NCBI GenBank assembly: GCA_030430205.1
Contig: JAUIGE010000002.1
Span: 124,001-188,000, forward strand
Direction: 5' to 3'
DNA: 64,000 nt
DNA from: Bacteroidia bacterium
GTDB taxonomy: Bacteria; Bacteroidota; Bacteroidia; J057
Part shown: piece by piece, positions 1 to 64,000 of the stretch
Position numbering within the stretch: position 1 is the first letter of the stretch
Layout of the letters: each line of letters opens with the position of its first letter
The notes under the pieces: model-generated
The model's input: only the letters and a program-made list of their open reading frames with translations
Told to the model about the DNA's origin: nothing
Database searches by the model: none
Position numbers and translations under genes: made by a program

Positions 1-1390
1 GTCCCAGCAAGCCAAAATCCACAGGATTGGGTTCCACATCCATGCCCACTTTGCGGGCTTCCGCCACGATGCGCTGCACGATGTCCGTGATCGTCTGCTG
101 GTTGGCGGGATAGCTCAGCTGAAATTTCAGCGGGACTTGCTGCCCGGAGATTTTTTTGTCACGTACCTGATCGCCATCGCTGTCGGTCCAGCCGGCACGG
201 TCCAAACGCGCTTTGGCGCTGTCGGGATTGAAAGGCACAGGCTTCAGCGAAGTATTGTATTCTTTGCTGGCAACAGAAATCGGCGAGGTGATCCTCGTCG
301 CCTGTCCATTGTAAAAGTCGCGGATGATGTCATCCACGGGCAAGACATAGCTAAAAGCCCATCGCAGGTTGCGGTCACTGAAAACGGGCTGGTGTTTGAT
401 CCCGTCAGGACGGGTATTGTAAGCGATATAGGTATATGCATCCCTTGACCGGAAGTCAATATGGTAATGCTCCTGTGCGGTTTCGTTCTCCGAAAGACGC
501 TTGTACGCCTGAGAGGGAATGGCTGTAGCCACATCTATCTTCTGCTGTTTTACCTGCAATTCGACAGCATTTTCATCTAAAACGGCTTTGAAAATAATCT
601 TGTCAGGATGTTGCTGATGCGCATTGGCTTTTTTCCCTTTGCCCCAGTAAGCATCATTTCTGGTAAGCACTATCTGCTGCCCGGAAATCCACTCCTGCAC
701 GATATAAGGACCGCTGGTCCCTTTCAGAAAGTGGGGGTCATTGTTGTATTTGGGGTCATTGAACTCATTTGCCCAGGCGATCATGTTCTGATTGCTTTCT
801 ACCTCGGTATCGGGCGAAGTCACCTCCGCAACGCTGATTCCATCCAGCAGACCCTGCGGATCAAAAAAGCGCTTGTCGATGATGAAAATATCGTTGACGA
901 TGTAGTAGTTGCCGACATATTTGTCGCGCATGATGAGGCTGAAGCGGCGATCATTTTGGGGATCGGGCTGGAAGTCTTTTATTTTTTCAAAAATCCCCCG
1001 CCCGGACTGCACGCTGATGAGTGGACTTGCGGAGGCTTTGATGGAAAAAGCAACATCGGCCGCACGAATGGGGCTGCCGTCATTCCATTGAGCCTTGGGA
1101 TCAAGGGTGTAGGTATAGGTAAGGCCATCGGCAGAAACCTCCGGCAAGGCTGCCAGCAGCGGCGCCTGTTCTTTGGATTGGGGGTCCAAACGGTTGAGCG
1201 TTTGGGCGGTGAAGTACATGATCATGTTTCGTGCACCGAGCCGACCGTTGGTCGGATGCAGGCTTTCAGGCTCGCTGAGCACCTGCACCACAATGTTGTT
1301 AGCTGTTGCTGGTTTGCTTTTTTGGCAGGAAGTAAAGAGAAAAAAGCAAAAAATGGTGGAGAGTAAAAGGCTGTTTCGCAATAATTTCAT
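1..1390 (-). CDS. ABC transporter substrate-binding lipoprotein, SBP family 5 (OppA/DppA-like), 3' end outside window
   Basis: Extracytoplasmic solute-binding subunit of a peptide/nickel-type ABC importer. Reading the minus strand from the ATG at 1388-1390 gives one uninterrupted frame of about 463 codons running off the left edge. The N-terminus is a signal peptide ending in a lipobox (FTSCQ, Cys22), so the mature protein is lipid-anchored. Family-5 landmarks follow: SEPESLHPTN at the mature start, LNRLDPQS, WNDGSPIRAADV and NTRPDGIKHQPVF before a helical region. The downstream stop and any permease genes lie outside the window. It is divergent from gldA, with a probable promoter in the 108-bp gap. 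The substrate cannot be told from sequence; peptides are the default for the family. A long plus-strand frame over the same DNA is an antisense shadow. Confidence 0.88.
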   Translation of the reverse strand, partial: MKLLRNSLLLSTIFCFFLFTSCQKSKPATANNIVVQVLSEPESLHPTNGRLGARNMIMYFTAQTLNRLDPQSKEQAPLLAALPEVSADGLTYTYTLDPKAQWNDGSPIRAADVAFSIKASASPLISVQSGRGIFEKIKDFQPDPQNDRRFSLIMRDKYVGNYYIVNDIFIIDKRFFDPQGLLDGISVAEVTSPDTEVESNQNMIAWANEFNDPKYNNDPHFLKGTSGPYIVQEWISGQQIVLTRNDAYWGKGKKANAHQQHPDKIIFKAVLDENAVELQVKQQKIDVATAIPSQAYKRLSENETAQEHYHIDFRSRDAYTYIAYNTRPDGIKHQPVFSDRNLRWAFSYVLPVDDIIRDFYNGQATRITSPISVASKEYNTSLKPVPFNPDSAKARLDRAGWTDSDGDQVRDKKISGQQVPLKFQLSYPANQQTITDIVQRIVAEARKVGMDVEPNPVDFGLLG

Positions 1391-1417
1391 CTGGCGGGTA
1401 GTTGAGCATTCAAGGAT

Positions 1418-1425
1418 CAAAAGTA
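1418..1425 (-). promoter_or_regulatory. Probable -7 element of the substrate-binding protein gene
   Basis: TACTTTTG on the minus strand fits the Bacteroidota -7 consensus TAnnTTTG. It ends 27 bp before the ATG at 1390. No convincing TTTG -33 box was found at the usual distance, so the call rests on the -7 match and its position in a divergent intergenic gap. Confidence 0.45.
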
Positions 1426-1448
1426 CCAAATCTTTTACAATAATTGCT

Positions 1449-1456
1449 ACTTTTGG
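1449..1456 (+). promoter_or_regulatory. Probable -7 element of gldA
   Basis: TACTTTTG on the plus strand matches TAnnTTTG and lies 42 bp before the gldA ATG. It sits about 30 bp from the opposing -7 element of the divergent lipoprotein gene, so the two promoters are nearly back to back. The -33 region is T-rich but not canonical. Confidence 0.45.
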
Positions 1457-1498
1457 CAAGCAGGGCGTAGTTGCCAAAAGCATACCAGATCATCACCT

Positions 1499-2416
1499 AT
1501 GTTAATTCAGATAAATCAGCTTACCAAAGTCTATGGCGAACAAAAAGCGATAGATGAACTCAATTTTGAGGTGCGTCCGGGAGAGATTCTCGGTTTTCTC
1601 GGCCCCAATGGTGCCGGCAAAACCACCACAATGAAGATCATCACCTGCTATTTGCCGCCGACTTCAGGCTCGGTGAGCCTGGGAGAATACAATATACACG
1701 AGCATCCGCTCGAGATCCGCCGCAGGATCGGCTACCTGCCCGAGCACAATCCTCTCTACCTGGACATGTATGTCAGGGAGTTTCTGCAATTCGTCTCGGC
1801 AGTCTACAAACTGCCCCCCAAAACCCAAAATCAGCGGATCGCTGAGGTGATCGAAATGACCGGTCTCGGTCGGGAGCAGCACAAGAAGATCGGCGCCCTT
1901 TCCAAGGGCTACCGCCAGCGCGTAGGGCTTTCGCAAGCCCTGATTCACAATCCCGAAGTGCTCATCCTCGATGAGCCTACCAGTGGGCTCGATCCCAATC
2001 AGATCGTCGAAATCAGGAACCTGATCCGGGAAGTAGGCAGGGACAAAACGGTTATTTTCTCCTCCCACATCCTCTCCGAGGTAGAAGCCATCGCGGACCG
2101 CGTCATCATCATTGATAAAGGCCGCATCGTGGCGGATTCGGATAGCGCGGGCATACAATCGCTGAGCAGTGATGAGGCACTCATCCAGCTGGAATTGGGC
2201 AAAAAAGGAATGGATTTTTCATCCATTGAAGCCCTGGCGGGCGTCCGCCAGGTAGAGGCTGTTTCGCCTCTCAAATTCATCATCCACACCGACAAAGAGG
2301 CGGAAATCCGCAAAGCCCTTTTTGACAGCTGCGTGGCACAAGGCAATTACCTTGTCTCTTTGAATAAGGAGACTTTTAGCCTGGAGGATGCTTTTCGGAA
2401 GTTGACTTCGAATTGA
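1499..2416 (+). CDS. gldA: GldA-like gliding-motility ABC transporter ATP-binding protein
   Basis: Cytoplasmic ATPase of the GldA/GldF/GldG transporter, required for gliding in Flavobacterium and linked to the type IX secretion/motility apparatus. The 305-residue length is typical. Visible motifs: Walker A GPNGAGKTT (about 35-43), ABC signature LSKGYRQR (134-141), Walker B LILDEP (155-160), D-loop SGLD, and an H-loop SSH. A C-terminal extension of about 90 residues follows the nucleotide-binding domain, as in GldA and related drug/motility ABC-2 exporters. GldF and GldG genes are not in the window, which is usual because gldA is often unlinked. A generic ABC-2 exporter ATPase is the alternative. 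Confidence 0.82.
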   Translation: MLIQINQLTKVYGEQKAIDELNFEVRPGEILGFLGPNGAGKTTTMKIITCYLPPTSGSVSLGEYNIHEHPLEIRRRIGYLPEHNPLYLDMYVREFLQFVSAVYKLPPKTQNQRIAEVIEMTGLGREQHKKIGALSKGYRQRVGLSQALIHNPEVLILDEPTSGLDPNQIVEIRNLIREVGRDKTVIFSSHILSEVEAIADRVIIIDKGRIVADSDSAGIQSLSSDEALIQLELGKKGMDFSSIEALAGVRQVEAVSPLKFIIHTDKEAEIRKALFDSCVAQGNYLVSLNKETFSLEDAFRKLTSN

Positions 2417-2440
2417 GGAGGGTTGGTGGTTTGGGCAATT

Positions 2441-2750
2441 GCATCAATATTTCGAAATAGTATTTTATACGGATGAAGACGCACTAAGCTTTGCCTGACT
2501 TTGAATACAGTTTCTTGACGATGAAAATGAAGAAAATGAAGAAAATGAAGAAAATGGACAATTGAAAATGGAAAATTGACAATGTAAGACCATTCGTTTC
2601 ATTCTCCATTGTCCATTATCCATTATCCATTCTCCATTATCCATTCTCCATTCAATGGATCTGAACCAGTTTCTACTGAAAAAGAGAACCCAAAGTATTA
2701 CGACCATTTGATGCAATCACCCCAGGTTAGTCGTTTGAAGAGTTTGAAGG
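2441..2750. repeat. Dispersed intergenic repeat, copy A, with internal 7-bp tandem arrays
   Basis: About 300 bp that recurs near 60470-60800. Shared blocks include AAGCTTTGCCTGACTTTGA, a stretch of GAAGAAAAT units, GGACAATTGAAAATGG, TTTCTACTGAAAAAGAG and ATTTGATGCAATCACCC. Inside, two heptamer arrays face each other: AATGGAC-type units at 2553-2584 and seven CCATTNT-type units at 2606-2654, which are the reverse complement of the first type. The transcript could fold into a long imperfect hairpin. The other copy has fourteen CCATTNT units, so the array varies in length. It lies between gldA and a possible small gene; no conserved protein frame is apparent. Confidence 0.8.
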
Positions 2751-2791
2751 GAGATACTTTTGTGTTAAATTTATTTTTCAAGCGTAATAAT

Positions 2792-2989
2792 ATGAGCGAA
2801 AGTAAGTGCTTCACATGCATAATCGCACGGCTTACAGAGAGCCTAAAACGTGGCTTTAAAAAGTCAAATGATGACAAACAAAAGCTATTGGAGGAATTGA
2901 GTGGTTCCTGGAGTGATGTAGGAGAGGACGTTACCACGGATATTTACACTTCTCGTTCAAGCTCAGATAAAGGGATTACTTTTGATTAG
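2792..2989 (+). CDS. Small hypothetical protein (65 aa)
   Basis: Candidate small gene starting at ATG 2792 just beyond the dispersed repeat. The product begins MSESKCFTCI, is charged in the middle (RLTESLKRGFKKSNDDKQ) and ends SSDKGITFD. The upstream sequence has TTTGTG and a T-rich stretch that could hold a promoter, though no clean TAnnTTTG is seen. A longer in-frame start lies inside the repeat and is not credible. I do not recognise a family. Support is limited to an open frame with protein-like composition in an otherwise gene-free 800-bp gap. Confidence 0.35.
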   Translation: MSESKCFTCIIARLTESLKRGFKKSNDDKQKLLEELSGSWSDVGEDVTTDIYTSRSSSDKGITFD

Positions 2990-3072
2990 GGATAGCGAAA
3001 AAATAAACCAGCAGTTTGTTTCAAGGAGGTGTCAATAGAGTCTGCTCTGAAGCTTTCGAAGGGAGCCTTTAC

Positions 3073-3128
3073 GAGAAATCTCCTAAACTCCTTAAAAAGG
3101 GGATTATCAATATCTCAGGAGATTTCTC
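3073..3128. repeat. Inverted repeat, 12-bp perfect arms, REP-like
   Basis: GAGAAATCTCCT (3073-3084) and AGGAGATTTCTC (3117-3128) are perfect inverted arms separated by 32 bp. The following text (CTCGAAGACTCGTCAAAATG) resembles intergenic repeat sequences common in Bacteroidota genomes. It lies downstream of alaS (minus strand), so it may act as a transcript-end structure, but there is no T-run directly after it. The rest of 2990-3240 shows no gene. Confidence 0.5.
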
Positions 3129-3240
3129 CTCGAAGACTCGTCAAAATGACATACGATGACAGCTTCTGGCAAAAATGAAACTATAAGTTTATTTCCTTAT
3201 CCTTCCCGAGGAGCTTGTGAGGACTATTTTTTTTCAAATG

Positions 3241-5865
3241 TCACATCATCTCCGCCACCTTTTCCAAAGCCTTCGCAATCCCTTCGGGATCCTTACCACC
3301 AGCAGTGGCTGAAAACGGCTGGCCGCCGCCGCCGCCTTTCACTTCTTTCGCGAGTTCGCGAACCATGTTGCCAGCGTGGTATTTGCCGCTTTGGGCGAGG
3401 TCATCGCTCAAAATTACACTCAGCAAAGCCTTGCCGTCTACGGCTGCACCGAGAACGATCAGGGTATTTTTTGTGCTGTTTTTGAGATCGTGGGAAAGCT
3501 GCTTGAGGTCGTCGGATGAAGTGAGCTGCACCTGAGCACGGATCAGTTGCACGTCTTTGATGGTTTCTGCTTTTAACAGCAATTCATCCTTTACGCCTTT
3601 GAGCTTCTCCGTGGTAAGTGCCTGTAACTGCTTCTCCAGCTCTTTATTTGACTGAATCAAATCCTCAATCGCCTTGTTGATGTCCTTCGGATTTTTGAAG
3701 GTCTCTCTGATTTGGGAAAGGGTGTCAGCCTGCTCATTCAGAAAAGCAAGTGCTTTTTCGCCTGTCAAAGCCTCTACGCGGCGTATACCTGCAGCGCTTG
3801 AGCCTTCGGAGATAAATTTGAAAAGACGTATGTCGCGGCTGTTTTTGACGTGCGTACCGCCGCACAGCTCGACGCTGAACTTGGGATCGAAGACGATCAC
3901 GCGGACTTCATTGCCGTATTTTTCGCCAAACAAAGCCATCGCACCCATTGCTTTGGCGTCGTCTATGGGCATCTCGCGGTACTCAACCAGCGGAATACCG
4001 GCTGCGATTTTTTCATTGACCCTTGCCTCGATTTTCTGGAGTTCTTCCTCGCTCACGCGGCTGTGATGCGAAAAGTCGAAACGAAGCAATTCGTCGGAGA
4101 CGAGGGAGCCGCGCTGCTCCACGTGGACGCCGAGTTCTTCGCGCAATACAGCGTGCATCAGGTGGGTGGCTGTGTGGTTGGACATGACTTTCTGACGAAA
4201 ATCTTTATTTACCGTCGCCAGCCAACTGCCCGTTGGGTTTTCGGGGAGTTTGTTGACCAAATGAACAATCAGTTCATTTTCTTTTTTGGTGTCGATGACA
4301 TGGAGGACTTCATCTCCTTTGGAGAGTTTGCCTTTATCGCCGATTTGTCCACCACTTTCTGCATAGAAAGGGGTTTCTGCCAAAACGACCTGGAAGCCTT
4401 TTTTCTGTTTTATCTCTACCTCGCGGTAGCGCAGTATGCGGGTCTCCAGCTCCAGCTCGTCATAGCCTTTAAAGACAGGCAATTCATTGGATTCAGATAC
4501 GATGACCCAATCCCCCGCTTTAATCTGGCCGACGGCTTTGCTTCGGTCTTTTTGCTCTTGGAGTGCTTTTTCAAAGCCTTTGTTATCTACGGTCCGTCCA
4601 TTTTCACGAGCGATCAGCTCGGTGAGGTCGAGGGGAAAGCCGTAGGTGTCAAACATCATGAAAGCGAAATTGCCATCAATTTCTTTTTCACTGGGATGGT
4701 CATCCAGGTATTTGTTGAGGCGCCTGGTGCCGGAAGCCAGGGTAGATATAAATTGTTTTTCCTCTGCAAAAATCTGCTCACGGAGGTAATCACGCTGCTG
4801 CTCCAGCTCGGGAAATACACCTTTATATACAGTGATCAACAAATCGACCATTTCATAGAGGAATGGTTCGCTGAGGTTGAGGTAGTTAAAAGCGTAGCGG
4901 GAAGCGCGTCGCAGCACACGGCGGATCACATAGCCTGCGCCGGTATTGGAGGGCATCTGCCCGTCAGCGATCGCAAAACTGATGGCCCGTATGTGGTCCA
5001 TGATCACGCGCATGGCGATCTGCGTTTTTTCATCCGCTTCGAAATAGTCTATGCCGGTGCGTTTTTTGAGGAAATCGCGGGCCGGGTCAAAGAGGTCTGT
5101 ATCGTAAGTGGATTTTTTGTCCTGAAGGACCATGAGCAGGCGTTCAAAGCCCATGCCTGTGTCGACGTGTTTGTTGGGAAGGTTTTCAAGGCTTCCGTCT
5201 GCTTTGGCTTCGTATTGGATAAATACGAGGTTCCATATCTCCACCACCTGTGGGTGGTCAGCATTGACGAGCTCCTTGCCGTCGATGGCGGCACGTTCTT
5301 CATCGGACCGCAGGTCGATGTGGATTTCGGAGCATGGCCCGCAAGGGCCGGTGTCGCCCATTTTCCAAAAGTTGTCTTTTGCGCCGCAATTGAGGATGCG
5401 CTCATCAGCGATCCACTTTCTCCATTCTTCCCGGGCTTCCATGTCTTCGCCCAGGTCGAGGTCTTTATCACCTCCAAAAACTGTTACGTAAAGTCGGTCT
5501 TTTTTCAGCTTGTAAATTTCAGTAAGTAGCTCCCATGCCCATCCGATGGCATCCTTTTTGTAATAATCACCAAAGGACCAATTGCCTAGCATTTCAAACA
5601 TGGTATGGTGATAGGTGTCATGTCCCACCTCTTCAAGGTCATTGTGCTTACCGGAAACCCGGAGGCATTTTTGGGTGTCAGCTACACGATTATGGTCCGC
5701 TGTTTTTGTTTCCAAAAAGATGTCCTTGAACTGATTCATTCCGGCGTTTGTAAACATCAAAGTAGGGTCGTCTTTAACGACGATCGGGGCGGAGTCTACA
5801 ATCTTGTGGCCTTTGTCCTGAAAAAATGCAAGATACTGAGCACGAACATTTTGCGATGTATTCAT
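3241..5865 (-). CDS. alaS: Alanine--tRNA ligase
   Basis: Class II aminoacyl-tRNA synthetase charging tRNA-Ala, 874 residues, the normal length. The N-terminal catalytic domain shows FTNAGMNQFKD (motif 1 region) and TGPCGPCSEIH. The editing domain carries the zinc-binding HTATH (about 564-568) and CGGTH (about 668-672) motifs that clear Ser/Gly-tRNA. The C-terminal DHHA1-type domain ends with GGGGGQPFSATAGG. An ATG five codons upstream (5880) is possible; 5865 was preferred because it puts the conserved YLAFF at the usual distance from the start. It is divergent from the M23 peptidase gene. A 559-codon plus-strand frame inside it is antisense and not a gene. Confidence 0.97.
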   Translation of the reverse strand: MNTSQNVRAQYLAFFQDKGHKIVDSAPIVVKDDPTLMFTNAGMNQFKDIFLETKTADHNRVADTQKCLRVSGKHNDLEEVGHDTYHHTMFEMLGNWSFGDYYKKDAIGWAWELLTEIYKLKKDRLYVTVFGGDKDLDLGEDMEAREEWRKWIADERILNCGAKDNFWKMGDTGPCGPCSEIHIDLRSDEERAAIDGKELVNADHPQVVEIWNLVFIQYEAKADGSLENLPNKHVDTGMGFERLLMVLQDKKSTYDTDLFDPARDFLKKRTGIDYFEADEKTQIAMRVIMDHIRAISFAIADGQMPSNTGAGYVIRRVLRRASRYAFNYLNLSEPFLYEMVDLLITVYKGVFPELEQQRDYLREQIFAEEKQFISTLASGTRRLNKYLDDHPSEKEIDGNFAFMMFDTYGFPLDLTELIARENGRTVDNKGFEKALQEQKDRSKAVGQIKAGDWVIVSESNELPVFKGYDELELETRILRYREVEIKQKKGFQVVLAETPFYAESGGQIGDKGKLSKGDEVLHVIDTKKENELIVHLVNKLPENPTGSWLATVNKDFRQKVMSNHTATHLMHAVLREELGVHVEQRGSLVSDELLRFDFSHHSRVSEEELQKIEARVNEKIAAGIPLVEYREMPIDDAKAMGAMALFGEKYGNEVRVIVFDPKFSVELCGGTHVKNSRDIRLFKFISEGSSAAGIRRVEALTGEKALAFLNEQADTLSQIRETFKNPKDINKAIEDLIQSNKELEKQLQALTTEKLKGVKDELLLKAETIKDVQLIRAQVQLTSSDDLKQLSHDLKNSTKNTLIVLGAAVDGKALLSVILSDDLAQSGKYHAGNMVRELAKEVKGGGGGQPFSATAGGKDPEGIAKALEKVAEMM

Positions 5866-5948
5866 GAAATTGGAATTCAATTTTTTATTTATTGCCGCTA
5901 ATTACTTATTATTGGGGCACAAAACACAAGAAAACGCAGGAATTCTAT

Positions 5949-5977
5949 TTTGGTTGTTGATTTTTTTTCTATCTTTG
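5949..5977 (+). promoter_or_regulatory. Promoter of the M23 peptidase gene
   Basis: TTTG (5949-5952), a 17-bp spacer and TATCTTTG (5970-5977), matching the Bacteroidota sigma-A form TTTG-N-TAnnTTTG. It lies in the alaS/M23 divergent gap and would give an untranslated leader of about 110 nt. Confidence 0.65.
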
Positions 5978-6095
5978 ACTCCCATCAGATATTTCATTTT
6001 TACAGACTTTTTATTTTGCACATCCTCCATACACACAGCCATTAAATAACTGCTCTTGTGAAAAGTAGTATTTTTAACATCACCACATCCACATT

Positions 6096-7049
6096 ATGGC
6101 AAGGAAAACGAGATTTTATTACGATGAAATAACCTGTACTTTTGAGGAGGAAAAGCTTACTCCCGGCGCCATCGCCAAAAGAATTTCCACCATCGGTCTC
6201 ATCTCCTTAGCACTGGCATTCGGAATCTTCCAGGTATATCTACATACAAATGGCGACCCCATTGCTGAAAAGCAAAAGCGGGAAAACGCTCAATTGCGCA
6301 CTGCATTATCTGACCTGAATGAACGCAACTTTGAATTGATGGCTCAAGTCGATGTCCTCCATCAGAAGGACAAAGATTTGTACCGTTCCGTGTTTGGCAT
6401 GGATGAGATCAATGAAGGCATTTATGAAGGCGGTATCGGTGGTGCAGATGATTTTGATCCCAACACAAGTCCTGGCATCGTAAACAATGCCAAGAAAAAT
6501 ATCGAAAGACTCGCAGGCAAAATTCGCCAACAGGAAAGTAGCTACCAGGATATCGCCAACGAGCTGGAGACCAACAAAGACAAACTTTCACATATTCCCA
6601 TTATCAGACCCGTTCCCGGAAAGTTGATTTCAGGTTTTGGTATGCGCATGCACCCCATTCTCCGAATTCGCAAAACGCATACAGGTATTGATATGGAAGC
6701 ACGTATGGGAACACCTGTGCATGCAACAGGGGATGGTGTGGTGAAATTTGCAGGTGCCAAAGCCAATGGCTATGGAACGCATATTGACATTGACCACAGC
6801 TACGGTTTTGTTACGAAGTATGCACATTTATCCAAAATTGCTGTAAAGCCTGGTCAGAAAGTAAAAAGAGGTCAATTGATCGGATATTCCGGGAATACAG
6901 GTCAGTCAGCAGGGCCACACCTCCATTATGAAGTAATACGAGATGGTCGTAAAGTAGACCCGATGAACCATGTGATCAAAGGTGTCACTCCAGAGGAGTT
7001 TCTTGAAATGAAGAAAGCTGCTCAAATAGAAAACAAATCCTGGGATTAA
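6096..7049 (+). CDS. M23 family metallopeptidase (cell-wall endopeptidase or division activator)
   Basis: Envelope LytM-type endopeptidase. The 317-residue protein has a cytoplasmic N-terminus of about 28 residues, one membrane anchor (about 30-50), a periplasmic coiled coil (about 55-165), then the LytM domain. Zinc ligands are visible as H195/D199 in THTGID and HLH at 275-277 in GPHLHYEV, so it looks catalytically competent, not a degenerate EnvC-like activator. Proteins of this layout are widespread next to alaS in Bacteroidota. It is probably monocistronic, with a terminator at 7080-7126. Peptidoglycan hydrolysis is inferred from family. Confidence 0.9.
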   Translation: MARKTRFYYDEITCTFEEEKLTPGAIAKRISTIGLISLALAFGIFQVYLHTNGDPIAEKQKRENAQLRTALSDLNERNFELMAQVDVLHQKDKDLYRSVFGMDEINEGIYEGGIGGADDFDPNTSPGIVNNAKKNIERLAGKIRQQESSYQDIANELETNKDKLSHIPIIRPVPGKLISGFGMRMHPILRIRKTHTGIDMEARMGTPVHATGDGVVKFAGAKANGYGTHIDIDHSYGFVTKYAHLSKIAVKPGQKVKRGQLIGYSGNTGQSAGPHLHYEVIRDGRKVDPMNHVIKGVTPEEFLEMKKAAQIENKSWD

Positions 7050-7079
7050 AGAATTCCTTTACCATAATGGATGTGTATG

Positions 7080-7126
7080 CCGGGTAGACCTCGTACTAAG
7101 CGTATGGAGTTTTACCCGGTTTTTTT
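7080..7126 (+). terminator. Rho-independent terminator after the M23 gene
   Basis: CCGGGTA (7080-7086) pairs with TACCCGG (7113-7119), followed by seven T. The loop is long (26 nt) and may fold further. Confidence 0.6.
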
Positions 7127-7197
7127 GGGATTAGGGCATAGCCATACTCGTACTCAAACACGTACTTTCCTGATAGGGAAGAAGCCCTCTTTTGTAT

Positions 7198-7533
7198 ATG
7201 AGTGAAAATGCAGATTATATTCAGAAGCAATATTATACCATTGGAGAAGTCGCCAATGAATTGGAACTGACTACCTCCCAGATTCGATTTTGGGAAACGG
7301 AGTTTAAAGAAGTCAGTCCCAAGAAAAACAGAAAAGGAAATCGTGTCTATACACCTGATGACATAATTGTCCTGCGACGCATCCATTACCTCCTCAAGGT
7401 AAAGCAATACACCATCAACGGTGCCAAGGAAAAGCTGAAACAAGATCATACCGAAATTGACCAGCAGATCCAATTACAGGAAACCCTCTTAAAACTGAAG
7501 ACCTTTTTGTTAGAATTAAAAGATTCTTTGTAG
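7198..7533 (+). CDS. MerR-family transcriptional regulator
   Basis: A 111-residue DNA-binding protein. A MerR winged helix-turn-helix spans about residues 12-80: YTIGEVANELELTTSQIRFW then RVYTPDDIIVLRRIHYLL. The C-terminal helix (about 80-111) would form the dimerising coiled coil. There is no cysteine-based metal site or effector domain, so the ligand is unknown; short MerR proteins of this kind are conserved in Bacteroidota beside M23 peptidase genes. ATG 7198 was chosen; a TTG two codons earlier is possible. It sits 20 bp before tRNA-Pro. Confidence 0.85.
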   Translation: MSENADYIQKQYYTIGEVANELELTTSQIRFWETEFKEVSPKKNRKGNRVYTPDDIIVLRRIHYLLKVKQYTINGAKEKLKQDHTEIDQQIQLQETLLKLKTFLLELKDSL

Positions 7534-7553
7534 TATTGCAATCCGAAAAAGTT

Positions 7554-7628
7554 CGGGATGTAGCTCAGTCCGGTTAGAGTACTCGTCTGGGGGGCGAGGG
7601 GCCGGGAGTTCAAATCTCCCCATCCCGA
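7554..7628 (+). tRNA. tRNA-Pro (anticodon GGG)
   Basis: Cloverleaf: acceptor CGGGATG/CATCCCG with discriminator A, anticodon stem CTCGT/GCGAG around loop CTGGGGG (anticodon GGG, reading CCC/CCU), and T-arm GGGAG-TTCAAAT-CTCCC. CCA is not encoded. A strong hairpin terminator follows 6 bp later. Confidence 0.95.
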
Positions 7629-7634
7629 CAGAGA

Positions 7635-7667
7635 AAAAGCTGAAAATCCATTGGATTTTTGGCTTTT
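7635..7667 (+). terminator. Bidirectional hairpin terminator
   Basis: AAAAGCTGAAAATCCA pairs with TGGATTTTTGGCTTTT, with T-runs on both outer sides. It lies between tRNA-Pro (plus) and the GMC oxidoreductase (minus) and can serve both. Confidence 0.75.
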
Positions 7668-7679
7668 TTGGTTTTTATA

Positions 7680-9230
7680 CTACCCAAAATCCTCCGCCAA
7701 AATTCCCTCCATACAATACTCCGCCAAAGCGGTAATCGTCAAAAATGGATTGGCCCCTATCCCACCAGGGATAAGTGAGCTATCTGTAACATACAGGTTT
7801 GGGTAGCCCTTTAGCCGCCCAAAATGATCTGTTGCTTTTCCCAGTACGATACCTCCCAGTGGATGGTAGCAGATGTTTTCGCCTATCCCATTTTTGAAAA
7901 GCAAATGTGCCCGGGTGCCGCCGCATGCTTTGTTCATGCTGCGAACAAAGGATTTGGCTCTAGCCCGCAATTCGCTTGCGTTGGTGTTGCTCCAGGAAAG
8001 TTTCACTTTGTTCAGCTCTTTATCAAAGTAGAAAAAACCGTCACTTTTGGCTCGGGTGATCAGCAAATAGAGCGTTGTCCAGGTTTCCAGGTTCATGGGT
8101 AGGGGGGCTATTTCTGACAGGAAATAATTTGTAGGATCATTGCGGTTATCAATAGATACCACTGGTATACATGACTGTTTTCGGTGGACACCTCCCCGCA
8201 CAAAATTGCGCCCTGTCATGACATTTCCATTATTTCCCCAATGCTGGCCTACTTCATCATTCAGTTTGCTCAGAGATGAAAGCGTTTTTGACTTAACCAG
8301 CAAAGAAGTGCTCCCCAGGCTGCCTGCTCCCAGGAAAAGGTTTTTACAATGAAAAATTTTCTGGGCCAGCGGCACACCCTCCGCATTCAATTGCTGAACC
8401 TCCAATTCATAGCCTCCATGAGGCTTTTCTTTGATAAGGTCCACCTTGTGCAAAGGTAAAATCGTGACAAGACCTGTAGCCAGGGCTTGTTTGAGGTAGG
8501 TTTTATCCAAACTCTGCTTCCCATAATTATTCCCATAAATCACCTCTCCGTCCAGTGCAGACTGGGGGACTTCTCCGCTGGCTTCCTTTTCCATATATTT
8601 AAAGTCATAGACATTGGGTATAAAGCGGGTTTTGAAGCCCGCCTGCTCAGCCTGTTGTTGCCCGACTCTCGAAAAATGGTAATAAGGCGTTTCCTGATAA
8701 AAAGCATCTCCAATATTATTTACCTGAAGCATCTTGCTGGCAAGGGGGAAGTATTTTTTATAAAATAGCTTTACATCCAATTGCGGGAAAATTTCTGCAA
8801 AGTCCTCCTGGCGCGGCATCACAGCCATGCCTCCATTGACAAGGGAGCCGCCTCCAACTCCCCGGCCTACATAAACTTTGATGTTGTCATAATCTTGTCG
8901 GTCTAGGACGCCGGGGTACTTCTTTTTGAAGCGAAAAATATTACCAAAAGGAGCAATAGACTTTTTGCGCATCCAGGCCGAAAACTTGCTGGGGCGGGTC
9001 ATTTTGGCAAAAGGGGTTTTTAACTTGCTCCAGTCATGCCCCATTTCCAGCATCAGGACAGGCATGCCTTTTTCGGCCAACCTTAAAGCCGCTACCCCAG
9101 CGCCATAGCCCGTACCAATGATGATCGTAGGATAAACATGCTTTTTCCTGGAAAAACGACTTAGCGGATGGGAAATAAAAAAAGGAATAACTGCGAGGCT
9201 GCTTTTTTGAATAAATTCTCTTCTTTTCAT
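7680..9230 (-). CDS. GMC oxidoreductase, cholesterol-oxidase-like
   Basis: FAD-dependent alcohol/sterol oxidase of the GMC family, about 516 residues, probably exported. The N-terminus MKRREFIQKS resembles a twin-arginine-type leader (RRxF), followed by a hydrophobic stretch. The Rossmann FAD-binding motif is GTGYGAGVAALRLAEKG, ending in an acidic residue (MLEMG). GRGVGGGSLVNGGMAV matches the second FAD loop, and GGIGANPFLTITALAEY matches the C-terminal active-site end. The layout is closer to bacterial cholesterol oxidases than to choline dehydrogenases. The start at 9230 was chosen for the signal; an upstream ATG at 9287 is less likely. The physiological substrate is unknown. Confidence 0.85.
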   Translation of the reverse strand: MKRREFIQKSSLAVIPFFISHPLSRFSRKKHVYPTIIIGTGYGAGVAALRLAEKGMPVLMLEMGHDWSKLKTPFAKMTRPSKFSAWMRKKSIAPFGNIFRFKKKYPGVLDRQDYDNIKVYVGRGVGGGSLVNGGMAVMPRQEDFAEIFPQLDVKLFYKKYFPLASKMLQVNNIGDAFYQETPYYHFSRVGQQQAEQAGFKTRFIPNVYDFKYMEKEASGEVPQSALDGEVIYGNNYGKQSLDKTYLKQALATGLVTILPLHKVDLIKEKPHGGYELEVQQLNAEGVPLAQKIFHCKNLFLGAGSLGSTSLLVKSKTLSSLSKLNDEVGQHWGNNGNVMTGRNFVRGGVHRKQSCIPVVSIDNRNDPTNYFLSEIAPLPMNLETWTTLYLLITRAKSDGFFYFDKELNKVKLSWSNTNASELRARAKSFVRSMNKACGGTRAHLLFKNGIGENICYHPLGGIVLGKATDHFGRLKGYPNLYVTDSSLIPGGIGANPFLTITALAEYCMEGILAEDFG

Positions 9231-9330
9231 GCTGCTCTCTTTTAAGGTATAACGAAATCGACGATGTATCATTGACGTAGAAATCATGATTTATGGCTTA
9301 TGGAGCGCCTGATTTTAATCATTAAAAAGA

Positions 9331-9363
9331 AAGCCCCATCGGGAATGTATCCCAATGGAGCTT
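9331..9363 (-). terminator. Rho-independent terminator for the T9SS protein gene
   Basis: AAGCCCCATCGGGA (9331-9344) and TCCCAATGGAGCTT (9350-9363) form a 14-bp stem with two mismatches and a 5-nt loop. On the minus strand it is followed by a T-rich run (TTTCTTTTT). It lies beyond the heptamer array downstream of the gene ending at 9479. Confidence 0.7.
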
Positions 9364-9373
9364 CTGACAGCAC

Positions 9374-9471
9374 ACTGCCAACTGTCCACTGCCAACTGCC
9401 AACTGTCAACTGCCAACTGTCTACTGCCAACTGTCAACTGTCAACTGTCAACTGCCAACTGTCTACTGCAG
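9374..9471. repeat. Heptamer tandem array, 14 units of ACTGYCN
   Basis: Fourteen consecutive 7-bp units starting at 9374, alternating mainly ACTGCCA and ACTGTCA with ACTGTCC/ACTGTCT/ACTGCAG variants, with no indel of the period. Intergenic, between the stop of the T9SS protein gene (9479) and its terminator hairpin. Unlike the other heptamer loci here, only one orientation is present. No spacers, so not CRISPR. Confidence 0.9.
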
Positions 9472-9478
9472 ACTAATC

Positions 9479-10573
9479 CTACCGCCTCACCATCACCTTC
9501 CTACTCAATTTCTCTCCTCCCAACTGCATCTCCAGGACATAAAGTCCATCACTCAGCTTGCTGTCCAGTGTCAGCTCTACTGACTGACGACCGGGAACCA
9601 GCTGCTCCGCAGCAAACTGCTGCACAGTGCGACCTGTCAGGTCGAGCAGGCGCAGCTCAAGTCGCTCCATCTGCGTGAGTGTGAGCGTGAGAGAGAGAAA
9701 ATCAGCCGCAGGCTGCGGGCCGATCTTCACATCCGATGCCAGGACATCGGGCAGGTCGGTCACACGGTCCATCTCGATGATATAATCGAGGTAGCTATGG
9801 CCAATGGCGGTGCCGCCACGCATGTGGTCGATCCTGATCGAGCCCAGGTAAAGGCCCGGTACATTGGGATTGCTCCAGGCAACTGCGCCTGAATTGGCGT
9901 TCACGGAGTAGGTGCCGCCAAAGTTCGAAATTTGGGTGTGGTTATTCGCATTCACGGAGCTGGGTACCCGCTCTGTAAAGCTCATGGCATCGCCATTGTC
10001 TGGCTCTGTGACATAATTGGAGAAGCTGAAAGCCGCGCCGCTACTTGCAGATACAAGCAGGTCTGCAGCAAGCTCCGGCGTGCTGTTTCCTGTGCCAATA
10101 GCAAAAATTTCAAACTCCGTTTCTACACTGAAATTGGTGACCTGCGGATTCGCAATATTGGAAATATTGATCTCGCGACCTTTGGTCTGCCAGACAATGC
10201 GGCCAGTCCCTGGCCCGGAGAAGGTATAGCGACCCCGGTAGATGCTTTTGCGGATTTTGTCCTGGACTACCTCACCAAACTTTGTGCTGGATACGATAGG
10301 ACAAGTAGGTCTGGGCGGCTGTGGAGCCCCATTCACCCGGGGCACATTCAGCATATTGCTGGGGGTACCGTTGTGGTAGACGAAAAAATCTACTGCACAA
10401 CGCTTGTAACTGGGCTGATGCCAGTCATTGGTCCAGGTTGTCAGGGTGATTTCATACTCAAAACCTTCGATCTGCTTGGCAGAGATGAATCCGGCGAGGA
10501 TGTCTTGGGCCTGGTTTTGAGGGATAAGGAAGATAGAAAGGGCGAAAAGGAGGACAATACAGCGAATTTTCAT
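9479..10573 (-). CDS. Secreted protein with T9SS type A sorting domain
   Basis: Exported protein of 364 residues. Signal peptide about 1-22 ([15 protein letters not shown]... cleaved after NQAQ). The body is beta-rich with no recognised enzymatic motif; it contains an Ig/cadherin-like passage ([17 protein letters not shown]) typical of adhesive surface proteins. The last ~80 residues are a Por-type sorting domain: [24 protein letters not shown] and terminal KVMVRR. It would cross the outer membrane by T9SS and be surface-attached or released. Function unknown. Confidence 0.8.
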
Positions 10574-10723
10574 AAGTAAGTTGAGTTATTAAGTGACTTT
10601 TAAGGCGGCTATTGGAGGGCAATGATAGGGCTTTTAGCGTAAATGGTAGAAGTTTCTTTTACATTTATCTTACAAAAGCAAGCTGTAAATTTCAATTTAG
10701 CAACAACGAAAAACGATTTTCCC

Positions 10724-10731
10724 TATATTTG
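10724..10731 (+). promoter_or_regulatory. -7 element immediately before pheS
   Basis: TATATTTG matches TAnnTTTG and ends only 5 bp before the ATG at 10737. Transcription would start at or within a few bases of the start codon, implying a leaderless or near-leaderless mRNA. The -33 box is weak (TTTAG near 10696). Confidence 0.5.
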
Positions 10732-10736
10732 CCCCC

Positions 10737-11756
10737 ATGCTTGAAAAAATCCAACAACTGCTGGAAGAAGTGAAGTCCGCCTCTATCAAGAGCGCGGAAG
10801 AGCTTGACGCGTACAAACGTCGTTTTACGAACAAAAAAGGCATCATCAACGACCTGTTTGATGACTTCCGGGCATTGCCCGGAGACCAGAAGCGCGACAT
10901 CGGTCGCCCGCTCAACGAGCTCAAAAAGCTCGCAGGCGAGCAGCTTGCAGCCTTTGAGAAGGCCATCAAGCGCGGCTCCCAAAGTGCCGATCGCCCCGAC
11001 GACCTCAGTCTGCCGGGTGATCCGCATGTGGCTGGAGCGCGGCATCCGCTCTCCATCGTACAAAACCGCATCATACAAATCTTTGAGCAGATCGGCTTCA
11101 AAGTCTCCGACGGCCCCGAGGTAGAAGACGATTGGCACAACTTCGGTGCCCTCAACTTCCCCGACAACCACCCTGCGCGTGACATGCAGGACACCTTCTT
11201 TGTGCAGCGCGAGCCGGACTCCGTCCTTCGCACACATACCTCCTCGGTACAGGTGAGGGTGATGGAAAACAACGAGCCGCCTATCCGCGTGCTCTCTCCC
11301 GGTCGCGTATACCGCAACGAGGCCATCTCTGCGCGTGCGCACTGCTTCTTTCACCAGGTGGAAGGACTCGTCATCGACAAAAACGTCAGCTTTGCTGACC
11401 TCAAAGCTACTTTGCAATACTTCGCCACGCAGATGTTTGGCGAGAAAGCGCGCATCAAACTGCGCCCTTCCTATTTCCCATTTACTGAGATCAGCGCCGA
11501 GATGGATGTCTGGTGGGGCCTCGAAACCGAGGACGACTACCGCATGACCAAAGGCAGCGGCTGGGTCGAGATCATGGGCTGCGGGATGGTAGATCCCCAT
11601 GTGCTCAAAAACTGTGGCATCGATCCCGATGTCTATTCTGGCTTTGCCTTCGGCATGGGCGTGGAGCGCATCTCGCAATTGGTGTATCGGGTGCCCGATC
11701 TGCGGCTGTATTCGCAAAATGACCTGCGCTTTTTGAAGCAGTTTGTTAAATTGTAG
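10737..11756 (+). CDS. pheS: Phenylalanine--tRNA ligase alpha subunit
   Basis: Class II synthetase alpha subunit of the (alpha-beta)2 enzyme, 339 residues, the normal length. An N-terminal coiled-coil arm is followed by the catalytic core: GARHPLSIVQNRI, the DGPEVEDDWHNF...RDMQDTFF region, motif 2 LRTHTSSVQ then YRNEAISARAHCFFHQVEGL, and motif 3 FGMGVERI near the C-terminus. pheT is not adjacent, as is common in Bacteroidota. Long antisense frames over this gene are shadows. Confidence 0.97.
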   Translation: MLEKIQQLLEEVKSASIKSAEELDAYKRRFTNKKGIINDLFDDFRALPGDQKRDIGRPLNELKKLAGEQLAAFEKAIKRGSQSADRPDDLSLPGDPHVAGARHPLSIVQNRIIQIFEQIGFKVSDGPEVEDDWHNFGALNFPDNHPARDMQDTFFVQREPDSVLRTHTSSVQVRVMENNEPPIRVLSPGRVYRNEAISARAHCFFHQVEGLVIDKNVSFADLKATLQYFATQMFGEKARIKLRPSYFPFTEISAEMDVWWGLETEDDYRMTKGSGWVEIMGCGMVDPHVLKNCGIDPDVYSGFAFGMGVERISQLVYRVPDLRLYSQNDLRFLKQFVKL

Positions 11757-11882
11757 GAGAAGGTATTTCTTCGCCATCCTTATGGCATGCCTGTCATCCT
11801 ATGCCCAGGAATCACAAAGCCTTTGTAAATCCTAAAAACCTACCCCTATCTTCGTTATTTATAACGCCAACGCCTCTATCTC

Positions 11883-12908
11883 ATGAGATATCTTTTAATA
11901 CTCTGCCTGCTCAGTGTCGGCACATATCTGTTCGCTCAAACCCCTGATACTTTCTTCATGGACCGGTATCAGGTCCCATGCGATTCGGGAGAAGCTACCT
12001 TTTATCGGATCGAACAAATATCCGGTTCTCTAAAATTGATCCGTGAGTATGCTTATCCTTCGGACCAACTCCTCTGTGAAGGAGCTGATATCAGCACCAT
12101 TTATGGCCCTTTGAAAGACGGTTTGTGGACCTGGTTTTATGCCAATGGGGCCAGAAAGAAACAGTGTTTATATTTTGGAGGGAATATCCAGGGAAAATCA
12201 ACTGAATGGCACCCAAATGGTCAAAAAAAGGCCGAATGGAAGTATCAGGAAAAGGCAAAGGAATTGGCAGCCTCCTGGGACGAAGACGGCCGGGAAATGG
12301 TCGTGCATGGCACAGGGCTATTCGAAGATTATTACGACAACGGTCAACTTCACCAGCAAGGCAGGGTAAAATTGGGTAAGCAGGAAGGCGAATGGAAGGC
12401 ATGGCATCGAAATGGTCGCCTGATGCATCGACTGACTTTCAGGGAGGGAATAGTGGTAGGGAAAGAGGAAATTTGGGATTCTACCTTCCATCGTTTATAC
12501 ACCCAGGAACATGCAAAAGCAGGAAAAAGAGCAGATGTGAAATACCAGGACAGTAAGGGGAAAATCCTCTATCATGCAAAGTGGGAAGTGAAAAAAGAAA
12601 AAACAAGCTGGGTCGATTTAGGTAACATAGAGCCTTATCGTGTGAACTTCGAGTATATCAAAGAAGCTATCGGCTTCATGGATGAAATGGTCCGGGCTGG
12701 CGCGCAGGGAGAGGTACGAATAAAAATGTTGATTAACATGAAAGGGCGGGTTGAGAAAGTAGATTTTCTGGTACTGGCAGACCCTTTACTAAGGAAAAAT
12801 ATGCTTAATATCGTCAAAGAACTCCGGTATACGCCCCCCATTGTCGATGGAGCCTTATCTAAAGTTTGGCTGGATTTGCCTGTTAAGTTTATTATTTTGG
12901 ATGATTGA
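11883..12908 (+). CDS. YwqK/MORN-like repeat protein with C-terminal TonB-like domain
   Basis: Exported 341-residue protein; signal peptide about 1-19 (cleaved near LFAQ). Residues about 70-230 carry repeats of the YwqK/MORN type: GPLKDGLWTWFYANGARKK, HPNGQKKAEW, FEDYYDNGQLHQQGR and GEWKAWHRNGRLMHR. Residues about 265-341 resemble the TonB C-terminal fold (IKMLINMKGRVEKVDFL ... VKELRYTPPIVDGAL ... WLDLPVKFIIL). There is no transmembrane anchor beyond the signal peptide, so it is a periplasmic or surface protein, not a classical TonB. A weak promoter candidate (TTTG 11822-11825, TATCTTCG 11847-11854) precedes it. Function unknown. Confidence 0.75.
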   Translation: MRYLLILCLLSVGTYLFAQTPDTFFMDRYQVPCDSGEATFYRIEQISGSLKLIREYAYPSDQLLCEGADISTIYGPLKDGLWTWFYANGARKKQCLYFGGNIQGKSTEWHPNGQKKAEWKYQEKAKELAASWDEDGREMVVHGTGLFEDYYDNGQLHQQGRVKLGKQEGEWKAWHRNGRLMHRLTFREGIVVGKEEIWDSTFHRLYTQEHAKAGKRADVKYQDSKGKILYHAKWEVKKEKTSWVDLGNIEPYRVNFEYIKEAIGFMDEMVRAGAQGEVRIKMLINMKGRVEKVDFLVLADPLLRKNMLNIVKELRYTPPIVDGALSKVWLDLPVKFIILDD

Positions 12909-12963
12909 GGGAAAAAGCCAAACTCTCTTCAGTTCTTACTCCTTCCCGTTTTAACTTGTTGAA

Positions 12964-13830
12964 TTGAAAATACTTTCTTCATTTATAAAAATATGCAGTA
13001 TATGCATTCTCCTCTCCGCCTGCCAGCAGGCAGACGAAATCCGTGTGCCGCTTGACCACAGACTCAGCAAATACCGCCCGCGCTGGACGCCCACTATCCT
13101 GAAGGAATTTTATCCTTCGGATGAAGCATATCCCACCCTCTGGGGAGGCGATATCCGCCTCGACAACCTCAGCTGCCGCTTAGGCCTCTACGACAGAAAC
13201 GCCAATGGGCGTTTTGATGACATCGGCGAGGACATGATCCTGCTCGCCCCTTTTGGCGCGGAGGATGTCACCCTCTATCCGCATGCCAATGCGGATTATT
13301 GGAAAGAGGACTTTGTCCTCAGGCTGAAAGACACCTCCTGGGAAGTGTTGCGCCTGGACTCCGCAGGCCGCTGGATGGAGATACGTAGGCTGAAAGAGCC
13401 CGCTCCCAGCGCAGATATCCAATTCATGGATCAGCTCCCCAACCTTCCCCTGAAAACCCTCGCAGGGGATACCACCTACCTCCACGATCACCTGCAAGGC
13501 GATAAACTGCTCTATATAGAAGTCTGGAGCTCCTGGCACCAGCGCTCCTTCGAATCCACTCCCTACCTGAAAGCAACCTTTCACAAATACCGGGAGAAGC
13601 TCAATGTGCTCAGCCTCATCTACAATGAAGTGGAGTACGAGCGCGTTCATCGTAATAACCGCAAGCATGCCGTTGACTGGCCGCAGGCCATTTATTCAGA
13701 GGCGGCAGGCACTGCTTTGCTGCATTTGGGCTGGGTGCCTTATGGCGTGCTTTTTTCCCCGGATGGAAAAATGATTAAATCCGGCTTGACTCCCCACGAA
13801 TTAGAAGGTTTCTTAGAGGAATTGTTATAA
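12964..13830 (+). CDS. Lipoprotein with cysteine-less thioredoxin-like domain
   Basis: Lipid-anchored envelope protein of 288 residues; lipobox LSAC (Cys20). TTG at 12964 is the only start that keeps the signal peptide. After an unassigned N-terminal half, residues about 155-288 follow the TlpA/AhpC layout: LPLKTLAGDTTYL, LLYIEVWSSWHQRS, a middle strand, then WVPYGVLFSPDGKMIKSG. The position normally held by WCxxC reads WSSWHQRS, so both redox cysteines are absent and oxidoreductase activity is not expected. It is first of a three-gene set (4-bp and 6-bp gaps) with a barrel-like protein and the patatin-CorA fusion. Confidence 0.75.
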   Translation: MKILSSFIKICSICILLSACQQADEIRVPLDHRLSKYRPRWTPTILKEFYPSDEAYPTLWGGDIRLDNLSCRLGLYDRNANGRFDDIGEDMILLAPFGAEDVTLYPHANADYWKEDFVLRLKDTSWEVLRLDSAGRWMEIRRLKEPAPSADIQFMDQLPNLPLKTLAGDTTYLHDHLQGDKLLYIEVWSSWHQRSFESTPYLKATFHKYREKLNVLSLIYNEVEYERVHRNNRKHAVDWPQAIYSEAAGTALLHLGWVPYGVLFSPDGKMIKSGLTPHELEGFLEELL

Positions 13831-13834
13831 GCGT

Positions 13835-15010
13835 ATGAGCATGAAAAACAACTTAATTGTTTTGTTGTTGTGTATAGGCTGGCATGTTTTGGCGGCTCAG
13901 TATGAGCCTGTCCTCTATGCCTACGAACTGAACTACTTCAACAATGGGCAGCCATTGCCTGCCGAATCCCATATTATGATACATGGCGATGCCGATACCA
14001 GCATCAAGCGGGTGGAGATTTCCCTTTTTAAAGGAAAATCCAGCCACGATCACAATCCCATGCACCAGGCCAGCTGGAAGCGCTTGGATGATTCCAAAGC
14101 GGGGACTTTTCGCATTCCCTTCAACTACCAGCTGCACAGCAATGAGGACTACGATTTTGTGATCACTTATTTCAGGGAAATAAACGATGAAGAACGCATC
14201 GCCCTGAAGGCGCTGCTGGAAAATGTTATCGGCACCTATCTGGAGCAGCAAATCAGCCTGAACAATGGCAAGGCACAATTGGGAAAAAGCCCGGCGGCCC
14301 TGCTTTCCGGCCTAAACGAGATCGTAGAGAAAGCCATGACACACTACCGCCATGTGAATGAAATAAGCTTTCGAGGCTTCAGCGAAGTCATCCTGGAAGG
14401 ATTAAAAGTAATGAACCATTTCCAGGAGCCCGCCAAAAGCGCGGTAGACGGAACGGCAACAAGCCCCTCTTTGGCAGAAAAACGCCAACAACTCCATCAG
14501 CAGGCCTTATTGGAACTCAGCTATATACTCGATACACGGCTTTTGGTCCAGACAGACCTGCGGTCTATCAGAGAATATCCTACGGAAAAAGCCCGAAATA
14601 CCCTTGCCATCAACCTCGGTTATGGCGGTGTTTACCTCGCTGGCAATACCAGCAACTTTTCCTATGGCAGCGGGCCCTATATCGGGCTTTCCTTTCCGCT
14701 CTCATCCCGGTATTTGGGCCATACTTTCTGGAGCAATACCTCCATTTCGGCAGGCGCATTTCTGCAGGATTTTGTCAATGAAGAAGATCAGGTGATATCC
14801 GGGCCTATATTTGGTCGGCCCTATTATGTAGCTTTAGGCTATAATTTGTTTCGCTTTGTCAGGTTGAATGCAGGCATGACGGTTTTGGAAGCCAAAGGCA
14901 GCTCCAGCATCGGGGGAGGCTCCATAGAGGTAGGAGACATAAAGGTGAAACCCTTTGTAGGCATCAGTGCCGAGATTCAACTTTCATTAGGATTTAAAGA
15001 AAAAAGATAG
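13835..15010 (+). CDS. Exported hypothetical protein, C-terminal barrel-like
   Basis: 391 residues with a signal peptide (about 1-21, ending LAAQ). The middle (about 105-250) is helical and charged. The last ~140 residues alternate hydrophobic and polar positions with many Gly/Tyr/Phe, for example LAINLGYGGVYLAG, YIGLSFPLSSRYLG, YYVALGYNLFRFVR and KPFVGISAEIQLSLGF, which suggests outer-membrane strands. I recognise no named family. It is tightly placed between the lipoprotein and the patatin-CorA gene, so co-transcription is likely. Confidence 0.7.
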   Translation: MSMKNNLIVLLLCIGWHVLAAQYEPVLYAYELNYFNNGQPLPAESHIMIHGDADTSIKRVEISLFKGKSSHDHNPMHQASWKRLDDSKAGTFRIPFNYQLHSNEDYDFVITYFREINDEERIALKALLENVIGTYLEQQISLNNGKAQLGKSPAALLSGLNEIVEKAMTHYRHVNEISFRGFSEVILEGLKVMNHFQEPAKSAVDGTATSPSLAEKRQQLHQQALLELSYILDTRLLVQTDLRSIREYPTEKARNTLAINLGYGGVYLAGNTSNFSYGSGPYIGLSFPLSSRYLGHTFWSNTSISAGAFLQDFVNEEDQVISGPIFGRPYYVALGYNLFRFVRLNAGMTVLEAKGSSSIGGGSIEVGDIKVKPFVGISAEIQLSLGFKEKR

Positions 15011-15016
15011 AAACCT

Positions 15017-16975
15017 ATGGCAATGCCAGACAACAAAAGAATAGGTGTCGCTCTTTCAGGTGGAGGGGCGAGAGGCATCGCTCATATAGGAGTGCTCCAG
15101 GCACTCGAAGAAAACGGCATTAGCCCCCAATTCGTCTCCGGCTCCAGTGCGGGCTCCATCGTTGGAGCGCTTTATGCCGCAGGCAAAAGCCCGCAGGAAA
15201 TCCTGCAAATATTCAAAAATACGCCCCTCTATAAGCTTTTTAAGCTTACCATGCCTACAGCAGGGCTGACAGACCTTTCCAATCTTAAGCTCATCCTTGC
15301 GCAGCATATTGAGAAAGATAGTTTCGAAGGGCTGGAACGGCAGTTTTTTGTCTGCGTGACAAATCTGACAAAAGGGCGTTTTGAAATCTGCTCCAAGGGG
15401 GAACTTTTTGAGTGGATCGCCGCTTCCTGTACCATCCCTATTGTATTCTCTGCCAGGGAAATCAACGGATCTTCCTATGTGGACGGAGGGCTGCTCAATA
15501 ACCTGCCCATAGAGCCTTTGGAGGAATCCAAATGTGACCTGATCGTCGGCGTGAATGTCACGCCCATAGATTCCAGCGGTGAGCTGGATAATATGCTGAC
15601 CATCGGTTCCCGTACGTTTGATATGGCCCTTTGGGCCAATGTACAACCGCGCCTTGAGCGCTGTCATGTCACGATCGAACCGAAAACGGATGATTTTGGC
15701 TTATTCAGCACCAGCCAGACGGATGAGATCTTTCAGGCGGGCTACGATGCCGCGATCCGTCAGATCCCCAATATCCTGAAGGCCCTCGCCCAGGGCGAGC
15801 CTGTCAACAAGCCCCTTCGGCCCAACCTTCCAAATATTCCTTTCAACATACCCACCCCCAATCTGGGCAAAATTGTGAAAAGAACGCGCATCATGACCTT
15901 TGGTACCCAACGCAAAGAGAATGTCAGTTCGCCGGCCTCTTTGGTACATCTGCCGCCAGCCACCCTGTTTTATGTTGGTCGAAGACGCAATGGCACCGCT
16001 GTTTTCAGCCTCATTCAATATGATGAAAAAGAGTTGACAGAAAAAGGGAGCCTGGAGGAAAGCGAAATTGAAAGAATTATCAATTCTGAGCAGGTCAGTT
16101 GGCTCAACATAGATGGGGTTCACGATACAGAATCCATTGAATTTATTTCCAAAAGATTTGGCCTTCACCCGCTCACGGCAGAAGATATCGTGCACACCCA
16201 GCAGCGATCTGCCGTAGAGGTGTATGAAAATTATCTTTTTATCAGCCTGAAGATGCTTTCTCTTGATCCGCAGGATGAGCGCATTGATATTGAGCAGGTT
16301 AGCCTGGTGCTGGGAGGGCATTTTGTGCTGAGTTTTCAGGAGAAATCCGAAGATGTCCTGGAACCGCTACGAGATCGCTTGCGCAAAGCTGTAGGCCGGG
16401 TACGCAGGCGAAAGTCAGACTATTTATTTTACTCCATCATGGATTTGATCGTCAGCAACTATGCCGTAGTCATGGAGGAACTCGACGAGCGCATAGAGCA
16501 ATTGGAAATCAAGATGGATAAGGAAGACAATAAAAAATTGCTTGAAGAGGTGCAGGAGCTCAAAAAAGGCCTGGCGTATCTGAGAAATGCCATCAGCCCC
16601 CTCCGGCTGGCCGTGGATGAACTGATAGAGACTGAGCATGCGCTCATTGCTGAGGAGACCTGGCCTTATTTCAAAGACCTCTCTGCCCAGATAGAGCAAG
16701 TGATAGAGCAGATGGAAACCCAACGCACCGTGCTCGATTCTCTTCGAGAACAATACATCTCCATGAGCAGCTACCGCTCCAATGAGATCATGAAAGTCCT
16801 GACCATCATCGCCAGTATTTTCATCCCCCTTACCTTCATCGCAGGTATCTACGGGATGAATTTTGACAATATTCCTGAGCTACATACGAAGAATGGCTAC
16901 TTCGTTGTCTGGGGAGTGATGCTGACAGTCATGATGGGTATGCTGTATTTCTTCCGGAGGAAGAAGTGGTTGTAA
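15017..16975 (+). CDS. Patatin-like phospholipase fused to CorA magnesium channel
   Basis: One 652-residue frame with two complete modules. Residues about 8-250 are a patatin/RssA-type lipid acyl hydrolase: oxyanion GGGARG (15-20), nucleophile elbow GSSAG (42-46, Ser44) and catalytic DGG (156-158). After a proline-rich linker (about 255-300), residues about 305-652 are CorA: soluble alpha/beta region, long stalk helices (about 470-590), TM1 (about 592-612), the channel motif YGMNF with GMN at 613-615, TM2 (about 627-646) and a basic tail. All key residues of both parts are present. CorA gates on cytosolic Mg2+, and the patatin part would lie on that side. It is third in an operon; MPDNKR (codon 3) is an alternative start. 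The coupling of activities is inference. Confidence 0.9.
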   Translation: MAMPDNKRIGVALSGGGARGIAHIGVLQALEENGISPQFVSGSSAGSIVGALYAAGKSPQEILQIFKNTPLYKLFKLTMPTAGLTDLSNLKLILAQHIEKDSFEGLERQFFVCVTNLTKGRFEICSKGELFEWIAASCTIPIVFSAREINGSSYVDGGLLNNLPIEPLEESKCDLIVGVNVTPIDSSGELDNMLTIGSRTFDMALWANVQPRLERCHVTIEPKTDDFGLFSTSQTDEIFQAGYDAAIRQIPNILKALAQGEPVNKPLRPNLPNIPFNIPTPNLGKIVKRTRIMTFGTQRKENVSSPASLVHLPPATLFYVGRRRNGTAVFSLIQYDEKELTEKGSLEESEIERIINSEQVSWLNIDGVHDTESIEFISKRFGLHPLTAEDIVHTQQRSAVEVYENYLFISLKMLSLDPQDERIDIEQVSLVLGGHFVLSFQEKSEDVLEPLRDRLRKAVGRVRRRKSDYLFYSIMDLIVSNYAVVMEELDERIEQLEIKMDKEDNKKLLEEVQELKKGLAYLRNAISPLRLAVDELIETEHALIAEETWPYFKDLSAQIEQVIEQMETQRTVLDSLREQYISMSSYRSNEIMKVLTIIASIFIPLTFIAGIYGMNFDNIPELHTKNGYFVVWGVMLTVMMGMLYFFRRKKWL

Positions 16976-17023
16976 GGGGGGGAGGGAGCGAAACTTGTAC
17001 TTCTTGTATTTTCGGTTGGGGAA

Positions 17024-18493
17024 TTATCTCAATTTCCCCTCTTCTGGCTCTAAAAAGGCATTTGCCTTTTCAAGCAAAAGTTGCATTTCTTCAAGATCAT
17101 CGTTAACGATTTCTGAACTAAATTGATGTACATGATCCAACATGCGAATAAAAGCATCCGGGAGCCTTCTTCTAGTTAACTTTCTCAATGCCAATAAATA
17201 ATCTTCCCTATAGACGGTTGGGATCAAAATTTTTGACTGTTTTGCCTTTACTAACTCGGCATTCATCATAACTCGTGCAATTCTTCCATTTCCATCCAGG
17301 AAAGGGTGTACTTCACTTACCAAAAACATAATATATGCTGCTTTGGCAAAAGGATGCTTTAATGCTTGATAATAGTCAAAACCTTTTATCAGTGTCCCCT
17401 TAACCAGCCCAAAGTCTACAAATGCTGTGCGGCCAGCAAAGTTATTTTTGTCTTTAAATACACCTGGATTTTTATGTTTCCGAGCAGATAGTAGAATTTT
17501 ATGCCTGGATATGAGAAGAGAGAGAAGTTCCTCCGCCGTTTCAGGAGTTTTACTCATCTCAAATTTATTGGAAACAATTTGATAAGTTCCTAAAACATCA
17601 TGAGAATCTTCATTTCTGGAGGCCATTGGAATTTGGGTTTCCACGATTTCTTTTGCTTCATCAATTGCAAAGACCGTCCCTTCGATATAATTGGAAAAGT
17701 AGCTTTCAAAAAAAGCGTAATTCTCAAAAGCCTTTTTTGTCAAATTTTGCTCCGTTCTATAAGGAAATTCGCGTTGTTGTAATTCTCGGAATAGAATTTC
17801 AAATAATTCAATCCGACCAACATCGTAAGGTATACCAAAAGCCCTTGCTCTTGCTACCGGAGAAGTCAATATCCTGGAAGGATGTGATGATAGCAAGGAA
17901 CTGATTATTTTATTGAGTTTGAAAAATTCTTTCTCAAAGTGCAGTTGGGTTGCAATCTCTCTAGCCTTATCTCTCAAGGCATTTAGTCCTTCCTCCCCAT
18001 GTACTTTTATTAATTCTTCAAGGCGCTTTTCAATTTCTTCAAGTGGCAATGTTTTTGAGTCTGGCCCTGATTTTCGGCTGGATTGAAGATTTTCTAAAAA
18101 AGCTCTTTCACGTTGGGAAACATAGAGTTCCCCTGATAGTGGATTATCACCATTGATGGGGCCGCTTCCTTGTAGAAAGTGGATGGTGATTTCTCCCAAT
18201 TTAATAGTTCGGGTATATGAATAAGATAAAAATAATTGACCTGAAATTGTAGGCTTGAATTCAAATGCAGACCTATGACTTAAAATTGATCCCGGAAATA
18301 GGTTTCCTAATATTGTAAACAGGTTCCTTTTAATGATTACAGAAGGGCTTTCTAGTAAGTTTGATGTATAAATTCGTGCTGCAAGTTTCCGAAGCAATCC
18401 TTGTTTCTCTAATTTTGAGATTTGCTGTGAAATCGAAGAATTAGAGGAGCTAAAGATAATTTCAGGTAGTTGGTCAGATAAAATTTTTCCCAT
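17024..18493 (-). CDS. Fic family protein with N-terminal winged-helix (AbiEi-like) region
   Basis: Probable AMP-transferase of 489 residues. The Fic motif HPFLDGNGRIAR (about 396-407) is complete. An inhibitory-helix motif S-x-x-x-E-G is visible as SNYIEG, N-terminal to the Fic core, so it looks like an autoinhibited class II Fic. The first ~150 residues are unlike most Fic proteins: ISQQISKLEKQGLLRKLAARIYTSN reads as a winged helix-turn-helix, followed by LSHRSAFEF and IHFLQGSGP, resembling AbiEi-type antitoxin/regulator domains. The start at 18493 was chosen because the frame upstream passes through a duplicated copy of the start region. It may be a self-regulating toxin-antitoxin-like unit; targets are unknown. 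Confidence 0.82.
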   Translation of the reverse strand: MGKILSDQLPEIIFSSSNSSISQQISKLEKQGLLRKLAARIYTSNLLESPSVIIKRNLFTILGNLFPGSILSHRSAFEFKPTISGQLFLSYSYTRTIKLGEITIHFLQGSGPINGDNPLSGELYVSQRERAFLENLQSSRKSGPDSKTLPLEEIEKRLEELIKVHGEEGLNALRDKAREIATQLHFEKEFFKLNKIISSLLSSHPSRILTSPVARARAFGIPYDVGRIELFEILFRELQQREFPYRTEQNLTKKAFENYAFFESYFSNYIEGTVFAIDEAKEIVETQIPMASRNEDSHDVLGTYQIVSNKFEMSKTPETAEELLSLLISRHKILLSARKHKNPGVFKDKNNFAGRTAFVDFGLVKGTLIKGFDYYQALKHPFAKAAYIMFLVSEVHPFLDGNGRIARVMMNAELVKAKQSKILIPTVYREDYLLALRKLTRRRLPDAFIRMLDHVHQFSSEIVNDDLEEMQLLLEKANAFLEPEEGKLR

Positions 18494-18543
18494 TAAAAAG
18501 CTATTTCCATAAAGAACACTAAAATTTTTCCCATTAAAAAGCG
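18481..18543. repeat. 22-bp direct repeat at the Fic gene start
   Basis: AAAATTTTTCCCATTAAAAA plus GC occurs at 18481-18502 and again, identically, at 18522-18543 (41-bp period). On the minus strand each copy holds an ATGGGAAAAATTTTA start; only the inner one continues into the Fic frame. It looks like a recent tandem duplication of the translation-start region, or a paired operator site. Confidence 0.75.
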
Positions 18544-18567
18544 GTATTTCTAAAAAAAATAACAATA

Positions 18568-18597
18568 AAAGCCCCTTTCTTACGAAAGAGGCTTTTC
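18568..18597 (-). terminator. Rho-independent terminator after the SPFH gene
   Basis: AAAAGCCCCTTTC (18568-18580) pairs with GAAAGAGGCTTTT (18585-18597), with a 4-nt loop; the minus strand then runs into ATTGTTATTTTTTTT. It separates the SPFH gene from the downstream Fic gene, which therefore needs its own promoter. Confidence 0.85.
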
Positions 18598-18616
18598 TAT
18601 TTCTTATCTATTCAGA

Positions 18617-19534
18617 TCAGTTTAACTGCCTGGTCGGGGTCTGATCCAGCTTGTTGGCGGCGGTGAAGGCCGTCACCATCTCCTGCATCAGGTTGCTGGC
18701 GGTGGAGGGAGAGCTTGGCAGCAAGACAAGGCTGCTGCTGGCAGACTCGCCCATGGCGAGCAGGGTGTCGTAGTGCTGCACGATCACCAGCAAAGCTGAT
18801 GCTTCCTGGGGATCGATCCCCACTTTACGCAGTACGTCTACAGACTCCTCCAGGCCTTTGGCGATCTCGCGACGCTGGTCGGCGATACCTTTACCCTGCA
18901 ATTTTTTATTCTGAGCTTCCGCTTCCGCTTTAGCGACAATTTTGATCTTGTCGGCCTCAGCCTCATACTGAGCTGCGAGTTTTTCGCGCTCGGCAGCATT
19001 GATGCGGTTCATGGCGATTTTCACCTGAGAATCAGGGTCTATGTCTGTCACCAGCGCCTTGACGATGCCGTAGCCATAGTTGTCCATGGCTTCTGCCAAT
19101 TCGTGTCTAATCGCGATCGCGATATCATCCTTTCGCTCAAAAACCTCGTCCAGTTTCATTTTGGGCACTTCTGCACGTACCGTGTCAAAAACATACGAAT
19201 TGATCTGTGCTTTCGGGTTTTCCAACTCATAAAAGGCATCATATACTTTGGACTTCAGCACCTGATATTGTACGGAAACCTGTAAGTGTACAAAGACATT
19301 GTCCTTGGTTTTGGTTTCCACTTTTACATCCAACTGCTGCACTTTCATGCTAATTCTTCCGGCTAGTTTATCTATCACAGGAATTTTAAAATGAAAACCG
19401 GCAAAGGAAATCGCCTGGAATTTTCCAAAGCGCTGAATAACTACTGCTGATTGCTGCTTGACAGTGTACCAACCGCCCAAAGCGATGATACCTACAAGAG
19501 CAAGTAAGCCAATCATAACAATTTGTGAATCCAT
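18617..19534 (-). CDS. SPFH/Band 7 (stomatin-prohibitin family) membrane protein
   Basis: Inner-membrane scaffold protein of 305 residues. One N-terminal membrane anchor (about 5-22, IVMIGLLALVGIIALGG), then the SPFH domain (about 23-180; VVIQRFGKFQ, GFHFKIPVIDKLAGRIS, DIDPDSQVKIAMNRINAAER), then an Ala/Glu-rich coiled coil (about 180-235) ending KLQGKGIADQRREIAKGLEES. The arrangement matches slipin/HflC-like proteins that oligomerise in membranes. No NfeD protease partner is adjacent. The gene has its own terminator. Confidence 0.92.
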   Translation of the reverse strand: MDSQIVMIGLLALVGIIALGGWYTVKQQSAVVIQRFGKFQAISFAGFHFKIPVIDKLAGRISMKVQQLDVKVETKTKDNVFVHLQVSVQYQVLKSKVYDAFYELENPKAQINSYVFDTVRAEVPKMKLDEVFERKDDIAIAIRHELAEAMDNYGYGIVKALVTDIDPDSQVKIAMNRINAAEREKLAAQYEAEADKIKIVAKAEAEAQNKKLQGKGIADQRREIAKGLEESVDVLRKVGIDPQEASALLVIVQHYDTLLAMGESASSSLVLLPSSPSTASNLMQEMVTAFTAANKLDQTPTRQLN

Positions 19535-19645
19535 GAATGTGGTATTTGGTGTGTTAATTTTAAAGAAAATTTATTCGCTACTCATTGTACAATATTACGC
19601 ACCCAATTAAGGATTCGTTGCAAGATATCGCCTAAGTGCAGGCTT

Positions 19646-21361
19646 TTATCGCTTCAGCAAGCGAAAGGTCTCCTGATGGTCACCATCCTGGACATGCACG
19701 ATGTAAACCCCCATCGGCAAAGCCGACAAATCTGAAATCAACAACTGTTGCAATCCCCTGGCTCGCCGGAAAAACATGTTTTTCACGAGTTGTCCCGAAG
19801 TATTCAGGATGCGCACATCTATATTGCCTTCCCGGAAATGTTGCCAGCTGACCATCATCTCATGGCGAAAAGGATTGGGGCCTATCTGCCCAAAGGATTC
19901 ATCCAGAGGCTGAAAGACAGAAACCACATCTGAATAGGCAAAAGAACCATCCTGGTCCACAATCCGCAGGCGGTAATGAAGTTCTGACATTCCAAAAGCA
20001 GATCTGTCTTCATAGCGATAGCCTTCCATCTCCTGTGGCGCGCCCCTGGCGGAAACCGGCTGATCCAAAGTCGCAAAATGGCCGTCAGGCCCGGATCGCT
20101 CGATTTCATACGAATTGAGCTGTTGCTCATTCCAACTGTTCCAATCCAGCTGTACATGGCCCGAAGGCATGCGGGAAGCTGCCAGATGCACTTCTGTTAC
20201 TGGAAGGATCAGCGGAAAAATGGGTCTCAATACGACATCATCCACAAAATAATAGGCTTTTTGTTGGTTGCCATGTCCCGTCAGGTACCAGCTGGTCTGG
20301 GTTTGTGGCAGGAAAAAGCCTATGCTCATGTATTGGGAGGCCTGGCTGGCGGTGAAGGTGCCAGAGATGCGCACCCAACTCAAGGTGTCACGCACCAATA
20401 CCTGGGATTGGATATCCGGCTGCAGGCCGATCAGTGAATAGCCGGAGCTGTCGATCTTTTGGGTAGAAAAACATGCCCCCCAGCCTTTGGCGGTCAGGCC
20501 GGAAGCCTCTCCCAATGAGACATGCCAGGAGACTTCGTACATCTGACCGGGGATCAGCGGATGTGTCAGTTGGGTCTGAATGTATTCACGATACAAACTG
20601 GTCGGACCCGGCTGCACCATCATGCCTGCAAAGGCATGACTTGAAAGAGGCTCCTGCTGGCCCATCCGCAAGTTATGGGTTGTTCTGGGATTGGTAAGGC
20701 AAACGGGCGCGCCCGTCAAAAGGCTCCACAGATCTGTGGATGCCTGATTGGGCGTACTCCAAAAGGGAGAGTAGCTGGCAAGATCAGAACCCAACTGCTG
20801 GTAGCCGCAGGGGTCCGGGCCGATGTGGTCAAAGCCCGGATCGGGCACGATATTGTCTATCGGATAGTCTGCTGAAGGCTTGATGAGCAAGCTGTAGTCC
20901 ACGCATTTTTCCCGACTGGAAATCAGGATATAGTAGGATTTCCTCACATGCAGCCGTACCCTGCTGAGTTTAAGGGAATGCTGTCCTTCGGTAAAAGCGA
21001 TACACTGGCCGTTGTTGTTGGGGCAATCGTCCAATACAAACAGGGAAAGCGCTTCCTGGGGCGTCGAATTGGTATAAACGTCTTTTAGGTTGATCAGAAA
21101 AAGGTCTACTCGCTGGGAAGCAGATAGAGAAAAGCGGTAGACATGCTCCCGTCCTTTGAGGTATTCGCTGTTTCCGCAATTGAGGCTCTGGTATTGGTCA
21201 GGCGCATTACAGGTAGAGAGAGCCCGCAGGTCTACAGGCAAGCTCATAGGCAACTGGGTCGCTGTACAGCTGGAATCTGCCTCGGTGACCGAAGCAAAAA
21301 AGCATACCGGAAAAAATAAAAAGAGGAGGAGGGTAGTGATTCTACTTGTCAACAGTTCCAT
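19646..21361 (-). CDS. Secreted protein with T9SS type A sorting domain
   Basis: 571 residues from ATG 21361 (a TTG four codons earlier is less likely). Signal peptide about 1-24. The mature N-terminal part is a Cys-containing pre-peptidase-like beta domain (VYRFSLSASQRVDLFLINL; VRLHVRKSYYILISSREKC). The middle (about 180-400) resembles a carbohydrate-binding jelly-roll: DPGFDHIGPDPCGY, PLIPGQMYEVSWHVSLG, YYFVDDVVLRPIF. The last ~90 residues are a T9SS sorting domain (IGPNPFRHEM, VRILNTSGQLVKNMFF, MGVYIVHVQDG, TFRLLKR). Surface or extracellular; ligand unknown. Confidence 0.8.
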   Translation of the reverse strand: MELLTSRITTLLLFLFFPVCFFASVTEADSSCTATQLPMSLPVDLRALSTCNAPDQYQSLNCGNSEYLKGREHVYRFSLSASQRVDLFLINLKDVYTNSTPQEALSLFVLDDCPNNNGQCIAFTEGQHSLKLSRVRLHVRKSYYILISSREKCVDYSLLIKPSADYPIDNIVPDPGFDHIGPDPCGYQQLGSDLASYSPFWSTPNQASTDLWSLLTGAPVCLTNPRTTHNLRMGQQEPLSSHAFAGMMVQPGPTSLYREYIQTQLTHPLIPGQMYEVSWHVSLGEASGLTAKGWGACFSTQKIDSSGYSLIGLQPDIQSQVLVRDTLSWVRISGTFTASQASQYMSIGFFLPQTQTSWYLTGHGNQQKAYYFVDDVVLRPIFPLILPVTEVHLAASRMPSGHVQLDWNSWNEQQLNSYEIERSGPDGHFATLDQPVSARGAPQEMEGYRYEDRSAFGMSELHYRLRIVDQDGSFAYSDVVSVFQPLDESFGQIGPNPFRHEMMVSWQHFREGNIDVRILNTSGQLVKNMFFRRARGLQQLLISDLSALPMGVYIVHVQDGDHQETFRLLKR

Positions 21362-21557
21362 AACCTGGCCCAAAGTTAAGTTGAGGTGTGGGTGGCTTTG
21401 AAGGGAGTTTTTCTATCAGCTGATCAATTATTTAAAGATAGGAAAAAATGTAGGTGACTCTAAGGAAATAGGGAAAAGGATTGTAGCAGAGAGCATGCTG
21501 ATTTGTTTATAGTTGATTTTAGCACGAATTTGAAATACGTTTCTCAGTCGTTAATTC

Positions 21558-22433
21558 ATGCAAATATCCAGGACATTTCTCTTTGTGCTTTTGTTGCTTG
21601 CCTATCTGGCAGTGGGATCATTTTTTGCCTATCGAGTGGTAGATAAAAGTATTGACTATCAACGAAATATGCAGGCATATACCGATGATCTCAACTACCA
21701 GGAGCGCCTGCTCAAGCTGGAATCATGGGTTAAGGGAGAAGAAGATGAAAAAGTATTGGAGCGGGCTGGCCGTAAAAAAGAACGTGCCGAAGCGGAATTT
21801 TCGAAAGCCAGGCAGGCCGCCTGGATATTGGCGGCGGTAAGCATCGCATTTTTGGCACTCGCACAGCTCATCTCAGCCCGACATATTTCAAAAAGAAAAT
21901 GGCGGGCATCTGCCCTCCTGGCGGTAGCCTTGATCGCCCTGCTCGTCGGGCTATGTAGCCCGATGATGGAAATAGGCGCTTTTGAGCGCGACCTGAGCAT
22001 TCCCATTCGTCTGGAAACCCGACTTTTTTCACTCAATATGGACCATGTCCAGGTATTCAAAGGCGATATTTATTTTTACTACCAAAGCAAATCCATCGTA
22101 GCACTGATTTCCTTGCTTTTCAAACAAGGCAATTGGGTGGTAGGCAGCTGCATCTTCGCCTTCAGTTTGCTGATTCCTTTTGTGAAAATACTGTTCAGTT
22201 TTCTCCACATCTGGGAAGTGCCTCTTACCCAACATCCTTTTCTCCAAAAAATCATGCTTAAAATAGCTAAATGGTCCATGGCAGACGTTTTTGTTGCAGC
22301 CGTCTTTTTGGCCTTTTTAGCATTTAACAATATGGAAACAGGCATACAAACCCAAAGCCGCACGCTGATCGGATTGTACTTTTTCCTAACTTATGTGCTG
22401 CTTTCAGTCTGGAACAAAGCTATTTCACCATGA
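21558..22433 (+). CDS. Paraquat-inducible protein A (PqiA)-like membrane protein
   Basis: Inner-membrane protein of 291 residues with about five hydrophobic segments (about 7-25, 88-106, 117-135, 190-212, 245-262, 270-287). The C-terminal half has the PqiA signature layout: FSLLIPFVKILFSFL, then KIAKWSMADVFVAAVFLAFLA. Residues 30-85 form a charged periplasmic coiled coil not usual for PqiA. PqiA proteins work with MCE proteins in envelope lipid transport; no MCE gene is adjacent. Its stop overlaps the next start (ATGA at 22430), implying co-translation. Confidence 0.65.
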   Translation: MQISRTFLFVLLLLAYLAVGSFFAYRVVDKSIDYQRNMQAYTDDLNYQERLLKLESWVKGEEDEKVLERAGRKKERAEAEFSKARQAAWILAAVSIAFLALAQLISARHISKRKWRASALLAVALIALLVGLCSPMMEIGAFERDLSIPIRLETRLFSLNMDHVQVFKGDIYFYYQSKSIVALISLLFKQGNWVVGSCIFAFSLLIPFVKILFSFLHIWEVPLTQHPFLQKIMLKIAKWSMADVFVAAVFLAFLAFNNMETGIQTQSRTLIGLYFFLTYVLLSVWNKAISP

Positions 22434-23257
22434 GCCATTTCTCAGATATCGGTTTTTACCTTGAAAATGAGGATGATATGTATGCATTGGCGGAGCAGGT
22501 ATACCCGCTCACAGAAATGTACAAAAGTCCCCAAGGCACCTATTTTGGGTATGCTGACCCATCGGGTGCGGAGCTCTGGCTCCAACTCAATGCCCAAAAT
22601 GAGCTGATCGGGATGAACCCGCACTTCAGCGGAGGCAGCAGCCTCCGGGTGGGCATCACGGCCATGCTGCCGCATGAAGACAGTGAGCTGGATGCATCGC
22701 TGCATCTGTGGGCCGATCCACAGGACAGCCGAAAGCCCGAAAGCGGTCAATATCCCATGATCGTGGATGTGCCGGATTACTTTGCCCGGAGCATGCCTTC
22801 GCTGCCATGGGTCACGCGGCTGCATATCACGGCCTTTGCTGAAGAACTTCAGCTTTTTGAAAATGAAGAGGCTTATTATGCCTGGCAGGCGCAGGAGGAT
22901 TTCAAAATGGCCGCTCAATCCTTTGTGCCTATCGGTTTATTTGCCAGTGGCGGGGAAGAACATGTTTCTCCCCAGGCACATGCCCGCATCAATGGCAAGA
23001 TAAAAACGGCGGAAAAACGCCTCAATACAATCACAAAGGAGCATTTTTTCTATTTTCAAATAGAAAGTTTTGGCGGCTTGTATGATGCCGTGGCCGATGC
23101 CCGCCAGTGGCCGGAACTGCCGCCTGTAGGCGGCATAGTGAGTGGCCAGTTTTGGCTATCGGCCCGATTGCCGGAAGCACCGCCGCAGGCGGAGGCTCCG
23201 AAGCGCAGGAAATTACGGGAGTTTTTGGGGAATATTTTTGGGCGGAAAGGGAGGTAA
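22430..23257 (+). CDS. Conserved hypothetical protein, translationally coupled to PqiA-like gene
   Basis: 275-residue soluble protein whose ATG overlaps the upstream TGA. Acidic, with alternating alpha/beta content: ISFYLE/EDDMYALAEQVYP at the start, FSGGSSLRVGITAML, LPWVTRLHITAFAEELQLFE, FYFQIESFGGLYDAVAD, SGQFWLSARLP. It ends in a basic tail (KRRKLREFLGNIFGRKGR). No membrane segment and no catalytic motif I recognise. The coupling suggests a shared role with the PqiA-like protein. Confidence 0.75.
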   Translation: MSHFSDIGFYLENEDDMYALAEQVYPLTEMYKSPQGTYFGYADPSGAELWLQLNAQNELIGMNPHFSGGSSLRVGITAMLPHEDSELDASLHLWADPQDSRKPESGQYPMIVDVPDYFARSMPSLPWVTRLHITAFAEELQLFENEEAYYAWQAQEDFKMAAQSFVPIGLFASGGEEHVSPQAHARINGKIKTAEKRLNTITKEHFFYFQIESFGGLYDAVADARQWPELPPVGGIVSGQFWLSARLPEAPPQAEAPKRRKLREFLGNIFGRKGR

Positions 23258-23304
23258 AGGCGATCGAGCCATTTTTCTCTATTTTTAAAGCAGAAATCTA
23301 TCGC

Positions 23305-24867
23305 ATGAAGAAGAAGTTCAATATTACAGGCATTTGCTTTCCCCATCTTCACTATATGATGGATATTTCGGCTAAGTTCAGGCAGACGCTGGCGATGGTA
23401 GAAGGCGGGGAATATTTTATCATCAACCGACCCCGGCAGTATGGGAAGACGACCATGCTGGGGCAGCTCCAAAGCTATTTATCTCAATCTGAGACCTATA
23501 TCCCGATTAAGCTGAATTTTCAGGGAATTGATTCCAAATGGCATGAATCTGACCAGGCTTTTGCCCGGATGTTTTTAAGCGAAATCCAGATTGCGTTCAA
23601 ATTTGTAGACAAAGAAATAGCCTCTTTTTTAGAAGGCGCTTCTGTGCGTGTGAATGATATGGGAGCTTTATCCGAAATCATTACCGAATTGTGTTACAAG
23701 CTTTCCAAAAAGCCTGTTCTTCTGATCGACGAAGTCGATGCGAGTAGCAATTACGAGCCTTTTCTGAATTTTCTGGGCATGCTGCGCAACAAATACCTCT
23801 CGCGCTTTGAACCTCAACATATAACCTTTCACAGCATCGTTCTGGCAGGTGTCCACGACATCAAATCTCTCAAATTCAAACTCCGCAATCCCGAAGAGGC
23901 CCAATACAACAGCCCCTGGAATATCGCTGCAGATTTCAAGGTCCAGATGAGCTTTACGCCTCCCGAAATCGAGCCCATGCTCCGGGAATATGCCGAAGCG
24001 GAAGATGTGGAGATGGATATACCTGAGATTGCACAAAAACTATTCTATTATACTTCAGGCTATCCTTTTCTTGTGAGCAAACTTTGCAAGATCATCGCGG
24101 AAGACATGCAGCCTGAAAAAGGCAGAAACCACTGGACGCTCGCAGATGTGGAAACAGCCGTCCAGCTCCTGCTCAAAGAGCAGAATACGAATTTTGACAG
24201 CCTGATTAAGAATCTGGAGAATAATGATTCCCTGTACCAATTGGTATATCGGGTGATCATGGAAGGGGAAGAGATTCCCAACAATCCTGATGAACCGATT
24301 ATCAATATCGGTCAGATGTATGGTATTTTTCGATCCAATGGCAGATTAAAAATTCACAATCGAATCTATGAGCAGCGGATTTACAATTATATGACCGCCA
24401 GGACCATCGTAAGTCTGCCTAAAATCGGAACTTATGCCCGTCATTTTCAACTGCCGGACAACCAGCTCGACATGCCCGCCATCCTGCTCAAATTTCAGCA
24501 ATTCATGAAAGAGCAGTACACCGACAAAAATGATTCTTTTCTGGAAACCCATGGCCGCCTGGTCTTTCTCTCTTTTTTGGCACCCATCCTCAATGGACAA
24601 GGCTATTCCTTCAAGGAAGTGCAGGTCTCCATGGAGAAGCGCCTCGACATCGTCGTCACCTACCACCAACACCGCTACATCATCGAGCTCAAGCGCTGGT
24701 ACGGCCCGCAGGCCCATGAAAAAGGCCTCGACCAACTCGCCGACTACCTCGAACTCCATGGCCTAGACCAGGGCTACCTGCTGATCTTCGATGGCCGCCA
24801 GGACCGGGCCTGGGAGCAGGAGCAGGTGACGCATGGGGGGAAAGAGGTGTTTGCGGTTTGGGTGTAG
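23305..24867 (+). CDS. AAA-like ATPase with C-terminal PD-(D/E)xK nuclease-like domain
   Basis: 520 residues from ATG 23305; the frame is open further upstream but overlaps the previous gene. The N-terminal ATPase has Walker A NRPRQYGKTT (41-50) and Walker B KPVLLIDEVDA (about 135-145), matching the AAA-like family abundant and multicopy in Bacteroidota. The C-terminal ~110 residues carry a PD-(D/E)xK core: RLDIVV then RYIIELKRW (D about 448, E461-x-K463). Role unknown; mobile-element or defence roles have been proposed for the family. The C-terminal third is noticeably more GC-rich than the middle. It lies just outside the left inverted repeat of the defence island. Confidence 0.85.
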   Translation: MKKKFNITGICFPHLHYMMDISAKFRQTLAMVEGGEYFIINRPRQYGKTTMLGQLQSYLSQSETYIPIKLNFQGIDSKWHESDQAFARMFLSEIQIAFKFVDKEIASFLEGASVRVNDMGALSEIITELCYKLSKKPVLLIDEVDASSNYEPFLNFLGMLRNKYLSRFEPQHITFHSIVLAGVHDIKSLKFKLRNPEEAQYNSPWNIAADFKVQMSFTPPEIEPMLREYAEAEDVEMDIPEIAQKLFYYTSGYPFLVSKLCKIIAEDMQPEKGRNHWTLADVETAVQLLLKEQNTNFDSLIKNLENNDSLYQLVYRVIMEGEEIPNNPDEPIINIGQMYGIFRSNGRLKIHNRIYEQRIYNYMTARTIVSLPKIGTYARHFQLPDNQLDMPAILLKFQQFMKEQYTDKNDSFLETHGRLVFLSFLAPILNGQGYSFKEVQVSMEKRLDIVVTYHQHRYIIELKRWYGPQAHEKGLDQLADYLELHGLDQGYLLIFDGRQDRAWEQEQVTHGGKEVFAVWV

Positions 24868-24963
24868 GTGAAAGCCTTCCCATTATCATCATAAATACGT
24901 GCCCTGACAAAATAGACAAGATCCCTAAGCAAATTGATGTACATGTTTTAACAATTATTCACC

Positions 24964-25281
24964 ATGTTTGAAAGTAATAGTGAGATAATTATCGAAGGAG
25001 AAGAAGTTTTCCTCCTTTTTACCATGAATGAAAATGGTAGAGAAATCCGCAAAAAGAGAGAAATTCCGGGAAATTCTGTTTCCGGGAAAATGAAGACAGC
25101 AGAAATTTTGAAAAGGAGGTTAGATTTATCCGAAAAACATTTTCAGGAAAAGGAAATGAGTATTGAGGAAGCCTTCGTCAAAATCAGCAAAATAAAATCT
25201 ACGGAAGTAGGAAAAAGAGGGCAGGCTCCTTCGGCAAGCTCAGGGCAGGCCATCGATGTCAAACTCCTTGAAACAAACTGA
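24964..25281 (+). CDS. Small hypothetical protein
   Basis: 105 residues from ATG 24964. Charged (SEIIIEGEEVFLLFTMNENGREIRKK), with no membrane segment or known motif; reminiscent of small antitoxin or accessory proteins but not assignable. Near the C-terminus the DNA CCTTCGGCAAGCTCAGG resembles a repeat found scattered in many bacterial genomes, and the matching residues (APSASSGQA) look foreign to the rest, so the 3' end may have been changed by repeat insertion. Confidence 0.45.
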   Translation: MFESNSEIIIEGEEVFLLFTMNENGREIRKKREIPGNSVSGKMKTAEILKRRLDLSEKHFQEKEMSIEEAFVKISKIKSTEVGKRGQAPSASSGQAIDVKLLETN

Positions 25282-25500
25282 TGGTTTATTTTATTGCTAT
25301 TCACTAAGCTTTCTCATAGCAATTAGGATTGGGTCCCATTTTGATACAACGGGAATCCTGTTGAATAAAGAGGCTTCTAAACTCAATTCTCACTCTAGCT
25401 GACTGAATGCTTATTAGACGCAAAAGCTTTTGAGGCATCAACAGTTTGGGGAAAGAATTTTGAGATGGTTTGCTGGTGTTGTACGCTTTCGTCAATTGCT

Positions 25501-25530
25501 TGAACCACCAAACGGGGGGCTTAAGTTGGA
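25501..25530. repeat. Left copy of the 30-bp inverted repeat bounding the defence island
   Basis: The reverse complement of this segment matches 37976-38005 at 26 of 30 positions; the identical core is CCCCGTTTGGTGGT. The two copies face each other around 12.4 kb holding the toxin-antitoxin and type I restriction genes. The surrounding 25282-25611 has no credible gene, though a degenerate plus-strand reading (EPPNGGLKLE, then a stop) suggests a gene remnant. Confidence 0.65.
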
Positions 25531-25611
25531 GATTTTTATTGCGACATTAGAGAGAGGAAGCTTTTAGGGGCAAACGGCTGAATATATTGGAATTGAATTT
25601 TTCAATTAATT

Positions 25612-26259
25612 TTATGTATGTTTTTTTTCCGATGGGTATACTTCATGATCAGGATCCCACCAAAGGACTCGAAAAATACTTCCAAAACGAATTCCCCAAA
25701 TTCTATTCCTTCCAGAAAATCGTAAGGAAACTAAATTCTCGATATCATCAAATTGTAATTCCCTTAATCTTTTTTGAGCCTCCTTAGAAATACTTCCAAT
25801 AGATACTTCATGGTTTTTTTTTCTTTCATTAGTTAGTATCTCATTCCAGGTTTTTTGCTCGAAGGCGACAACCTTATCGTAAATTTGATTAAAAAAATTC
25901 TTCCTCTCTATATTCAGAAAAAGTTCCTGAATGGAGGTAAACTCAATCGGATCATTCAATAAAATTGTTAATTCATTAATTAGACTATTTAATGAATCAA
26001 ATTCTTTTCCCTGAATTGTAAGAAGTGAATCAAATAAATTTTCAGGGACATCAACTTTTATTAGATTCTCCAAAAGATTCTCATTAACAACATAGTTGAT
26101 CCCACTAAAAGTTTTACGGAAACCATGAGGGCCATCAAAGTCAATTTGTTGAAAGTGCCAAGATAAATATTTACCATATGCACTTTCCTCAGGATCCTCA
26201 GATCTTTTTGGCTTCTTATTGGTATCTGGATTATATGCCGCCTTGGGGCTTTTATTCAT
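25612..26259 (-). CDS. Probable toxin partner of Panacea antitoxin
   Basis: 215-residue protein starting 4 bp after the stop of the Panacea gene. The N-terminus is polar; the middle is helical (IQELFLNIERKNFFNQIYDKV). The C-terminal ~60 residues, LRELQFDDIENLVSLRFSG then NRIWGIRFGSIFRVLWWDP, look like the beta-sheet end of RelE/HigB-fold proteins (R..G..RIWG.R....R.LWWDP.H). Panacea antitoxins are known to pair with many unrelated toxins encoded next to them, so a toxin role is inferred from position plus that C-terminus. The gene is clearly AT-rich. Confidence 0.6.
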   Translation of the reverse strand: MNKSPKAAYNPDTNKKPKRSEDPEESAYGKYLSWHFQQIDFDGPHGFRKTFSGINYVVNENLLENLIKVDVPENLFDSLLTIQGKEFDSLNSLINELTILLNDPIEFTSIQELFLNIERKNFFNQIYDKVVAFEQKTWNEILTNERKKNHEVSIGSISKEAQKRLRELQFDDIENLVSLRFSGRNRIWGIRFGSIFRVLWWDPDHEVYPSEKKHT

Positions 26260-26263
26260 AGGG

Positions 26264-26893
26264 TTAGAGTGAGCTATAATACTCTGCCATTAAATCAAGA
26301 GATATTATTGAAGACCCTCTTACATAATCGGGTAAACCATTTCGGCTTTCTTTCCAAGGTCTTTCAAGATGAGTTAGGTCAATTAACCATTGAGCATTTT
26401 TGTCTCCGTAAAAGTTCAAAACCCCATCAATAGTGTTTTTCTGTTCTGGGCTAAGTAGGCTAGGATTTCCGATCTCAACCTTGTCAATATTAAACCTGCC
26501 TCTGTGAAAATAAAAGAGTTCTGGTACAACAGGTCCATTAGACCATGCTTCAATATTTTCAGAATATAGTGGCCTCTCATCCCATACAAGAGACCACGCT
26601 TGACAGTAGTAAACCAATTTTTGAAGTTTCATGGTAGACATCTTGCCCAATTTGTCCAGAATATAGGATGATACATCAAAAACAGATACAATAGAACGTT
26701 TTTTAGGCTCAATTTTTTCGATACGTGAAGTTTCAACGAACTCTGGTATTGTTCCTTCTAAATTGCTGCCATCAGTTTCAATATTTAACTCATTATTAGG
26801 GAAAAAGACATTATTTGAAGCTAATCCACTATTAATAGAGTCATCTTCAAATGATAATTCTGATGAGAGGTAGCTGTTATCACTGGGTTCCAT
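26264..26893 (-). CDS. Panacea-domain (SocA-like, DUF4065) antitoxin
   Basis: 209 residues. The Panacea domain spans about 68-190: DVSSYILDKLGKMSTMKLQK, LVYYCQAWSLVWDERPLYSE and IEAWSNGPVVPELFYFHRG, all hallmark segments. About 65 acidic, Ser/Asn-rich residues precede it, which is longer than the minimal domain and may form the toxin-specific part. It overlaps the upstream gene by 14 bp and is 4 bp from the downstream one, so the three are one operon. Neutralisation of the neighbouring toxin is inferred from the family. Confidence 0.85.
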   Translation of the reverse strand: MEPSDNSYLSSELSFEDDSINSGLASNNVFFPNNELNIETDGSNLEGTIPEFVETSRIEKIEPKKRSIVSVFDVSSYILDKLGKMSTMKLQKLVYYCQAWSLVWDERPLYSENIEAWSNGPVVPELFYFHRGRFNIDKVEIGNPSLLSPEQKNTIDGVLNFYGDKNAQWLIDLTHLERPWKESRNGLPDYVRGSSIISLDLMAEYYSSL

Positions 26894-27500
26894 AAGCTTC
26901 GGTTAATATTTTATGAGCCTCATTTTTTCTAGATAATATAGAATAATTGTCTAGTTTCTCTTTGATCTCAGACAAATTGCCAAGGGAATTGTGAAAATTA
27001 AACTCAACTATGCTGTCTGAAAATCTCTTTTTGATGCTGAGATTTAAATCACAAGATTTATGTTTTAGGCTTCTTTTAAGTATGGTCTCCTTCAAAGTAT
27101 ATCCGTGTTGTTCAAAATATTTTTGATCCTCAAATTGAAGATGATTTTCAAGAGAGGACGAACTCCCAATAGGAAATTCGTAACTAAAATTAATTCCAAA
27201 TGAATCTACCGGTGTATGTGGAAGATATTCAGCTATTTTCTCAATAATATTTTGAATCCTTGTATAAGATTCTTCATCGTTTGATTTTATAGCAAAAAAA
27301 ACCATTTTATTAGCAATTAACCCAAATCGAATGCTTGAGGTTTTATAATGAGGAGAGGCAATCAAATTTCCTGAAAGAGGATATTCTATGAGAATTTCTT
27401 CATCTGGGACAAGGTATTTTTCTACCCATTGGGGCTTGAAAATATTATGGTTCCATCCCCCTACAACAACTAAAATAGGTGATTCATTAAGTAATTTCAT
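26880..27500 (-). CDS. Unknown first gene of the Panacea operon
   Basis: 206 residues; no signal or membrane segments. It begins SPILVVVGGWNHNIFKPQW, contains RFGLIANKMVFFAIKSNDE and FNFHNSLGNLSEIKEKLDNY, and ends with a helix. No family is recognised; the layout of a beta-rich front and a late FNFH strand faintly recalls sporadically distributed proteins found in toxin-antitoxin loci. It is translationally coupled to the Panacea gene (14-bp overlap). A third component is unusual for Panacea systems, which are generally two-gene. Confidence 0.65.
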   Translation of the reverse strand: MKLLNESPILVVVGGWNHNIFKPQWVEKYLVPDEEILIEYPLSGNLIASPHYKTSSIRFGLIANKMVFFAIKSNDEESYTRIQNIIEKIAEYLPHTPVDSFGINFSYEFPIGSSSSLENHLQFEDQKYFEQHGYTLKETILKRSLKHKSCDLNLSIKKRFSDSIVEFNFHNSLGNLSEIKEKLDNYSILSRKNEAHKILTEAYGTQ

Positions 27501-27609
27501 TGGTATTTGAAGTAAGTTCTATGCCACAAATATAGCCCAAAATAGCTTTTGATTAATTATATATCTTCTCGGAAGCAAGTAGAATACAAATGAGTATCCT
27601 ACTTCCAAT

Positions 27610-28314
27610 TCACCCCCCACTCACCGGAATCCGATTCAACTCCTCCTTCACCTGCCGCCAATTCGGCAGGTAATGATCCAGAAGCGCCTTAAATCTATCA
27701 TTATGATGCCTTTCAAAGAAATGCACCATTTCATGTACTAGCACATACTCTAGGCAAGCAAGGGGCGTTTTGGCTAGCTCCAGATTAAGCCAAATCCGCT
27801 TTTGGGAGATATTGCAGGAGCCCCATTTCGTCTTCATCTGTTTAATTCCCCAAAAATCAACTTGAAGATCCATCTTCCTTTCCCAGTGGGAAATCATTTC
27901 CGGGAGGATTTCTTTGAGCTGGGAACGATACCACTCATTGAGCAGGTTGGTTTTATAGGCCAGACTGGCATCAGGCTTTATAAAGATGTCCAGGTAGGTA
28001 TTGCCGTTTAGCTCTACGCGGCCGGCACCGGTCGTTTCGTGGATGCGGAGCAGGTAACGCTGCCCCTGGAAGTAATGACTTTCTCGCTCTTTAAACTCAC
28101 GGATGGGGATGCGTTCCTGGCTTTTGAATTTTCGTTGATGGCGTTTGATCCAACCCAACTTTGAGATAGTAAAGAGCCTGATGGCCTCATCATCCACCCG
28201 CATGGGAACGGCGATGCGAACCCTGCCAGATGGTGGATAAACCGCCAGGTGCATATTTTTGATATCCTTGCGGATAACATCTACCACAATATCATTGATC
28301 GTAATTTGGTACAT
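27610..28314 (-). CDS. YgjP-like/M48-type metallopeptidase of the type I restriction operon
   Basis: 234 residues of the YgjP/DUF45 (WLM-clan) family. Landmarks: MKTKWGSCN, then the zinc motif HEMVH followed by FFERHHNDRF, and the N-terminal SGRVRIAVPMRV segment. These proteins commonly follow hsdR in type I restriction operons; their substrate is unknown. The ATG overlaps the hsdR stop by one base, so it is the last gene of the operon. Confidence 0.9.
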   Translation of the reverse strand: MYQITINDIVVDVIRKDIKNMHLAVYPPSGRVRIAVPMRVDDEAIRLFTISKLGWIKRHQRKFKSQERIPIREFKERESHYFQGQRYLLRIHETTGAGRVELNGNTYLDIFIKPDASLAYKTNLLNEWYRSQLKEILPEMISHWERKMDLQVDFWGIKQMKTKWGSCNISQKRIWLNLELAKTPLACLEYVLVHEMVHFFERHHNDRFKALLDHYLPNWRQVKEELNRIPVSGG

Positions 28315-31300
28315 TAATAGTCTCGCTGTTTTTTGACCAAATCAAAAATTCGATCGATTTCATCTTCATTCTTAATGCCATAAGTCGCCATGGCTTCTTG
28401 TATAGCAAATTTCACTTCTTTCCGCTTGAATCTATTTCCCCGCCAGTCATCTTTCTTGGTGTTCATGATTATTTGATCCAGCGCAATTGCCAAATCTTCA
28501 TTCCTTTCTAAGTTTTCATACAAAGCCCTCTTCGCATTTGTATTTAGTGAAGTAGGATAGTTAGTCGAATTACTTGGCTCCTTGATTTTACGGGCAAGGT
28601 CAACCATATTGGTAAGATATCTTTCGTATTCTTCTGATTTCTCTTTTCGGAGTTGGATTAGTTCATCCAGGAGGACACTCATCTTACCAAAGTATACGGG
28701 ATTCGTCGGTCTTTCTTCAATGATGACTTTCCGCAAATTGTTTTCAATGGTTTCTGCCATGGCCTCCTGATTCTTACGAATTGGAGCAGGCAACTCATTT
28801 AGGGCATCCTTTCCCTTTTCAACAATCAATTCGACTAGGCTTAAGTCGTCAAAGCGTGAAAGTACCCTACTTTCCTCTGCCCCAATATAGGAGTCAATCA
28901 GGTGGCGCATCGCAGGCTCAAATCGTTTAAGGTCAACGTAGTCCCCACTTGCAATTTGAACTTCCTTGCGAAGATTCTCAAAATACTTCACTTCAGCTTT
29001 GATCTCTCCAATCTCTTTAGGGCTATAACCTGCTTCTGGCATTTCATCTGCGAGATTAGCATAAGCTCTGATCAATGAGATCACGGATTTGTAGAGGGCG
29101 ACTCTCCTTGGTTCCGTGTCTTTTAATTCATCTGGATTTTCAGAGTTACCAACGAAATAATGCTGAAACTCAACCTGCCCTTTGGGGGGCTCCACCGGCT
29201 CGATCAAGGCCCTTATCGTTTCCAGTGCATCATCCAGGCGAATTTTGCCTTTCTTCAACCGATCCTCCAGCAGACCAGCTACATCTTCCTTGTCATAAGC
29301 ATCAAAAGCTTCGTTTGTATAGTCTTTAATCGACTGGTCTAAGCTCTTAAACAAATCCTTATAGTCAATGATGTAACCGTACTCTTTATCGTCTCCATCA
29401 AGCCGATTGACCCTACAGATAGCTTGAAATAAGCCATGGTCTCTCATGCTTTTGTCAATATAGAGATAGGTTGCGGAAGGGGCATCAAATCCTGTTAAGA
29501 GCTTGTCAACCACGATTAAAAGCTTCATTTGAGCAGGCTCCTCGACAAATTTCTTTTTTACTTCTTTCTCAAAGGTTTCGACATCCTTACCATTAAGCAT
29601 TTTCTGGTAAATGTCATATTTAATGAGTTTCTCAGTCATGCCTTCCCCCGTTTCTTCCCCTTTCACATCAGAAGGTGAAGGGGCAAAGGAAGTAACAATA
29701 GCACATTCTCTCAGGCCTGCATTTTGAAAGAGTTCGTAATAGCGGCAAGCATTGTACACACTTTCAGATACCAGCATGGCATTGCCTCTACCATTCTGAA
29801 GGCGCTCTTTTCGCGCCATATCCATCACAATGTCTAGCACAATTTTCTCGAGGCGTGATTTAGAACTGAAGACTTTCTTCATCGTCCCCCAGCGTTGCTT
29901 TAGTTCCGTTTTGGCAAAGTCCGTGAGTCCTCTGGTTTTTAAATCAAACCATTCATCGATTCTGTCGGCGGAGCCTAATTTTTGCTCTATATCTCTTGCC
30001 TCATATCGGAGATCAAGCACAACCTTGTCATCAACGGCTTCATTAAATTTATAGGTATGAATATACTTCCCAAACACTTCCAGACTGGTTTGTTTATCCT
30101 TTTTGAGCAGAGGCGTGCCTGTAAATCCAATAAATAAAGCATTGGGCAAAAGCTTGGTCATCGCCTCATTCAATTTCCCGCTTTGGGTACGGTGGCACTC
30201 ATCCACAAATACATACAGGTCGCCCTTGGCCCGAAAACCAGAAGGAAGGCTACTCCTTAGACTTTGGATATAAGCACTTACTTCTTTGGCACTGGCTTCT
30301 TCTTTCCCACCAAATTTATGTACCAAAGAGCATATCAACCAGGGTGAATTAGCATTGAGTTTATCAATCAGATCCTTTCCATCCGTGGTACGATAAATGT
30401 TTTCATCTACCCCAGTAAACACCTTCTCAATCTGCTCATCCAGCTCCGTGCGATCCGTGATGATCAATACCCGGGCATTTTCCACGTTCTCACGGATCCA
30501 TTTGGTCAACCATACCATGGTCAAAGATTTGCCACTTCCCTGGGTGTGCCAAATGATGCCCCCTTCCCTTTTGCGAATATGCTCCTGGGAAGCTCTACAG
30601 CCAAAGTACTGGTTGGCTCTGGGTAACTTTTTGATACCTCTATCAAAAACGACATAGTCGTGAAGCATTTCAATAAAACGCTCTTTATTGAGCATTTCAA
30701 CAATGTTTTTGTCCAGCCGATGGTCCACTCGTGCTGCGAGATCGCGGATAGGTTTCGTAAGCTGGAGTAAATATTGATCGTTGGGATTTCGCTCTTCGCT
30801 CACCTCCTTCCACTTAAGGTAATACCTTTCTTTGGTTCCAATAGCCCCATATGCTATACCTTCATGATCACTGCCAGCCATAACAAACTGCATGGTCGTA
30901 AAGAAAGGCTTAATGAAAAGGTGTTTTTGGTTATCCAGGTTTTGGCGAATCCCCTCTGAAAGGGAAACTGTACTTCGCTTCAGCTCAATCACCCCCAAGG
31001 CAATGCCGTTGATATACAGAACAATATCCGGACGTTTATTATTCGCGCCTTTGACGGACACTTCTTCCGCAATTGCAAAGTCATTTTTGAGTGGCTTTTT
31101 CCAATCAATAAGCCATACGGTTTCCTTATTTCGTCCTATTTTAGGTTGAACGACTACGCCATAGCGAAGCAAGGAATACACCTCCTTATTGATATCATAT
31201 AAAGACTTGCTTTGATCAGAGGCAGTTTTAAAAAGGATATACAATGCCTTATCGATTAGGTTTTTGTCATACTTTTGGTTCAAAAACTTCCTCAGTATAC

Positions 31301-31445
31301 TTTCTTCAATATTGGAGTTATTTTCTCGCTTTTCCCAGTTGCCGAGATAACGGTACTTTAGGACGTCTTGGAATAAACCGACTACCCGATTTTGGGTGGT
31401 ACGTTCCAGCTGTCCGATTTTGGAGGTGATGGGTTTGGAGCTCAT
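28314..31445 (-). CDS. hsdR: Type I restriction endonuclease subunit R
   Basis: Motor/nuclease subunit of 1043 residues, a normal length. The N-terminal nuclease has P139-D140 and E154-x-K156 ([15 protein letters not shown]). The helicase part has Walker A HTQGSGKS (about 300-307), motif [12 protein letters not shown] (DECH about 415-418), motif III FTGTPL, and later motifs ending [12 protein letters not shown]-terminal helical region contacts HsdM/HsdS. Intact throughout. Translocates DNA and cuts at a distance when it meets unmethylated sites. It lies 18 bp after the DUF262 gene stop. Confidence 0.96.
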
Positions 31446-31463
31446 GAGGTGGTTCTTATCTGA

Positions 31464-33287
31464 TTATATGTCTTGCTTGTCTATTCGCTGATCATTGAAT
31501 TTCCAGGATTCAAAGGCCAGTTCCATCATGATTTTTTGCCTGTCTTGAATCGTCTCCTTCCCCCAACTAGTGTATGAATACCCCAATTCTGCCTTTAATC
31601 TGTTGATCGCGGTGTTTTTCCCAATGCTATAATCATGGTTGAGGAGATTGGTGAGGAGCACATGCGAGTTGGTATATTCCTTTTGCTTTCGCTCAAACCA
31701 ATTCCCATTCAAATCATTAAAGCTGCTAACCGCCTGGTTGATTGCGGATTCCAACAGGGTAACATTACCCAGCTTATAAACATTACTATCGTAATCATCT
31801 TTGTCTACATACTCTTCATATGGTAATTTATCATCTTGAGGAGTCTGTGGCAGGATATGTTCTATTTGCAATCTGCTCAAGGAGTCCATGCCTTTAATTG
31901 GTAAGCCAGCTTTGATTCTGGCAGTGTTCTCCAGTTTTCCTAATACAAACCTCAGTCGATATAAAGGATTATAATACCCATGGTAGAGGTTTAAAAAGGT
32001 TGATTTAAACTGTGGGAGTTTATTCGCTATATATGGAACCATGTAATCCTTAATAACTAGCTTTACCTCTTCCAATGATTTTTTGCCGCGCAGTTGAAGG
32101 GCCCATTTTGCAAAAAGACTTTCATTATACTTCGCCTGAATGCCCATGCTATTACTAAAAAAGAAAAAGCTTTCTATCTGCATTGCCAGGTATTCAATCA
32201 CTTCATTTGAAGCGGTGGTATCCAGTGCAAGCAGGAGGATAAGGTGTTGCCTGGATCTATATTTATTGATAAAACCAATATTAGTAACATAGGGAAATGC
32301 TCCTCCATCTTTTACCAATTGAGTTGCTAAAACAAGCTCTGCATAGCGCTTGGAAATTTTTTGGAGCTCTTTGGCGAAAGCCAAGGGTTGGGATTCATAT
32401 TGTGTTGCAGCTTTGCCTTCAGGTGTGATGATCCATTTATAAATCTCATCTTCACGTACAATACCTTTATGGTATCTGGCCATCACAAAATACCGTAAAA
32501 AACGAAGGGGACTCCCATCTTCCTTGCACTGTTGAAGGTTATTGATTATGTCCTTCCATATTTCTTTTATCTTTTGAAAGTCTGTTTCATTCGCTTCTGA
32601 AAAAAGAAGGTTTTTTACCAGGTCCATAGCATTGAGGCCTGCTCCTCTTTGATTGATGGTCTCAAATATTTTTAGTGCACTACTCAAGTTTTCAGACTTA
32701 ATCACAACCAACTCAATCTTAAGTAGAAAATATCGGACATAGCTCATCAAGCTTTCCAAGCCTTCCTTGAGGTAGCCCTCAAAATGAGATTTTAATTTAG
32801 CATGCGCTGCCATCATTTTCTTGACAGAAGGCGTAAGTTCTTCTTCATACACTTCTTCCTTTATCAATTTCTCTAAATAGCCATTGCTTTCTTGATATTG
32901 AAGTTCTAGTCTTAGAAGGGTATCATCGGTAGCTATATTAAAAGCATAAAGAAACTTTTCAATTTTCTTTAAATATTCTTTGTGTTTATCCCCCAACTGC
33001 TGCGGTTTTAGCAAATCCCGAAAAGCGCATAAAGAAAGAACAAGCGTAGTTAAGCGCTGTTGCCCATCAATAACATCATACTTCCCCTTATTTTTTACAA
33101 TGATAATAGACCCTATGAAATAGCTTTTTTGCAACTTAGGATTCTCTTCATACTCATTATCAATGTCAATAATAAACTGCTCAACTTGGTCATCTGGTTG
33201 CCAAACATATTCTCGCTGATAATCAGGAACCAGAAAAAAATAATTTTCAAGTTCTTCAATACTTCTTACCTGAGCTTCTATTTCCAT
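31464..33287 (-). CDS. DUF262/DUF1524 GmrSD-type nuclease inside the hsd operon
   Basis: 607 residues. The N-terminal DUF262 domain (ParB-like NTPase) has YQREYVW (23-29) and DGQQRLTTL (74-82). The C-terminal DUF1524 domain has an HNH-type core: IEHILPQ (His477) and the later LGNVTLL...N...F segment. The single-chain order matches GmrSD type IV restriction proteins, which cut modified (for example glucosylated) DNA. It sits between hsdS (1-bp gap) and hsdR (18 bp) on the same strand, so it is co-transcribed with the type I system. Activity on modified phage DNA is inferred from family. Confidence 0.9.
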   Translation of the reverse strand: MEIEAQVRSIEELENYFFLVPDYQREYVWQPDDQVEQFIIDIDNEYEENPKLQKSYFIGSIIIVKNKGKYDVIDGQQRLTTLVLSLCAFRDLLKPQQLGDKHKEYLKKIEKFLYAFNIATDDTLLRLELQYQESNGYLEKLIKEEVYEEELTPSVKKMMAAHAKLKSHFEGYLKEGLESLMSYVRYFLLKIELVVIKSENLSSALKIFETINQRGAGLNAMDLVKNLLFSEANETDFQKIKEIWKDIINNLQQCKEDGSPLRFLRYFVMARYHKGIVREDEIYKWIITPEGKAATQYESQPLAFAKELQKISKRYAELVLATQLVKDGGAFPYVTNIGFINKYRSRQHLILLLALDTTASNEVIEYLAMQIESFFFFSNSMGIQAKYNESLFAKWALQLRGKKSLEEVKLVIKDYMVPYIANKLPQFKSTFLNLYHGYYNPLYRLRFVLGKLENTARIKAGLPIKGMDSLSRLQIEHILPQTPQDDKLPYEEYVDKDDYDSNVYKLGNVTLLESAINQAVSSFNDLNGNWFERKQKEYTNSHVLLTNLLNHDYSIGKNTAINRLKAELGYSYTSWGKETIQDRQKIMMELAFESWKFNDQRIDKQDI

Positions 33288-33288
33288 A

Positions 33289-34551
33289 TCAAATCAATCT
33301 TTTTTTACCTGTCAATAGCTCTTGCATCATACCCGTTTTGAGCAGTTTGTATTTGGAAAGTTGGGTTTCTAATTGTCCTATTTCTTGATCCATATCAAAA
33401 AGAATATTGGCAATTTCTTTCTGCTCTTCTATGGACGCAGGTGCCAAAAACTTAAAATTTACAAAGTCCTTTTGATAAAGGTGATTTATCGTAGAGCCCG
33501 CACTCAACTGAGAAAGAAATGTCAAAAAAACTTCCGACAATAATAGGAAATAGAAAAATTCTGGATGAAACGAATTATTAACTGGTCGAATCACAAATAC
33601 CCCACTGTTCAGGGTGGCTGGTTTGGGAACTGAATTTACCAAAGCAACTTTTCCGATAGTCCCATCCTTTGTTACAAGTACATCATGAGGTTGGATTTGA
33701 ATATTTTTGTCCTGCCTATATCTCTCATACTCAACATAATGGCAATTCCTCCAATCTATATAACCATTCTTAAATTCTGTCCCAGTAATCAGAAAATAAT
33801 CACCTGTCTTTTTATATTCTTTCGTTGTAAGGCCTTGCCAACCAATTCGTGCTTTTAAAGTAGCTGATTTTCCTAATTCCAATTCTTCCCACCCCTCCTT
33901 CGGCGTCAATAACTCCTGCATCGCCCCCTGCTTAATCATCTTCTTTTTCTCAATCAGTTTTTCGAGGCCTTCTATCAAGGCATCCATATCGCTGAGGGCG
34001 GTAGCGATGGCGGTTTGTTCGGCTTTGGTGGGGGGAAGGGGGAATTCAAAACTTATGAAATCTTTTTGATAAAGGTGAATTATAGTTGAACCTGCAACAA
34101 GTCTATTTAGAAAATTATTGAAATAAACTGATTTAAAAATATAGAATAAAAATAGTGATGAATATTGATCATTTTTTGGTCTAATTACAAAAATACCGCT
34201 ATTTAAGGTGGCTGGACCAAGAGGGTTTTCAACATAAGCTACTTTTCCAATGGTACCATCTTTTGTTATCAATATATCTCCATGTTCAATCTGAATGTTC
34301 TTATCCTGTATATATCGTTCCTTGTCAACAAAATTACAGCCATTCCAATTGATTTTTCCATTCTGAAAATCAGTTCCAGTTATTAAATAATATTCTCCAC
34401 TATTAAGATATTCCGAGACAGTTAAACCCTGCCATCCAATCCGGGCTTTCATTGTTGCTATTTTGACTAATTGAACAATATTCCACTCCTCAGGAATTAT
34501 TCCAATTTCAGTTCCCTGAAAGCCATCTGTTGTCTTCATTTCATTTACCAT
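33289..34551 (-). CDS. hsdS: Type I specificity subunit with duplicated recognition domains
   Basis: 420 residues: TRD1 (about 15-170), conserved helix (AIATALSDMDALIEGLEKLI), TRD2 (about 220-380), second conserved helix ending LLKTGMMQELLTGKK. The two TRDs are strikingly alike: both open KARIGWQGLT, both contain YxLITGT, QDKNIQI, TKDGTIGKVA and PATLNSG, and share VIRP; by eye about 60% identical over ~90 residues. Usually the two differ. The same half-site is therefore expected on both sides, giving a palindromic bipartite target. Overlaps hsdM by 7 bp. Confidence 0.94.
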   Translation of the reverse strand: MVNEMKTTDGFQGTEIGIIPEEWNIVQLVKIATMKARIGWQGLTVSEYLNSGEYYLITGTDFQNGKINWNGCNFVDKERYIQDKNIQIEHGDILITKDGTIGKVAYVENPLGPATLNSGIFVIRPKNDQYSSLFLFYIFKSVYFNNFLNRLVAGSTIIHLYQKDFISFEFPLPPTKAEQTAIATALSDMDALIEGLEKLIEKKKMIKQGAMQELLTPKEGWEELELGKSATLKARIGWQGLTTKEYKKTGDYFLITGTEFKNGYIDWRNCHYVEYERYRQDKNIQIQPHDVLVTKDGTIGKVALVNSVPKPATLNSGVFVIRPVNNSFHPEFFYFLLLSEVFLTFLSQLSAGSTINHLYQKDFVNFKFLAPASIEEQKEIANILFDMDQEIGQLETQLSKYKLLKTGMMQELLTGKKRLI

Positions 34552-36989
34552 TGATACTTCATCTTTTTAAGATTAAATTCAACTTTAGAATTCAATAATT
34601 CTAGCTCCTTGACCAGTCTTGGCATTGGACTTCCATACCTTTCAGCCAACTCCTTAATCCGTCCAGTAAGTCGGTGGCTAATCCCATTCATTTCTGTCTT
34701 AATACTACCTTCAATGAATGCCATCCATTTTCCATCTACCACCAGCATTTTAATCTCTTCTACACTCAGCTTAGGATATTGTCTGATCGTTTTAATTTCA
34801 AGATCAGCCAGGGCTTTTTTAATATCAGCCTTCAGTTTAGCTTCTTGTGCTAACAGTTTTTTGTATTGCGCAAGCATGTCCCACTCCTCTGCATTGTCTG
34901 GGTCTCTTTTTCCCAGGACTTTGATTCGTGTTTTGAGGGTACTTTGTGAGATTTTCTTTTTGTCATTCATCGCTTCGGTTAGCAGGCCATCTTCTCCCCC
35001 ATGTTCTTCGCGCAGCTCATCCATCTCCGTTATGGTGCTATCCAAATCGTTTTGCAGGGCATCAATAGCTGCCTGCTCCGTAGCAAAAAAGTGTTGAATG
35101 ATCAACGAAGGAGGGATCAACTGCCCTTCCAGCCCTTCTATACCATCGACCTGTTTTTCTATTTCTTTGCCTGCTTTTTTCGTTTTTTTGGTAATCCGTG
35201 TGACTACATTTCCCGCTTTCCAGCCATCGGCAGAGAGTTCGTACAAATCATCCTGCATGGTCTCAGACCAATAATCCATGATGTGCTGGTAGACGGCGTA
35301 TTTGTCCACCAGGTCTTTGCCATGGTAGCTTTGCAGCAAATCCTCTGAAAGCTGGCGGATCACTTCCTTGGGATGGCAGGCTTCTTCCAGAGCTTTTAAG
35401 TAGGCGGCATTTTTACGCTGCCAGGTGCCGAAGACATCCTCCATCGTTTGAGAATAGGCCAGGAATTCCGGATGGTTAAAAATTGCTGATTTGATTTCAT
35501 CCTTTGCTACTTGCAAATCCCAATAATTGGGGCGGGCATTGGCCTTGAATAAATGTGTTTTTAAGCTTGGATACACCTGCCAATATTTATCAAGCGCCTC
35601 CAGATCTCTATTGGGGATCCCCCCTCGCAAGTGCGCATCTATATCCTGAATATCCTCTTCTTCCTGGCTATCTATGTATCGTGGAATGTTTAGGTTGTAA
35701 TCGTTTTTGGGATCAGCGATTTCAGCCAGGGGTACCATTCGGCTGTATTTTGGGATTTCCAATTGTTTGTTGAATACATCCACAATCCTGTGCAGGTCCT
35801 GGGCACGCAGGCGGTTTTTGTTCCCGTCTTTGATATAGCCTTTTCCGGCATCAATCATAAAGATGCCTTTGCGGTGCTCTGCATCTTCCTTATCCAATAT
35901 GATGATAGAAGCGGCGATGCCCGTACCGTAAAACAGGTTCGCCGGTAAGCCAATGATTCCCTTGATATATCCCCTTCGCACGATGTTCTTGCGAATTTCT
36001 GATTCTGCATTGCCTCGAAACAATACGCCCAGGGGCAGGATGATCGCTGCCTTACCTTTGGATTTAAGGGATTTGAGGATATGAAGCAAAAAGGCGTAGT
36101 CGCCATTTTTGGCCGGAGGGATACCGAATCCATCAAAACGCTGAAATATGTCATGCTCAGGATCTATCCCATTCGACCAGGCTTTGGTGCTGAAGGGAGG
36201 ATTTGCGACAGCATAATCAAAGGTTTTGAGATGGCCTGTCGTATCATTTTTGAAAAATGGATCCGCCAGGGTATTTCCCTGCACGATCTCGGAAGCGGGG
36301 TTTCCATGCAGCCACATATTCATGACCGCCAGCGCGCGGGTGGCGTTGTCCATCTCCTGTCCATAGATGGAGATGCCATGAGGCGCTTCATCCGCTGCTT
36401 TGAGCAGCAAGGATCCTGATCCGCAGGTAGGGTCATAGATACTTTCTGACTGGCTTTGGGATTGGCTGATGCCAATTACCTTGGCCATGATGCGGGAGAC
36501 TTCCGCAGGGGTATAGAATTGACCTTTGCTTTTGCCACTTTCTGTGGCGAAGTGACGCATCAGGTATTCGTAGGCATCGCCCAGGATGTCGTCATTTTCA
36601 GCGCGGTTGCTGCTGAAGTCGAGGGCTTCGTTCTGGAATATTTCAATCAGGTTGCTGAGCCTGTCAATCTTTTCTTTTCCTTTTCCTAGTTTTTCATCGT
36701 CATTAAAATCCGCAACAGTGATGATGCCATTCAGATCATTTGCTTTTGCAAGTTCACCTATGATGATGTTGATCTTATTGCCGATATCGTCAGTTCCTTT
36801 GAGTTTGACCATATCCTTGAAGCTTCCGCCTTTAGGGATGTCGACCAAAGCACCGCCTTTGTCGGAGACGTACTTCATAAATAACAAAACCAATACATAG
36901 TCTTTGTATTGGCTGGCATCCATGCTGCCCCGGAGTTCGTCACAGCTTTTCCAGAGGGAGCTGTATAGTTCTGATTTTTTGATTGCCAT
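34545..36989 (-). CDS. hsdM: Type I DNA methyltransferase subunit M
   Basis: N6-adenine methyltransferase of 814 residues. HsdM N-terminal helical domain (ELYSSLWKSCDELRGSMDAS), then FYTP (158-161), SAM-binding DPTCGSGSLL (186-195) and catalytic NPPF (263-266). The typical HsdM is about 500-550 residues; here about 300 extra residues follow, largely charged helix (for example KAGKEIEKQVDG and LKADIKKALADLEIKTIRQ), probably a coiled coil joining HsdS/HsdR. First gene of the leftward operon hsdM-hsdS-DUF262-hsdR-ygjP-like. No clear TAnnTTTG promoter was found. Confidence 0.95.
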   Translation of the reverse strand: MAIKKSELYSSLWKSCDELRGSMDASQYKDYVLVLLFMKYVSDKGGALVDIPKGGSFKDMVKLKGTDDIGNKINIIIGELAKANDLNGIITVADFNDDEKLGKGKEKIDRLSNLIEIFQNEALDFSSNRAENDDILGDAYEYLMRHFATESGKSKGQFYTPAEVSRIMAKVIGISQSQSQSESIYDPTCGSGSLLLKAADEAPHGISIYGQEMDNATRALAVMNMWLHGNPASEIVQGNTLADPFFKNDTTGHLKTFDYAVANPPFSTKAWSNGIDPEHDIFQRFDGFGIPPAKNGDYAFLLHILKSLKSKGKAAIILPLGVLFRGNAESEIRKNIVRRGYIKGIIGLPANLFYGTGIAASIIILDKEDAEHRKGIFMIDAGKGYIKDGNKNRLRAQDLHRIVDVFNKQLEIPKYSRMVPLAEIADPKNDYNLNIPRYIDSQEEEDIQDIDAHLRGGIPNRDLEALDKYWQVYPSLKTHLFKANARPNYWDLQVAKDEIKSAIFNHPEFLAYSQTMEDVFGTWQRKNAAYLKALEEACHPKEVIRQLSEDLLQSYHGKDLVDKYAVYQHIMDYWSETMQDDLYELSADGWKAGNVVTRITKKTKKAGKEIEKQVDGIEGLEGQLIPPSLIIQHFFATEQAAIDALQNDLDSTITEMDELREEHGGEDGLLTEAMNDKKKISQSTLKTRIKVLGKRDPDNAEEWDMLAQYKKLLAQEAKLKADIKKALADLEIKTIRQYPKLSVEEIKMLVVDGKWMAFIEGSIKTEMNGISHRLTGRIKELAERYGSPMPRLVKELELLNSKVEFNLKKMKYQW

Positions 36990-37094
36990 GTGGCTCGGTT
37001 ACGTTATTTGGGTTCTTCGTTCGAATGTCGGAAATGCTAGGGGATTTGCCAAGTATTTAGGATATTGGAAGAAACACACCTTAACTCTTGCCCC

Positions 37095-37742
37095 ATGACA
37101 GCAGAAATTTCCGCAGTGATAGCTGCATTGATCGCAGCTTTTTCAGCAGTAGTCCTTTTTATCATTCAGCCTGCATCCAAAGAAAATGCAAAACGCCAGG
37201 CTCTCCACGAACTTGAACCATTTTGTCCTCCAAGTTGGGAGAAAGTCAAAGTTGAAGATGCCGAAACCGCGTTATCAGAGATATACAAACATCTTCAATA
37301 TGCTTCAAGAGGCAGGTCATTTCTTATCTCCCGGGCTGCTGTTTGGGAGATGCAGAAGATTCTGGATGGGTTTCCAGAAAAGGGTAGGTTAATTAATATG
37401 GAAACTGCCAAAGAATTATATATCTGGAAGACTTTAATTGCATGTGCCCTTGGGGCGCAAATAATTATACCTTTCTTTCCTCATTATTCTCAAAAACGAT
37501 TTGGAAGAAGGTTATCTAAGGTTATTAATCAAACTGAATGGGTTCTTATTGCATATAATAAGATGCACATGGAAGATGATAATAATTTGAAGAATGAAGT
37601 TAAACAAGTAAGGAAAAAATTACATGATTTTGAAAAACGGTTATTGTGTAGCTCATATTTTGACGAAATGAATTACCTGATCCCTATACTTTTGATTGGA
37701 ATGCCTATATTATGGGGAATCATAAATTTTCCTCCTTCTTGA
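37095..37742 (+). CDS. Hypothetical membrane protein at island edge
   Basis: 215 residues from ATG 37095 (an upstream in-frame start is less likely). One hydrophobic segment near the N-terminus (about 5-25, ISAVIAALIAAFSAVVLFII) and one at the C-terminus (about 195-212, LIPILLIGMPILWGII). Between them is a helical domain with charged C-terminal coiled coil (NNLKNEVKQVRKKLHDFEKR). No known family. It is divergent from hsdM and lies inside the right inverted repeat, so it may be cargo of the island. A two-TM protein with a cytosolic domain would suit an effector, but that is speculation. Confidence 0.65.
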   Translation: MTAEISAVIAALIAAFSAVVLFIIQPASKENAKRQALHELEPFCPPSWEKVKVEDAETALSEIYKHLQYASRGRSFLISRAAVWEMQKILDGFPEKGRLINMETAKELYIWKTLIACALGAQIIIPFFPHYSQKRFGRRLSKVINQTEWVLIAYNKMHMEDDNNLKNEVKQVRKKLHDFEKRLLCSSYFDEMNYLIPILLIGMPILWGIINFPPS

Positions 37743-37975
37743 TCCGTATCCCTCCAAGCAACCCCATCTTGCCTGCCAAACATCCCCTCAGCGAGCTTTG
37801 TGGGATGCAAACAACAAAAAAGTCACAAGAAGAGTGGCTCCACCTGCGGAACCAGGAAGGCCAGCGGTTTGAGCCAGCGTTGTTGGAGTTTGAGTAGGGG
37901 AAAATAATGTCACCCTTGATAAGAACTTTACGGCGGCTAGAGAGTGGTCATGAGTTCATTCAACCTGAAAACCTA

Positions 37976-38005
37976 TCCACCTTAAACTCCCCGTTTGGTG
38001 GTCCA
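37976..38005. repeat. Right copy of the 30-bp inverted repeat bounding the defence island
   Basis: Inverted relative to 25501-25530, 26/30 identical. Around it, 37743-38055 holds no intact gene. A short plus-strand frame ending near 37897 (TTKKSQEEWLHLRNQEG) may be a gene end left by rearrangement. Confidence 0.65.
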
Positions 38006-38055
38006 GGAAGTGTGGGTAAGCAGACCTAGTTATCCTTCCCCCCAAAAACCCAAAA

Positions 38056-38079
38056 AGGCACCGCCAAACAGCGATGCCT
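38056..38079 (-). terminator. Rho-independent terminator for the 38.1-38.7 kb gene
   Basis: AGGCACCGC (38056-38064) pairs with GCGATGCCT (38071-38079) with one mismatch and a 6-nt loop; the minus strand continues TTTTTGGGTTTTTGG. Confidence 0.7.
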
Positions 38080-38106
38080 CACCTAAAGGGAATCAAGACT
38101 ACCTAC

Positions 38107-38736
38107 CTAAGCAGGCGGACTTTCTTGTTTGCCTGGCCGGTTAAGCCAGGTATAGAAAAGCAAAACACCTACAGCGATCATGACAGCGCCAGCCAACTGG
38201 TATTTCGTGGCCATATCGGTTTGATCTCCGATGAGCAGAAAGGCAAACACGGAAAGCAGCCAGGTGAATGCCCGGGTCCAGTTGGAGGCGAAGAGAGATT
38301 GTAACATGCGTTTCATATCTATTGACTTTAAGGGTAACACAAATCGGTAAAATATTTCGAAGTAAAGGCCTCGCAGGAAGTAGGTGGACAGGCTGATCAG
38401 CGCCATGGCCGTGAAGTAGTATTTGTCTGGCCACAGGTAGGCCAGGGAGCAGCCCAGCATCAGCCGCTGAGCGAGGATCTCCACGAACTTGAAGAAGTGC
38501 CAGCCATCCGTCAGCCAGGACAGCCAGGTGGTGGCTCCGGGGAATTTGGGGCCTTGCAGGGGATCCCCATTCCTGTATTTATTCCGCCAGGTATCGCTAT
38601 GGGGACCGGCCCATGTTTTCCACCATCGGGCGAAAGGACTTTCGCCGGTGGCCCAGCGGACGAAGATGGAGGCCTGCCACTTTTCGGGGATCGCTACGGT
38701 GTCACGCGCCGCGTCTGCGGCAGCTTCGAGGACCAC
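38107..38736 (-). CDS. Hypothetical multi-pass membrane protein, possibly 5'-truncated
   Basis: 209 residues if GTG 38736 is the start. Trp-rich soluble front (WATGESPFARWWKTWAGPH), then hydrophobic segments at about 88-100, 108-125, 152-172 and 178-197. Upstream in the same direction, a second frame ends at about 38757 and encodes a lone hydrophobic helix (LALVGGLILLLIVLAIII) with no ATG, so the locus could be a remnant broken near 38840, or two small genes. The terminator downstream argues that transcription once ended here. No family recognised. Confidence 0.5.
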   Translation of the reverse strand: MVLEAAADAARDTVAIPEKWQASIFVRWATGESPFARWWKTWAGPHSDTWRNKYRNGDPLQGPKFPGATTWLSWLTDGWHFFKFVEILAQRLMLGCSLAYLWPDKYYFTAMALISLSTYFLRGLYFEIFYRFVLPLKSIDMKRMLQSLFASNWTRAFTWLLSVFAFLLIGDQTDMATKYQLAGAVMIAVGVLLFYTWLNRPGKQESPPA

Positions 38737-38831
38737 CAGGGGGTTATGGGATTCATTATTTTTTTGCGATGATGATAGCTAATACAATCAATAGCAGGAT
38801 CAGGCCGCCTACCAGCGCAAGACCGCTGTAG

Positions 38832-38972
38832 TCGGGGCCCTTATACTTGAATCAATTAGCAATAGGTCAGGAGGCATTGATTCACCTGAAGAATAATCGA
38901 ATAAAGATAATTGAGGAAACTATTCAGGAAATGAAACAATTGCTGAATAAAGAGGGCATTGGCATGGATTAG
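38832..38972 (+). pseudogene. Gene-end fragment
   Basis: A 46-codon open stretch without a start codon, reading EALIHLKNNRIKIIEETIQE then MKQLLNKEGIGMD before TAG. It has the composition of the C-terminal helix of a real protein but is cut at about 38832, where the opposite-strand remnant also begins. This suggests a deletion or insertion junction. Parent family not identified. Confidence 0.3.
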
Positions 38973-39067
38973 TGAAGTTCAAGATATAACAAAAGGGAAT
39001 TCCATAATGATATATACCATTTGCAGCCTGGTTCCGATTTTTATATTTTAGGTACTTTTTATAACAA

Positions 39068-39103
39068 GAAAAACGGCCAGAAACTGTGTTTCTGGCCGTT
39101 TTT
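39068..39103 (-). terminator. Terminator of the tRNA-Lys-tRNA-Leu operon
   Basis: AAAACGGCCAGAAAC (39070-39084) and GTTTCTGGCCGTTTT (39088-39102) form a perfect 15-bp stem with a 3-nt loop. T-runs flank both sides, so it can stop transcription in either direction. Confidence 0.85.
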
Positions 39104-39108
39104 GGAGG

Positions 39109-39193
39109 TGCCCAGGAAAGGACTCGAACCTTCACGAGAAAATTTCTCACTAGCCCCTCAAGCTAGCGCGTCTACCAATTCCGCCACCTGGGC
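39109..39193 (-). tRNA. tRNA-Leu (anticodon GAG)
   Basis: Acceptor GCCCAGG/CCTGGGC with discriminator A, D-loop with TTGG, anticodon loop CTTGAGG (anticodon GAG), long variable arm (GTGAGAAATTTTCTCGT), and T-loop TTCGAGT. The type II structure fits leucine. CCA not encoded. Confidence 0.95.
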
Positions 39194-39210
39194 AAAACGA
39201 AGAAAGTTCC

Positions 39211-39270
39211 GGGTTTTGGGTTTAAGGTTTCGGGTAATTACTCGAAACGAAGAACACAAAACTCGAAACT
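39211..39270. repeat. Heptamer inverted arrays between the two tRNA genes
   Basis: Arm 1: GGGTTTT, GGGTTTA, AGGTTTC, GGGTAAT (39211-39238). Arm 2: CGAAACG, AAGAACA, CAAAACT, CGAAACT (39243-39270), whose reverse complement is the same GTTTYGN type. Period seven is kept in both arms. The RNA could fold into a hairpin separating tRNA-Lys from tRNA-Leu in the precursor, possibly a processing site. Confidence 0.6.
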
Positions 39271-39279
39271 TCTTCGAAG

Positions 39280-39352
39280 TGATTCGGCTGGGGCTCGAAC
39301 CCAGGACCCTCTGCTTAAAAGGCAGATGCTCTACCAACTGAGCTACCGAATC
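39280..39352 (-). tRNA. tRNA-Lys (anticodon TTT)
   Basis: Acceptor GATTCGG/CCGAATC with discriminator A, D-arm GCTCAGTTGGTAGAGC, anticodon loop CTTTTAA (anticodon TTT), and T-arm CTGGG-TTCGAGC-CCCAG. First gene of a two-tRNA operon. Confidence 0.96.
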
Positions 39353-39398
39353 ATGCTTGATTTTGAACGAACAAATGCTATTTTTGTCAATTGCCCTG

Positions 39399-39429
39399 CA
39401 AAGATAAAGCGCCGTCTATTAATGTCAAA
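39399..39429 (-). promoter_or_regulatory. Promoter of the tRNA-Lys-tRNA-Leu operon
   Basis: On the minus strand: TTTG (39429-39426), exactly 19 bp, then TATCTTTG (39406-39399), a textbook Bacteroidota promoter. Transcription would begin near 39392, about 40 nt before tRNA-Lys. The -33 box overlaps the first codons of the divergent TPR/SH3 gene. Confidence 0.8.
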
Positions 39430-40168
39430 TTCTAAGTCGTCTTTTTTTCTTTTTCTGCTCTTCGGGGGATGGCTAAGCTTGCTTTTTCCCCAGCAAATCT
39501 CTGCTGATGCTGCGCGTAAGCAGGAGTTGAGGGCGGAGGTTTTTTTTGAGAAAAATATGCACGAGAAGGCTATAGAGGCCTATAATTCCCTTTTTGAGGC
39601 GGGTTACTATTCTGAGCAATCGCTCTACAGAATGGCCTTTTTGCATGAGCAAAAAGAAAATTGGATTGAGGCAATTTTTTTTCTGAAAAAAATTCAAATC
39701 GCCTATGGCGGGCAAGAGTTGAGCTTCCGGCTCAAATATCTCGCCGATAAGCTCGGCGCGCGCTTTCCGCTGGATAGTGCAGGCCCTGGCCTGTTTGAAA
39801 TGAACTTTTACCGGAACCTGCTCCCGCTTTTGGGTGCTTGTCTGGGCCTGCTGGCAGCAGGGCTGCTGCTGGTGTTTTTTGCCCGGAGGGCATGGCTCGG
39901 TGCTGTGGGCCTCACAGGCCTCGCTTTCTCCCTGCTCATAGCAGGAGGGATACTTGCGGGCCATTATGGCCTGCCCGAGCGGGCCATGCTCATACAGGAA
40001 ACACCCTTTCACGCAAGGGCTGCCTATGCTTCGACCCAACTCAATGTCCCTCTGGAGCCGGGACAGAGCGTTGAGGTCATTGCCAGAAACGATATTTGGT
40101 GCAAGATCAGGCAGGGAGCTTATAAAGCCTGGGTTCCTTATTTTAGCCTTCGCTTGCTAAATGAATAA
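39422..40168 (+). CDS. TPR and SH3-domain membrane protein (BatE-like layout)
   Basis: 248 residues from ATG 39422; an earlier start would lie in tRNA-Lys. Signal peptide about 1-25, TPR-like helices (about 28-105; AEVFFEKNMHEKAIEAYNSLFEAGYYS), two hydrophobic segments (about 130-153 and 160-178), then an SH3-like domain (about 190-248; LNVPLEPGQSVEVIARNDIW then CKIRQGAYKAWVPYFSLR). This order matches BatE of the Bacteroides aerotolerance operon, but no BatA-D genes are adjacent, so the name is not assigned. Probably periplasmic peptidoglycan or protein contact. Confidence 0.75.
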   Translation: MSNSKSSFFLFLLFGGWLSLLFPQQISADAARKQELRAEVFFEKNMHEKAIEAYNSLFEAGYYSEQSLYRMAFLHEQKENWIEAIFFLKKIQIAYGGQELSFRLKYLADKLGARFPLDSAGPGLFEMNFYRNLLPLLGACLGLLAAGLLLVFFARRAWLGAVGLTGLAFSLLIAGGILAGHYGLPERAMLIQETPFHARAAYASTQLNVPLEPGQSVEVIARNDIWCKIRQGAYKAWVPYFSLRLLNE

Positions 40169-40246
40169 ATTGTAGCGGGAAATGATTGTTTTGCGTAAAT
40201 TCGCAAACAATTTTAACATGCAACCTAATCAATTAAGCCACTTCCC

Positions 40247-41275
40247 ATGATACGGAAACGAAAAGATATTGTCACTCTTGAGCAATTCATCATCCAGCAG
40301 GAGCAAAACTTCCCCTATGCCACAGGACAGTTGTCCAAAATTATCAGGGATATTGTCCTTGCTGCTCGAATGGTCAATAGGGAGGTAAATAAGGCTGGCT
40401 TGGTAGATATCATCGGTTTGACAGGAGATATCAATGCACAGGGGGAAGATGTGCAAAAGCTGGATATTTTTGCCAATGAGCAGATGATCGATGCTTTGTT
40501 TAAAGGAAATATGGTATGCGCGGTAGGTTCAGAGGAAAATGATGATTTCCTGATCAAAGAAGGCTCCCGTGGCAGGTATATCGTTCTGATGGACCCTTTG
40601 GATGGAAGTTCAAATATAGATGTGAATGTATCCATTGGAACTATTTTCTCCATTTACCGCAGAGGGGGCCTGGATGAGGCCCTGACCAAGGAAGATTTGC
40701 TGCAGGCTGGCACCCGCCAGGTAGCAGCTGGCTATATTTTATATGGTTCCAGCACCATGCTGGTTTACACCACCGGCAATGGCGTGGATGGCTTTACGCT
40801 CGACCCTTCTATCGGTGAGTTTTTGCTCTCGCATAAAGACATCCGCTTTCCCAAAAGTTGCAGCATTTATTCTGTCAATGAAGGAAACTACAGAGACTTT
40901 TTTGACGGCACCAAAGAGTACCTCCGATATATCAAAAGAGATATGGAAAGCCCTTATTCCAGCCGCTATATTGGCTCATTTGTAGCAGATTTTCACAGAA
41001 ACCTGCTTAAGGGTGGGATTTTTATGTACCCCGGTACACATCAGCGTCCCAATGGCAAACTTCGCCTGACTTTTGAGGCAAACCCCATGGCACTCATAGC
41101 CGAGCAGGCAGGAGGATATGCCTCTGATGGCCGCAAACGCATCCTGGAAATCCTCCCAGAAGACTTACACCAGCGTACACCGCTTTTTGTAGGGAACAAA
41201 GAAGAGGTATTAAAACTGGAAGAATTTATCCGAAATTCAGGATATGGAACCTCTACGGAGAACCTAAATGATTGA
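40247..41275 (+). CDS. fbp: Class I fructose-1,6-bisphosphatase
   Basis: Gluconeogenic enzyme hydrolysing fructose 1,6-bisphosphate to fructose 6-phosphate, Mg2+-dependent, cytoplasmic. 342 residues, normal for the class. Metal/phosphate motif MDPLDGSSN (116-123 core), KLDIFANEQM early, and the substrate region SRYIGSFVADFHRNLLKGGI then GTHQRPNGKLRL near 240-280. AMP-site residues at the N-terminus were not judged. Probably monocistronic. Confidence 0.97.
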   Translation: MIRKRKDIVTLEQFIIQQEQNFPYATGQLSKIIRDIVLAARMVNREVNKAGLVDIIGLTGDINAQGEDVQKLDIFANEQMIDALFKGNMVCAVGSEENDDFLIKEGSRGRYIVLMDPLDGSSNIDVNVSIGTIFSIYRRGGLDEALTKEDLLQAGTRQVAAGYILYGSSTMLVYTTGNGVDGFTLDPSIGEFLLSHKDIRFPKSCSIYSVNEGNYRDFFDGTKEYLRYIKRDMESPYSSRYIGSFVADFHRNLLKGGIFMYPGTHQRPNGKLRLTFEANPMALIAEQAGGYASDGRKRILEILPEDLHQRTPLFVGNKEEVLKLEEFIRNSGYGTSTENLND

Positions 41276-41291
41276 GCATAATTGCTTTCCG

Positions 41292-41323
41292 TTTTTCCAT
41301 ACCATATTCATTGATTATCTTTG
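41292..41323 (+). promoter_or_regulatory. Promoter of the pspA operon
   Basis: T-rich -33 region (TTTTT 41292-41296), 19-bp spacer, then TATCTTTG (41316-41323). About 80 bp before the pspA ATG. The -33 box is not a clean TTTG. Confidence 0.5.
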
Positions 41324-41406
41324 TTCAGGAAGACCGAACAAAAGGCCTTCTGTTTTCCGTATATCATCACTAACTGAAATCACCATAATTTAATTAGATC
41401 ACCATT

Positions 41407-42135
41407 ATGTGGAAACGATTTGTAAGGGCAGTTAAGTCACTGTTTGGCGGCCTTATCAGCTCCATCGAAGACCCCAAGTTAATTCTGGAGCAAAACATTC
41501 GGGAAATGAACGACCAGATCCCAAAAATGAATGAAAACATTGCGACGGTTAAGGCCAATGTAACCCTTCTTCAAAAAGAACTTACGCGCTACAAAGCTGA
41601 ATACCAGGATCTGGTTTCTAAAATGAAAGCAGCGATTTCGGCTGGCCGCGACGATATAGCCCAAAACTATGCACTTCGCCTCGAAAGCGTTAAGTCGCAC
41701 ATGATTCAGACAAAAAACCAGCATGAAACCGCTCAAAAGGCTTATGAGAAGTCGCTTGAGGTGAAAAAAGTATTCATGCGTGAGCGTCAGAAAAAAATCA
41801 ATGAGGCGAAAGAGGCATTGCGCGCACATGACCGCGCCAAGTGGCAGTCAAAAATTGCCGATACCATGGAAGCTTTTGAAGTAGCGGGTGTAGATGCAAC
41901 ACATGATGAAATGATTACCCGTATCAATGAGCAAACAGCTTTGAATGAAGCACGCATGGAAATGGCGCTTGATTCTGTAGATGTTGATTCAATGAAAATT
42001 GAAGAGGAAGCCGAAAAATTACGTGCAGCTGATCTCGTCAAGCAGTTCAAAGTAGATATGGGGCTGATGCAGGATCCTTTGACAGATGATGCAGGAGATA
42101 TTGATCTCGATATAGGGACCAAAACAAAGTCATAA
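41407..42135 (+). CDS. pspA: PspA/IM30 (ESCRT-III-like) membrane-stress protein
   Basis: 242 residues of the PspA/Vipp1 family, which bind and remodel the inner membrane under stress. An N-terminal amphipathic helix (MWKRFVRAVKSLFGGLISS) is followed by the family's long coiled-coil hairpin: EDPKLILEQNIREMNDQIPK, NVTLLQKELTRYKAEYQ and the helices to about 200. The acidic tail (DDAGDIDLDIG) ends the protein. No pspF/pspBC genes are near. It is followed 22 bp later by a short gene resembling its own C-terminal part. Confidence 0.92.
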   Translation: MWKRFVRAVKSLFGGLISSIEDPKLILEQNIREMNDQIPKMNENIATVKANVTLLQKELTRYKAEYQDLVSKMKAAISAGRDDIAQNYALRLESVKSHMIQTKNQHETAQKAYEKSLEVKKVFMRERQKKINEAKEALRAHDRAKWQSKIADTMEAFEVAGVDATHDEMITRINEQTALNEARMEMALDSVDVDSMKIEEEAEKLRAADLVKQFKVDMGLMQDPLTDDAGDIDLDIGTKTKS

Positions 42136-42157
42136 CCATACAAAGTCTTAGAGGACA

Positions 42158-42619
42158 ATGACAGGAGAAGAAAAACGCAGGGAGCTTAAGGAGCAATACA
42201 AGCGCGATCTCAAAATGCGCAAAGATTTCCTTGAAAAAGCCAAAAGCCTGCGCAGCCAGCAGAACATCAATAAGGCACTTTCAGAGATGATGGAAGGCAT
42301 GAAGGATGATTCGGATGAATGGATCAACCAATTGAACCAGGATACTGCCCTGACTGAAGCCAAATTTGAAATGGCTCTGGATCAGGCTCAGGAGGCTGAG
42401 CAGAAGCTGAAAGACATCGCCAATGAGGCCGAGATGAAGCGTATCCAGGCAGAAAGCCTCGTATCGCAGATGAAGCGGGAAATGGGATTGCTCCCTCCCG
42501 TAGAAATTGAAGTGGAAGCGGAGGTTGAAAATACCGAAGAGGCAAATACTTCAACAGAAGAGCAAGGCGATGAGCCGCCTTCTCCCCAAGCTCCCCAAAA
42601 GACAATGGGTGACTTTTAA
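42158..42619 (+). CDS. Short partner protein resembling the C-terminal half of PspA
   Basis: 153 residues, soluble, almost wholly charged helix with an acidic, Pro-rich tail. Residues about 50-112 parallel the C-terminal helices of the upstream PspA: DEWINQLNQDTALTEAKFEM here against DEMITRINEQTALNEARMEM there, then LVSQMKREMGL against LVKQFKVDMGL. It lacks the membrane-binding N-terminal helix. It probably arose by partial duplication and may co-assemble with or cap PspA polymers; that role is inference. Confidence 0.75.
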   Translation: MTGEEKRRELKEQYKRDLKMRKDFLEKAKSLRSQQNINKALSEMMEGMKDDSDEWINQLNQDTALTEAKFEMALDQAQEAEQKLKDIANEAEMKRIQAESLVSQMKREMGLLPPVEIEVEAEVENTEEANTSTEEQGDEPPSPQAPQKTMGDF

Positions 42620-42625
42620 CAGAAC

Positions 42626-43480
42626 TTAATGTTCAGGAAATATTTGATTCGCGAGTTCCCCCGCTTTTAGGAGGAACTCGCTTTTTATTTGTAGGTCAAG
42701 TCCTTTTTCCTGAAAAAAAGCCAGCAGGGACTCTGTTGCGATATTGCCTACCAACTCATCCTCGGCAAAGGGACATCCCCCAAAGCCCATCAGGGCGCCG
42801 TCAAAGCGCCTGCAACCGCTTTCATAAGCGGCAGAGATTTTTTCTATTCGCTGGCTGGGAGCAGCGTGAAAGTGCGCGCCGAGCGTAATCGCGGGAAAGC
42901 GGGGAATCAAATCCGCAAATAAAGAAGCTATGCTTTCCGCATCAGCCGTACCCACCGTGTCGGCCAGCGACACGATGCCAATGCCCCGCTTCGCCATTGC
43001 CTCCGTCCACTTTTCTACCTCCCCGCTATCCCATGGATCGCCATAAGGATTGCCAAAGGCCATGGAGAGATAGACCACCAATTGCTTGTCATTTTGTTGA
43101 CAAAGCGCTTGAATTTCATCCACTAACAGCAGGGACTCTGCTATGGTCTTGCGGGTATTGCGCAGTTGAAAACTTTCAGATATCGAAAAAGGATAGCCCA
43201 GGTAATCGATCTCAGGATGCCCACAGGCATCTTCTGCACCCCGCTTGTTGGCGATGATCGCCAGGAGCCGGGTATCTGTCTGTGACAGATCCAGACCGGC
43301 CAGCACCTCGGCCGTATCGGCCATCTGCGGAATCGCCCGGGGCGATACGAAGCTGCCAAAATCTATGGTGTGAAAGCCCACCCGGAGAAGTTGATTGATG
43401 TAGTCAATCTTGAGCTGGGTAGGAATATGACGAGCGATGCCTTGCATCGCATCCCGGGGGCATTCTATTATATCTATCAT
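42626..43480 (-). CDS. Hydroxymethylglutaryl-CoA lyase
   Basis: Cleaves HMG-CoA to acetoacetate and acetyl-CoA in leucine/ketone-body catabolism. 284 residues from ATG 43480, chosen because an earlier start would overlap the upstream gene by 32 bp. TIM-barrel motifs: IIECPRDAMQG at the start (family form D-x-R-x-x-Q partly conserved), FGSFVSPRAIPQM, SLADTVGTA, HFHAAPSQR and the catalytic-loop GFGGCPFA. An HMGL-like lyase on another acyl-CoA is the alternative. The last codons contain the terminator of the opposing pspA operon. Confidence 0.88.
   Translation of the reverse strand: MIDIIECPRDAMQGIARHIPTQLKIDYINQLLRVGFHTIDFGSFVSPRAIPQMADTAEVLAGLDLSQTDTRLLAIIANKRGAEDACGHPEIDYLGYPFSISESFQLRNTRKTIAESLLLVDEIQALCQQNDKQLVVYLSMAFGNPYGDPWDSGEVEKWTEAMAKRGIGIVSLADTVGTADAESIASLFADLIPRFPAITLGAHFHAAPSQRIEKISAAYESGCRRFDGALMGFGGCPFAEDELVGNIATESLLAFFQEKGLDLQIKSEFLLKAGELANQIFPEH
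42651..42690 (+). terminator. Terminator of the pspA operon, inside the tail of the convergent HMGL gene
   Basis: GCGAGTTCC (42651-42659) and GGAACTCGC (42673-42681) form a perfect 9-bp stem, followed on the plus strand by TTTTTATTT. The stem lies 25 bp inside the 3' end of the opposite-strand coding region. Confidence 0.75.
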
Positions 43481-43484
43481 GGGT

Positions 43485-44873
43485 TTATTTATGAATCCAG
43501 CCCCATTGTGCTGCATTGCTGACCAGGTAAAAAGCTGAATTTTCAGCTAAAATTACCACTTTTTCTCCTTTTTGTAAAAAAGCCATGACAGCCGAGCAGC
43601 TATCAGCCTGGTGCAAAAATGGCTTTTTTGCCTCCAACTCCCGGTTCGCTATCGCCTGCTCCAGGGGCTCTATTTCATGGCTTTCTACAAAGCCTGCCTG
43701 CCGGGCCGTATTTTCCACCCACAGCCATTTGCCCAGGTCCGCCTTGACAAAAAGCGGTGCATGTTTTTTCATGTCGGCAAATTCTTTTGCCTTCCGATCC
43801 GGCCATTGGCTCAGGCTCAGCTGCTTGTTGGCAGCGCGCACCCATCTGCCTTCTTTTTGACCAAAAATGGCAGCCTCAGGCTTTTTGAGATCGGTATCTA
43901 TAAAAGCCAGGGGATTGACAGCCCCTTTGCCTCGCAGGTATATGCCGAAATGCAGGTGGGGGGGCGTATGGCGCGCATTGCCTGTATTGCCCACCGTGCC
44001 AAGGGTATCGCCCGCTTTTACTTCCTGGCCGGAACGGACATACTGAGAGTCCAGGTGTGCATAGTAAAGGCTTTTGCCGCTGATCCGCTGCCAGACGGTT
44101 TTGCCGCCCAGACCGCCGTTGCGCAGGCTGACGCGGCCATCGGCCGCAGCGAGGACAGGAGTCCCCTTTTTCGCAAAAATGTCAACTCCCTTATGTTTGC
44201 GGCGGCCTCCATCGCGCGATGCCCCAAAAAAACTCATGATCGCTTTGCGGTCTTTTCCCAGCACAGGAAAGGCCAGTGAGGCCGTTTTGTAGACCTGAAG
44301 ACGATAGCTGAGGTTGATCAGCATCTCAGGCTGCGTGCGGATAATGTATAGCCCGTCCTCTTCAATTTCAAAAGTTAATATCCCTGCCAGGTGTACTTCC
44401 GAAAGTACCGCCCGGGGCAGGTTATGCCCCTCTCTGAGCTGAAAAAGCTCAACAAACAGTTTTCCCTCATCTCCAGCTTTCTTGTCAAGCTGAATCGTGA
44501 TCAATTCTCCTTCGGTAGCCCGAAAGCGAAATGAAAGCGCAGAAGGCTTTGCGGCCGCTGCAAAAGTCTCCATCTGCACAGGCAGATTCAGCAATTGGGA
44601 ATCCTTCAGGGCGAGTTCGCCCGCCATCAGCCAGGCCTGCCCGAGGGGCAGGCTGTCGAGGCCAGCATCGTGCAACCGATGCACATAGGCGTGGTAGGGG
44701 GAGTTGAATTTTTTCGCCTGAAAAAATTGTTGTGGCGCTATGCCTTCACTCGCCATCCAGTAGCCAGCCGAAAAAGCAGCTATGAGAAGCAGGAAAACGA
44801 GAATTCCCCGCCAGGGGCGGCGCTTTCTGGGGGGAGCCAGGCGGCGATCGGTATAAGGCAAAGCAGAAGACAT
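43485..44873 (-). CDS. M23 family metallopeptidase with C-terminal SH3-like region
   Basis: 462 residues: basic cytoplasmic start (RRLAPPRKRRPWRG), one anchor (about 24-42), a beta-rich periplasmic region (about 90-200), the LytM domain with HKGVDIFAKKG and PPHLHFGIY (H..D and HLH zinc ligands present), then a C-terminal ~150-residue part with two SH3-like passages (GRWVRAANKQLSLSQW and GEKVVILAENSAFYLV ending GWIHK). Probable peptidoglycan endopeptidase. The stop is 4 bp from the HMG-CoA lyase start, an unexpected pairing for an operon. Confidence 0.88.
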   Translation of the reverse strand: MSSALPYTDRRLAPPRKRRPWRGILVFLLLIAAFSAGYWMASEGIAPQQFFQAKKFNSPYHAYVHRLHDAGLDSLPLGQAWLMAGELALKDSQLLNLPVQMETFAAAAKPSALSFRFRATEGELITIQLDKKAGDEGKLFVELFQLREGHNLPRAVLSEVHLAGILTFEIEEDGLYIIRTQPEMLINLSYRLQVYKTASLAFPVLGKDRKAIMSFFGASRDGGRRKHKGVDIFAKKGTPVLAAADGRVSLRNGGLGGKTVWQRISGKSLYYAHLDSQYVRSGQEVKAGDTLGTVGNTGNARHTPPHLHFGIYLRGKGAVNPLAFIDTDLKKPEAAIFGQKEGRWVRAANKQLSLSQWPDRKAKEFADMKKHAPLFVKADLGKWLWVENTARQAGFVESHEIEPLEQAIANRELEAKKPFLHQADSCSAVMAFLQKGEKVVILAENSAFYLVSNAAQWGWIHK

Positions 44874-44932
44874 GATCGCTCTAAACTACACATTATTCCT
44901 CAGCCCTTATACTGCCAGAAGGGGTAGAAAAA

Positions 44933-44956
44933 TGCCCGCAGGGAAATCTGCGGGCA
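44933..44956 (-). terminator. Rho-independent terminator for the 45-46.9 kb T9SS gene
   Basis: TGCCCGCAG (44933-44941) and CTGCGGGCA (44948-44956) form a perfect 9-bp stem with a 6-nt loop, followed on the minus strand by TTTTTCT. Confidence 0.9.
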
Positions 44957-44967
44957 CATGAATAAAG

Positions 44968-46899
44968 CTATTCTTTGATAAGCTTGAAGGTTCCCGGACT
45001 GAAGCTCGGATGGGATGAGAGGTAGTAGATTCCTGCACTCAGTTGGCTGATGTCCAGAGCTATTGACGTCTGGCCTGCTGGAATCTCGGTGAATAGGACT
45101 TGTCTGCCCTGCAAATCTACTAAGCGAAGCTGCAGGGGAGTCTCCATTGGCTGACTTAGCCTGATTTGGGTATGGCTACTGGCAGGGTTGGGATGGCAAA
45201 TGAAAGAAAGTTCTGAAGCTTGCTGTTGACCTAGCCTGAAACCATGCTCACTGCTAGTGGAGGCAAGGGAAAAATACTCAAAGCTGTTGATGCTGATATT
45301 TTGCGTAGTGATCTGCCCGCTGCCGGAACTGCCGGAAACACCGCTTTTGCCTGCGCTTTCCCAATTGTAGGAGACCATGCCTACGGGAAGCAAATCATTC
45401 AGATTTGCGCCTACGCCGCTTCCGGCATTCCACTGAAAAGTAATTTTCGCCAAATCATAAGTATTGTCTACAGAAACATGCCATTTATCGTAGCGACTTA
45501 CATGGTCTATGCCTGTTTGTTTGGGATAATGATAAAAAGGGTTATCCCTTTGGTATTCGCACCGCCAGATACCCGGCTGGCTATATTGAGGATCAATCTG
45601 AACAGGAGCATAGTATTTAGTGGGACCAATCATGTCTCCTATGGGTAAGGTAAAAGGCTGGCTACTGTTCCAGATTTTATAGACAGGGCTATTTGATCCC
45701 GTGACGATAAAGCGCTGTGCATTGGCACCAATGATTTGGGCATTTTCTGCCAGGGTCAGGGAAGTATAAGGGTCTATAGTTCCCAGGCTAATAACCTGGT
45801 CGGTGTGAAATTGAATTTTATTTTTCACCCGTACTTTGCCTGAGATATAAAAATTATCACCTCCCTTGATATGGATTTCATTGAAAACAGATTCACCTGT
45901 AAAGGCTGAACCCGTACCGATCAAGCTTGCATTTTGGTTCGTTTCCAGGATCAGGTTGATATGCTGCAACTGCCCTGCATTGGGGATATTCATAAAGGCA
46001 TTTGTGCCGATAATATGAAGGCTGCCCGGCTGATTTTGATCTGTACTCTGGATGCTACCTATATGGGGAGCAAAGCTAAAAGGCGGCCATTCCATAGGCA
46101 TGCTCAATTTGTAATTGATTTTCAAGGTACACTGGGGCAAGATGTCCAGGTTCATCCTGGGGCCAATAAGTAGGTTTTGAATCTCTTCCGTAACGGAATA
46201 TGGGCCGGGAGGGGCATGGGTGGGTAAGACACCCACGGTAGCGCCTCCATTGTTGTCCATGACAACCAGCGCATCGCTTAGGCTGCAGTGCCTGCCCATG
46301 GCAGGCTTGCCACTTGTCCCTCTGGACAACCAGCAATAGTCCGCACCCCAATAAGAATTGGTGTCGCCCGTCCAGATCGCAAAATTGTGCGTTCGATCTA
46401 TCCGCCGAAAGGCGACCGTCACCTGCTCCCCAGACCCCAATTCCTGGCAGCCGGGCCAGTTTTCGTATTTGGTCACCAAAAGCCGATAGGTGCCTGTCTG
46501 GTTGGGAGACCAGGCAAAAGTCGGTTTGTAATCACCATAATAAGGGGCAAAGTCGTCGTGAAAGGCATTGCCAAAGCGGCCGGGCGCTGGCTGGTTGCCG
46601 GCGTCCAGCACACTAAGTTGGGTGTCGTCATTGTTTATGTTGACTGTATTTCCTCCAAAGCCAGGCATGGTGGAAAAAATGTAGGTCTTGCCGTATTCAG
46701 CATAAAAACTAAAAAAGTCTTCGCCCCAGTCTCCATAGAGTGAGATATGGTTCCATTTGCCCTCCCAGTCAATTTGGAAGGGATAGCTGTTCGCTTCTGT
46801 AGGATTGGAAATGCTACACTGAGCAGACAACTGGCTGGTCAATGTAAAGCCAAGGAGAAGGAGTAAAAGTTTCGGTTGAGAAAATGAGTGCGTTTGCAT
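44968..46899 (-). CDS. Large secreted protein with T9SS type A sorting domain
   Basis: 643 residues, signal peptide about 1-26 (ends LSAQ). The N-terminal part (about 40-170) has a DUF-like beta fold with EYGKTYIFSTMPGFGG and TYRLLVTKYENWPGCQ. The middle (about 190-400) reads like a right-handed beta-helix of the adhesin type (NNGGATVGVLPTHAPPGPYS, LKINYKLSMPMEW, SLTLAENAQIIGANAQRFIV). C-terminal sorting domain: FICHPNPASSHTQIRLS, LRLVDLQGRQVLFTEI, LSAGIYYLSS and FKLIKE. Function unknown, surface localisation likely. Confidence 0.8.
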   Translation of the reverse strand: MQTHSFSQPKLLLLLLGFTLTSQLSAQCSISNPTEANSYPFQIDWEGKWNHISLYGDWGEDFFSFYAEYGKTYIFSTMPGFGGNTVNINNDDTQLSVLDAGNQPAPGRFGNAFHDDFAPYYGDYKPTFAWSPNQTGTYRLLVTKYENWPGCQELGSGEQVTVAFRRIDRTHNFAIWTGDTNSYWGADYCWLSRGTSGKPAMGRHCSLSDALVVMDNNGGATVGVLPTHAPPGPYSVTEEIQNLLIGPRMNLDILPQCTLKINYKLSMPMEWPPFSFAPHIGSIQSTDQNQPGSLHIIGTNAFMNIPNAGQLQHINLILETNQNASLIGTGSAFTGESVFNEIHIKGGDNFYISGKVRVKNKIQFHTDQVISLGTIDPYTSLTLAENAQIIGANAQRFIVTGSNSPVYKIWNSSQPFTLPIGDMIGPTKYYAPVQIDPQYSQPGIWRCEYQRDNPFYHYPKQTGIDHVSRYDKWHVSVDNTYDLAKITFQWNAGSGVGANLNDLLPVGMVSYNWESAGKSGVSGSSGSGQITTQNISINSFEYFSLASTSSEHGFRLGQQQASELSFICHPNPASSHTQIRLSQPMETPLQLRLVDLQGRQVLFTEIPAGQTSIALDISQLSAGIYYLSSHPSFSPGTFKLIKE

Positions 46900-47054
46900 C
46901 TTTTGAGAATGGGTTAAGGTGAAAAGGCTAGCTTTCTTGTTTCTGTCCGGTAGGACGGACGAGCCTCCAGGAGTGCACGCGGGCGGGATATTTTTTTTAT
47001 ATTAGGGGAAAAAGTGCCCCCATTTCGCTTTATCACCTCTTATCTCATATCAAT

Positions 47055-48920
47055 ATGAAATCCTTTCTATCGGCAGTTTTGACCTGCCTGCCCGTTTTTT
47101 TTGCCTGCCCACATCTGAATGCCCAGGGGCTTTATGATGTGCCTACGCTCCGCAGCATCCACATCCAATTTGAAAATCCTGCATACGATTCGGTGCTGAA
47201 AGCTGGTTGGTTTTTGGAAAACGGTCATCGCGAACTTGCCAGCCTGCAGATGGACGGGACCACCTATGACAGCGTAGCGATCCGCTACAAGGGCAATTCC
47301 ACTTTCTTCATTCCCCAGGATATGGGCAACCCCAAGATCCCCTACAACATCTCGATGGACGAGCACATCTCCAATCAGGAACTCCTGGGATTTGACAAAA
47401 TCAAACTCGCCAATGGTTTGTTTGACCCCACGATGGTGCGTGAGGTATTGGCCTCCAGCATCTATCGGAGGTATATGCCTGCGTCTCTCGTCAACCATGT
47501 GAAGCTGCATGTACAGGGACGCTATCTGGGGGTGTATGTAAATACAGAAGCTGTCAACAAGGCTTTTCTCAAAAAGCATTTCGACTACAAAAAAGGCGTC
47601 CTTTTCAAATGTGACCCCACAGCCCAATATGGCTCTGGCGATCCTTTTCTGGAGCCTGACCTGCGGTGGTATGGCCCTGATAGCAGTGCTTATTTTCCAA
47701 GATATGATTTGAAATCAGATGAAGGATGGGGCGCACTGATCGAATTGATAGATGTGATCAACCATCGGCCGACAGAGATCGAGCGGGTCTTCAATGTGGA
47801 CAGGGCCTTGTGGTACCTGGCCGTCTCTACCGTCATCGCCAATTACGATACCTACGATGGTATCTTTGTGCACAACTATTACCTCTATTTACATGAAAAT
47901 GGCCAGTTTCAAATCATTCCCTGGGACTTGAGTGAGTCTTTTATTGGGGCATTGCTGGGAATGCAGGGACAAAATGCGAATAGTTTATATACCTATGACC
48001 CGCTGCAGATCAACAAGGGGCGACCCCTGATGGATTTGGTTGCCAATAATCTGTTTTACAGGCGGCAGTATTTCGCGCATATCCGCACCATTTTGAATGA
48101 AGTGATGGACAGAGATTCTCTTTCCATGACCATCAATGATCTCCAAAACAACATTTCCATGGCCATGGCCGCCGACCCCTATGCCTTTGTGGGGACAGGA
48201 GATACCTATTTTCGTTCCAACGTAAATCAGCATGTCAGCCTGCCGGGCCTCCAGGTGGCCGGTATTTTACCGACCGTTAGCGGGCGAAAGAACTATCTCC
48301 AGAATCATCCCGAAGTCAAAGCCGCTCCACCGGTCATTTCTCAGGTTCAGCGAAGTGCGCTCTACCCTCAGGCAGGGGAAAAAGTGACCGTGACCGCGGC
48401 TGTTGCCAACGCCAACCTGGTACAACTCCGGGTATGCAAAAACAAATATGCTTCGCATTTTGAGGACTACCAGATGCGGGACGATGGCCTGCATGATGAT
48501 GGCGCAGCGGGTGATGGGGTCTTCGGGGCCGAAATTCCTTTTAGAGACATGAATGATGAGGTGAAATACTACATCCGGGCCCTCAATGTAGATGCCATGC
48601 AACTCGATCCGGAGCGGGCGGAGTATGTGTTTTATGAATATACCGTTGGGAAAGCCGCAGGGCTTGAGGATCTCAGGCAGCCTGACTTTAGCATACATCC
48701 CAATCCCACTTCGGGTGTCGTGTATGTTTCCTGGGAAAACCCATTTTTATCCCAAAACCTCCAGGCTGCTGTATATGATTTAGCAGGGAAAAAGCGGGGA
48801 ACATATCCTTTGCAAGCGCATCAGGGAAAAGCTTCTTTAGACATTTCTGAAAACCCGCCGGGGGTATATTTTCTTAAAATCGGAAACCAGCTACCGCTGA
48901 AAGTAGTAATAGTGCGATGA
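47055..48920 (+). CDS. CotH-kinase-family secreted protein with T9SS sorting domain
   Basis: 621 residues; signal peptide about 1-23 (LNAQ). Residues about 30-420 match the CotH fold: IRYKGNST, LGFDKIKLANG, VNHVKLHVQGRYLGVYVNTE, and IIPWDLSESF (the metal-site DLS region). Next comes a beta domain (about 430-530) with DDGLHDDGAAGDGVFGAEIP, a calcium-binding-like loop, then the T9SS domain (FSIHPNPTSGVVYVSW, VYDLAGKKRGTYP, PPGVYFLKIG). CotH of Bacillus is a spore-coat protein kinase; in secreted Bacteroidota proteins the substrate is unknown. Confidence 0.88.
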   Translation: MKSFLSAVLTCLPVFFACPHLNAQGLYDVPTLRSIHIQFENPAYDSVLKAGWFLENGHRELASLQMDGTTYDSVAIRYKGNSTFFIPQDMGNPKIPYNISMDEHISNQELLGFDKIKLANGLFDPTMVREVLASSIYRRYMPASLVNHVKLHVQGRYLGVYVNTEAVNKAFLKKHFDYKKGVLFKCDPTAQYGSGDPFLEPDLRWYGPDSSAYFPRYDLKSDEGWGALIELIDVINHRPTEIERVFNVDRALWYLAVSTVIANYDTYDGIFVHNYYLYLHENGQFQIIPWDLSESFIGALLGMQGQNANSLYTYDPLQINKGRPLMDLVANNLFYRRQYFAHIRTILNEVMDRDSLSMTINDLQNNISMAMAADPYAFVGTGDTYFRSNVNQHVSLPGLQVAGILPTVSGRKNYLQNHPEVKAAPPVISQVQRSALYPQAGEKVTVTAAVANANLVQLRVCKNKYASHFEDYQMRDDGLHDDGAAGDGVFGAEIPFRDMNDEVKYYIRALNVDAMQLDPERAEYVFYEYTVGKAAGLEDLRQPDFSIHPNPTSGVVYVSWENPFLSQNLQAAVYDLAGKKRGTYPLQAHQGKASLDISENPPGVYFLKIGNQLPLKVVIVR

Positions 48921-48969
48921 AGAAGAAACCGAAATTTATATCTTCGTCCAACATTTCGATTCCATATAC

Positions 48970-50886
48970 ATGACAGCGAGCCAACAGCTTGAAAAGCAAC
49001 TTGAATTATTAGAAATAGAAAGAGAGGAAGACCTTCGCTTATATCACAAGCAAGTCCTAAAAAGATCTCTGAAGGAAAGGGTGCTGAAAGGCGTCAGCTG
49101 GTATCCACTGAAACTCGTCCGGCAATTTATTGGTACAGGCGACCATGTGGTACTGGACTTTGAGCGGCAGGCTATGCCCGACGCCAAAAACTCCCTTCAA
49201 TCCGGCAACTCTGTCACGGTTTTTGGGATGAATGGCGAGAGCGAGATGGGCCACGCCAGTGGCGTGATCTACCACATCCGCAAAAATTTTATGCGGGTGA
49301 TTCTCTCCACCCAGGAACCTCCCTACTGGATTCACAGCGGACGCCTGGGCGTCAACCTCAACTTCGACGACAAGACCTATCGCGAGATGAAAACGGCGAC
49401 CCGCCGTGCCATGGAAGCCGAAAACAACCGGCTGTCCGAGTTGCGGGAAATCCTGCTGGGCGATGCCCAGCCTACTTTTGGTGTCTGGGACTACCAATAC
49501 AGCAACCCCATCCTCAACCGCTCGCAAGAGCGAGCGATCCAGCGTTTGCTCGAAGCAAAAGATGTCGCCCTCATCCATGGCCCGCCCGGAACGGGCAAAA
49601 CCACCACCCTGGTCCAGGCCATCCTGGAGACCTCCAAAAGAGAAAACCAGATCCTGGTTTGCGCGCCCAGCAATACCGCTGTGGACCTGCTCACCCTCCG
49701 CTGCGCCGCAGAAGGCCTGCATGTATTGCGCATCGGCAATCCCGCCCGGGTGGAGGAAGAACTCCACTACCACACCCTCGACGAGACCCTCGCCCGCCAT
49801 CCCGATCACCCTTCCCTGCGCAAATTGCGCAAGGAGGCGGAGGCCTTGTACCGGCAAGCCAATAAATACAAGCGCACCTTCGATTCGGACGCATACCACA
49901 AGCGCCGCGCCCTGCTCAAGGAAGCGCGCGACTTCAAAAACTACGCTGAGACCCTGGAGGAGTACATCCTCAACCAGGTGATAGATCAGGCGCAGGTCAT
50001 CGCCTGCACCCTCACCGGCGCAGCCAATTCGCTGGTCAGCAAACGGAAATTTTATTCCGTATTCATAGATGAGGCGGGTCAGGCGCTTGCGCCTGCCTGC
50101 TGGATCGCCATCTCCCGTGCGAGCCGCGTGATACTCGCGGGCGATCATCACCAGCTGCCACCGACAGTCAAGTCGATAGAGGCAGAAAGAGGCGGTTTGA
50201 GCAAAACCCTGTTCGAATCTCTGATCGAGCATGCGCCCATTTCTACGCTGCTTGACGAGCAGTACCGCATGCATGAGCATATCATGGGATTTTCGAGTCG
50301 CCAGTTTTATGGCGGAAAGCTGCGCGCAGCGCCGGGGATCGGCAGCCGTGGGCTGGGGGAGGGCTTCGAGGCACTCGAATTTGTCGATACCGCAGGTTGC
50401 GGCTTTGATGAGAAAAAGAATGCAAGCCTGAGCACCTATAATGCCGAGGAGGCACATCTGCTGCTCAAGCATTTGGCGATCCTATTCAACCGCATAGAAA
50501 GCGAGCAGAAGGAAATATTGACGGAAAACTTTTCCGTCGGGATCATTTCTCCCTATAAAGCGCAGGTGAAATTATTGGAGGACCTGGTAGAGGAAAACTC
50601 CATGCTTTCCACCTACGCCAAATACATCAGCATCAACACAGTCGATGGTTTTCAGGGGCAGGAGCGCGATGTGATCTACATCAGCCTGGTGCGCTCCAAT
50701 TCCGATGGGGACATCGGTTTCCTCAAAGACTACCGCCGCATGAATGTGGCGCTCACCCGCGCCCGCAAAAAACTCGTCGTCATAGGCGACAGCGCCACCC
50801 TGGGCAATAGCTCTTTTTACCGGAACTTCCTCGACTATGTCGAGGAGGTGGGGGCCTATAAGACGGCCTGGGAGTTTGGGGATTGA
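48970..50886 (+). CDS. Superfamily 1 Upf1/IGHMBP2-like helicase
   Basis: 638 residues. N-terminal regulatory/beta-barrel region (about 1-175), then an SF1B helicase core: Walker A IHGPPGTGKTTT (about 195-206), Ia CAPSNTAVD, II DEAGQA, III LAGDHHQLPPTV, IV LDEQYRMH, V NTVDGFQGQERDVIYIS and VI RMNVALTRARKKLV. Very similar in layout to the eukaryotic IGHMBP2/SMUBP2 proteins; bacterial members probably unwind DNA or RNA. Antisense frames of up to 471 codons over it are shadows of its GC-rich coding. Confidence 0.95.
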   Translation: MTASQQLEKQLELLEIEREEDLRLYHKQVLKRSLKERVLKGVSWYPLKLVRQFIGTGDHVVLDFERQAMPDAKNSLQSGNSVTVFGMNGESEMGHASGVIYHIRKNFMRVILSTQEPPYWIHSGRLGVNLNFDDKTYREMKTATRRAMEAENNRLSELREILLGDAQPTFGVWDYQYSNPILNRSQERAIQRLLEAKDVALIHGPPGTGKTTTLVQAILETSKRENQILVCAPSNTAVDLLTLRCAAEGLHVLRIGNPARVEEELHYHTLDETLARHPDHPSLRKLRKEAEALYRQANKYKRTFDSDAYHKRRALLKEARDFKNYAETLEEYILNQVIDQAQVIACTLTGAANSLVSKRKFYSVFIDEAGQALAPACWIAISRASRVILAGDHHQLPPTVKSIEAERGGLSKTLFESLIEHAPISTLLDEQYRMHEHIMGFSSRQFYGGKLRAAPGIGSRGLGEGFEALEFVDTAGCGFDEKKNASLSTYNAEEAHLLLKHLAILFNRIESEQKEILTENFSVGIISPYKAQVKLLEDLVEENSMLSTYAKYISINTVDGFQGQERDVIYISLVRSNSDGDIGFLKDYRRMNVALTRARKKLVVIGDSATLGNSSFYRNFLDYVEEVGAYKTAWEFGD

Positions 50887-50981
50887 GAGGCGAGAATAGA
50901 GAACAGAGAATAGAGAACAGAGAAGCGAGACCAAAGTAATCTTCAATCTCTGCTCTCGCCTCTCTGCTCTCTGATCTCCTC
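50885..50981. repeat. Heptamer inverted arrays between convergent genes
   Basis: Arm 1: seven units from 50885, GAGAGGC, GAGAATA, GAGAACA, GAGAATA, GAGAACA, GAGAAGC, GAGACCA. Arm 2 (50947-50981): TCTCTGC, TCTCGCC, TCTCTGC, TCTCTGA, TCTCCTC, the reverse-complement type. It fills the space between the helicase stop and the convergent NTF2-like stop and could act as a two-way terminator. Confidence 0.85.
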
Positions 50982-51343
50982 TACATCGGATAAAAAAACT
51001 GCTCTTTCACAATCTTACCATCCTGTACTTCAAAGACACAAACTTCTTCCATTTTGTGGCGGCCACGGCCTTTCATGGTAGAGTCATTCCACATGGTGAC
51101 GGTGAAGTGGTTGCCAGCAACCATGGCGGTTTCGGAGCAACCTCCGCCATGCGCTTCTTCTACCATATCTCCCCACATGGCAGCTTTCTGTTTGATGGCG
51201 TCCATGCCCTCAGCGCGGTGGAAAGGCGTGCCTTCAGGCTCAATGCTAACCGCATTTTCTGCATATAAATCCTTGTAGGCTTCTTCAAATTTGCCTTGCT
51301 GCATGTAGGCGACATACTGATTTGCTACTTCTTGTGTAGTCAT
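50981..51343 (-). CDS. NTF2/SnoaL-like protein
   Basis: 120 residues of the NTF2-like fold: an N-terminal helix (VANQYVAYMQQGKFEEAYKD), FHRAEGMDAIKQKAAMWGD, then strands NHFTVTMWNDSTMKGRGRHK and VCVFEVQDGKIVKEQFFY. Small cone-shaped proteins of this type bind or isomerise small hydrophobic molecules; the ligand cannot be given. Monocistronic. Confidence 0.85.
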   Translation of the reverse strand: MTTQEVANQYVAYMQQGKFEEAYKDLYAENAVSIEPEGTPFHRAEGMDAIKQKAAMWGDMVEEAHGGGCSETAMVAGNHFTVTMWNDSTMKGRGRHKMEEVCVFEVQDGKIVKEQFFYPM

Positions 51344-51484
51344 TTGCTTTGTTGATTAAAGGGGTTAAAATAAAAAAATGGATACATCAGATTGCCTCCG
51401 ATGATCCTTTTCCTTGTCTTTCTCACTAAAATTCTTGTGATGATTGAGGGATAAAGGTAGGGAAAAAATGGGGCTTGGGGGCTA

Positions 51485-54370
51485 TTAATTTGTGTGGTTT
51501 TTTTTGCGAAAAAGAACCCATAATCCTATCCCAAACCCCAGGGCGAGGAGTAGCATTCCTGTTAAGCGTCCCATAGCACGGCTATTCCCCCCCCTATGCA
51601 GCGGCTGCATATTGCCCGAGGCCGTCAGTCCCGCCCAGAAGAAGGGATGGGCAAATTCCGGCTCGGCGGAGCCGATATATTCCAATCTCGCCTGCCGCAA
51701 GGCGGCATCTTTGCTGAGGCCAGCATCTAGCTGGCTGTAAAAGTCGGTCATGATCCGCGCCGTGGCGCGATCTTCCACGCTCCAGAGCGTGGTGACGAGG
51801 GCGCGTGCGCCCGCCTGGGTGAAAGCCCGTGCCAGGCTGATGACGCCTTCGCCATCCTGCAATTGGCCGAGGCCGCTTTCGCAAGCGCTGAGCACGACCA
51901 GCTCAGCTGGCAGATACGCTCTTGCCAACTCTGGCAGGGGAGCGAATGTATCGGCAAAAGCGAGCAGGGAGAGCCAGGGCTCATGGTCGTGCGCCTTGGC
52001 GTGCGTGGCGAGGTGGAGGATGTTGAAGCGCGCAGCGCTTTGGAGAAAGGCGGCTTTGCCAGCGGCCTCATCCAGCAGGACTTTGCCGCCCCAGATCTTG
52101 TGTATGTCTTCGACCTCCAGGCGGCTGTATTCCAGCCGCCCCCAGCTACCCGAGCGCAATTGCTCGATGCTTTGCTGGCTATTGCCGCCACCTTGCAGGG
52201 CGTTTTGAGGGGGACTTTTTCCGGCGAAAGGCGCGATAGCGAGAAGTTTAGAGGCTTTTTGACTGCTTTCTCTTTCCATTTGTTCATACAGGACAGTAGC
52301 CGAATAGGCATAGCTGAGCTGATATGTATGGATGAGGTAAGGCAGGCTTTGCCAATCCTTTTCCCCCAAAGCAAGGGAGTCTGTCAGAAGTGCCTCAAAT
52401 GGCAAAAAACTGAGAATGCCCTCTGGCATGATGATTAATTTTTCGGGTAAGTCTTTTTCCCATTCATCAAAAAGGAAGGAGTACAAAGCAAAAGCCTCTT
52501 GCTGGTACTGCGTCCGGAAGTTTTGCCGAATGTGCGGCAGGCTATCGCACAACCCATGTGTCAGTTTGCCGCTTTCACAGCCGCTTCTCAATGTCCAGTA
52601 GCCAAACAGGCTGGAGCGAAAGCGGGAAATTTTTTGTTTGAAATCTGAGGGCAAAGCCTTTCGCATGAAAAAGAGCTTGTCCTTCCTGATTTGGATTACA
52701 TACATCCATGTATTGCCCAAAAAGTAATTGAGCAGCGCCTCATTAGGCGAATTCAACAATTTGCACCGCAGGCTGTCGGGTTCATGGGGAGACGCCATCT
52801 GTTGCATACGGAAGTAGCCGGGATGGCTTTTTTTCAGGCCTGCCTGGTAGGTACGCAGGCGCTGAAGCGCCTGAAAACGTTGGGACTGGAGGCTTTCAAT
52901 CTGTCGCTGATCTTTTGCCTTTTGCGCTAAGAGCAACTCCTTTTCTATCCCGATCAATCTGTTTTGAAGCATTCGTTCCTGCTCTAGCCATTCACCTGAA
53001 ATTTCTTCCTGTGCTTTCAGCCTGTCTTTCAGCATGCGCTCTGCCAGGTAGGAAGCTTTGCTAAATTCCATCACTCGGAATGCCTGGGCGATCACTTTTT
53101 CATCTTTTGTTTCCTCCCACAAATCCCAATAAGCCGAGAGCGTGAGATCAAAAAGCAAATGAAAATGCTCTTTGTAAGAAAGCTTCCCCTCTACATTCTG
53201 ACTTGCTGTATACATGGCATGCAGGACTTCTATGGCACGCTCAAAGGTGCCGATAGCAGCATGCAGGTCTTTCAAATCATGGGATTGGTTGCGATAAAGC
53301 CACAGGAATGACAAGGCTTTATCCTGTAAAATATGCAGGCTTTCCAGTTTCAGATGGATGAGGGAGAGAGGGGGATTGAAAGTCAGAGAATCTGCCGGAA
53401 AATTGGGAATACTCATGGCAAAAGCCCGCTGGCAATAGCGGATAGAAGCGTCATAGTCGTGTTCCTGTCCGGCAATATTTGCAAGCTGGGCATTGTTGCT
53501 GATGATGAGGCGCATATCGTCTATGGATGCGGCCAGCACCAGCGAGCGTTCATAGGCATTTTTTGCTTTTTCGACCTCTCCAGTGGCCCAGTAGGCATGG
53601 CCCAGGTTGGTCGTGACCACGGCTTCCTGGTCGACGCGTCCGCTTCCCTGATGATAAGCGATGAGCTTATGGTACTCGGGGATGCCCTCGCTGGGCGCGG
53701 CATAGCGCGCGATATTCATGCGGGCAACGGCCTGCATGGCAGGGCGACCTTCCAGCATGTACATGGCTTTGCGGTAGAAAGTCAGGCCTTTCTCTATGCT
53801 ATCCAGTTCGACATAACAATTGCCCAGGTTGTTGTTGATGCGGGCCTGTCCGATGCGGTCATCGAGCTGCTGAAAGAGGGCCATGCCATGGTAGAAATGA
53901 AGGCTCGCTTCATGGTATTCGCCCATGTCTTTGAGCGCATTGCCGAGGCTGTTGTAGGTATCGCCAAGGCCCTGTATGTCTTTTTCGCGGGAAAAAATAT
54001 CGAGGGCCCGTCGGAAAGAAGCTAGCGCTTCGTCATATTTTCCCAGCCGGTCCTGGGCGCGGCCCAGGTTGCGGTATGCACGGCCTGCATATATGCCGTC
54101 GAGCAAGTCCACGGCCCGGGAAAAGGCAGTTTCTGCCTCCCGATAGGCCTGCCTTTTATTGAGCAATATTCTTCCCTGGCGGAAATAGGCTCTGCCCTCG
54201 ATGTAGGGACTTAATTCCTCCCTGAGCAGATTTTCTATAAGGGAAAAAGCCGAGTCTGGATATGCTTCCCATATACTGTCGGCAATAAGTATGGACGCAG
54301 GCAATGCAGCCCGTTGGGCTGGTAGCAGGCCGGAAATGCATAAAAGGCCGATCAGAAGGAGTCGGGGCAT
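51485..54370 (-). CDS. TPR-CHAT caspase-like protein with C-terminal membrane anchor
   Basis: 961 residues: signal peptide about 1-18, about nine TPR repeats (about 55-420; for example RAYRNLGRAQDRLGKYDEAL, DTYNSLGNALKDMGEYHEAS, ARINNNLGNCYVELDSIEKG), a coiled coil (about 450-540), a CHAT peptidase domain (about 600-915) and a C-terminal membrane helix (about 935-955) ending in basic residues. Catalytic His is in LHLATHA (H790) and Cys in LSACESG (C830), both present. CHAT proteases cut effector or structural proteins; with a signal peptide and tail anchor this one faces the periplasm. Its substrate is not identifiable here. Confidence 0.92.
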   Translation of the reverse strand: MPRLLLIGLLCISGLLPAQRAALPASILIADSIWEAYPDSAFSLIENLLREELSPYIEGRAYFRQGRILLNKRQAYREAETAFSRAVDLLDGIYAGRAYRNLGRAQDRLGKYDEALASFRRALDIFSREKDIQGLGDTYNSLGNALKDMGEYHEASLHFYHGMALFQQLDDRIGQARINNNLGNCYVELDSIEKGLTFYRKAMYMLEGRPAMQAVARMNIARYAAPSEGIPEYHKLIAYHQGSGRVDQEAVVTTNLGHAYWATGEVEKAKNAYERSLVLAASIDDMRLIISNNAQLANIAGQEHDYDASIRYCQRAFAMSIPNFPADSLTFNPPLSLIHLKLESLHILQDKALSFLWLYRNQSHDLKDLHAAIGTFERAIEVLHAMYTASQNVEGKLSYKEHFHLLFDLTLSAYWDLWEETKDEKVIAQAFRVMEFSKASYLAERMLKDRLKAQEEISGEWLEQERMLQNRLIGIEKELLLAQKAKDQRQIESLQSQRFQALQRLRTYQAGLKKSHPGYFRMQQMASPHEPDSLRCKLLNSPNEALLNYFLGNTWMYVIQIRKDKLFFMRKALPSDFKQKISRFRSSLFGYWTLRSGCESGKLTHGLCDSLPHIRQNFRTQYQQEAFALYSFLFDEWEKDLPEKLIIMPEGILSFLPFEALLTDSLALGEKDWQSLPYLIHTYQLSYAYSATVLYEQMERESSQKASKLLAIAPFAGKSPPQNALQGGGNSQQSIEQLRSGSWGRLEYSRLEVEDIHKIWGGKVLLDEAAGKAAFLQSAARFNILHLATHAKAHDHEPWLSLLAFADTFAPLPELARAYLPAELVVLSACESGLGQLQDGEGVISLARAFTQAGARALVTTLWSVEDRATARIMTDFYSQLDAGLSKDAALRQARLEYIGSAEPEFAHPFFWAGLTASGNMQPLHRGGNSRAMGRLTGMLLLALGFGIGLWVLFRKKNHTN

Positions 54371-54391
54371 GAAAGTAAGTTACTAAGATTG

Positions 54392-54423
54392 TTTGATTTA
54401 GAAAAGACATTGTACTATCTTTG
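54392..54423 (+). promoter_or_regulatory. Promoter of the DUF177-rpmF operon
   Basis: TTTG (54392-54395), a 20-bp spacer and TATCTTTG (54416-54423), 28 bp before the ATG at 54452. This also shows that an upstream in-frame TTG start at 54389 is not used. Confidence 0.8.
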
Positions 54424-54451
54424 CAGCCCCTTGGCAATTTTTGCTAAAACG

Positions 54452-54997
54452 ATGAAAAAGTCCTTTGAAAAAAAGTATGCTATTCATGTAGGTTCCATGA
54501 AGTATGGAGCCCATGAAGACCACTTAACCGTGGACCGGGAGTTCTTTGAGCATTTCGAAGAAAGAATGGTCGAAGACGGAGAAGTGGAAGTCCATCTTGA
54601 TATGTTTCGCTACGACACCCATGTAGATGTAAAGTTCAAGCTGGACGGTTATGTGGTACTCAATTGCGATCGCTGTCTGGAGCCTTATCAGTTCCCGATA
54701 TCCAGTGAGCAACGTATCATATATTCTTTTGATAAAGAGATGAGTTTTAAAGGCTATGAGGTCATGTATACAGACCCTTATGCCGCTTTTTTGAGCATTG
54801 TTCAGGAATTGTATGACTTCATCTCCATAGCTATCCCGCTTCGCAAAGTTCCTGAAGAAGACGTACACCAATGTGATCCCCAGGTGATTTCATACATACT
54901 GTCGGAAGAAGAAACTGGAAATTCGCAGGAAGAAGCGAGCGATGAGATAGACCCTCGCTGGGAAGCGTTGAAGAAATTGAGGAAACTTGGAAATTAG
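54452..54997 (+). CDS. DUF177 (YceD-like) protein upstream of rpmF
   Basis: 181 residues. DUF177/YceD family, which is linked to 23S rRNA maturation and is nearly always followed by rpmF, as here (36-bp gap). The family signature is visible as VLNCDRCLEPYQFPIS, with the two cysteines spaced C-x-x-C, followed by acidic strands (DKEMSFKGYE) and FISIAIPLRKVP. The C-terminus DPRWEALKKLRKL is typical of the family end. The ribosome-biogenesis role comes from family knowledge. Confidence 0.93.
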   Translation: MKKSFEKKYAIHVGSMKYGAHEDHLTVDREFFEHFEERMVEDGEVEVHLDMFRYDTHVDVKFKLDGYVVLNCDRCLEPYQFPISSEQRIIYSFDKEMSFKGYEVMYTDPYAAFLSIVQELYDFISIAIPLRKVPEEDVHQCDPQVISYILSEEETGNSQEEASDEIDPRWEALKKLRKLGN

Positions 54998-55033
54998 AAA
55001 ATTAACTTAGACAATAAATTAACATAGGAAATA

Positions 55034-55219
55034 ATGGCACATCCTAAACGGAAAATATCGAAGCAGCGTCGGAATAAGCGTCGTACACACCAAAAGCTGA
55101 GCAGCAGACCTTTTTACCTGGACCCCGTGACAGGTGAACCTACCCTGATGCACAGAGTTTGCCTGGAGAGCGGTCACTACCGCGGACGTCAGGTGATCGA
55201 AGCTTTGGATGAGGCGTAA
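55034..55219 (+). CDS. rpmF: 50S ribosomal protein L32
   Basis: 61 residues, very basic: MAHPKRKISKQRRNKRRTH then CLESGHYRGRQVIEA. Length and N-terminus are diagnostic of bL32. Only one cysteine is present, so it is the zinc-free form. Second gene of the DUF177 operon; the plsX-fabH genes that often follow are absent, and a terminator comes at 55253. Confidence 0.97.
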   Translation: MAHPKRKISKQRRNKRRTHQKLSSRPFYLDPVTGEPTLMHRVCLESGHYRGRQVIEALDEA

Positions 55220-55252
55220 TTTATCCTGTTAAAAGAAATTTTTTCTTTACTG

Positions 55253-55281
55253 AGGCCTTAGCTTTCGCTATGGCCTTTTTC
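55253..55281 (+). terminator. Terminator of the DUF177-rpmF operon, overlapping the convergent gene's end
   Basis: AGGCCTTAGC (55253-55262) pairs with GCTATGGCCT (55267-55276), one mismatch, loop TTTC, followed by TTTTTCTTG. It includes the last codons of the opposite-strand membrane-protein gene. Confidence 0.75.
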
Positions 55282-55974
55282 TTGTTTTAGCACTTTTAGC
55301 TGCCTGAGAGACAGGATATGCAGAAAATAAGCTGTCGGAACCAGCAGGCCGGGCAGCCATACATAGGGAAAAGTTGCAAGGAAGGCACTGGATGGTTTTT
55401 CTGTAAAAACCTGAAAAGAAGTCGGAGTCGAAAGGATGCCCGTCACGACTACGATAGTCAGCAAGATGATGCCCGCATAATTCCAGGCGACTGCTGTCCA
55501 AAGCGGCAAACGCTTTTTGACAAATACTAAATAGCCCAGCGGTATGGCCGTCAGCCCTACGAGTATATCAAAATTATAGCCTTCAAAAGTCATTCTTTCG
55601 TGAATGATTCCTTTCACGGCAAGTTGCCAAAGCACGATTTCCACAAACACCCGAAAAGTCTGCAGATAGATCACGCGGGTGGGCGAGATCGCCCGGGCAA
55701 AATCCCGAAAGCCTTTTAGAAAAAAGGTAGAGATGATCAACAAAAGCGGCACGCCTATCACCATAACAAAGCGCGGGGGCATGAGATGCCATTCCTCAAA
55801 ATATTCCTGATGCGCCTTGATCGCCAGAAACATCAACCAGCCAAGGCCCGCTACTGCTGAGATCGTCAGCAAGCCGCGAATATTGGAGTGATTCATGCCA
55901 TCCAGGCCATTGTTCATGATCTGAAGCAGGAGAAAGAATACAATCAGGGTAAGCAGAATGAAGAAGGTTCCCAT
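55258..55974 (-). CDS. Conserved multi-pass membrane protein of unknown function
   Basis: 238 residues from ATG 55974 (a TTG seven codons earlier is less likely). About seven hydrophobic segments: near 3-20, 35-53, 70-88, 105-123, 132-150, 160-182 and 205-225. Conserved-looking polar pieces are HQEYFEEWHLMPPRFVM and FRDFARAISPTRVIYLQTFR. No signature of a transporter or enzyme that I recognise. Its 3' end overlaps the rpmF terminator. Confidence 0.75.
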   Translation of the reverse strand: MGTFFILLTLIVFFLLLQIMNNGLDGMNHSNIRGLLTISAVAGLGWLMFLAIKAHQEYFEEWHLMPPRFVMVIGVPLLLIISTFFLKGFRDFARAISPTRVIYLQTFRVFVEIVLWQLAVKGIIHERMTFEGYNFDILVGLTAIPLGYLVFVKKRLPLWTAVAWNYAGIILLTIVVVTGILSTPTSFQVFTEKPSSAFLATFPYVWLPGLLVPTAYFLHILSLRQLKVLKQEKGHSES

Positions 55975-56043
55975 AATATCATAAATAAACCGCAAAGAAA
56001 GGCTTTATTTAGGAGAGATGGGAGGATAAATGCCAGCCTTTTC

Positions 56044-57492
56044 TCAATACTTCAACACCTTCATCAACTTCAGCTTCTCCTGTGAAAGATCTCTCAGCCG
56101 GACAAAGTATAAGCCTGCCGGATAAGCTGAAAGACTCAAAGTCGTTGCTTCCCTTAGCTCCTGATGCTGGAGCAATTGTCCCTTGATATTCCTGATTTCC
56201 AACTTGTATTCACCCGCAGGGAAATGCAGGTACACTTCGCCCGAAGTTGGATTGGGATACAGATGGACTTGATCCAGGCTTTTCTCCTCCTCTATCGCCA
56301 TAGCCGTGTTGATAACAGAAAGATTTCCATTTTCATCAAAAGGATCAGACCAGCGGCTATCCGTATAGACATCATTGCCGGAGAGGCTAAGCAGAAAAGC
56401 GACGATTGCATTTTGCTGCTGTGGGCTCAGCTGCAAGCGCTGCAAACGGCCATTGGGGCGGAGGCGCTGGTCGAGGGTGTTGAAATATAGCATGGAGTCG
56501 AGCAGTTCCTGCGGCAATTCATTGTAATGTGCGACCACCTGAGCCAGGCTTTTGAGCGCACCATTGTGCATAAAAGGGCCATTGAAACGGCCATTGGGAC
56601 CCATGAGATTGCGCAATGAAGGCGAGCGCTGATTGGTCAGGTCAATGCTTCCATCCAGGGCATGGATCATGCCGTTGTGGCCCGAATTGGGTGTGATGTC
56701 AAATTCCGGCGGCCTGTGGCAGGCCGCACAACCCGCGCCACCGCCTGTGCGAAAACCATTCGGATCAAACTGAGCTGGAGTCAAAAAGAGGTTTTTGCCC
56801 AGATTTTCCTGCATGCTAAAATTGGGGAAAAGGATCGCATCATTGGGGACCTGTGCCCGGCCCTGATCGTACTTCGAATCGAAGGACTGTATGCTCCGCA
56901 CAAATTGTGCAAGTGCGCGCTGCATACGCGCCTCCCTGATGGTGTAGTCGCCATAGATGGCGAAAAACAATTCCTGATAATAGGAGAGCTTCTCCATCTT
57001 CCTGATCAGCGAATCCAGGCCGGGATCGCCATTTTGTCCGCTGAAACCCATCTCTGCATGATCCTGGATAGGCATGGTGCTTTGCTGCTCCAGCGTGGCG
57101 GCACGCTCATCCCAGAAGAAGCGCTGCTCCTGCGCGAAGCGCGAGTTGATGATGCGCATCGAGTGCCTGCCTGTCACGCCATTGACACCCGCGCTTGCTA
57201 GAGCGGTATCCGAAAAACCGAGCGCTTGAATATGGCAACTCGCGCAGGCGATGGTATTGTTTACAGACAGTTTTTTATCATAAAAAAGAACCCTTCCCAA
57301 AGTGGCACCGAGATCGGTGATCTCGTTGTTGAGGGGCGTATTGTCCTTGGTGATGTAAGGAGGGAGCGGCTGGGCGGCGTAATTGTCCAGAGCGCCCAGG
57401 TCAATGACACCTGTGCCGGTAAGGGCGCGGGTCGCAGCGATGAAAATAAAAGCGAGGATGAAGCTGCCAAAGGTGAATAAGTATTTTTTCAT
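56044..57492 (-). CDS. Diheme cytochrome c peroxidase (MauG/CcpA family) with T9SS sorting domain
   Basis: 482 residues. Signal peptide about 1-24. Two heme c sites: CASCH (83-87) and CAACH (255-259), with family motifs LGRVLFYDKKLSVNNTIAC and the later GPFMHNGALKSLAQVVAHYN. It reduces H2O2 or oxidises a partner outside the inner membrane. The last ~85 residues are a T9SS type A domain (HLYPNPTSGEVYLHFPAG, IKGQLLQHQEL, PAGLYFVRLRD, KLMKVLKY), so the enzyme should reach the cell surface, which is unusual for a periplasmic peroxidase family. Confidence 0.9.
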   Translation of the reverse strand: MKKYLFTFGSFILAFIFIAATRALTGTGVIDLGALDNYAAQPLPPYITKDNTPLNNEITDLGATLGRVLFYDKKLSVNNTIACASCHIQALGFSDTALASAGVNGVTGRHSMRIINSRFAQEQRFFWDERAATLEQQSTMPIQDHAEMGFSGQNGDPGLDSLIRKMEKLSYYQELFFAIYGDYTIREARMQRALAQFVRSIQSFDSKYDQGRAQVPNDAILFPNFSMQENLGKNLFLTPAQFDPNGFRTGGGAGCAACHRPPEFDITPNSGHNGMIHALDGSIDLTNQRSPSLRNLMGPNGRFNGPFMHNGALKSLAQVVAHYNELPQELLDSMLYFNTLDQRLRPNGRLQRLQLSPQQQNAIVAFLLSLSGNDVYTDSRWSDPFDENGNLSVINTAMAIEEEKSLDQVHLYPNPTSGEVYLHFPAGEYKLEIRNIKGQLLQHQELREATTLSLSAYPAGLYFVRLRDLSQEKLKLMKVLKY

Positions 57493-57525
57493 AGGATGAT
57501 TTGCTAATAATAACCGCCGGAAGTA

Positions 57526-58746
57526 TTAGAAAGAAAAAACCAGGGAAGTAGAAGCTTTTTGTCCATAAGGTCTATGATAAAGGGATGCAGATGTGCGGAG
57601 ATTTTGTTGCATAGAAGCTGTCACCTCCCATGCCAGCAATGGCTTCAGCTGCACGCGGGCACCCCATTCTACAGCAAGTTGAGATAGATTCAAAGGCCCC
57701 TCATTGCTACGCAGGGGCTGGCTATAGACAAATTCCAGGGGCGGGAAAGGAGGCCGATTATCCCTGATTCTATAAGTTAGCCATGCTTCTTTCTCTATGG
57801 GTTTTTCCATAATGGCGGCTAAGCCAGCCAATACCTGTATCTTTTGGCTTTGCCAGAGGGCATAGCGGATACCGAGGGGAAGCTGCAGGCTTTTTTTGTA
57901 AAAAGTCGCTTCTATCAATTTGCTCTCCAACTGGAAAGGGCCTGCTGGCCCTGGCAATCTGGAACGCAAAAGATGTATTTTTTCTTCTGAAAAATGTGCT
58001 TCTGTCCTTTCCTGACGGAAACCCACTTGCAGCGCCATGCGCTGACTCAGCCAATACTCTCCCCGCAGGCCGATGGCCTGCCCCTTGAAAGGCTGAAGAT
58101 TTTCAGCCCGCATGTTCACAAGAGAAGCCTCAACGGCTATTCTGAAAGGCTGAGCCAGCTGTGTCCGGGACTCAAAAGAAGGCAATATGCGCCTGGGTTC
58201 AAGCCTGGGAAGGGATTCTCCTACAGACAGAGGTAGGGTAGTGGGTAAAAAAGCGAGTTTTTTCAGGTCGATGCTTGACGCAGAAATTTCTGTTGATTTT
58301 TTCTCCTTTTTATTTCCGCTTGTGGGTTGAGTTGAAGCAGGGACGAAATTCCCTTTTGAGGGGAGCTGACTTTGTGGGTTTGTTTCCTGAATTTTTGGTG
58401 CGGCTTTGATGTCAGGAGCCGGGCTGATTGTGCCGATCTCAGCCTCAGCCTTTACTGTTTGCTCAGTCAGCACTTTTAAGCTTTCAAATTCCTGTTTAGC
58501 CGTTTGCCATTGATAAAAGAAGAAAGCAGTGCTCCCCAGCAAAACAATGGCTGCAGCCATGCTGAGCCAGCTTTTGCCCGCCCAGAAGGCGGCCTTCAGG
58601 CCACCCCCGACCAGGCTGCCGCCTGCCGCCGTCCCCAGCAGATCGAGCTGCTGCTCCAGGCTTTGCCAGGCTCCTTCATCGAAGCCCAGGTCCCGGGGAC
58701 TTTCCATGCTCTCAATGAGCTTCTGTTGCAATTCCTTGTCAAACAT
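57526..58746 (-). CDS. Anti-sigma-like membrane protein with exported beta-rich domain
   Basis: 406 residues, starting at ATG 58746 inside the last 8 bp of the sigma-factor gene, so the two are translationally coupled. A short cytoplasmic N-terminus (FDKELQQKLIESMESPRDLG) is followed by one membrane helix (about 60-80, SWLSMAAAIVLLGSTAFFFY), a Pro/Ser/Thr-rich linker, then about 230 residues with barrel-like strands (AIGLRGEYWLSQRMALQVGF, SLQLPLGIRYALW, VEWGARVQLKPLLAWEVTAS). The position implies control of the sigma factor. The exported barrel-like part is not a standard anti-sigma sensor. Confidence 0.7.
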   Translation of the reverse strand: MFDKELQQKLIESMESPRDLGFDEGAWQSLEQQLDLLGTAAGGSLVGGGLKAAFWAGKSWLSMAAAIVLLGSTAFFFYQWQTAKQEFESLKVLTEQTVKAEAEIGTISPAPDIKAAPKIQETNPQSQLPSKGNFVPASTQPTSGNKKEKKSTEISASSIDLKKLAFLPTTLPLSVGESLPRLEPRRILPSFESRTQLAQPFRIAVEASLVNMRAENLQPFKGQAIGLRGEYWLSQRMALQVGFRQERTEAHFSEEKIHLLRSRLPGPAGPFQLESKLIEATFYKKSLQLPLGIRYALWQSQKIQVLAGLAAIMEKPIEKEAWLTYRIRDNRPPFPPLEFVYSQPLRSNEGPLNLSQLAVEWGARVQLKPLLAWEVTASMQQNLRTSASLYHRPYGQKASTSLVFSF

Positions 58747-59314
58747 GATCAAAATCAGGTTGGGCGTAAAGCTTCAGCACCATAGATTTCATTTTATTCT
58801 TTGCCTTTGCAAGATTCGATTTGGAAGCACCTACCGATATGCCCAGCTTCAGGGCTATCTCCGTATGCTTGTAGCCTTCCACCACATGCAGGTTGAAAAC
58901 CATGCGATAAGCAGGCGTTAGCTGCTGCACCAGCCGCATGATTTCATCATAAGAAAGCTGCGATATGATCCCGGAATCATGCATATCCACCTCCTGTGGA
59001 ATCTCCTCTATATCGGCCTGATAGTAATGCTTCTTCTGTTGCCGGTAGTGATCAATGGCAGCATTGATCAGGATGCGGCGCAGCCAGGCTTTAAATGGCT
59101 GTTTTTGAGTGTAATCAAAGCGGCTGATATGTTGAAAGACCTTTACAAACCCATCGTTTAGTATTTCCTTTGCCTCCTCTGATGTCTTGGCATAATGCAG
59201 GCAAATGGTGAGGCCATAGCCATAGTATTCCTTATACAATTGCTTCTGACTGGATCGGATGTCCTGCTTACAGCCCTCCAGTATATGCAAAAATTCTCGC
59301 TGAGATACTGCCAT
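58739..59314 (-). CDS. ECF-type RNA polymerase sigma factor
   Basis: 191 residues from ATG 59314 (an earlier in-frame start has a non-sigma-like extension). Region 2: YGYGLTICLHYAKTSEEAKE, ILNDGFVKVFQHISRFD then PFKAWLRRILINAAIDHYRQ. Region 4: LTPAYRMVFNLHVVEGYKHT then EIALKLGISVGASKSNLAKA. Typical of the large family of Bacteroidota ECF sigma factors paired with membrane anti-sigma proteins, here the overlapping downstream gene. Target genes not identifiable. Confidence 0.93.
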   Translation of the reverse strand: MAVSQREFLHILEGCKQDIRSSQKQLYKEYYGYGLTICLHYAKTSEEAKEILNDGFVKVFQHISRFDYTQKQPFKAWLRRILINAAIDHYRQQKKHYYQADIEEIPQEVDMHDSGIISQLSYDEIMRLVQQLTPAYRMVFNLHVVEGYKHTEIALKLGISVGASKSNLAKAKNKMKSMVLKLYAQPDFDHV

Positions 59315-59430
59315 GCGTTTGTTGCTTCCAGCACGGAAGGTGTAATCAAAAAGGTTGCCTGATGTGTGAAAAGGCCTTCGTGCTGGAGTATTAGATGCTG
59401 TTTTTGAAAAAAACTTGCATAGCAAAAAGT

Positions 59431-59892
59431 CTATTTCGCTTCAAACTTCGCCAGCAGCCGTGCCGTCTGCGCCTGCAAGCCTTTCCGAAAGAAAGGTGTC
59501 CAGCCAATCAGCAGGCCTTTCAGGCCCAGCGCCTGCCGCGCCCAGCGCCAGGAATCGAAGCGATCGCGATGATCGATGATCTTGCCCCCCTGAAAGCGAA
59601 AAGTCGCATGGATGATGTTGTGAACCCGACGGCCCGTCTGGGTGAAAGTATAGTGCGCCTCCCAGCGGGCTATGCCCATCTCGCCATCAAAAGCGATGTC
59701 AGAAGCGCTTACGCGAAAGTCTTTGCCTTTTTGGCTGTGGCAGAGCATGCGCCACATATTTTTGGCTTTTTCGCCATGAAGCTCGCCGAAGGCGGGGTCT
59801 TCGAAGGTGATATCGTCATGGTAGTGGGCTACCATCCGCTCTGCATCGAGGGCGGCGAAGGCCTGGTAAAAATCTTCAATTACGTCTTTCAT
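59431..59892 (-). CDS. NTF2/SnoaL-like protein
   Basis: 153 residues of the NTF2-like fold: VIEDFYQAFAALDAERMVAH, YHDDITFEDPAFGELHGEKA, ARWEAHYTFTQTGRRVHNII, FRFQGGKIIDHRDRFDSWRW. The HDDITFEDP and RFDSWRW patches match limonene-epoxide-hydrolase/SnoaL-like relatives. Small-molecule ligand unknown. It is 17 bp downstream of the TlpA-like gene and probably co-transcribed. Confidence 0.88.
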   Translation of the reverse strand: MKDVIEDFYQAFAALDAERMVAHYHDDITFEDPAFGELHGEKAKNMWRMLCHSQKGKDFRVSASDIAFDGEMGIARWEAHYTFTQTGRRVHNIIHATFRFQGGKIIDHRDRFDSWRWARQALGLKGLLIGWTPFFRKGLQAQTARLLAKFEAK

Positions 59893-59909
59893 TATGAAAT
59901 TTTATTAGG

Positions 59910-60383
59910 TTACTCCAGGCCTTTCAACAAAGCCATCTTTGATTCTCCCATCCAGTCATGCGCTCCACTCAGGTCATGTACCACTTTCCCTTTTGAGTTG
60001 ATCAAATAGGTTTGAGGGATGGAGAAAATGCCCAGCATTTTGATAGAAGTGGGTTTGTGTAAAAAGACAAATGGCATTTGTGTTTGCGCCTTAAATTTTT
60101 TCAGGGTCTCAGGAGCCTCGTCGGAGACGAGAAGAAACACATACTCATCGCCCAGCGCCTGCTGTGCCTGTGCCATCGAAGGCAGTTCTGCCCGACAGGG
60201 GCCGCACCAGGTAGCCCAGAAGTTGAGGAAAATCTTTTTCCCTTTATAGACCGATAGGTCTACACTTTTGCCATCCAGTGTTTCCAGCCTAAGATTCTGA
60301 AAACTGACAGATTGGGGATTGCTACAGGATTGAAGACAGAAGAGGAGAGAGGACAAAAGAAGTATTGCGAAGAATCTTGTCAT
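59910..60383 (-). CDS. TlpA-family thioredoxin lipoprotein
   Basis: 157 residues from ATG 60383. Signal peptide with lipobox LQSC (Cys20). Thioredoxin fold with active site NFWATWCGPCRAEL (CGPC 60-63), cis-Pro region SIPQTYLINSKGK, so a redox-active envelope oxidoreductase of the TlpA/ResA type, likely reducing periplasmic disulphides (for example in cytochrome c maturation). In contrast, the thioredoxin-like lipoprotein at 12964-13830 lacks these cysteines. Confidence 0.93.
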   Translation of the reverse strand: MTRFFAILLLSSLLFCLQSCSNPQSVSFQNLRLETLDGKSVDLSVYKGKKIFLNFWATWCGPCRAELPSMAQAQQALGDEYVFLLVSDEAPETLKKFKAQTQMPFVFLHKPTSIKMLGIFSIPQTYLINSKGKVVHDLSGAHDWMGESKMALLKGLE

Positions 60384-60469
60384 ACCTGAATGATTTAAAA
60401 TACAAAGCAAAGCAAAGGTAAAGAATGTTGGAGGAACATTTGTCGGATAGCCAATAAGCTATCAGGTGA

Positions 60470-60800
60470 TTATATCAAGATGTTGAAATATTATTTTATT
60501 CTGATAAAGATGCCTTAAGCTTTGCCTGACTTTGATCATAGGATTTTGACAAGGGAAAATGAAGAAAATGAAGAAAATGGACAATTGAAAATGGAAAATT
60601 GACAATGTAAGACCATTTCCTCCATTATCCATTGTCCATTATCCATTGTCCATTATCCATTATCCATTATCCATTATCCATTATCCATTATCCATTCTCC
60701 ATTATCCATTATCCATTCAAAAAACCACCCCCCGTTTCTACTGAAAAAGAGCCCCCAAAGTATTACAATCATTTGATACAATCACCCTGAACAAGCTACG
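60470..60800. repeat. Dispersed intergenic repeat, copy B, with 14 CCATTNT heptamers
   Basis: Second copy of the element at 2441-2750, same orientation. The CCATTNT array (60622-60719) has fourteen units against seven in copy A; the facing AATGGAC/AATTGAA array is about 60576-60606. The flanks AAGCTTTGCCTGACTTTGA and TTTCTACTGAAAAAGAG are conserved. It lies between the TlpA gene (divergent) and the DUF4249-like gene. The remainder of 60411-60856 contains only a promoter. Confidence 0.85.
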
Positions 60801-60818
60801 ACTTAAGTAGTTGAAACG

Positions 60819-60851
60819 TTTGTCCATTGATGGCCGAATTGGTTATCTTTA
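60819..60851 (+). promoter_or_regulatory. Promoter of the DUF4249-like lipoprotein gene
   Basis: TTTG (60819-60822), 21-bp spacer, TATCTTTA (60844-60851; one mismatch to TAnnTTTG), ending 5 bp before the ATG at 60857. The mRNA would be almost leaderless, as for pheS. Confidence 0.55.
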
Positions 60852-60856
60852 AGATT

Positions 60857-61909
60857 ATGATCCGATTGCTTTCAACATGCATATTGGCTTGTCTGCTGGC
60901 CGCAGGCTGTGCAGAGGATTTCGATCTCAATGCGCCTCCGGAGGATATCTGGGTGGTATATGGCACACTCAATCCCGACGATAGCGTGCAATATGTGCGC
61001 GTTTCGAAAGCATTTCTGCCTCAAAGCAACGCTTTGGACAGTGCCCGCATGGGCGACTTCACGGTCAGGGGTTTGCGTATTTCCCTGAAAGGCGCTGATC
61101 AGTTTTTCGAAGCAAAACAAATGGACAGCGTGCTTCGGAACCCCAATGGCGACTTCGGGCCGCTGATGACGCTGTACGCGTTCAGCACCCAGGGCGCCAA
61201 TCGCCTCAAAGTCGGCGAGCTGTATCAGCTGTCGATTACAGCTGACAGCCTGGAGGGATTTTCCCTGCGGGCAAGCTGCCGCATCCCCTCGCGACCCTAC
61301 ATCCTCTTTCCTCGCCCTTCAGGCAATTTCAACCGCTCCTGCCTGAGCACTGCCTTTTTTGAAGACAGCGTCCAGGTGCTTTTTCGCAAGCACAGCCCCA
61401 ATGAGCCGCTTTCCCTTGCGATGGGATTTGAAATCCGGGTGCTGCTTTCTTATCGGGAAGAGGGCGAAGTGAAAAACTTCACCTACGGCCCCAGCCGTTT
61501 ATTCAACGGCAGCCGGGGCTGCAGCGCCGGCCAGCAGGCTACGCTCTGCTATGAATACGCCAGCGGCGCAGTGCTCAACAGTTTCCAGACAGCCATGAGC
61601 GATACATCGCTGCGATACAGCTACCAGGCAGAGCCCAGCTGTGCGCCCGCCCGCGCTTTTTTGCCGCAGGCAGTCCGCATACAGGTCGCAGCGGTAGACA
61701 GCGCATTGGGTACCTATATGGAACTCAACGATCCCGCCCAGCGGGATTATACGACCTACCGGCCCCAATACACCAATATTCGCGGAACCCAAAAAGCGCT
61801 GGGCATTTTTGGTGCCATAGCTGTGGGCGAATCTGCCGTAGGCTTGTCTGCCTGCGCCCGCTATTTGCTGGGCTTAAATGGGGTAAAAGATTCCACTTTG
61901 TGTGAATAG
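60857..61909 (+). CDS. DUF4249-like lipoprotein
   Basis: 350 residues from ATG 60857; an upstream TTG start lies inside the promoter. Lipobox LAAGC (Cys17 or close). The layout agrees with DUF4249 proteins: an N-terminal WVVYGTLNPDDSVQYVRVSK, RVSKAFLP, a middle beta domain (GELYQLSITADSLEGFSLRA) and a C-terminal part with ALGIFGAIAVGESA. Members of this family are usually encoded next to TonB-dependent receptors; none is seen here. Possibly an envelope binding protein; ligand unknown. Confidence 0.7.
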   Translation: MIRLLSTCILACLLAAGCAEDFDLNAPPEDIWVVYGTLNPDDSVQYVRVSKAFLPQSNALDSARMGDFTVRGLRISLKGADQFFEAKQMDSVLRNPNGDFGPLMTLYAFSTQGANRLKVGELYQLSITADSLEGFSLRASCRIPSRPYILFPRPSGNFNRSCLSTAFFEDSVQVLFRKHSPNEPLSLAMGFEIRVLLSYREEGEVKNFTYGPSRLFNGSRGCSAGQQATLCYEYASGAVLNSFQTAMSDTSLRYSYQAEPSCAPARAFLPQAVRIQVAAVDSALGTYMELNDPAQRDYTTYRPQYTNIRGTQKALGIFGAIAVGESAVGLSACARYLLGLNGVKDSTLCE

Positions 61910-61912
61910 AAC

Positions 61913-62086
61913 TCAGCTATTTTCTTTTTTCTCAAAACCCGGACAGTACAATACCGGCTGTACCGCATATTTGGGAAAACGCATGTCTACTTTGCTTTTC
62001 AGGCAAAGCCAAAAAGTGCTGCCACGGCTGTTGCTGACTACTTTTTGGTAGACACAAAGGGGGCAGATTGAATTTTGAAACATCAT
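61913..62086 (-). CDS. Small four-cysteine (zinc-ribbon-like) protein
   Basis: 57 residues, read from ATG 62086 to TGA 61913. Key pattern: CPLC, then SNSRGSTFWLC, then MRFPKYAVQPVLYCPGFE. I recall many bacterial small proteins of the form C-x-x-C ... S-x-RGS-x-F-x-LC ... D-x-RFPKYP-x-x-PV-x-x-C-x-G-[FY]-E, with four cysteines that would bind a metal. Its stop is 3 bp from the convergent DUF4249-like gene's stop, and its start is 28 bp after the M1-peptidase/barrel gene end, so it is probably co-transcribed with that gene. Function unknown. Confidence 0.82.
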   Translation of the reverse strand: MMFQNSICPLCVYQKVVSNSRGSTFWLCLKSKVDMRFPKYAVQPVLYCPGFEKKENS

Positions 62087-62114
62087 TTTTGCTTGAAGAT
62101 AAGGACACTGATCC

Positions 62115-64000
62115 CTAAAAAGCCTTGCCTACTCCCACTACCCAGCGAAAAGCCACAGCTTCCATCTCATCGGCTGGATGACTCATCCAGAGCGGCATAT
62201 CCAGCCGCAAAACCAGCGGTTTGTTTGCGCGGAAAAAGCGCCCATCATGCAGGCTGATCGTCAGGCCAAGGCCTGCATCCTGCTGCACAGCAGTCCATGC
62301 GGGTAGCCATTCGTCTACAACTTCTTTTCCCAGTATGCCCGCATCATAAAAAGCATAGACATCTGTTTTGATTTTTTTGCTGAAAGAAGGGATGAGTTTC
62401 CCCAGGCTGAGCTCGGCATTGGCGGCTGCGCCGCTTTCTGCCCGAAAATCCTGCTGCGCCTGCCAGCCGCTATATCCGCGCAGGTTGAGCCCTCCGGCAA
62501 AGTGCAGGTAGTTGGGGCGGAAGGGGTTGTCTCTGTTGAGCAAAGCATCAGGAAAAACACCGCGCGCGCGGTAAAAATCATCATCAAACATCTGCTCGGG
62601 GCTTCCGCCCGAACGATACAACTGGCTTTCCAGCGGCGTATCGCCGCGACCATAGCGCGCCAGCGCGTGCAAGCGGAGCGAGAGCTTGCCAAATAAAGCA
62701 ATGCGGTGGGTGGTTTCCCCTTCCAGGTAGGCATAAGAGCTTTGCGATCCCAGAAAGCTGGATCGCGCTTCGATCTGCCACAAACTGCCATAGGCAGTTT
62801 TTTCAAGCTGCTGCCTCGCTTTCAGCCGCAGGCTGGCATTGCTTTGAAGCACTTCCCAGTTTTGCGGCTCCGCCAGATAAAACTGCCCATTGTAGCGATC
62901 TCGTCGCTGAAACTGGTAAGCTGCGGAAAGGGTGGTCGTTTGTTTTCCCTGGTAAACCACTTTCTCTATGCTGCCAATATGGCGTTGCAGGCCATCCAGA
63001 AAAGCAGATTTCAGCCGCAGGTTAAACCCATTTCCCCACTTCCGCAAGGGCGTAGCATAACTCAGGCGGTAGCTATAGGGATGAATCACCGGTTCGGGAA
63101 AGCCCGGTGGTTGGGTCTGCCCGATTTCGCTATTGTACCAGGCTGTCAGCTGAAATTGATGGTCCCGCACACGGGTATGACCGTGGATACTGAGGCCTGT
63201 TTGCAGGCCACTCTGGCCGTTCCACCAAAGGTTGGGGCGAAAAGTCAGCTGGTATCGGTCCCAATGATTTTGGGGCCTGGGAGGCAGGAGGCTCACTTTG
63301 GCGCGCAGCGCTGAGTAGCCGACATAGTTGTTGAGGCGGTTGAGCTCGGCTGTCTGCCGATCCGGATCGAGGATCAGCCGCCTGAAAGAGGCAGGCAGGG
63401 TGATGTCGGTCTGGTAGACCGGATTTTCGGCGGGCCAGGGGAGCAGTACGCTGCGCTGTGCTTCATCTTTGGCGTAGGCCGATCGGGGGATGTGATAGCG
63501 AAGCACATCGCCGGTATCCGTTTCGACGATAAAATCCAAAGGGATAGTCGGATCACCTTCATAGCTCAGTGTCAGGCGGATTTTTTTCCCCTGGTCCAGC
63601 TTTTTTATTTTTTCTACTTTATAATCAAAAGTGGGTAAAGACGCTTGCCAGTTGTGAAAAAAGCCATTCAAGTCGCTGCCCAGGTAGCGGTGAAAAACTG
63701 CCGCAAAGTCATCGGGATCGGGATTCAAAGTTGCCCATTGAAAGAGGTAGCTCCGCAAGCCCCCAGCCAATTCTTTTTCGCTACACAAAGCGGCTAAATG
63801 ATGAAACATCAGGGCAGATCGGAGGGAAGGCGAAAGCGTCAGCGAATCATAAAAAATATGTATCAAATAAGGCTCAAACGCCTTTGACCATCGCAGATCA
63901 AAATCTGCCGTAGCCCCGCTATCGCGGACAAAAGCCGCCGCCTCATGCGCCGCCAAAAACTGCGCAAAGCCCTCACGGAAAGCCGTATCGGCATTGTTGA
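62115..64000 (-). CDS. M1-type peptidase C-terminal part fused to outer-membrane barrel, 5' end outside window
   Basis: The frame is open to the right edge (628 codons visible), so the start and the HExxH zinc site lie outside. The visible N-terminal part, with AFREGFAQFLAAHEAAAF, has the EGFA form that carries the third zinc ligand in M1 enzymes, followed by the M1 helical region and a beta domain (KIRLTLSYEGDPTIPLDFIV). From about residue 225 the protein becomes a barrel of many amphipathic strands (LTFRPNLWWNGQSGLQTG, YSYRLSYATPLRKWGNGFNL, LNLRGYSGW) ending ...FRWVVGVGKAF, as in BamA-like surface antigens. Likely a membrane-tethered aminopeptidase, assuming the missing part is intact. Confidence 0.8.
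   Translation of the reverse strand, partial: NNADTAFREGFAQFLAAHEAAAFVRDSGATADFDLRWSKAFEPYLIHIFYDSLTLSPSLRSALMFHHLAALCSEKELAGGLRSYLFQWATLNPDPDDFAAVFHRYLGSDLNGFFHNWQASLPTFDYKVEKIKKLDQGKKIRLTLSYEGDPTIPLDFIVETDTGDVLRYHIPRSAYAKDEAQRSVLLPWPAENPVYQTDITLPASFRRLILDPDRQTAELNRLNNYVGYSALRAKVSLLPPRPQNHWDRYQLTFRPNLWWNGQSGLQTGLSIHGHTRVRDHQFQLTAWYNSEIGQTQPPGFPEPVIHPYSYRLSYATPLRKWGNGFNLRLKSAFLDGLQRHIGSIEKVVYQGKQTTTLSAAYQFQRRDRYNGQFYLAEPQNWEVLQSNASLRLKARQQLEKTAYGSLWQIEARSSFLGSQSSYAYLEGETTHRIALFGKLSLRLHALARYGRGDTPLESQLYRSGGSPEQMFDDDFYRARGVFPDALLNRDNPFRPNYLHFAGGLNLRGYSGWQAQQDFRAESGAAANAELSLGKLIPSFSKKIKTDVYAFYDAGILGKEVVDEWLPAWTAVQQDAGLGLTISLHDGRFFRANKPLVLRLDMPLWMSHPADEMEAVAFRWVVGVGKAF

Follow-up and report, generated by a model that had tools for sequence, protein, structure and literature searches.

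The window analysed here is a stretch of 64,000 nucleotides (contig 20, 124001–188000) from a Bacteroidia genome of 7.24 Mb in 80 contigs (G000). A single ATG-to-stop frame of 652 codons on its forward strand encodes a 652-residue protein in which a patatin-like phospholipase is followed by a CorA-type channel. The start is either the ATG of residue 1 or that of residue 3; the corresponding protein of G001, the one further genome of the genus that was compared, begins four residues further in. The features of this gene and of the block in which it lies are listed below, with amino-acid identities to the G001 counterparts; TmCorA is the CorA of T. maritima and PlpD is a patatin of Pseudomonas aeruginosa.

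11883–12908 (+): MORN_2/TonB_C protein, which opens the conserved block (Pfam; same domains in G001, 25%)
12964–13830 (+): ResA/thioredoxin-like putative lipoprotein (weak NCBIfam match below cut-off; 38%)
13835–15010 (+): 391-residue, probably exported protein with no Pfam match, 6 nt upstream of the fusion (45%)
15017–16975 (+): patatin–CorA fusion gene, 652 residues (reading frame, Pfam, NCBIfam, orthologous fusion in G001)
15050–15520 (+): patatin-like phospholipase domain (PF01734, residues 12–168, E = 5.6e-37; match to PlpD, PDB entry 5fqu)
15059–15076 (+): oxyanion-hole motif GGGARG, residues 15–20 (identical in G001)
15140–15154 (+): nucleophile motif GSSAG with Ser44, residues 42–46 (GTSAG in G001, GxSxG in relatives)
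15482–15490 (+): catalytic aspartate motif DGG with Asp156, residues 156–158 (invariant in seven of seven aligned proteins)
15782–15925 (+): linker, about residues 256–303, basic (8 K/R, 2 D/E) and variable (comparison with G001)
15923–16972 (+): complete CorA, residues 303–652, starting where the stand-alone CorA of G002 has its methionine (Pfam, NCBIfam, TmCorA)
16184–16186 (+): Asp390, equivalent of TmCorA Asp89 in the M1 metal site (alignment; site from PMC3629940)
16676–16678 (+): Asp554, equivalent of TmCorA Asp253 in the M1 metal site (alignment; site from PMC3629940)
16853–16861 (+): GMN filter motif, residues 613–615, between the two membrane helices (also kept in G001)

Both domains are recognized almost from end to end. 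The patatin profile is matched over positions 2–190 of 191 and the CorA profile PF01544 over positions 2–292 of 292 (residues 358–648, E = 1.4e-71), both far over the curated cut-offs. NCBIfam TIGR00383, which names the C-terminal half as a magnesium/cobalt transporter CorA, covers residues 332–652 with 290.9 bits against a cut-off of 200.75. Chance cannot explain two near-full-length domains and all of their motifs in one frame. The sequence-only reading had placed a patatin and a CorA in one uninterrupted frame and had named GGGARG, GSSAG, DGG, GMN and two transmembrane segments; the frame was borne out by the domain matches and every motif was located, the transmembrane segments as two hydrophobic stretches near residues 590–616 and 627–647.

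The patatin homologous domain, with its C-terminal helices, extends to about residue 255, and no signal peptide precedes it. It carries the full set of patatin-like phospholipase motifs (GGGxRG, GxSxG and DGG/A), and the motif serine and aspartate are present in every patatin sequence aligned; the half is a predicted lipid acyl hydrolase. The closest solved patatin by sequence is PlpD (E = 1e-29), which is also the best PDB match of a low-confidence AlphaFold model of the patatin half alone. PlpD (PDB entries 5fqu and 5fya) has the same motifs, and in it the patatin is joined to an outer-membrane barrel and is secreted. In contrast, the partner in the present fusion is an inner-membrane channel and the patatin has no signal peptide.

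The CorA half aligns with TmCorA (PDB entries 3jcf, 4i0u and 8tmb) from end to end, with 41% identity over the whole length (E = 6e-81), although TmCorA has no N-terminal enzyme. The half combines full-length homology to the family, two membrane helices of which the first is followed by GMN, and the acidic pair of the M1 site, which in TmCorA (D89/D253) was defined by structure and mutation (PMC3629940). Asp390 and Asp554, and also Glu389 and Asp476, are retained in both fusions, and the residues corresponding to TmCorA Glu88, Asp175, Asn288 and Thr305 are likewise kept. Two positions differ: TmCorA Asp179 is a serine in the window fusion, and Asp277 is a glutamate there and an aspartate in G001. 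With the M1 aspartates and GMN present in both fusions, it is plausible that the CorA half has retained Mg2+ sensing and transport. An AlphaFold model of the whole fusion is good for the CorA half, being fairly confident over the stalk, and poor for the patatin half, where a single usable relative limited the model; the CorA-half model matches TmCorA structures in Foldseek (E down to 9e-26). The fusion is the only CorA gene in its own genome, and a search of G001 with the fusion returned its counterpart as the sole match. MgtE is present in both genomes, and the fusion is therefore not the only possible Mg2+ importer.

The two halves are joined by a linker of 40–48 residues, the length differing between the two fusion species. 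Amino-acid identity between the window and G001 proteins is 0.60 in the patatin half, 0.23 in the linker, where G001 has a nine-residue gap, and 0.56 in the CorA half; constraint is seen in the two halves but not in the linker between them. The model places the linker at pLDDT values below 50. When linkers were shuffled 26–30% stayed open, so that the open linker frame alone is weak evidence for the fusion. A scan of the junction found no terminator-like site, and promoter-like sites were no more numerous than in shuffled sequences. In the window, translation might also start internally at Met293 (ATG at 15893), which has no counterpart at that position in G001. Internal initiation, or proteolysis of the linker, could provide a route to separated halves.

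The sequence-only reading had proposed a search of related genomes for the same architecture, and G001 supplies it: a fusion of 641 residues, 55% identical over residues 6–652, in which Pfam finds both domains and which has no internal stop. The two genes differ by in-frame insertions and deletions only. The order of the three upstream genes is the same in G001, where the fusion overlaps the stop codon of the 391-residue protein's counterpart; in the window the two are separated by the 6 nt gap. The fusion and the three upstream genes look like one transcription unit. We also considered that an assembly join or a sequencing error had erased the stop between two neighbouring genes, a suspicion to which it lends some weight that the architecture was seen nowhere outside the genus in the searches made. 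Such an artefact would have had to produce the same join, in the same gene block, in an independent genome at 55% protein identity, and in no other genome of the family that was read do patatin and CorA lie side by side; we regard its probability as close to negligible. The patatin–CorA fusion is confirmed as a real natural gene fusion.

The earlier reading had also held that separate genes in close relatives, with a stop near 15,800–15,900, would speak against a fusion. Separate genes are indeed found in other genera, at unlinked loci; within the genus G001 is fused. As to the stop, the G001 frame has none at the junction, and the loci of the other genera are not split neighbours. Since the two genes are unlinked in the other genomes of the family that were read, loss of a stop could not have made the fusion recently. 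Stop loss between old neighbours is not supported either, as the parts are unlinked in those genomes and the orthologues of the 391-residue protein are found at other places.

That patatin and CorA are ordinarily separate, as had been stated from the sequence, holds for the 11 other genomes of the family, in which the genes stand alone at unlinked loci or are both absent. The stand-alone patatins of the family (e.g. L008, L011 and L018) belong to the same tree lineage as the fused patatin, with 45–55% identity to it, and the stand-alone CorA proteins share 36–49% identity with the CorA half. In a tree of 70 CorA proteins the fused CorA falls beside the stand-alone CorA of G002 and G010, from the same family, with support of 100/99; the patatin tree is less resolved and places the fused patatin among stand-alone patatins of the family. 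As both halves group with stand-alone proteins of their own family, the parts are native. Furthermore, the CorA half begins at the start of the G002 CorA and the patatin domain is whole, which indicates an end-to-end joining of two resident genes, each complete. These comparisons indicate that the fusion arose inside the genus from resident genes and is vertically kept.

Unlike the fusion, the stand-alone patatins of the family are separate genes that mostly lie beside a thioredoxin/FKBP_N gene. We note that this pairing, with a thioredoxin-like gene that has an FKBP_N region, recurs in five genera (L138, 993–2852; L139, L140, L141 and L146). The fusion locus of the genus is without it and has a different ResA-like gene two genes upstream. 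Members of the protein family to which the 391-residue protein belongs are encoded in most genomes of the bacterial family. The window's own genome has one more of them (G000, contig C48, 45642–46736, minus strand), and in both G009 and G011 they occur as tandem pairs; the protein may be a β-barrel.

The fusion was searched for at four levels, family (13 genomes), order (22), class (395) and phylum (395), in overlapping sets that comprise about 800 Bacteroidota. It was also searched for in 398 Pseudomonadota, the phylum to which a Vogesella genome belongs, and in 294 Planctomycetota, that of a Sedimentisphaerales genome. Full-length matches were found in G000 and G001 only. Beyond Bacteroidota the distribution is a sampled one: matches in Pseudomonadota and Planctomycetota were listed down to E = 1e-62, and more distant fusions could hide there. 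A scan of GTDB contigs from the genomes of 84,980 species, checked by tblastn, gave no fusion among the best 80 matches; apart from a single stand-alone patatin these were all stand-alone CorA genes. None of 72,556 plasmids had a record covering 80% of the query, and viral contigs yielded no fusion, only two distant patatins. Long CorA frames do occur in other genomes; in most of them the extra stretch ahead of CorA resembles GC-rich read-through and not a real domain.

A full-text search of open-access papers found no description of the patatin–CorA architecture. Taken singly, the halves are ordinary representatives of known families, and it is their combination that is new; the fusion of a transporter-type CorA to a phospholipase appears to be undescribed in open-access papers. 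Related designs are known. Type III CRISPR effectors combine a CorA-type membrane protein with an enzyme, either NrN (PMC10600005) or Csm6-2 (PMC11229360), but there the CorA protein is divergent, is activated by a signal and is encoded within a cas locus, whereas here a transporter-type CorA is joined to a lipase. The 'chanzyme' TRPM7 likewise has a divalent-cation channel and an enzyme on one polypeptide, but it is eukaryotic, its channel is unrelated and its enzyme is an unrelated kinase. NTE-type patatins join a patatin to a cNMP-binding sensor domain and have no channel; one is encoded in G009 of the same family (L042, 574–2349, plus strand), with cyclic-nucleotide-binding, NTE P-loop-like and patatin domains. 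Channel–enzyme fusions are well known in animals, and little was found in bacteria outside the CRISPR effectors. The present protein would be a bacterial 'channel-enzyme', a housekeeping Mg2+ channel joined to a phospholipase, with the join kept across a deep split in the genus.

As judged from the sequences, both domains are complete with their motifs intact, and the fusion is kept in two species and absent elsewhere in the family. From this we infer expression as one chain, a pentameric assembly, catalysis, transport and a tethering purpose. CorA forms a homopentameric funnel with a length of about 11 nm, whose large intracellular domains bear inter-subunit Mg2+ sites (PMC6927688). The polypeptide would have an N-terminal patatin and a C-terminal CorA divalent-cation channel, and as CorA N-termini are cytosolic the patatin would be cytosolic too. 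The product would be a pentameric Mg2+ (or Co2+) channel to which as many as five phospholipase domains are flexibly tethered. Taking each residue as about 0.34 nm, the extended linker would reach up to 14–16 nm, more than the length of the funnel, and the enzyme could therefore reach the inner leaflet of the bilayer. The most probable gain would be a phospholipase held permanently at the inner membrane in a fixed ratio to the channel.

In our view, the most consistent interpretation is that the fusion tethers the phospholipase to the membrane with both activities kept, to which we assign a probability of roughly 0.55. The stand-alone patatins of two related genomes end in a basic amphipathic tail (LSPLRRFSKKIGDFFRNLFN, moment 0.91, in G007; NFWRRMRTSFLGVFG, moment about 0.5, in G004), which suggests that some patatins of this group may bind the membrane unaided. 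The CorA half could take over this role of the tail, and the fusion would make it permanent. The stand-alone patatins of G006 and G003 are without such a tail, and an inherited need for tethering is thus not general. It also tells against tethering that the kept Mg2+-site residues would fit a regulatory role as well.

Such a role, a Mg2+-sensing switch on phospholipid turnover, had been suggested in the sequence-only reading. Loss of cytosolic Mg2+ would break the symmetric closed pentamer and the resulting domain movement would turn the patatins on or off, so that phospholipid turnover follows cytosolic Mg2+. If this were true, the conformational change of CorA would directly control a phospholipase on the same chain. 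The cytosolic domains of TmCorA do move widely with Mg2+ (apparent Kd about 2 mM; PMC6927688), the four acidic residues named above are present in both fusions, and TRPM7 shows that such designs exist. However, the linker is long, divergent in both sequence and length and of low confidence in the model, and thus gives no sign of a rigid, conserved element for coupling; Asp179 is replaced by serine, and MgtE offers another possible route for Mg2+. We consider a switch of this kind possible but doubtful, and tethering explains the anatomy with fewer assumptions than a tight Mg2+ switch. Coupling might also run in the reverse direction, the patatin tuning the channel by changing the lipids beside the pore (lysolipid, free fatty acid). 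The anatomy does put the enzyme next to the channel, but TmCorA, the closest channel in sequence, is Mg2+-gated without such a partner, and we regard reverse coupling as improbable.

An immune function, with the fusion acting as a double membrane-damaging effector, is suggested by the fact that patatins (CapV) and divergent CorA proteins are both known abortive-infection effectors, and by the type III CRISPR CorA effectors that are sometimes fused to enzymes (PMC10600005; PMC11229360). In PADLOC the patatin half also gives a weak match to phospholipase effectors (E = 2e-11). Yet the patatin half scores 40.7 bits against the CapV model NF041079, for which the cut-off is 200, and the CorA half is an ordinary, not divergent, TIGR00383 transporter that no CorA effector model matched. 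The neighbours are envelope proteins, with no CD-NTase, cyclase, Cas10 or other Cas protein among the neighbouring proteins scanned, and conservation in the genus is vertical and in synteny. We rejected a defence effector on gene family and context, and consider it highly improbable. Membrane tethering remains the favoured reading. CorA is among the structurally best-studied channels, which makes the fusion a ready system for asking whether Mg2+ state can directly control membrane lipid hydrolysis, a question on which a negative answer would be as informative as a positive one.

Some observations on neighbouring and comparable genes may be added. The only defence-like gene among the scanned neighbours of the fusion lies on the opposite strand at 17024–18565; it encodes a 513-residue protein with a C-terminal Fic domain and a weakly AbiEi-like N-terminal stretch. 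In G001 it is not beside the fusion, and an unrelated gene of 378 residues follows instead. Further along the window, 28314–31445 (minus strand) encodes an HsdR subunit of a type I restriction system. In another genome (L183; G412, contig C8, 8500–16000), positions 952–4491 (plus strand) hold a frame of 1180 residues in which a phosphoketolase, comprising XFP_N, XFP and the first 114 of the 202 positions of XFP_C, is followed by a full CorA. The truncated XFP_C, together with a CorA of normal length in sister genomes, suggests a deletion or an assembly join, and the frame may be an enzyme–CorA fusion.
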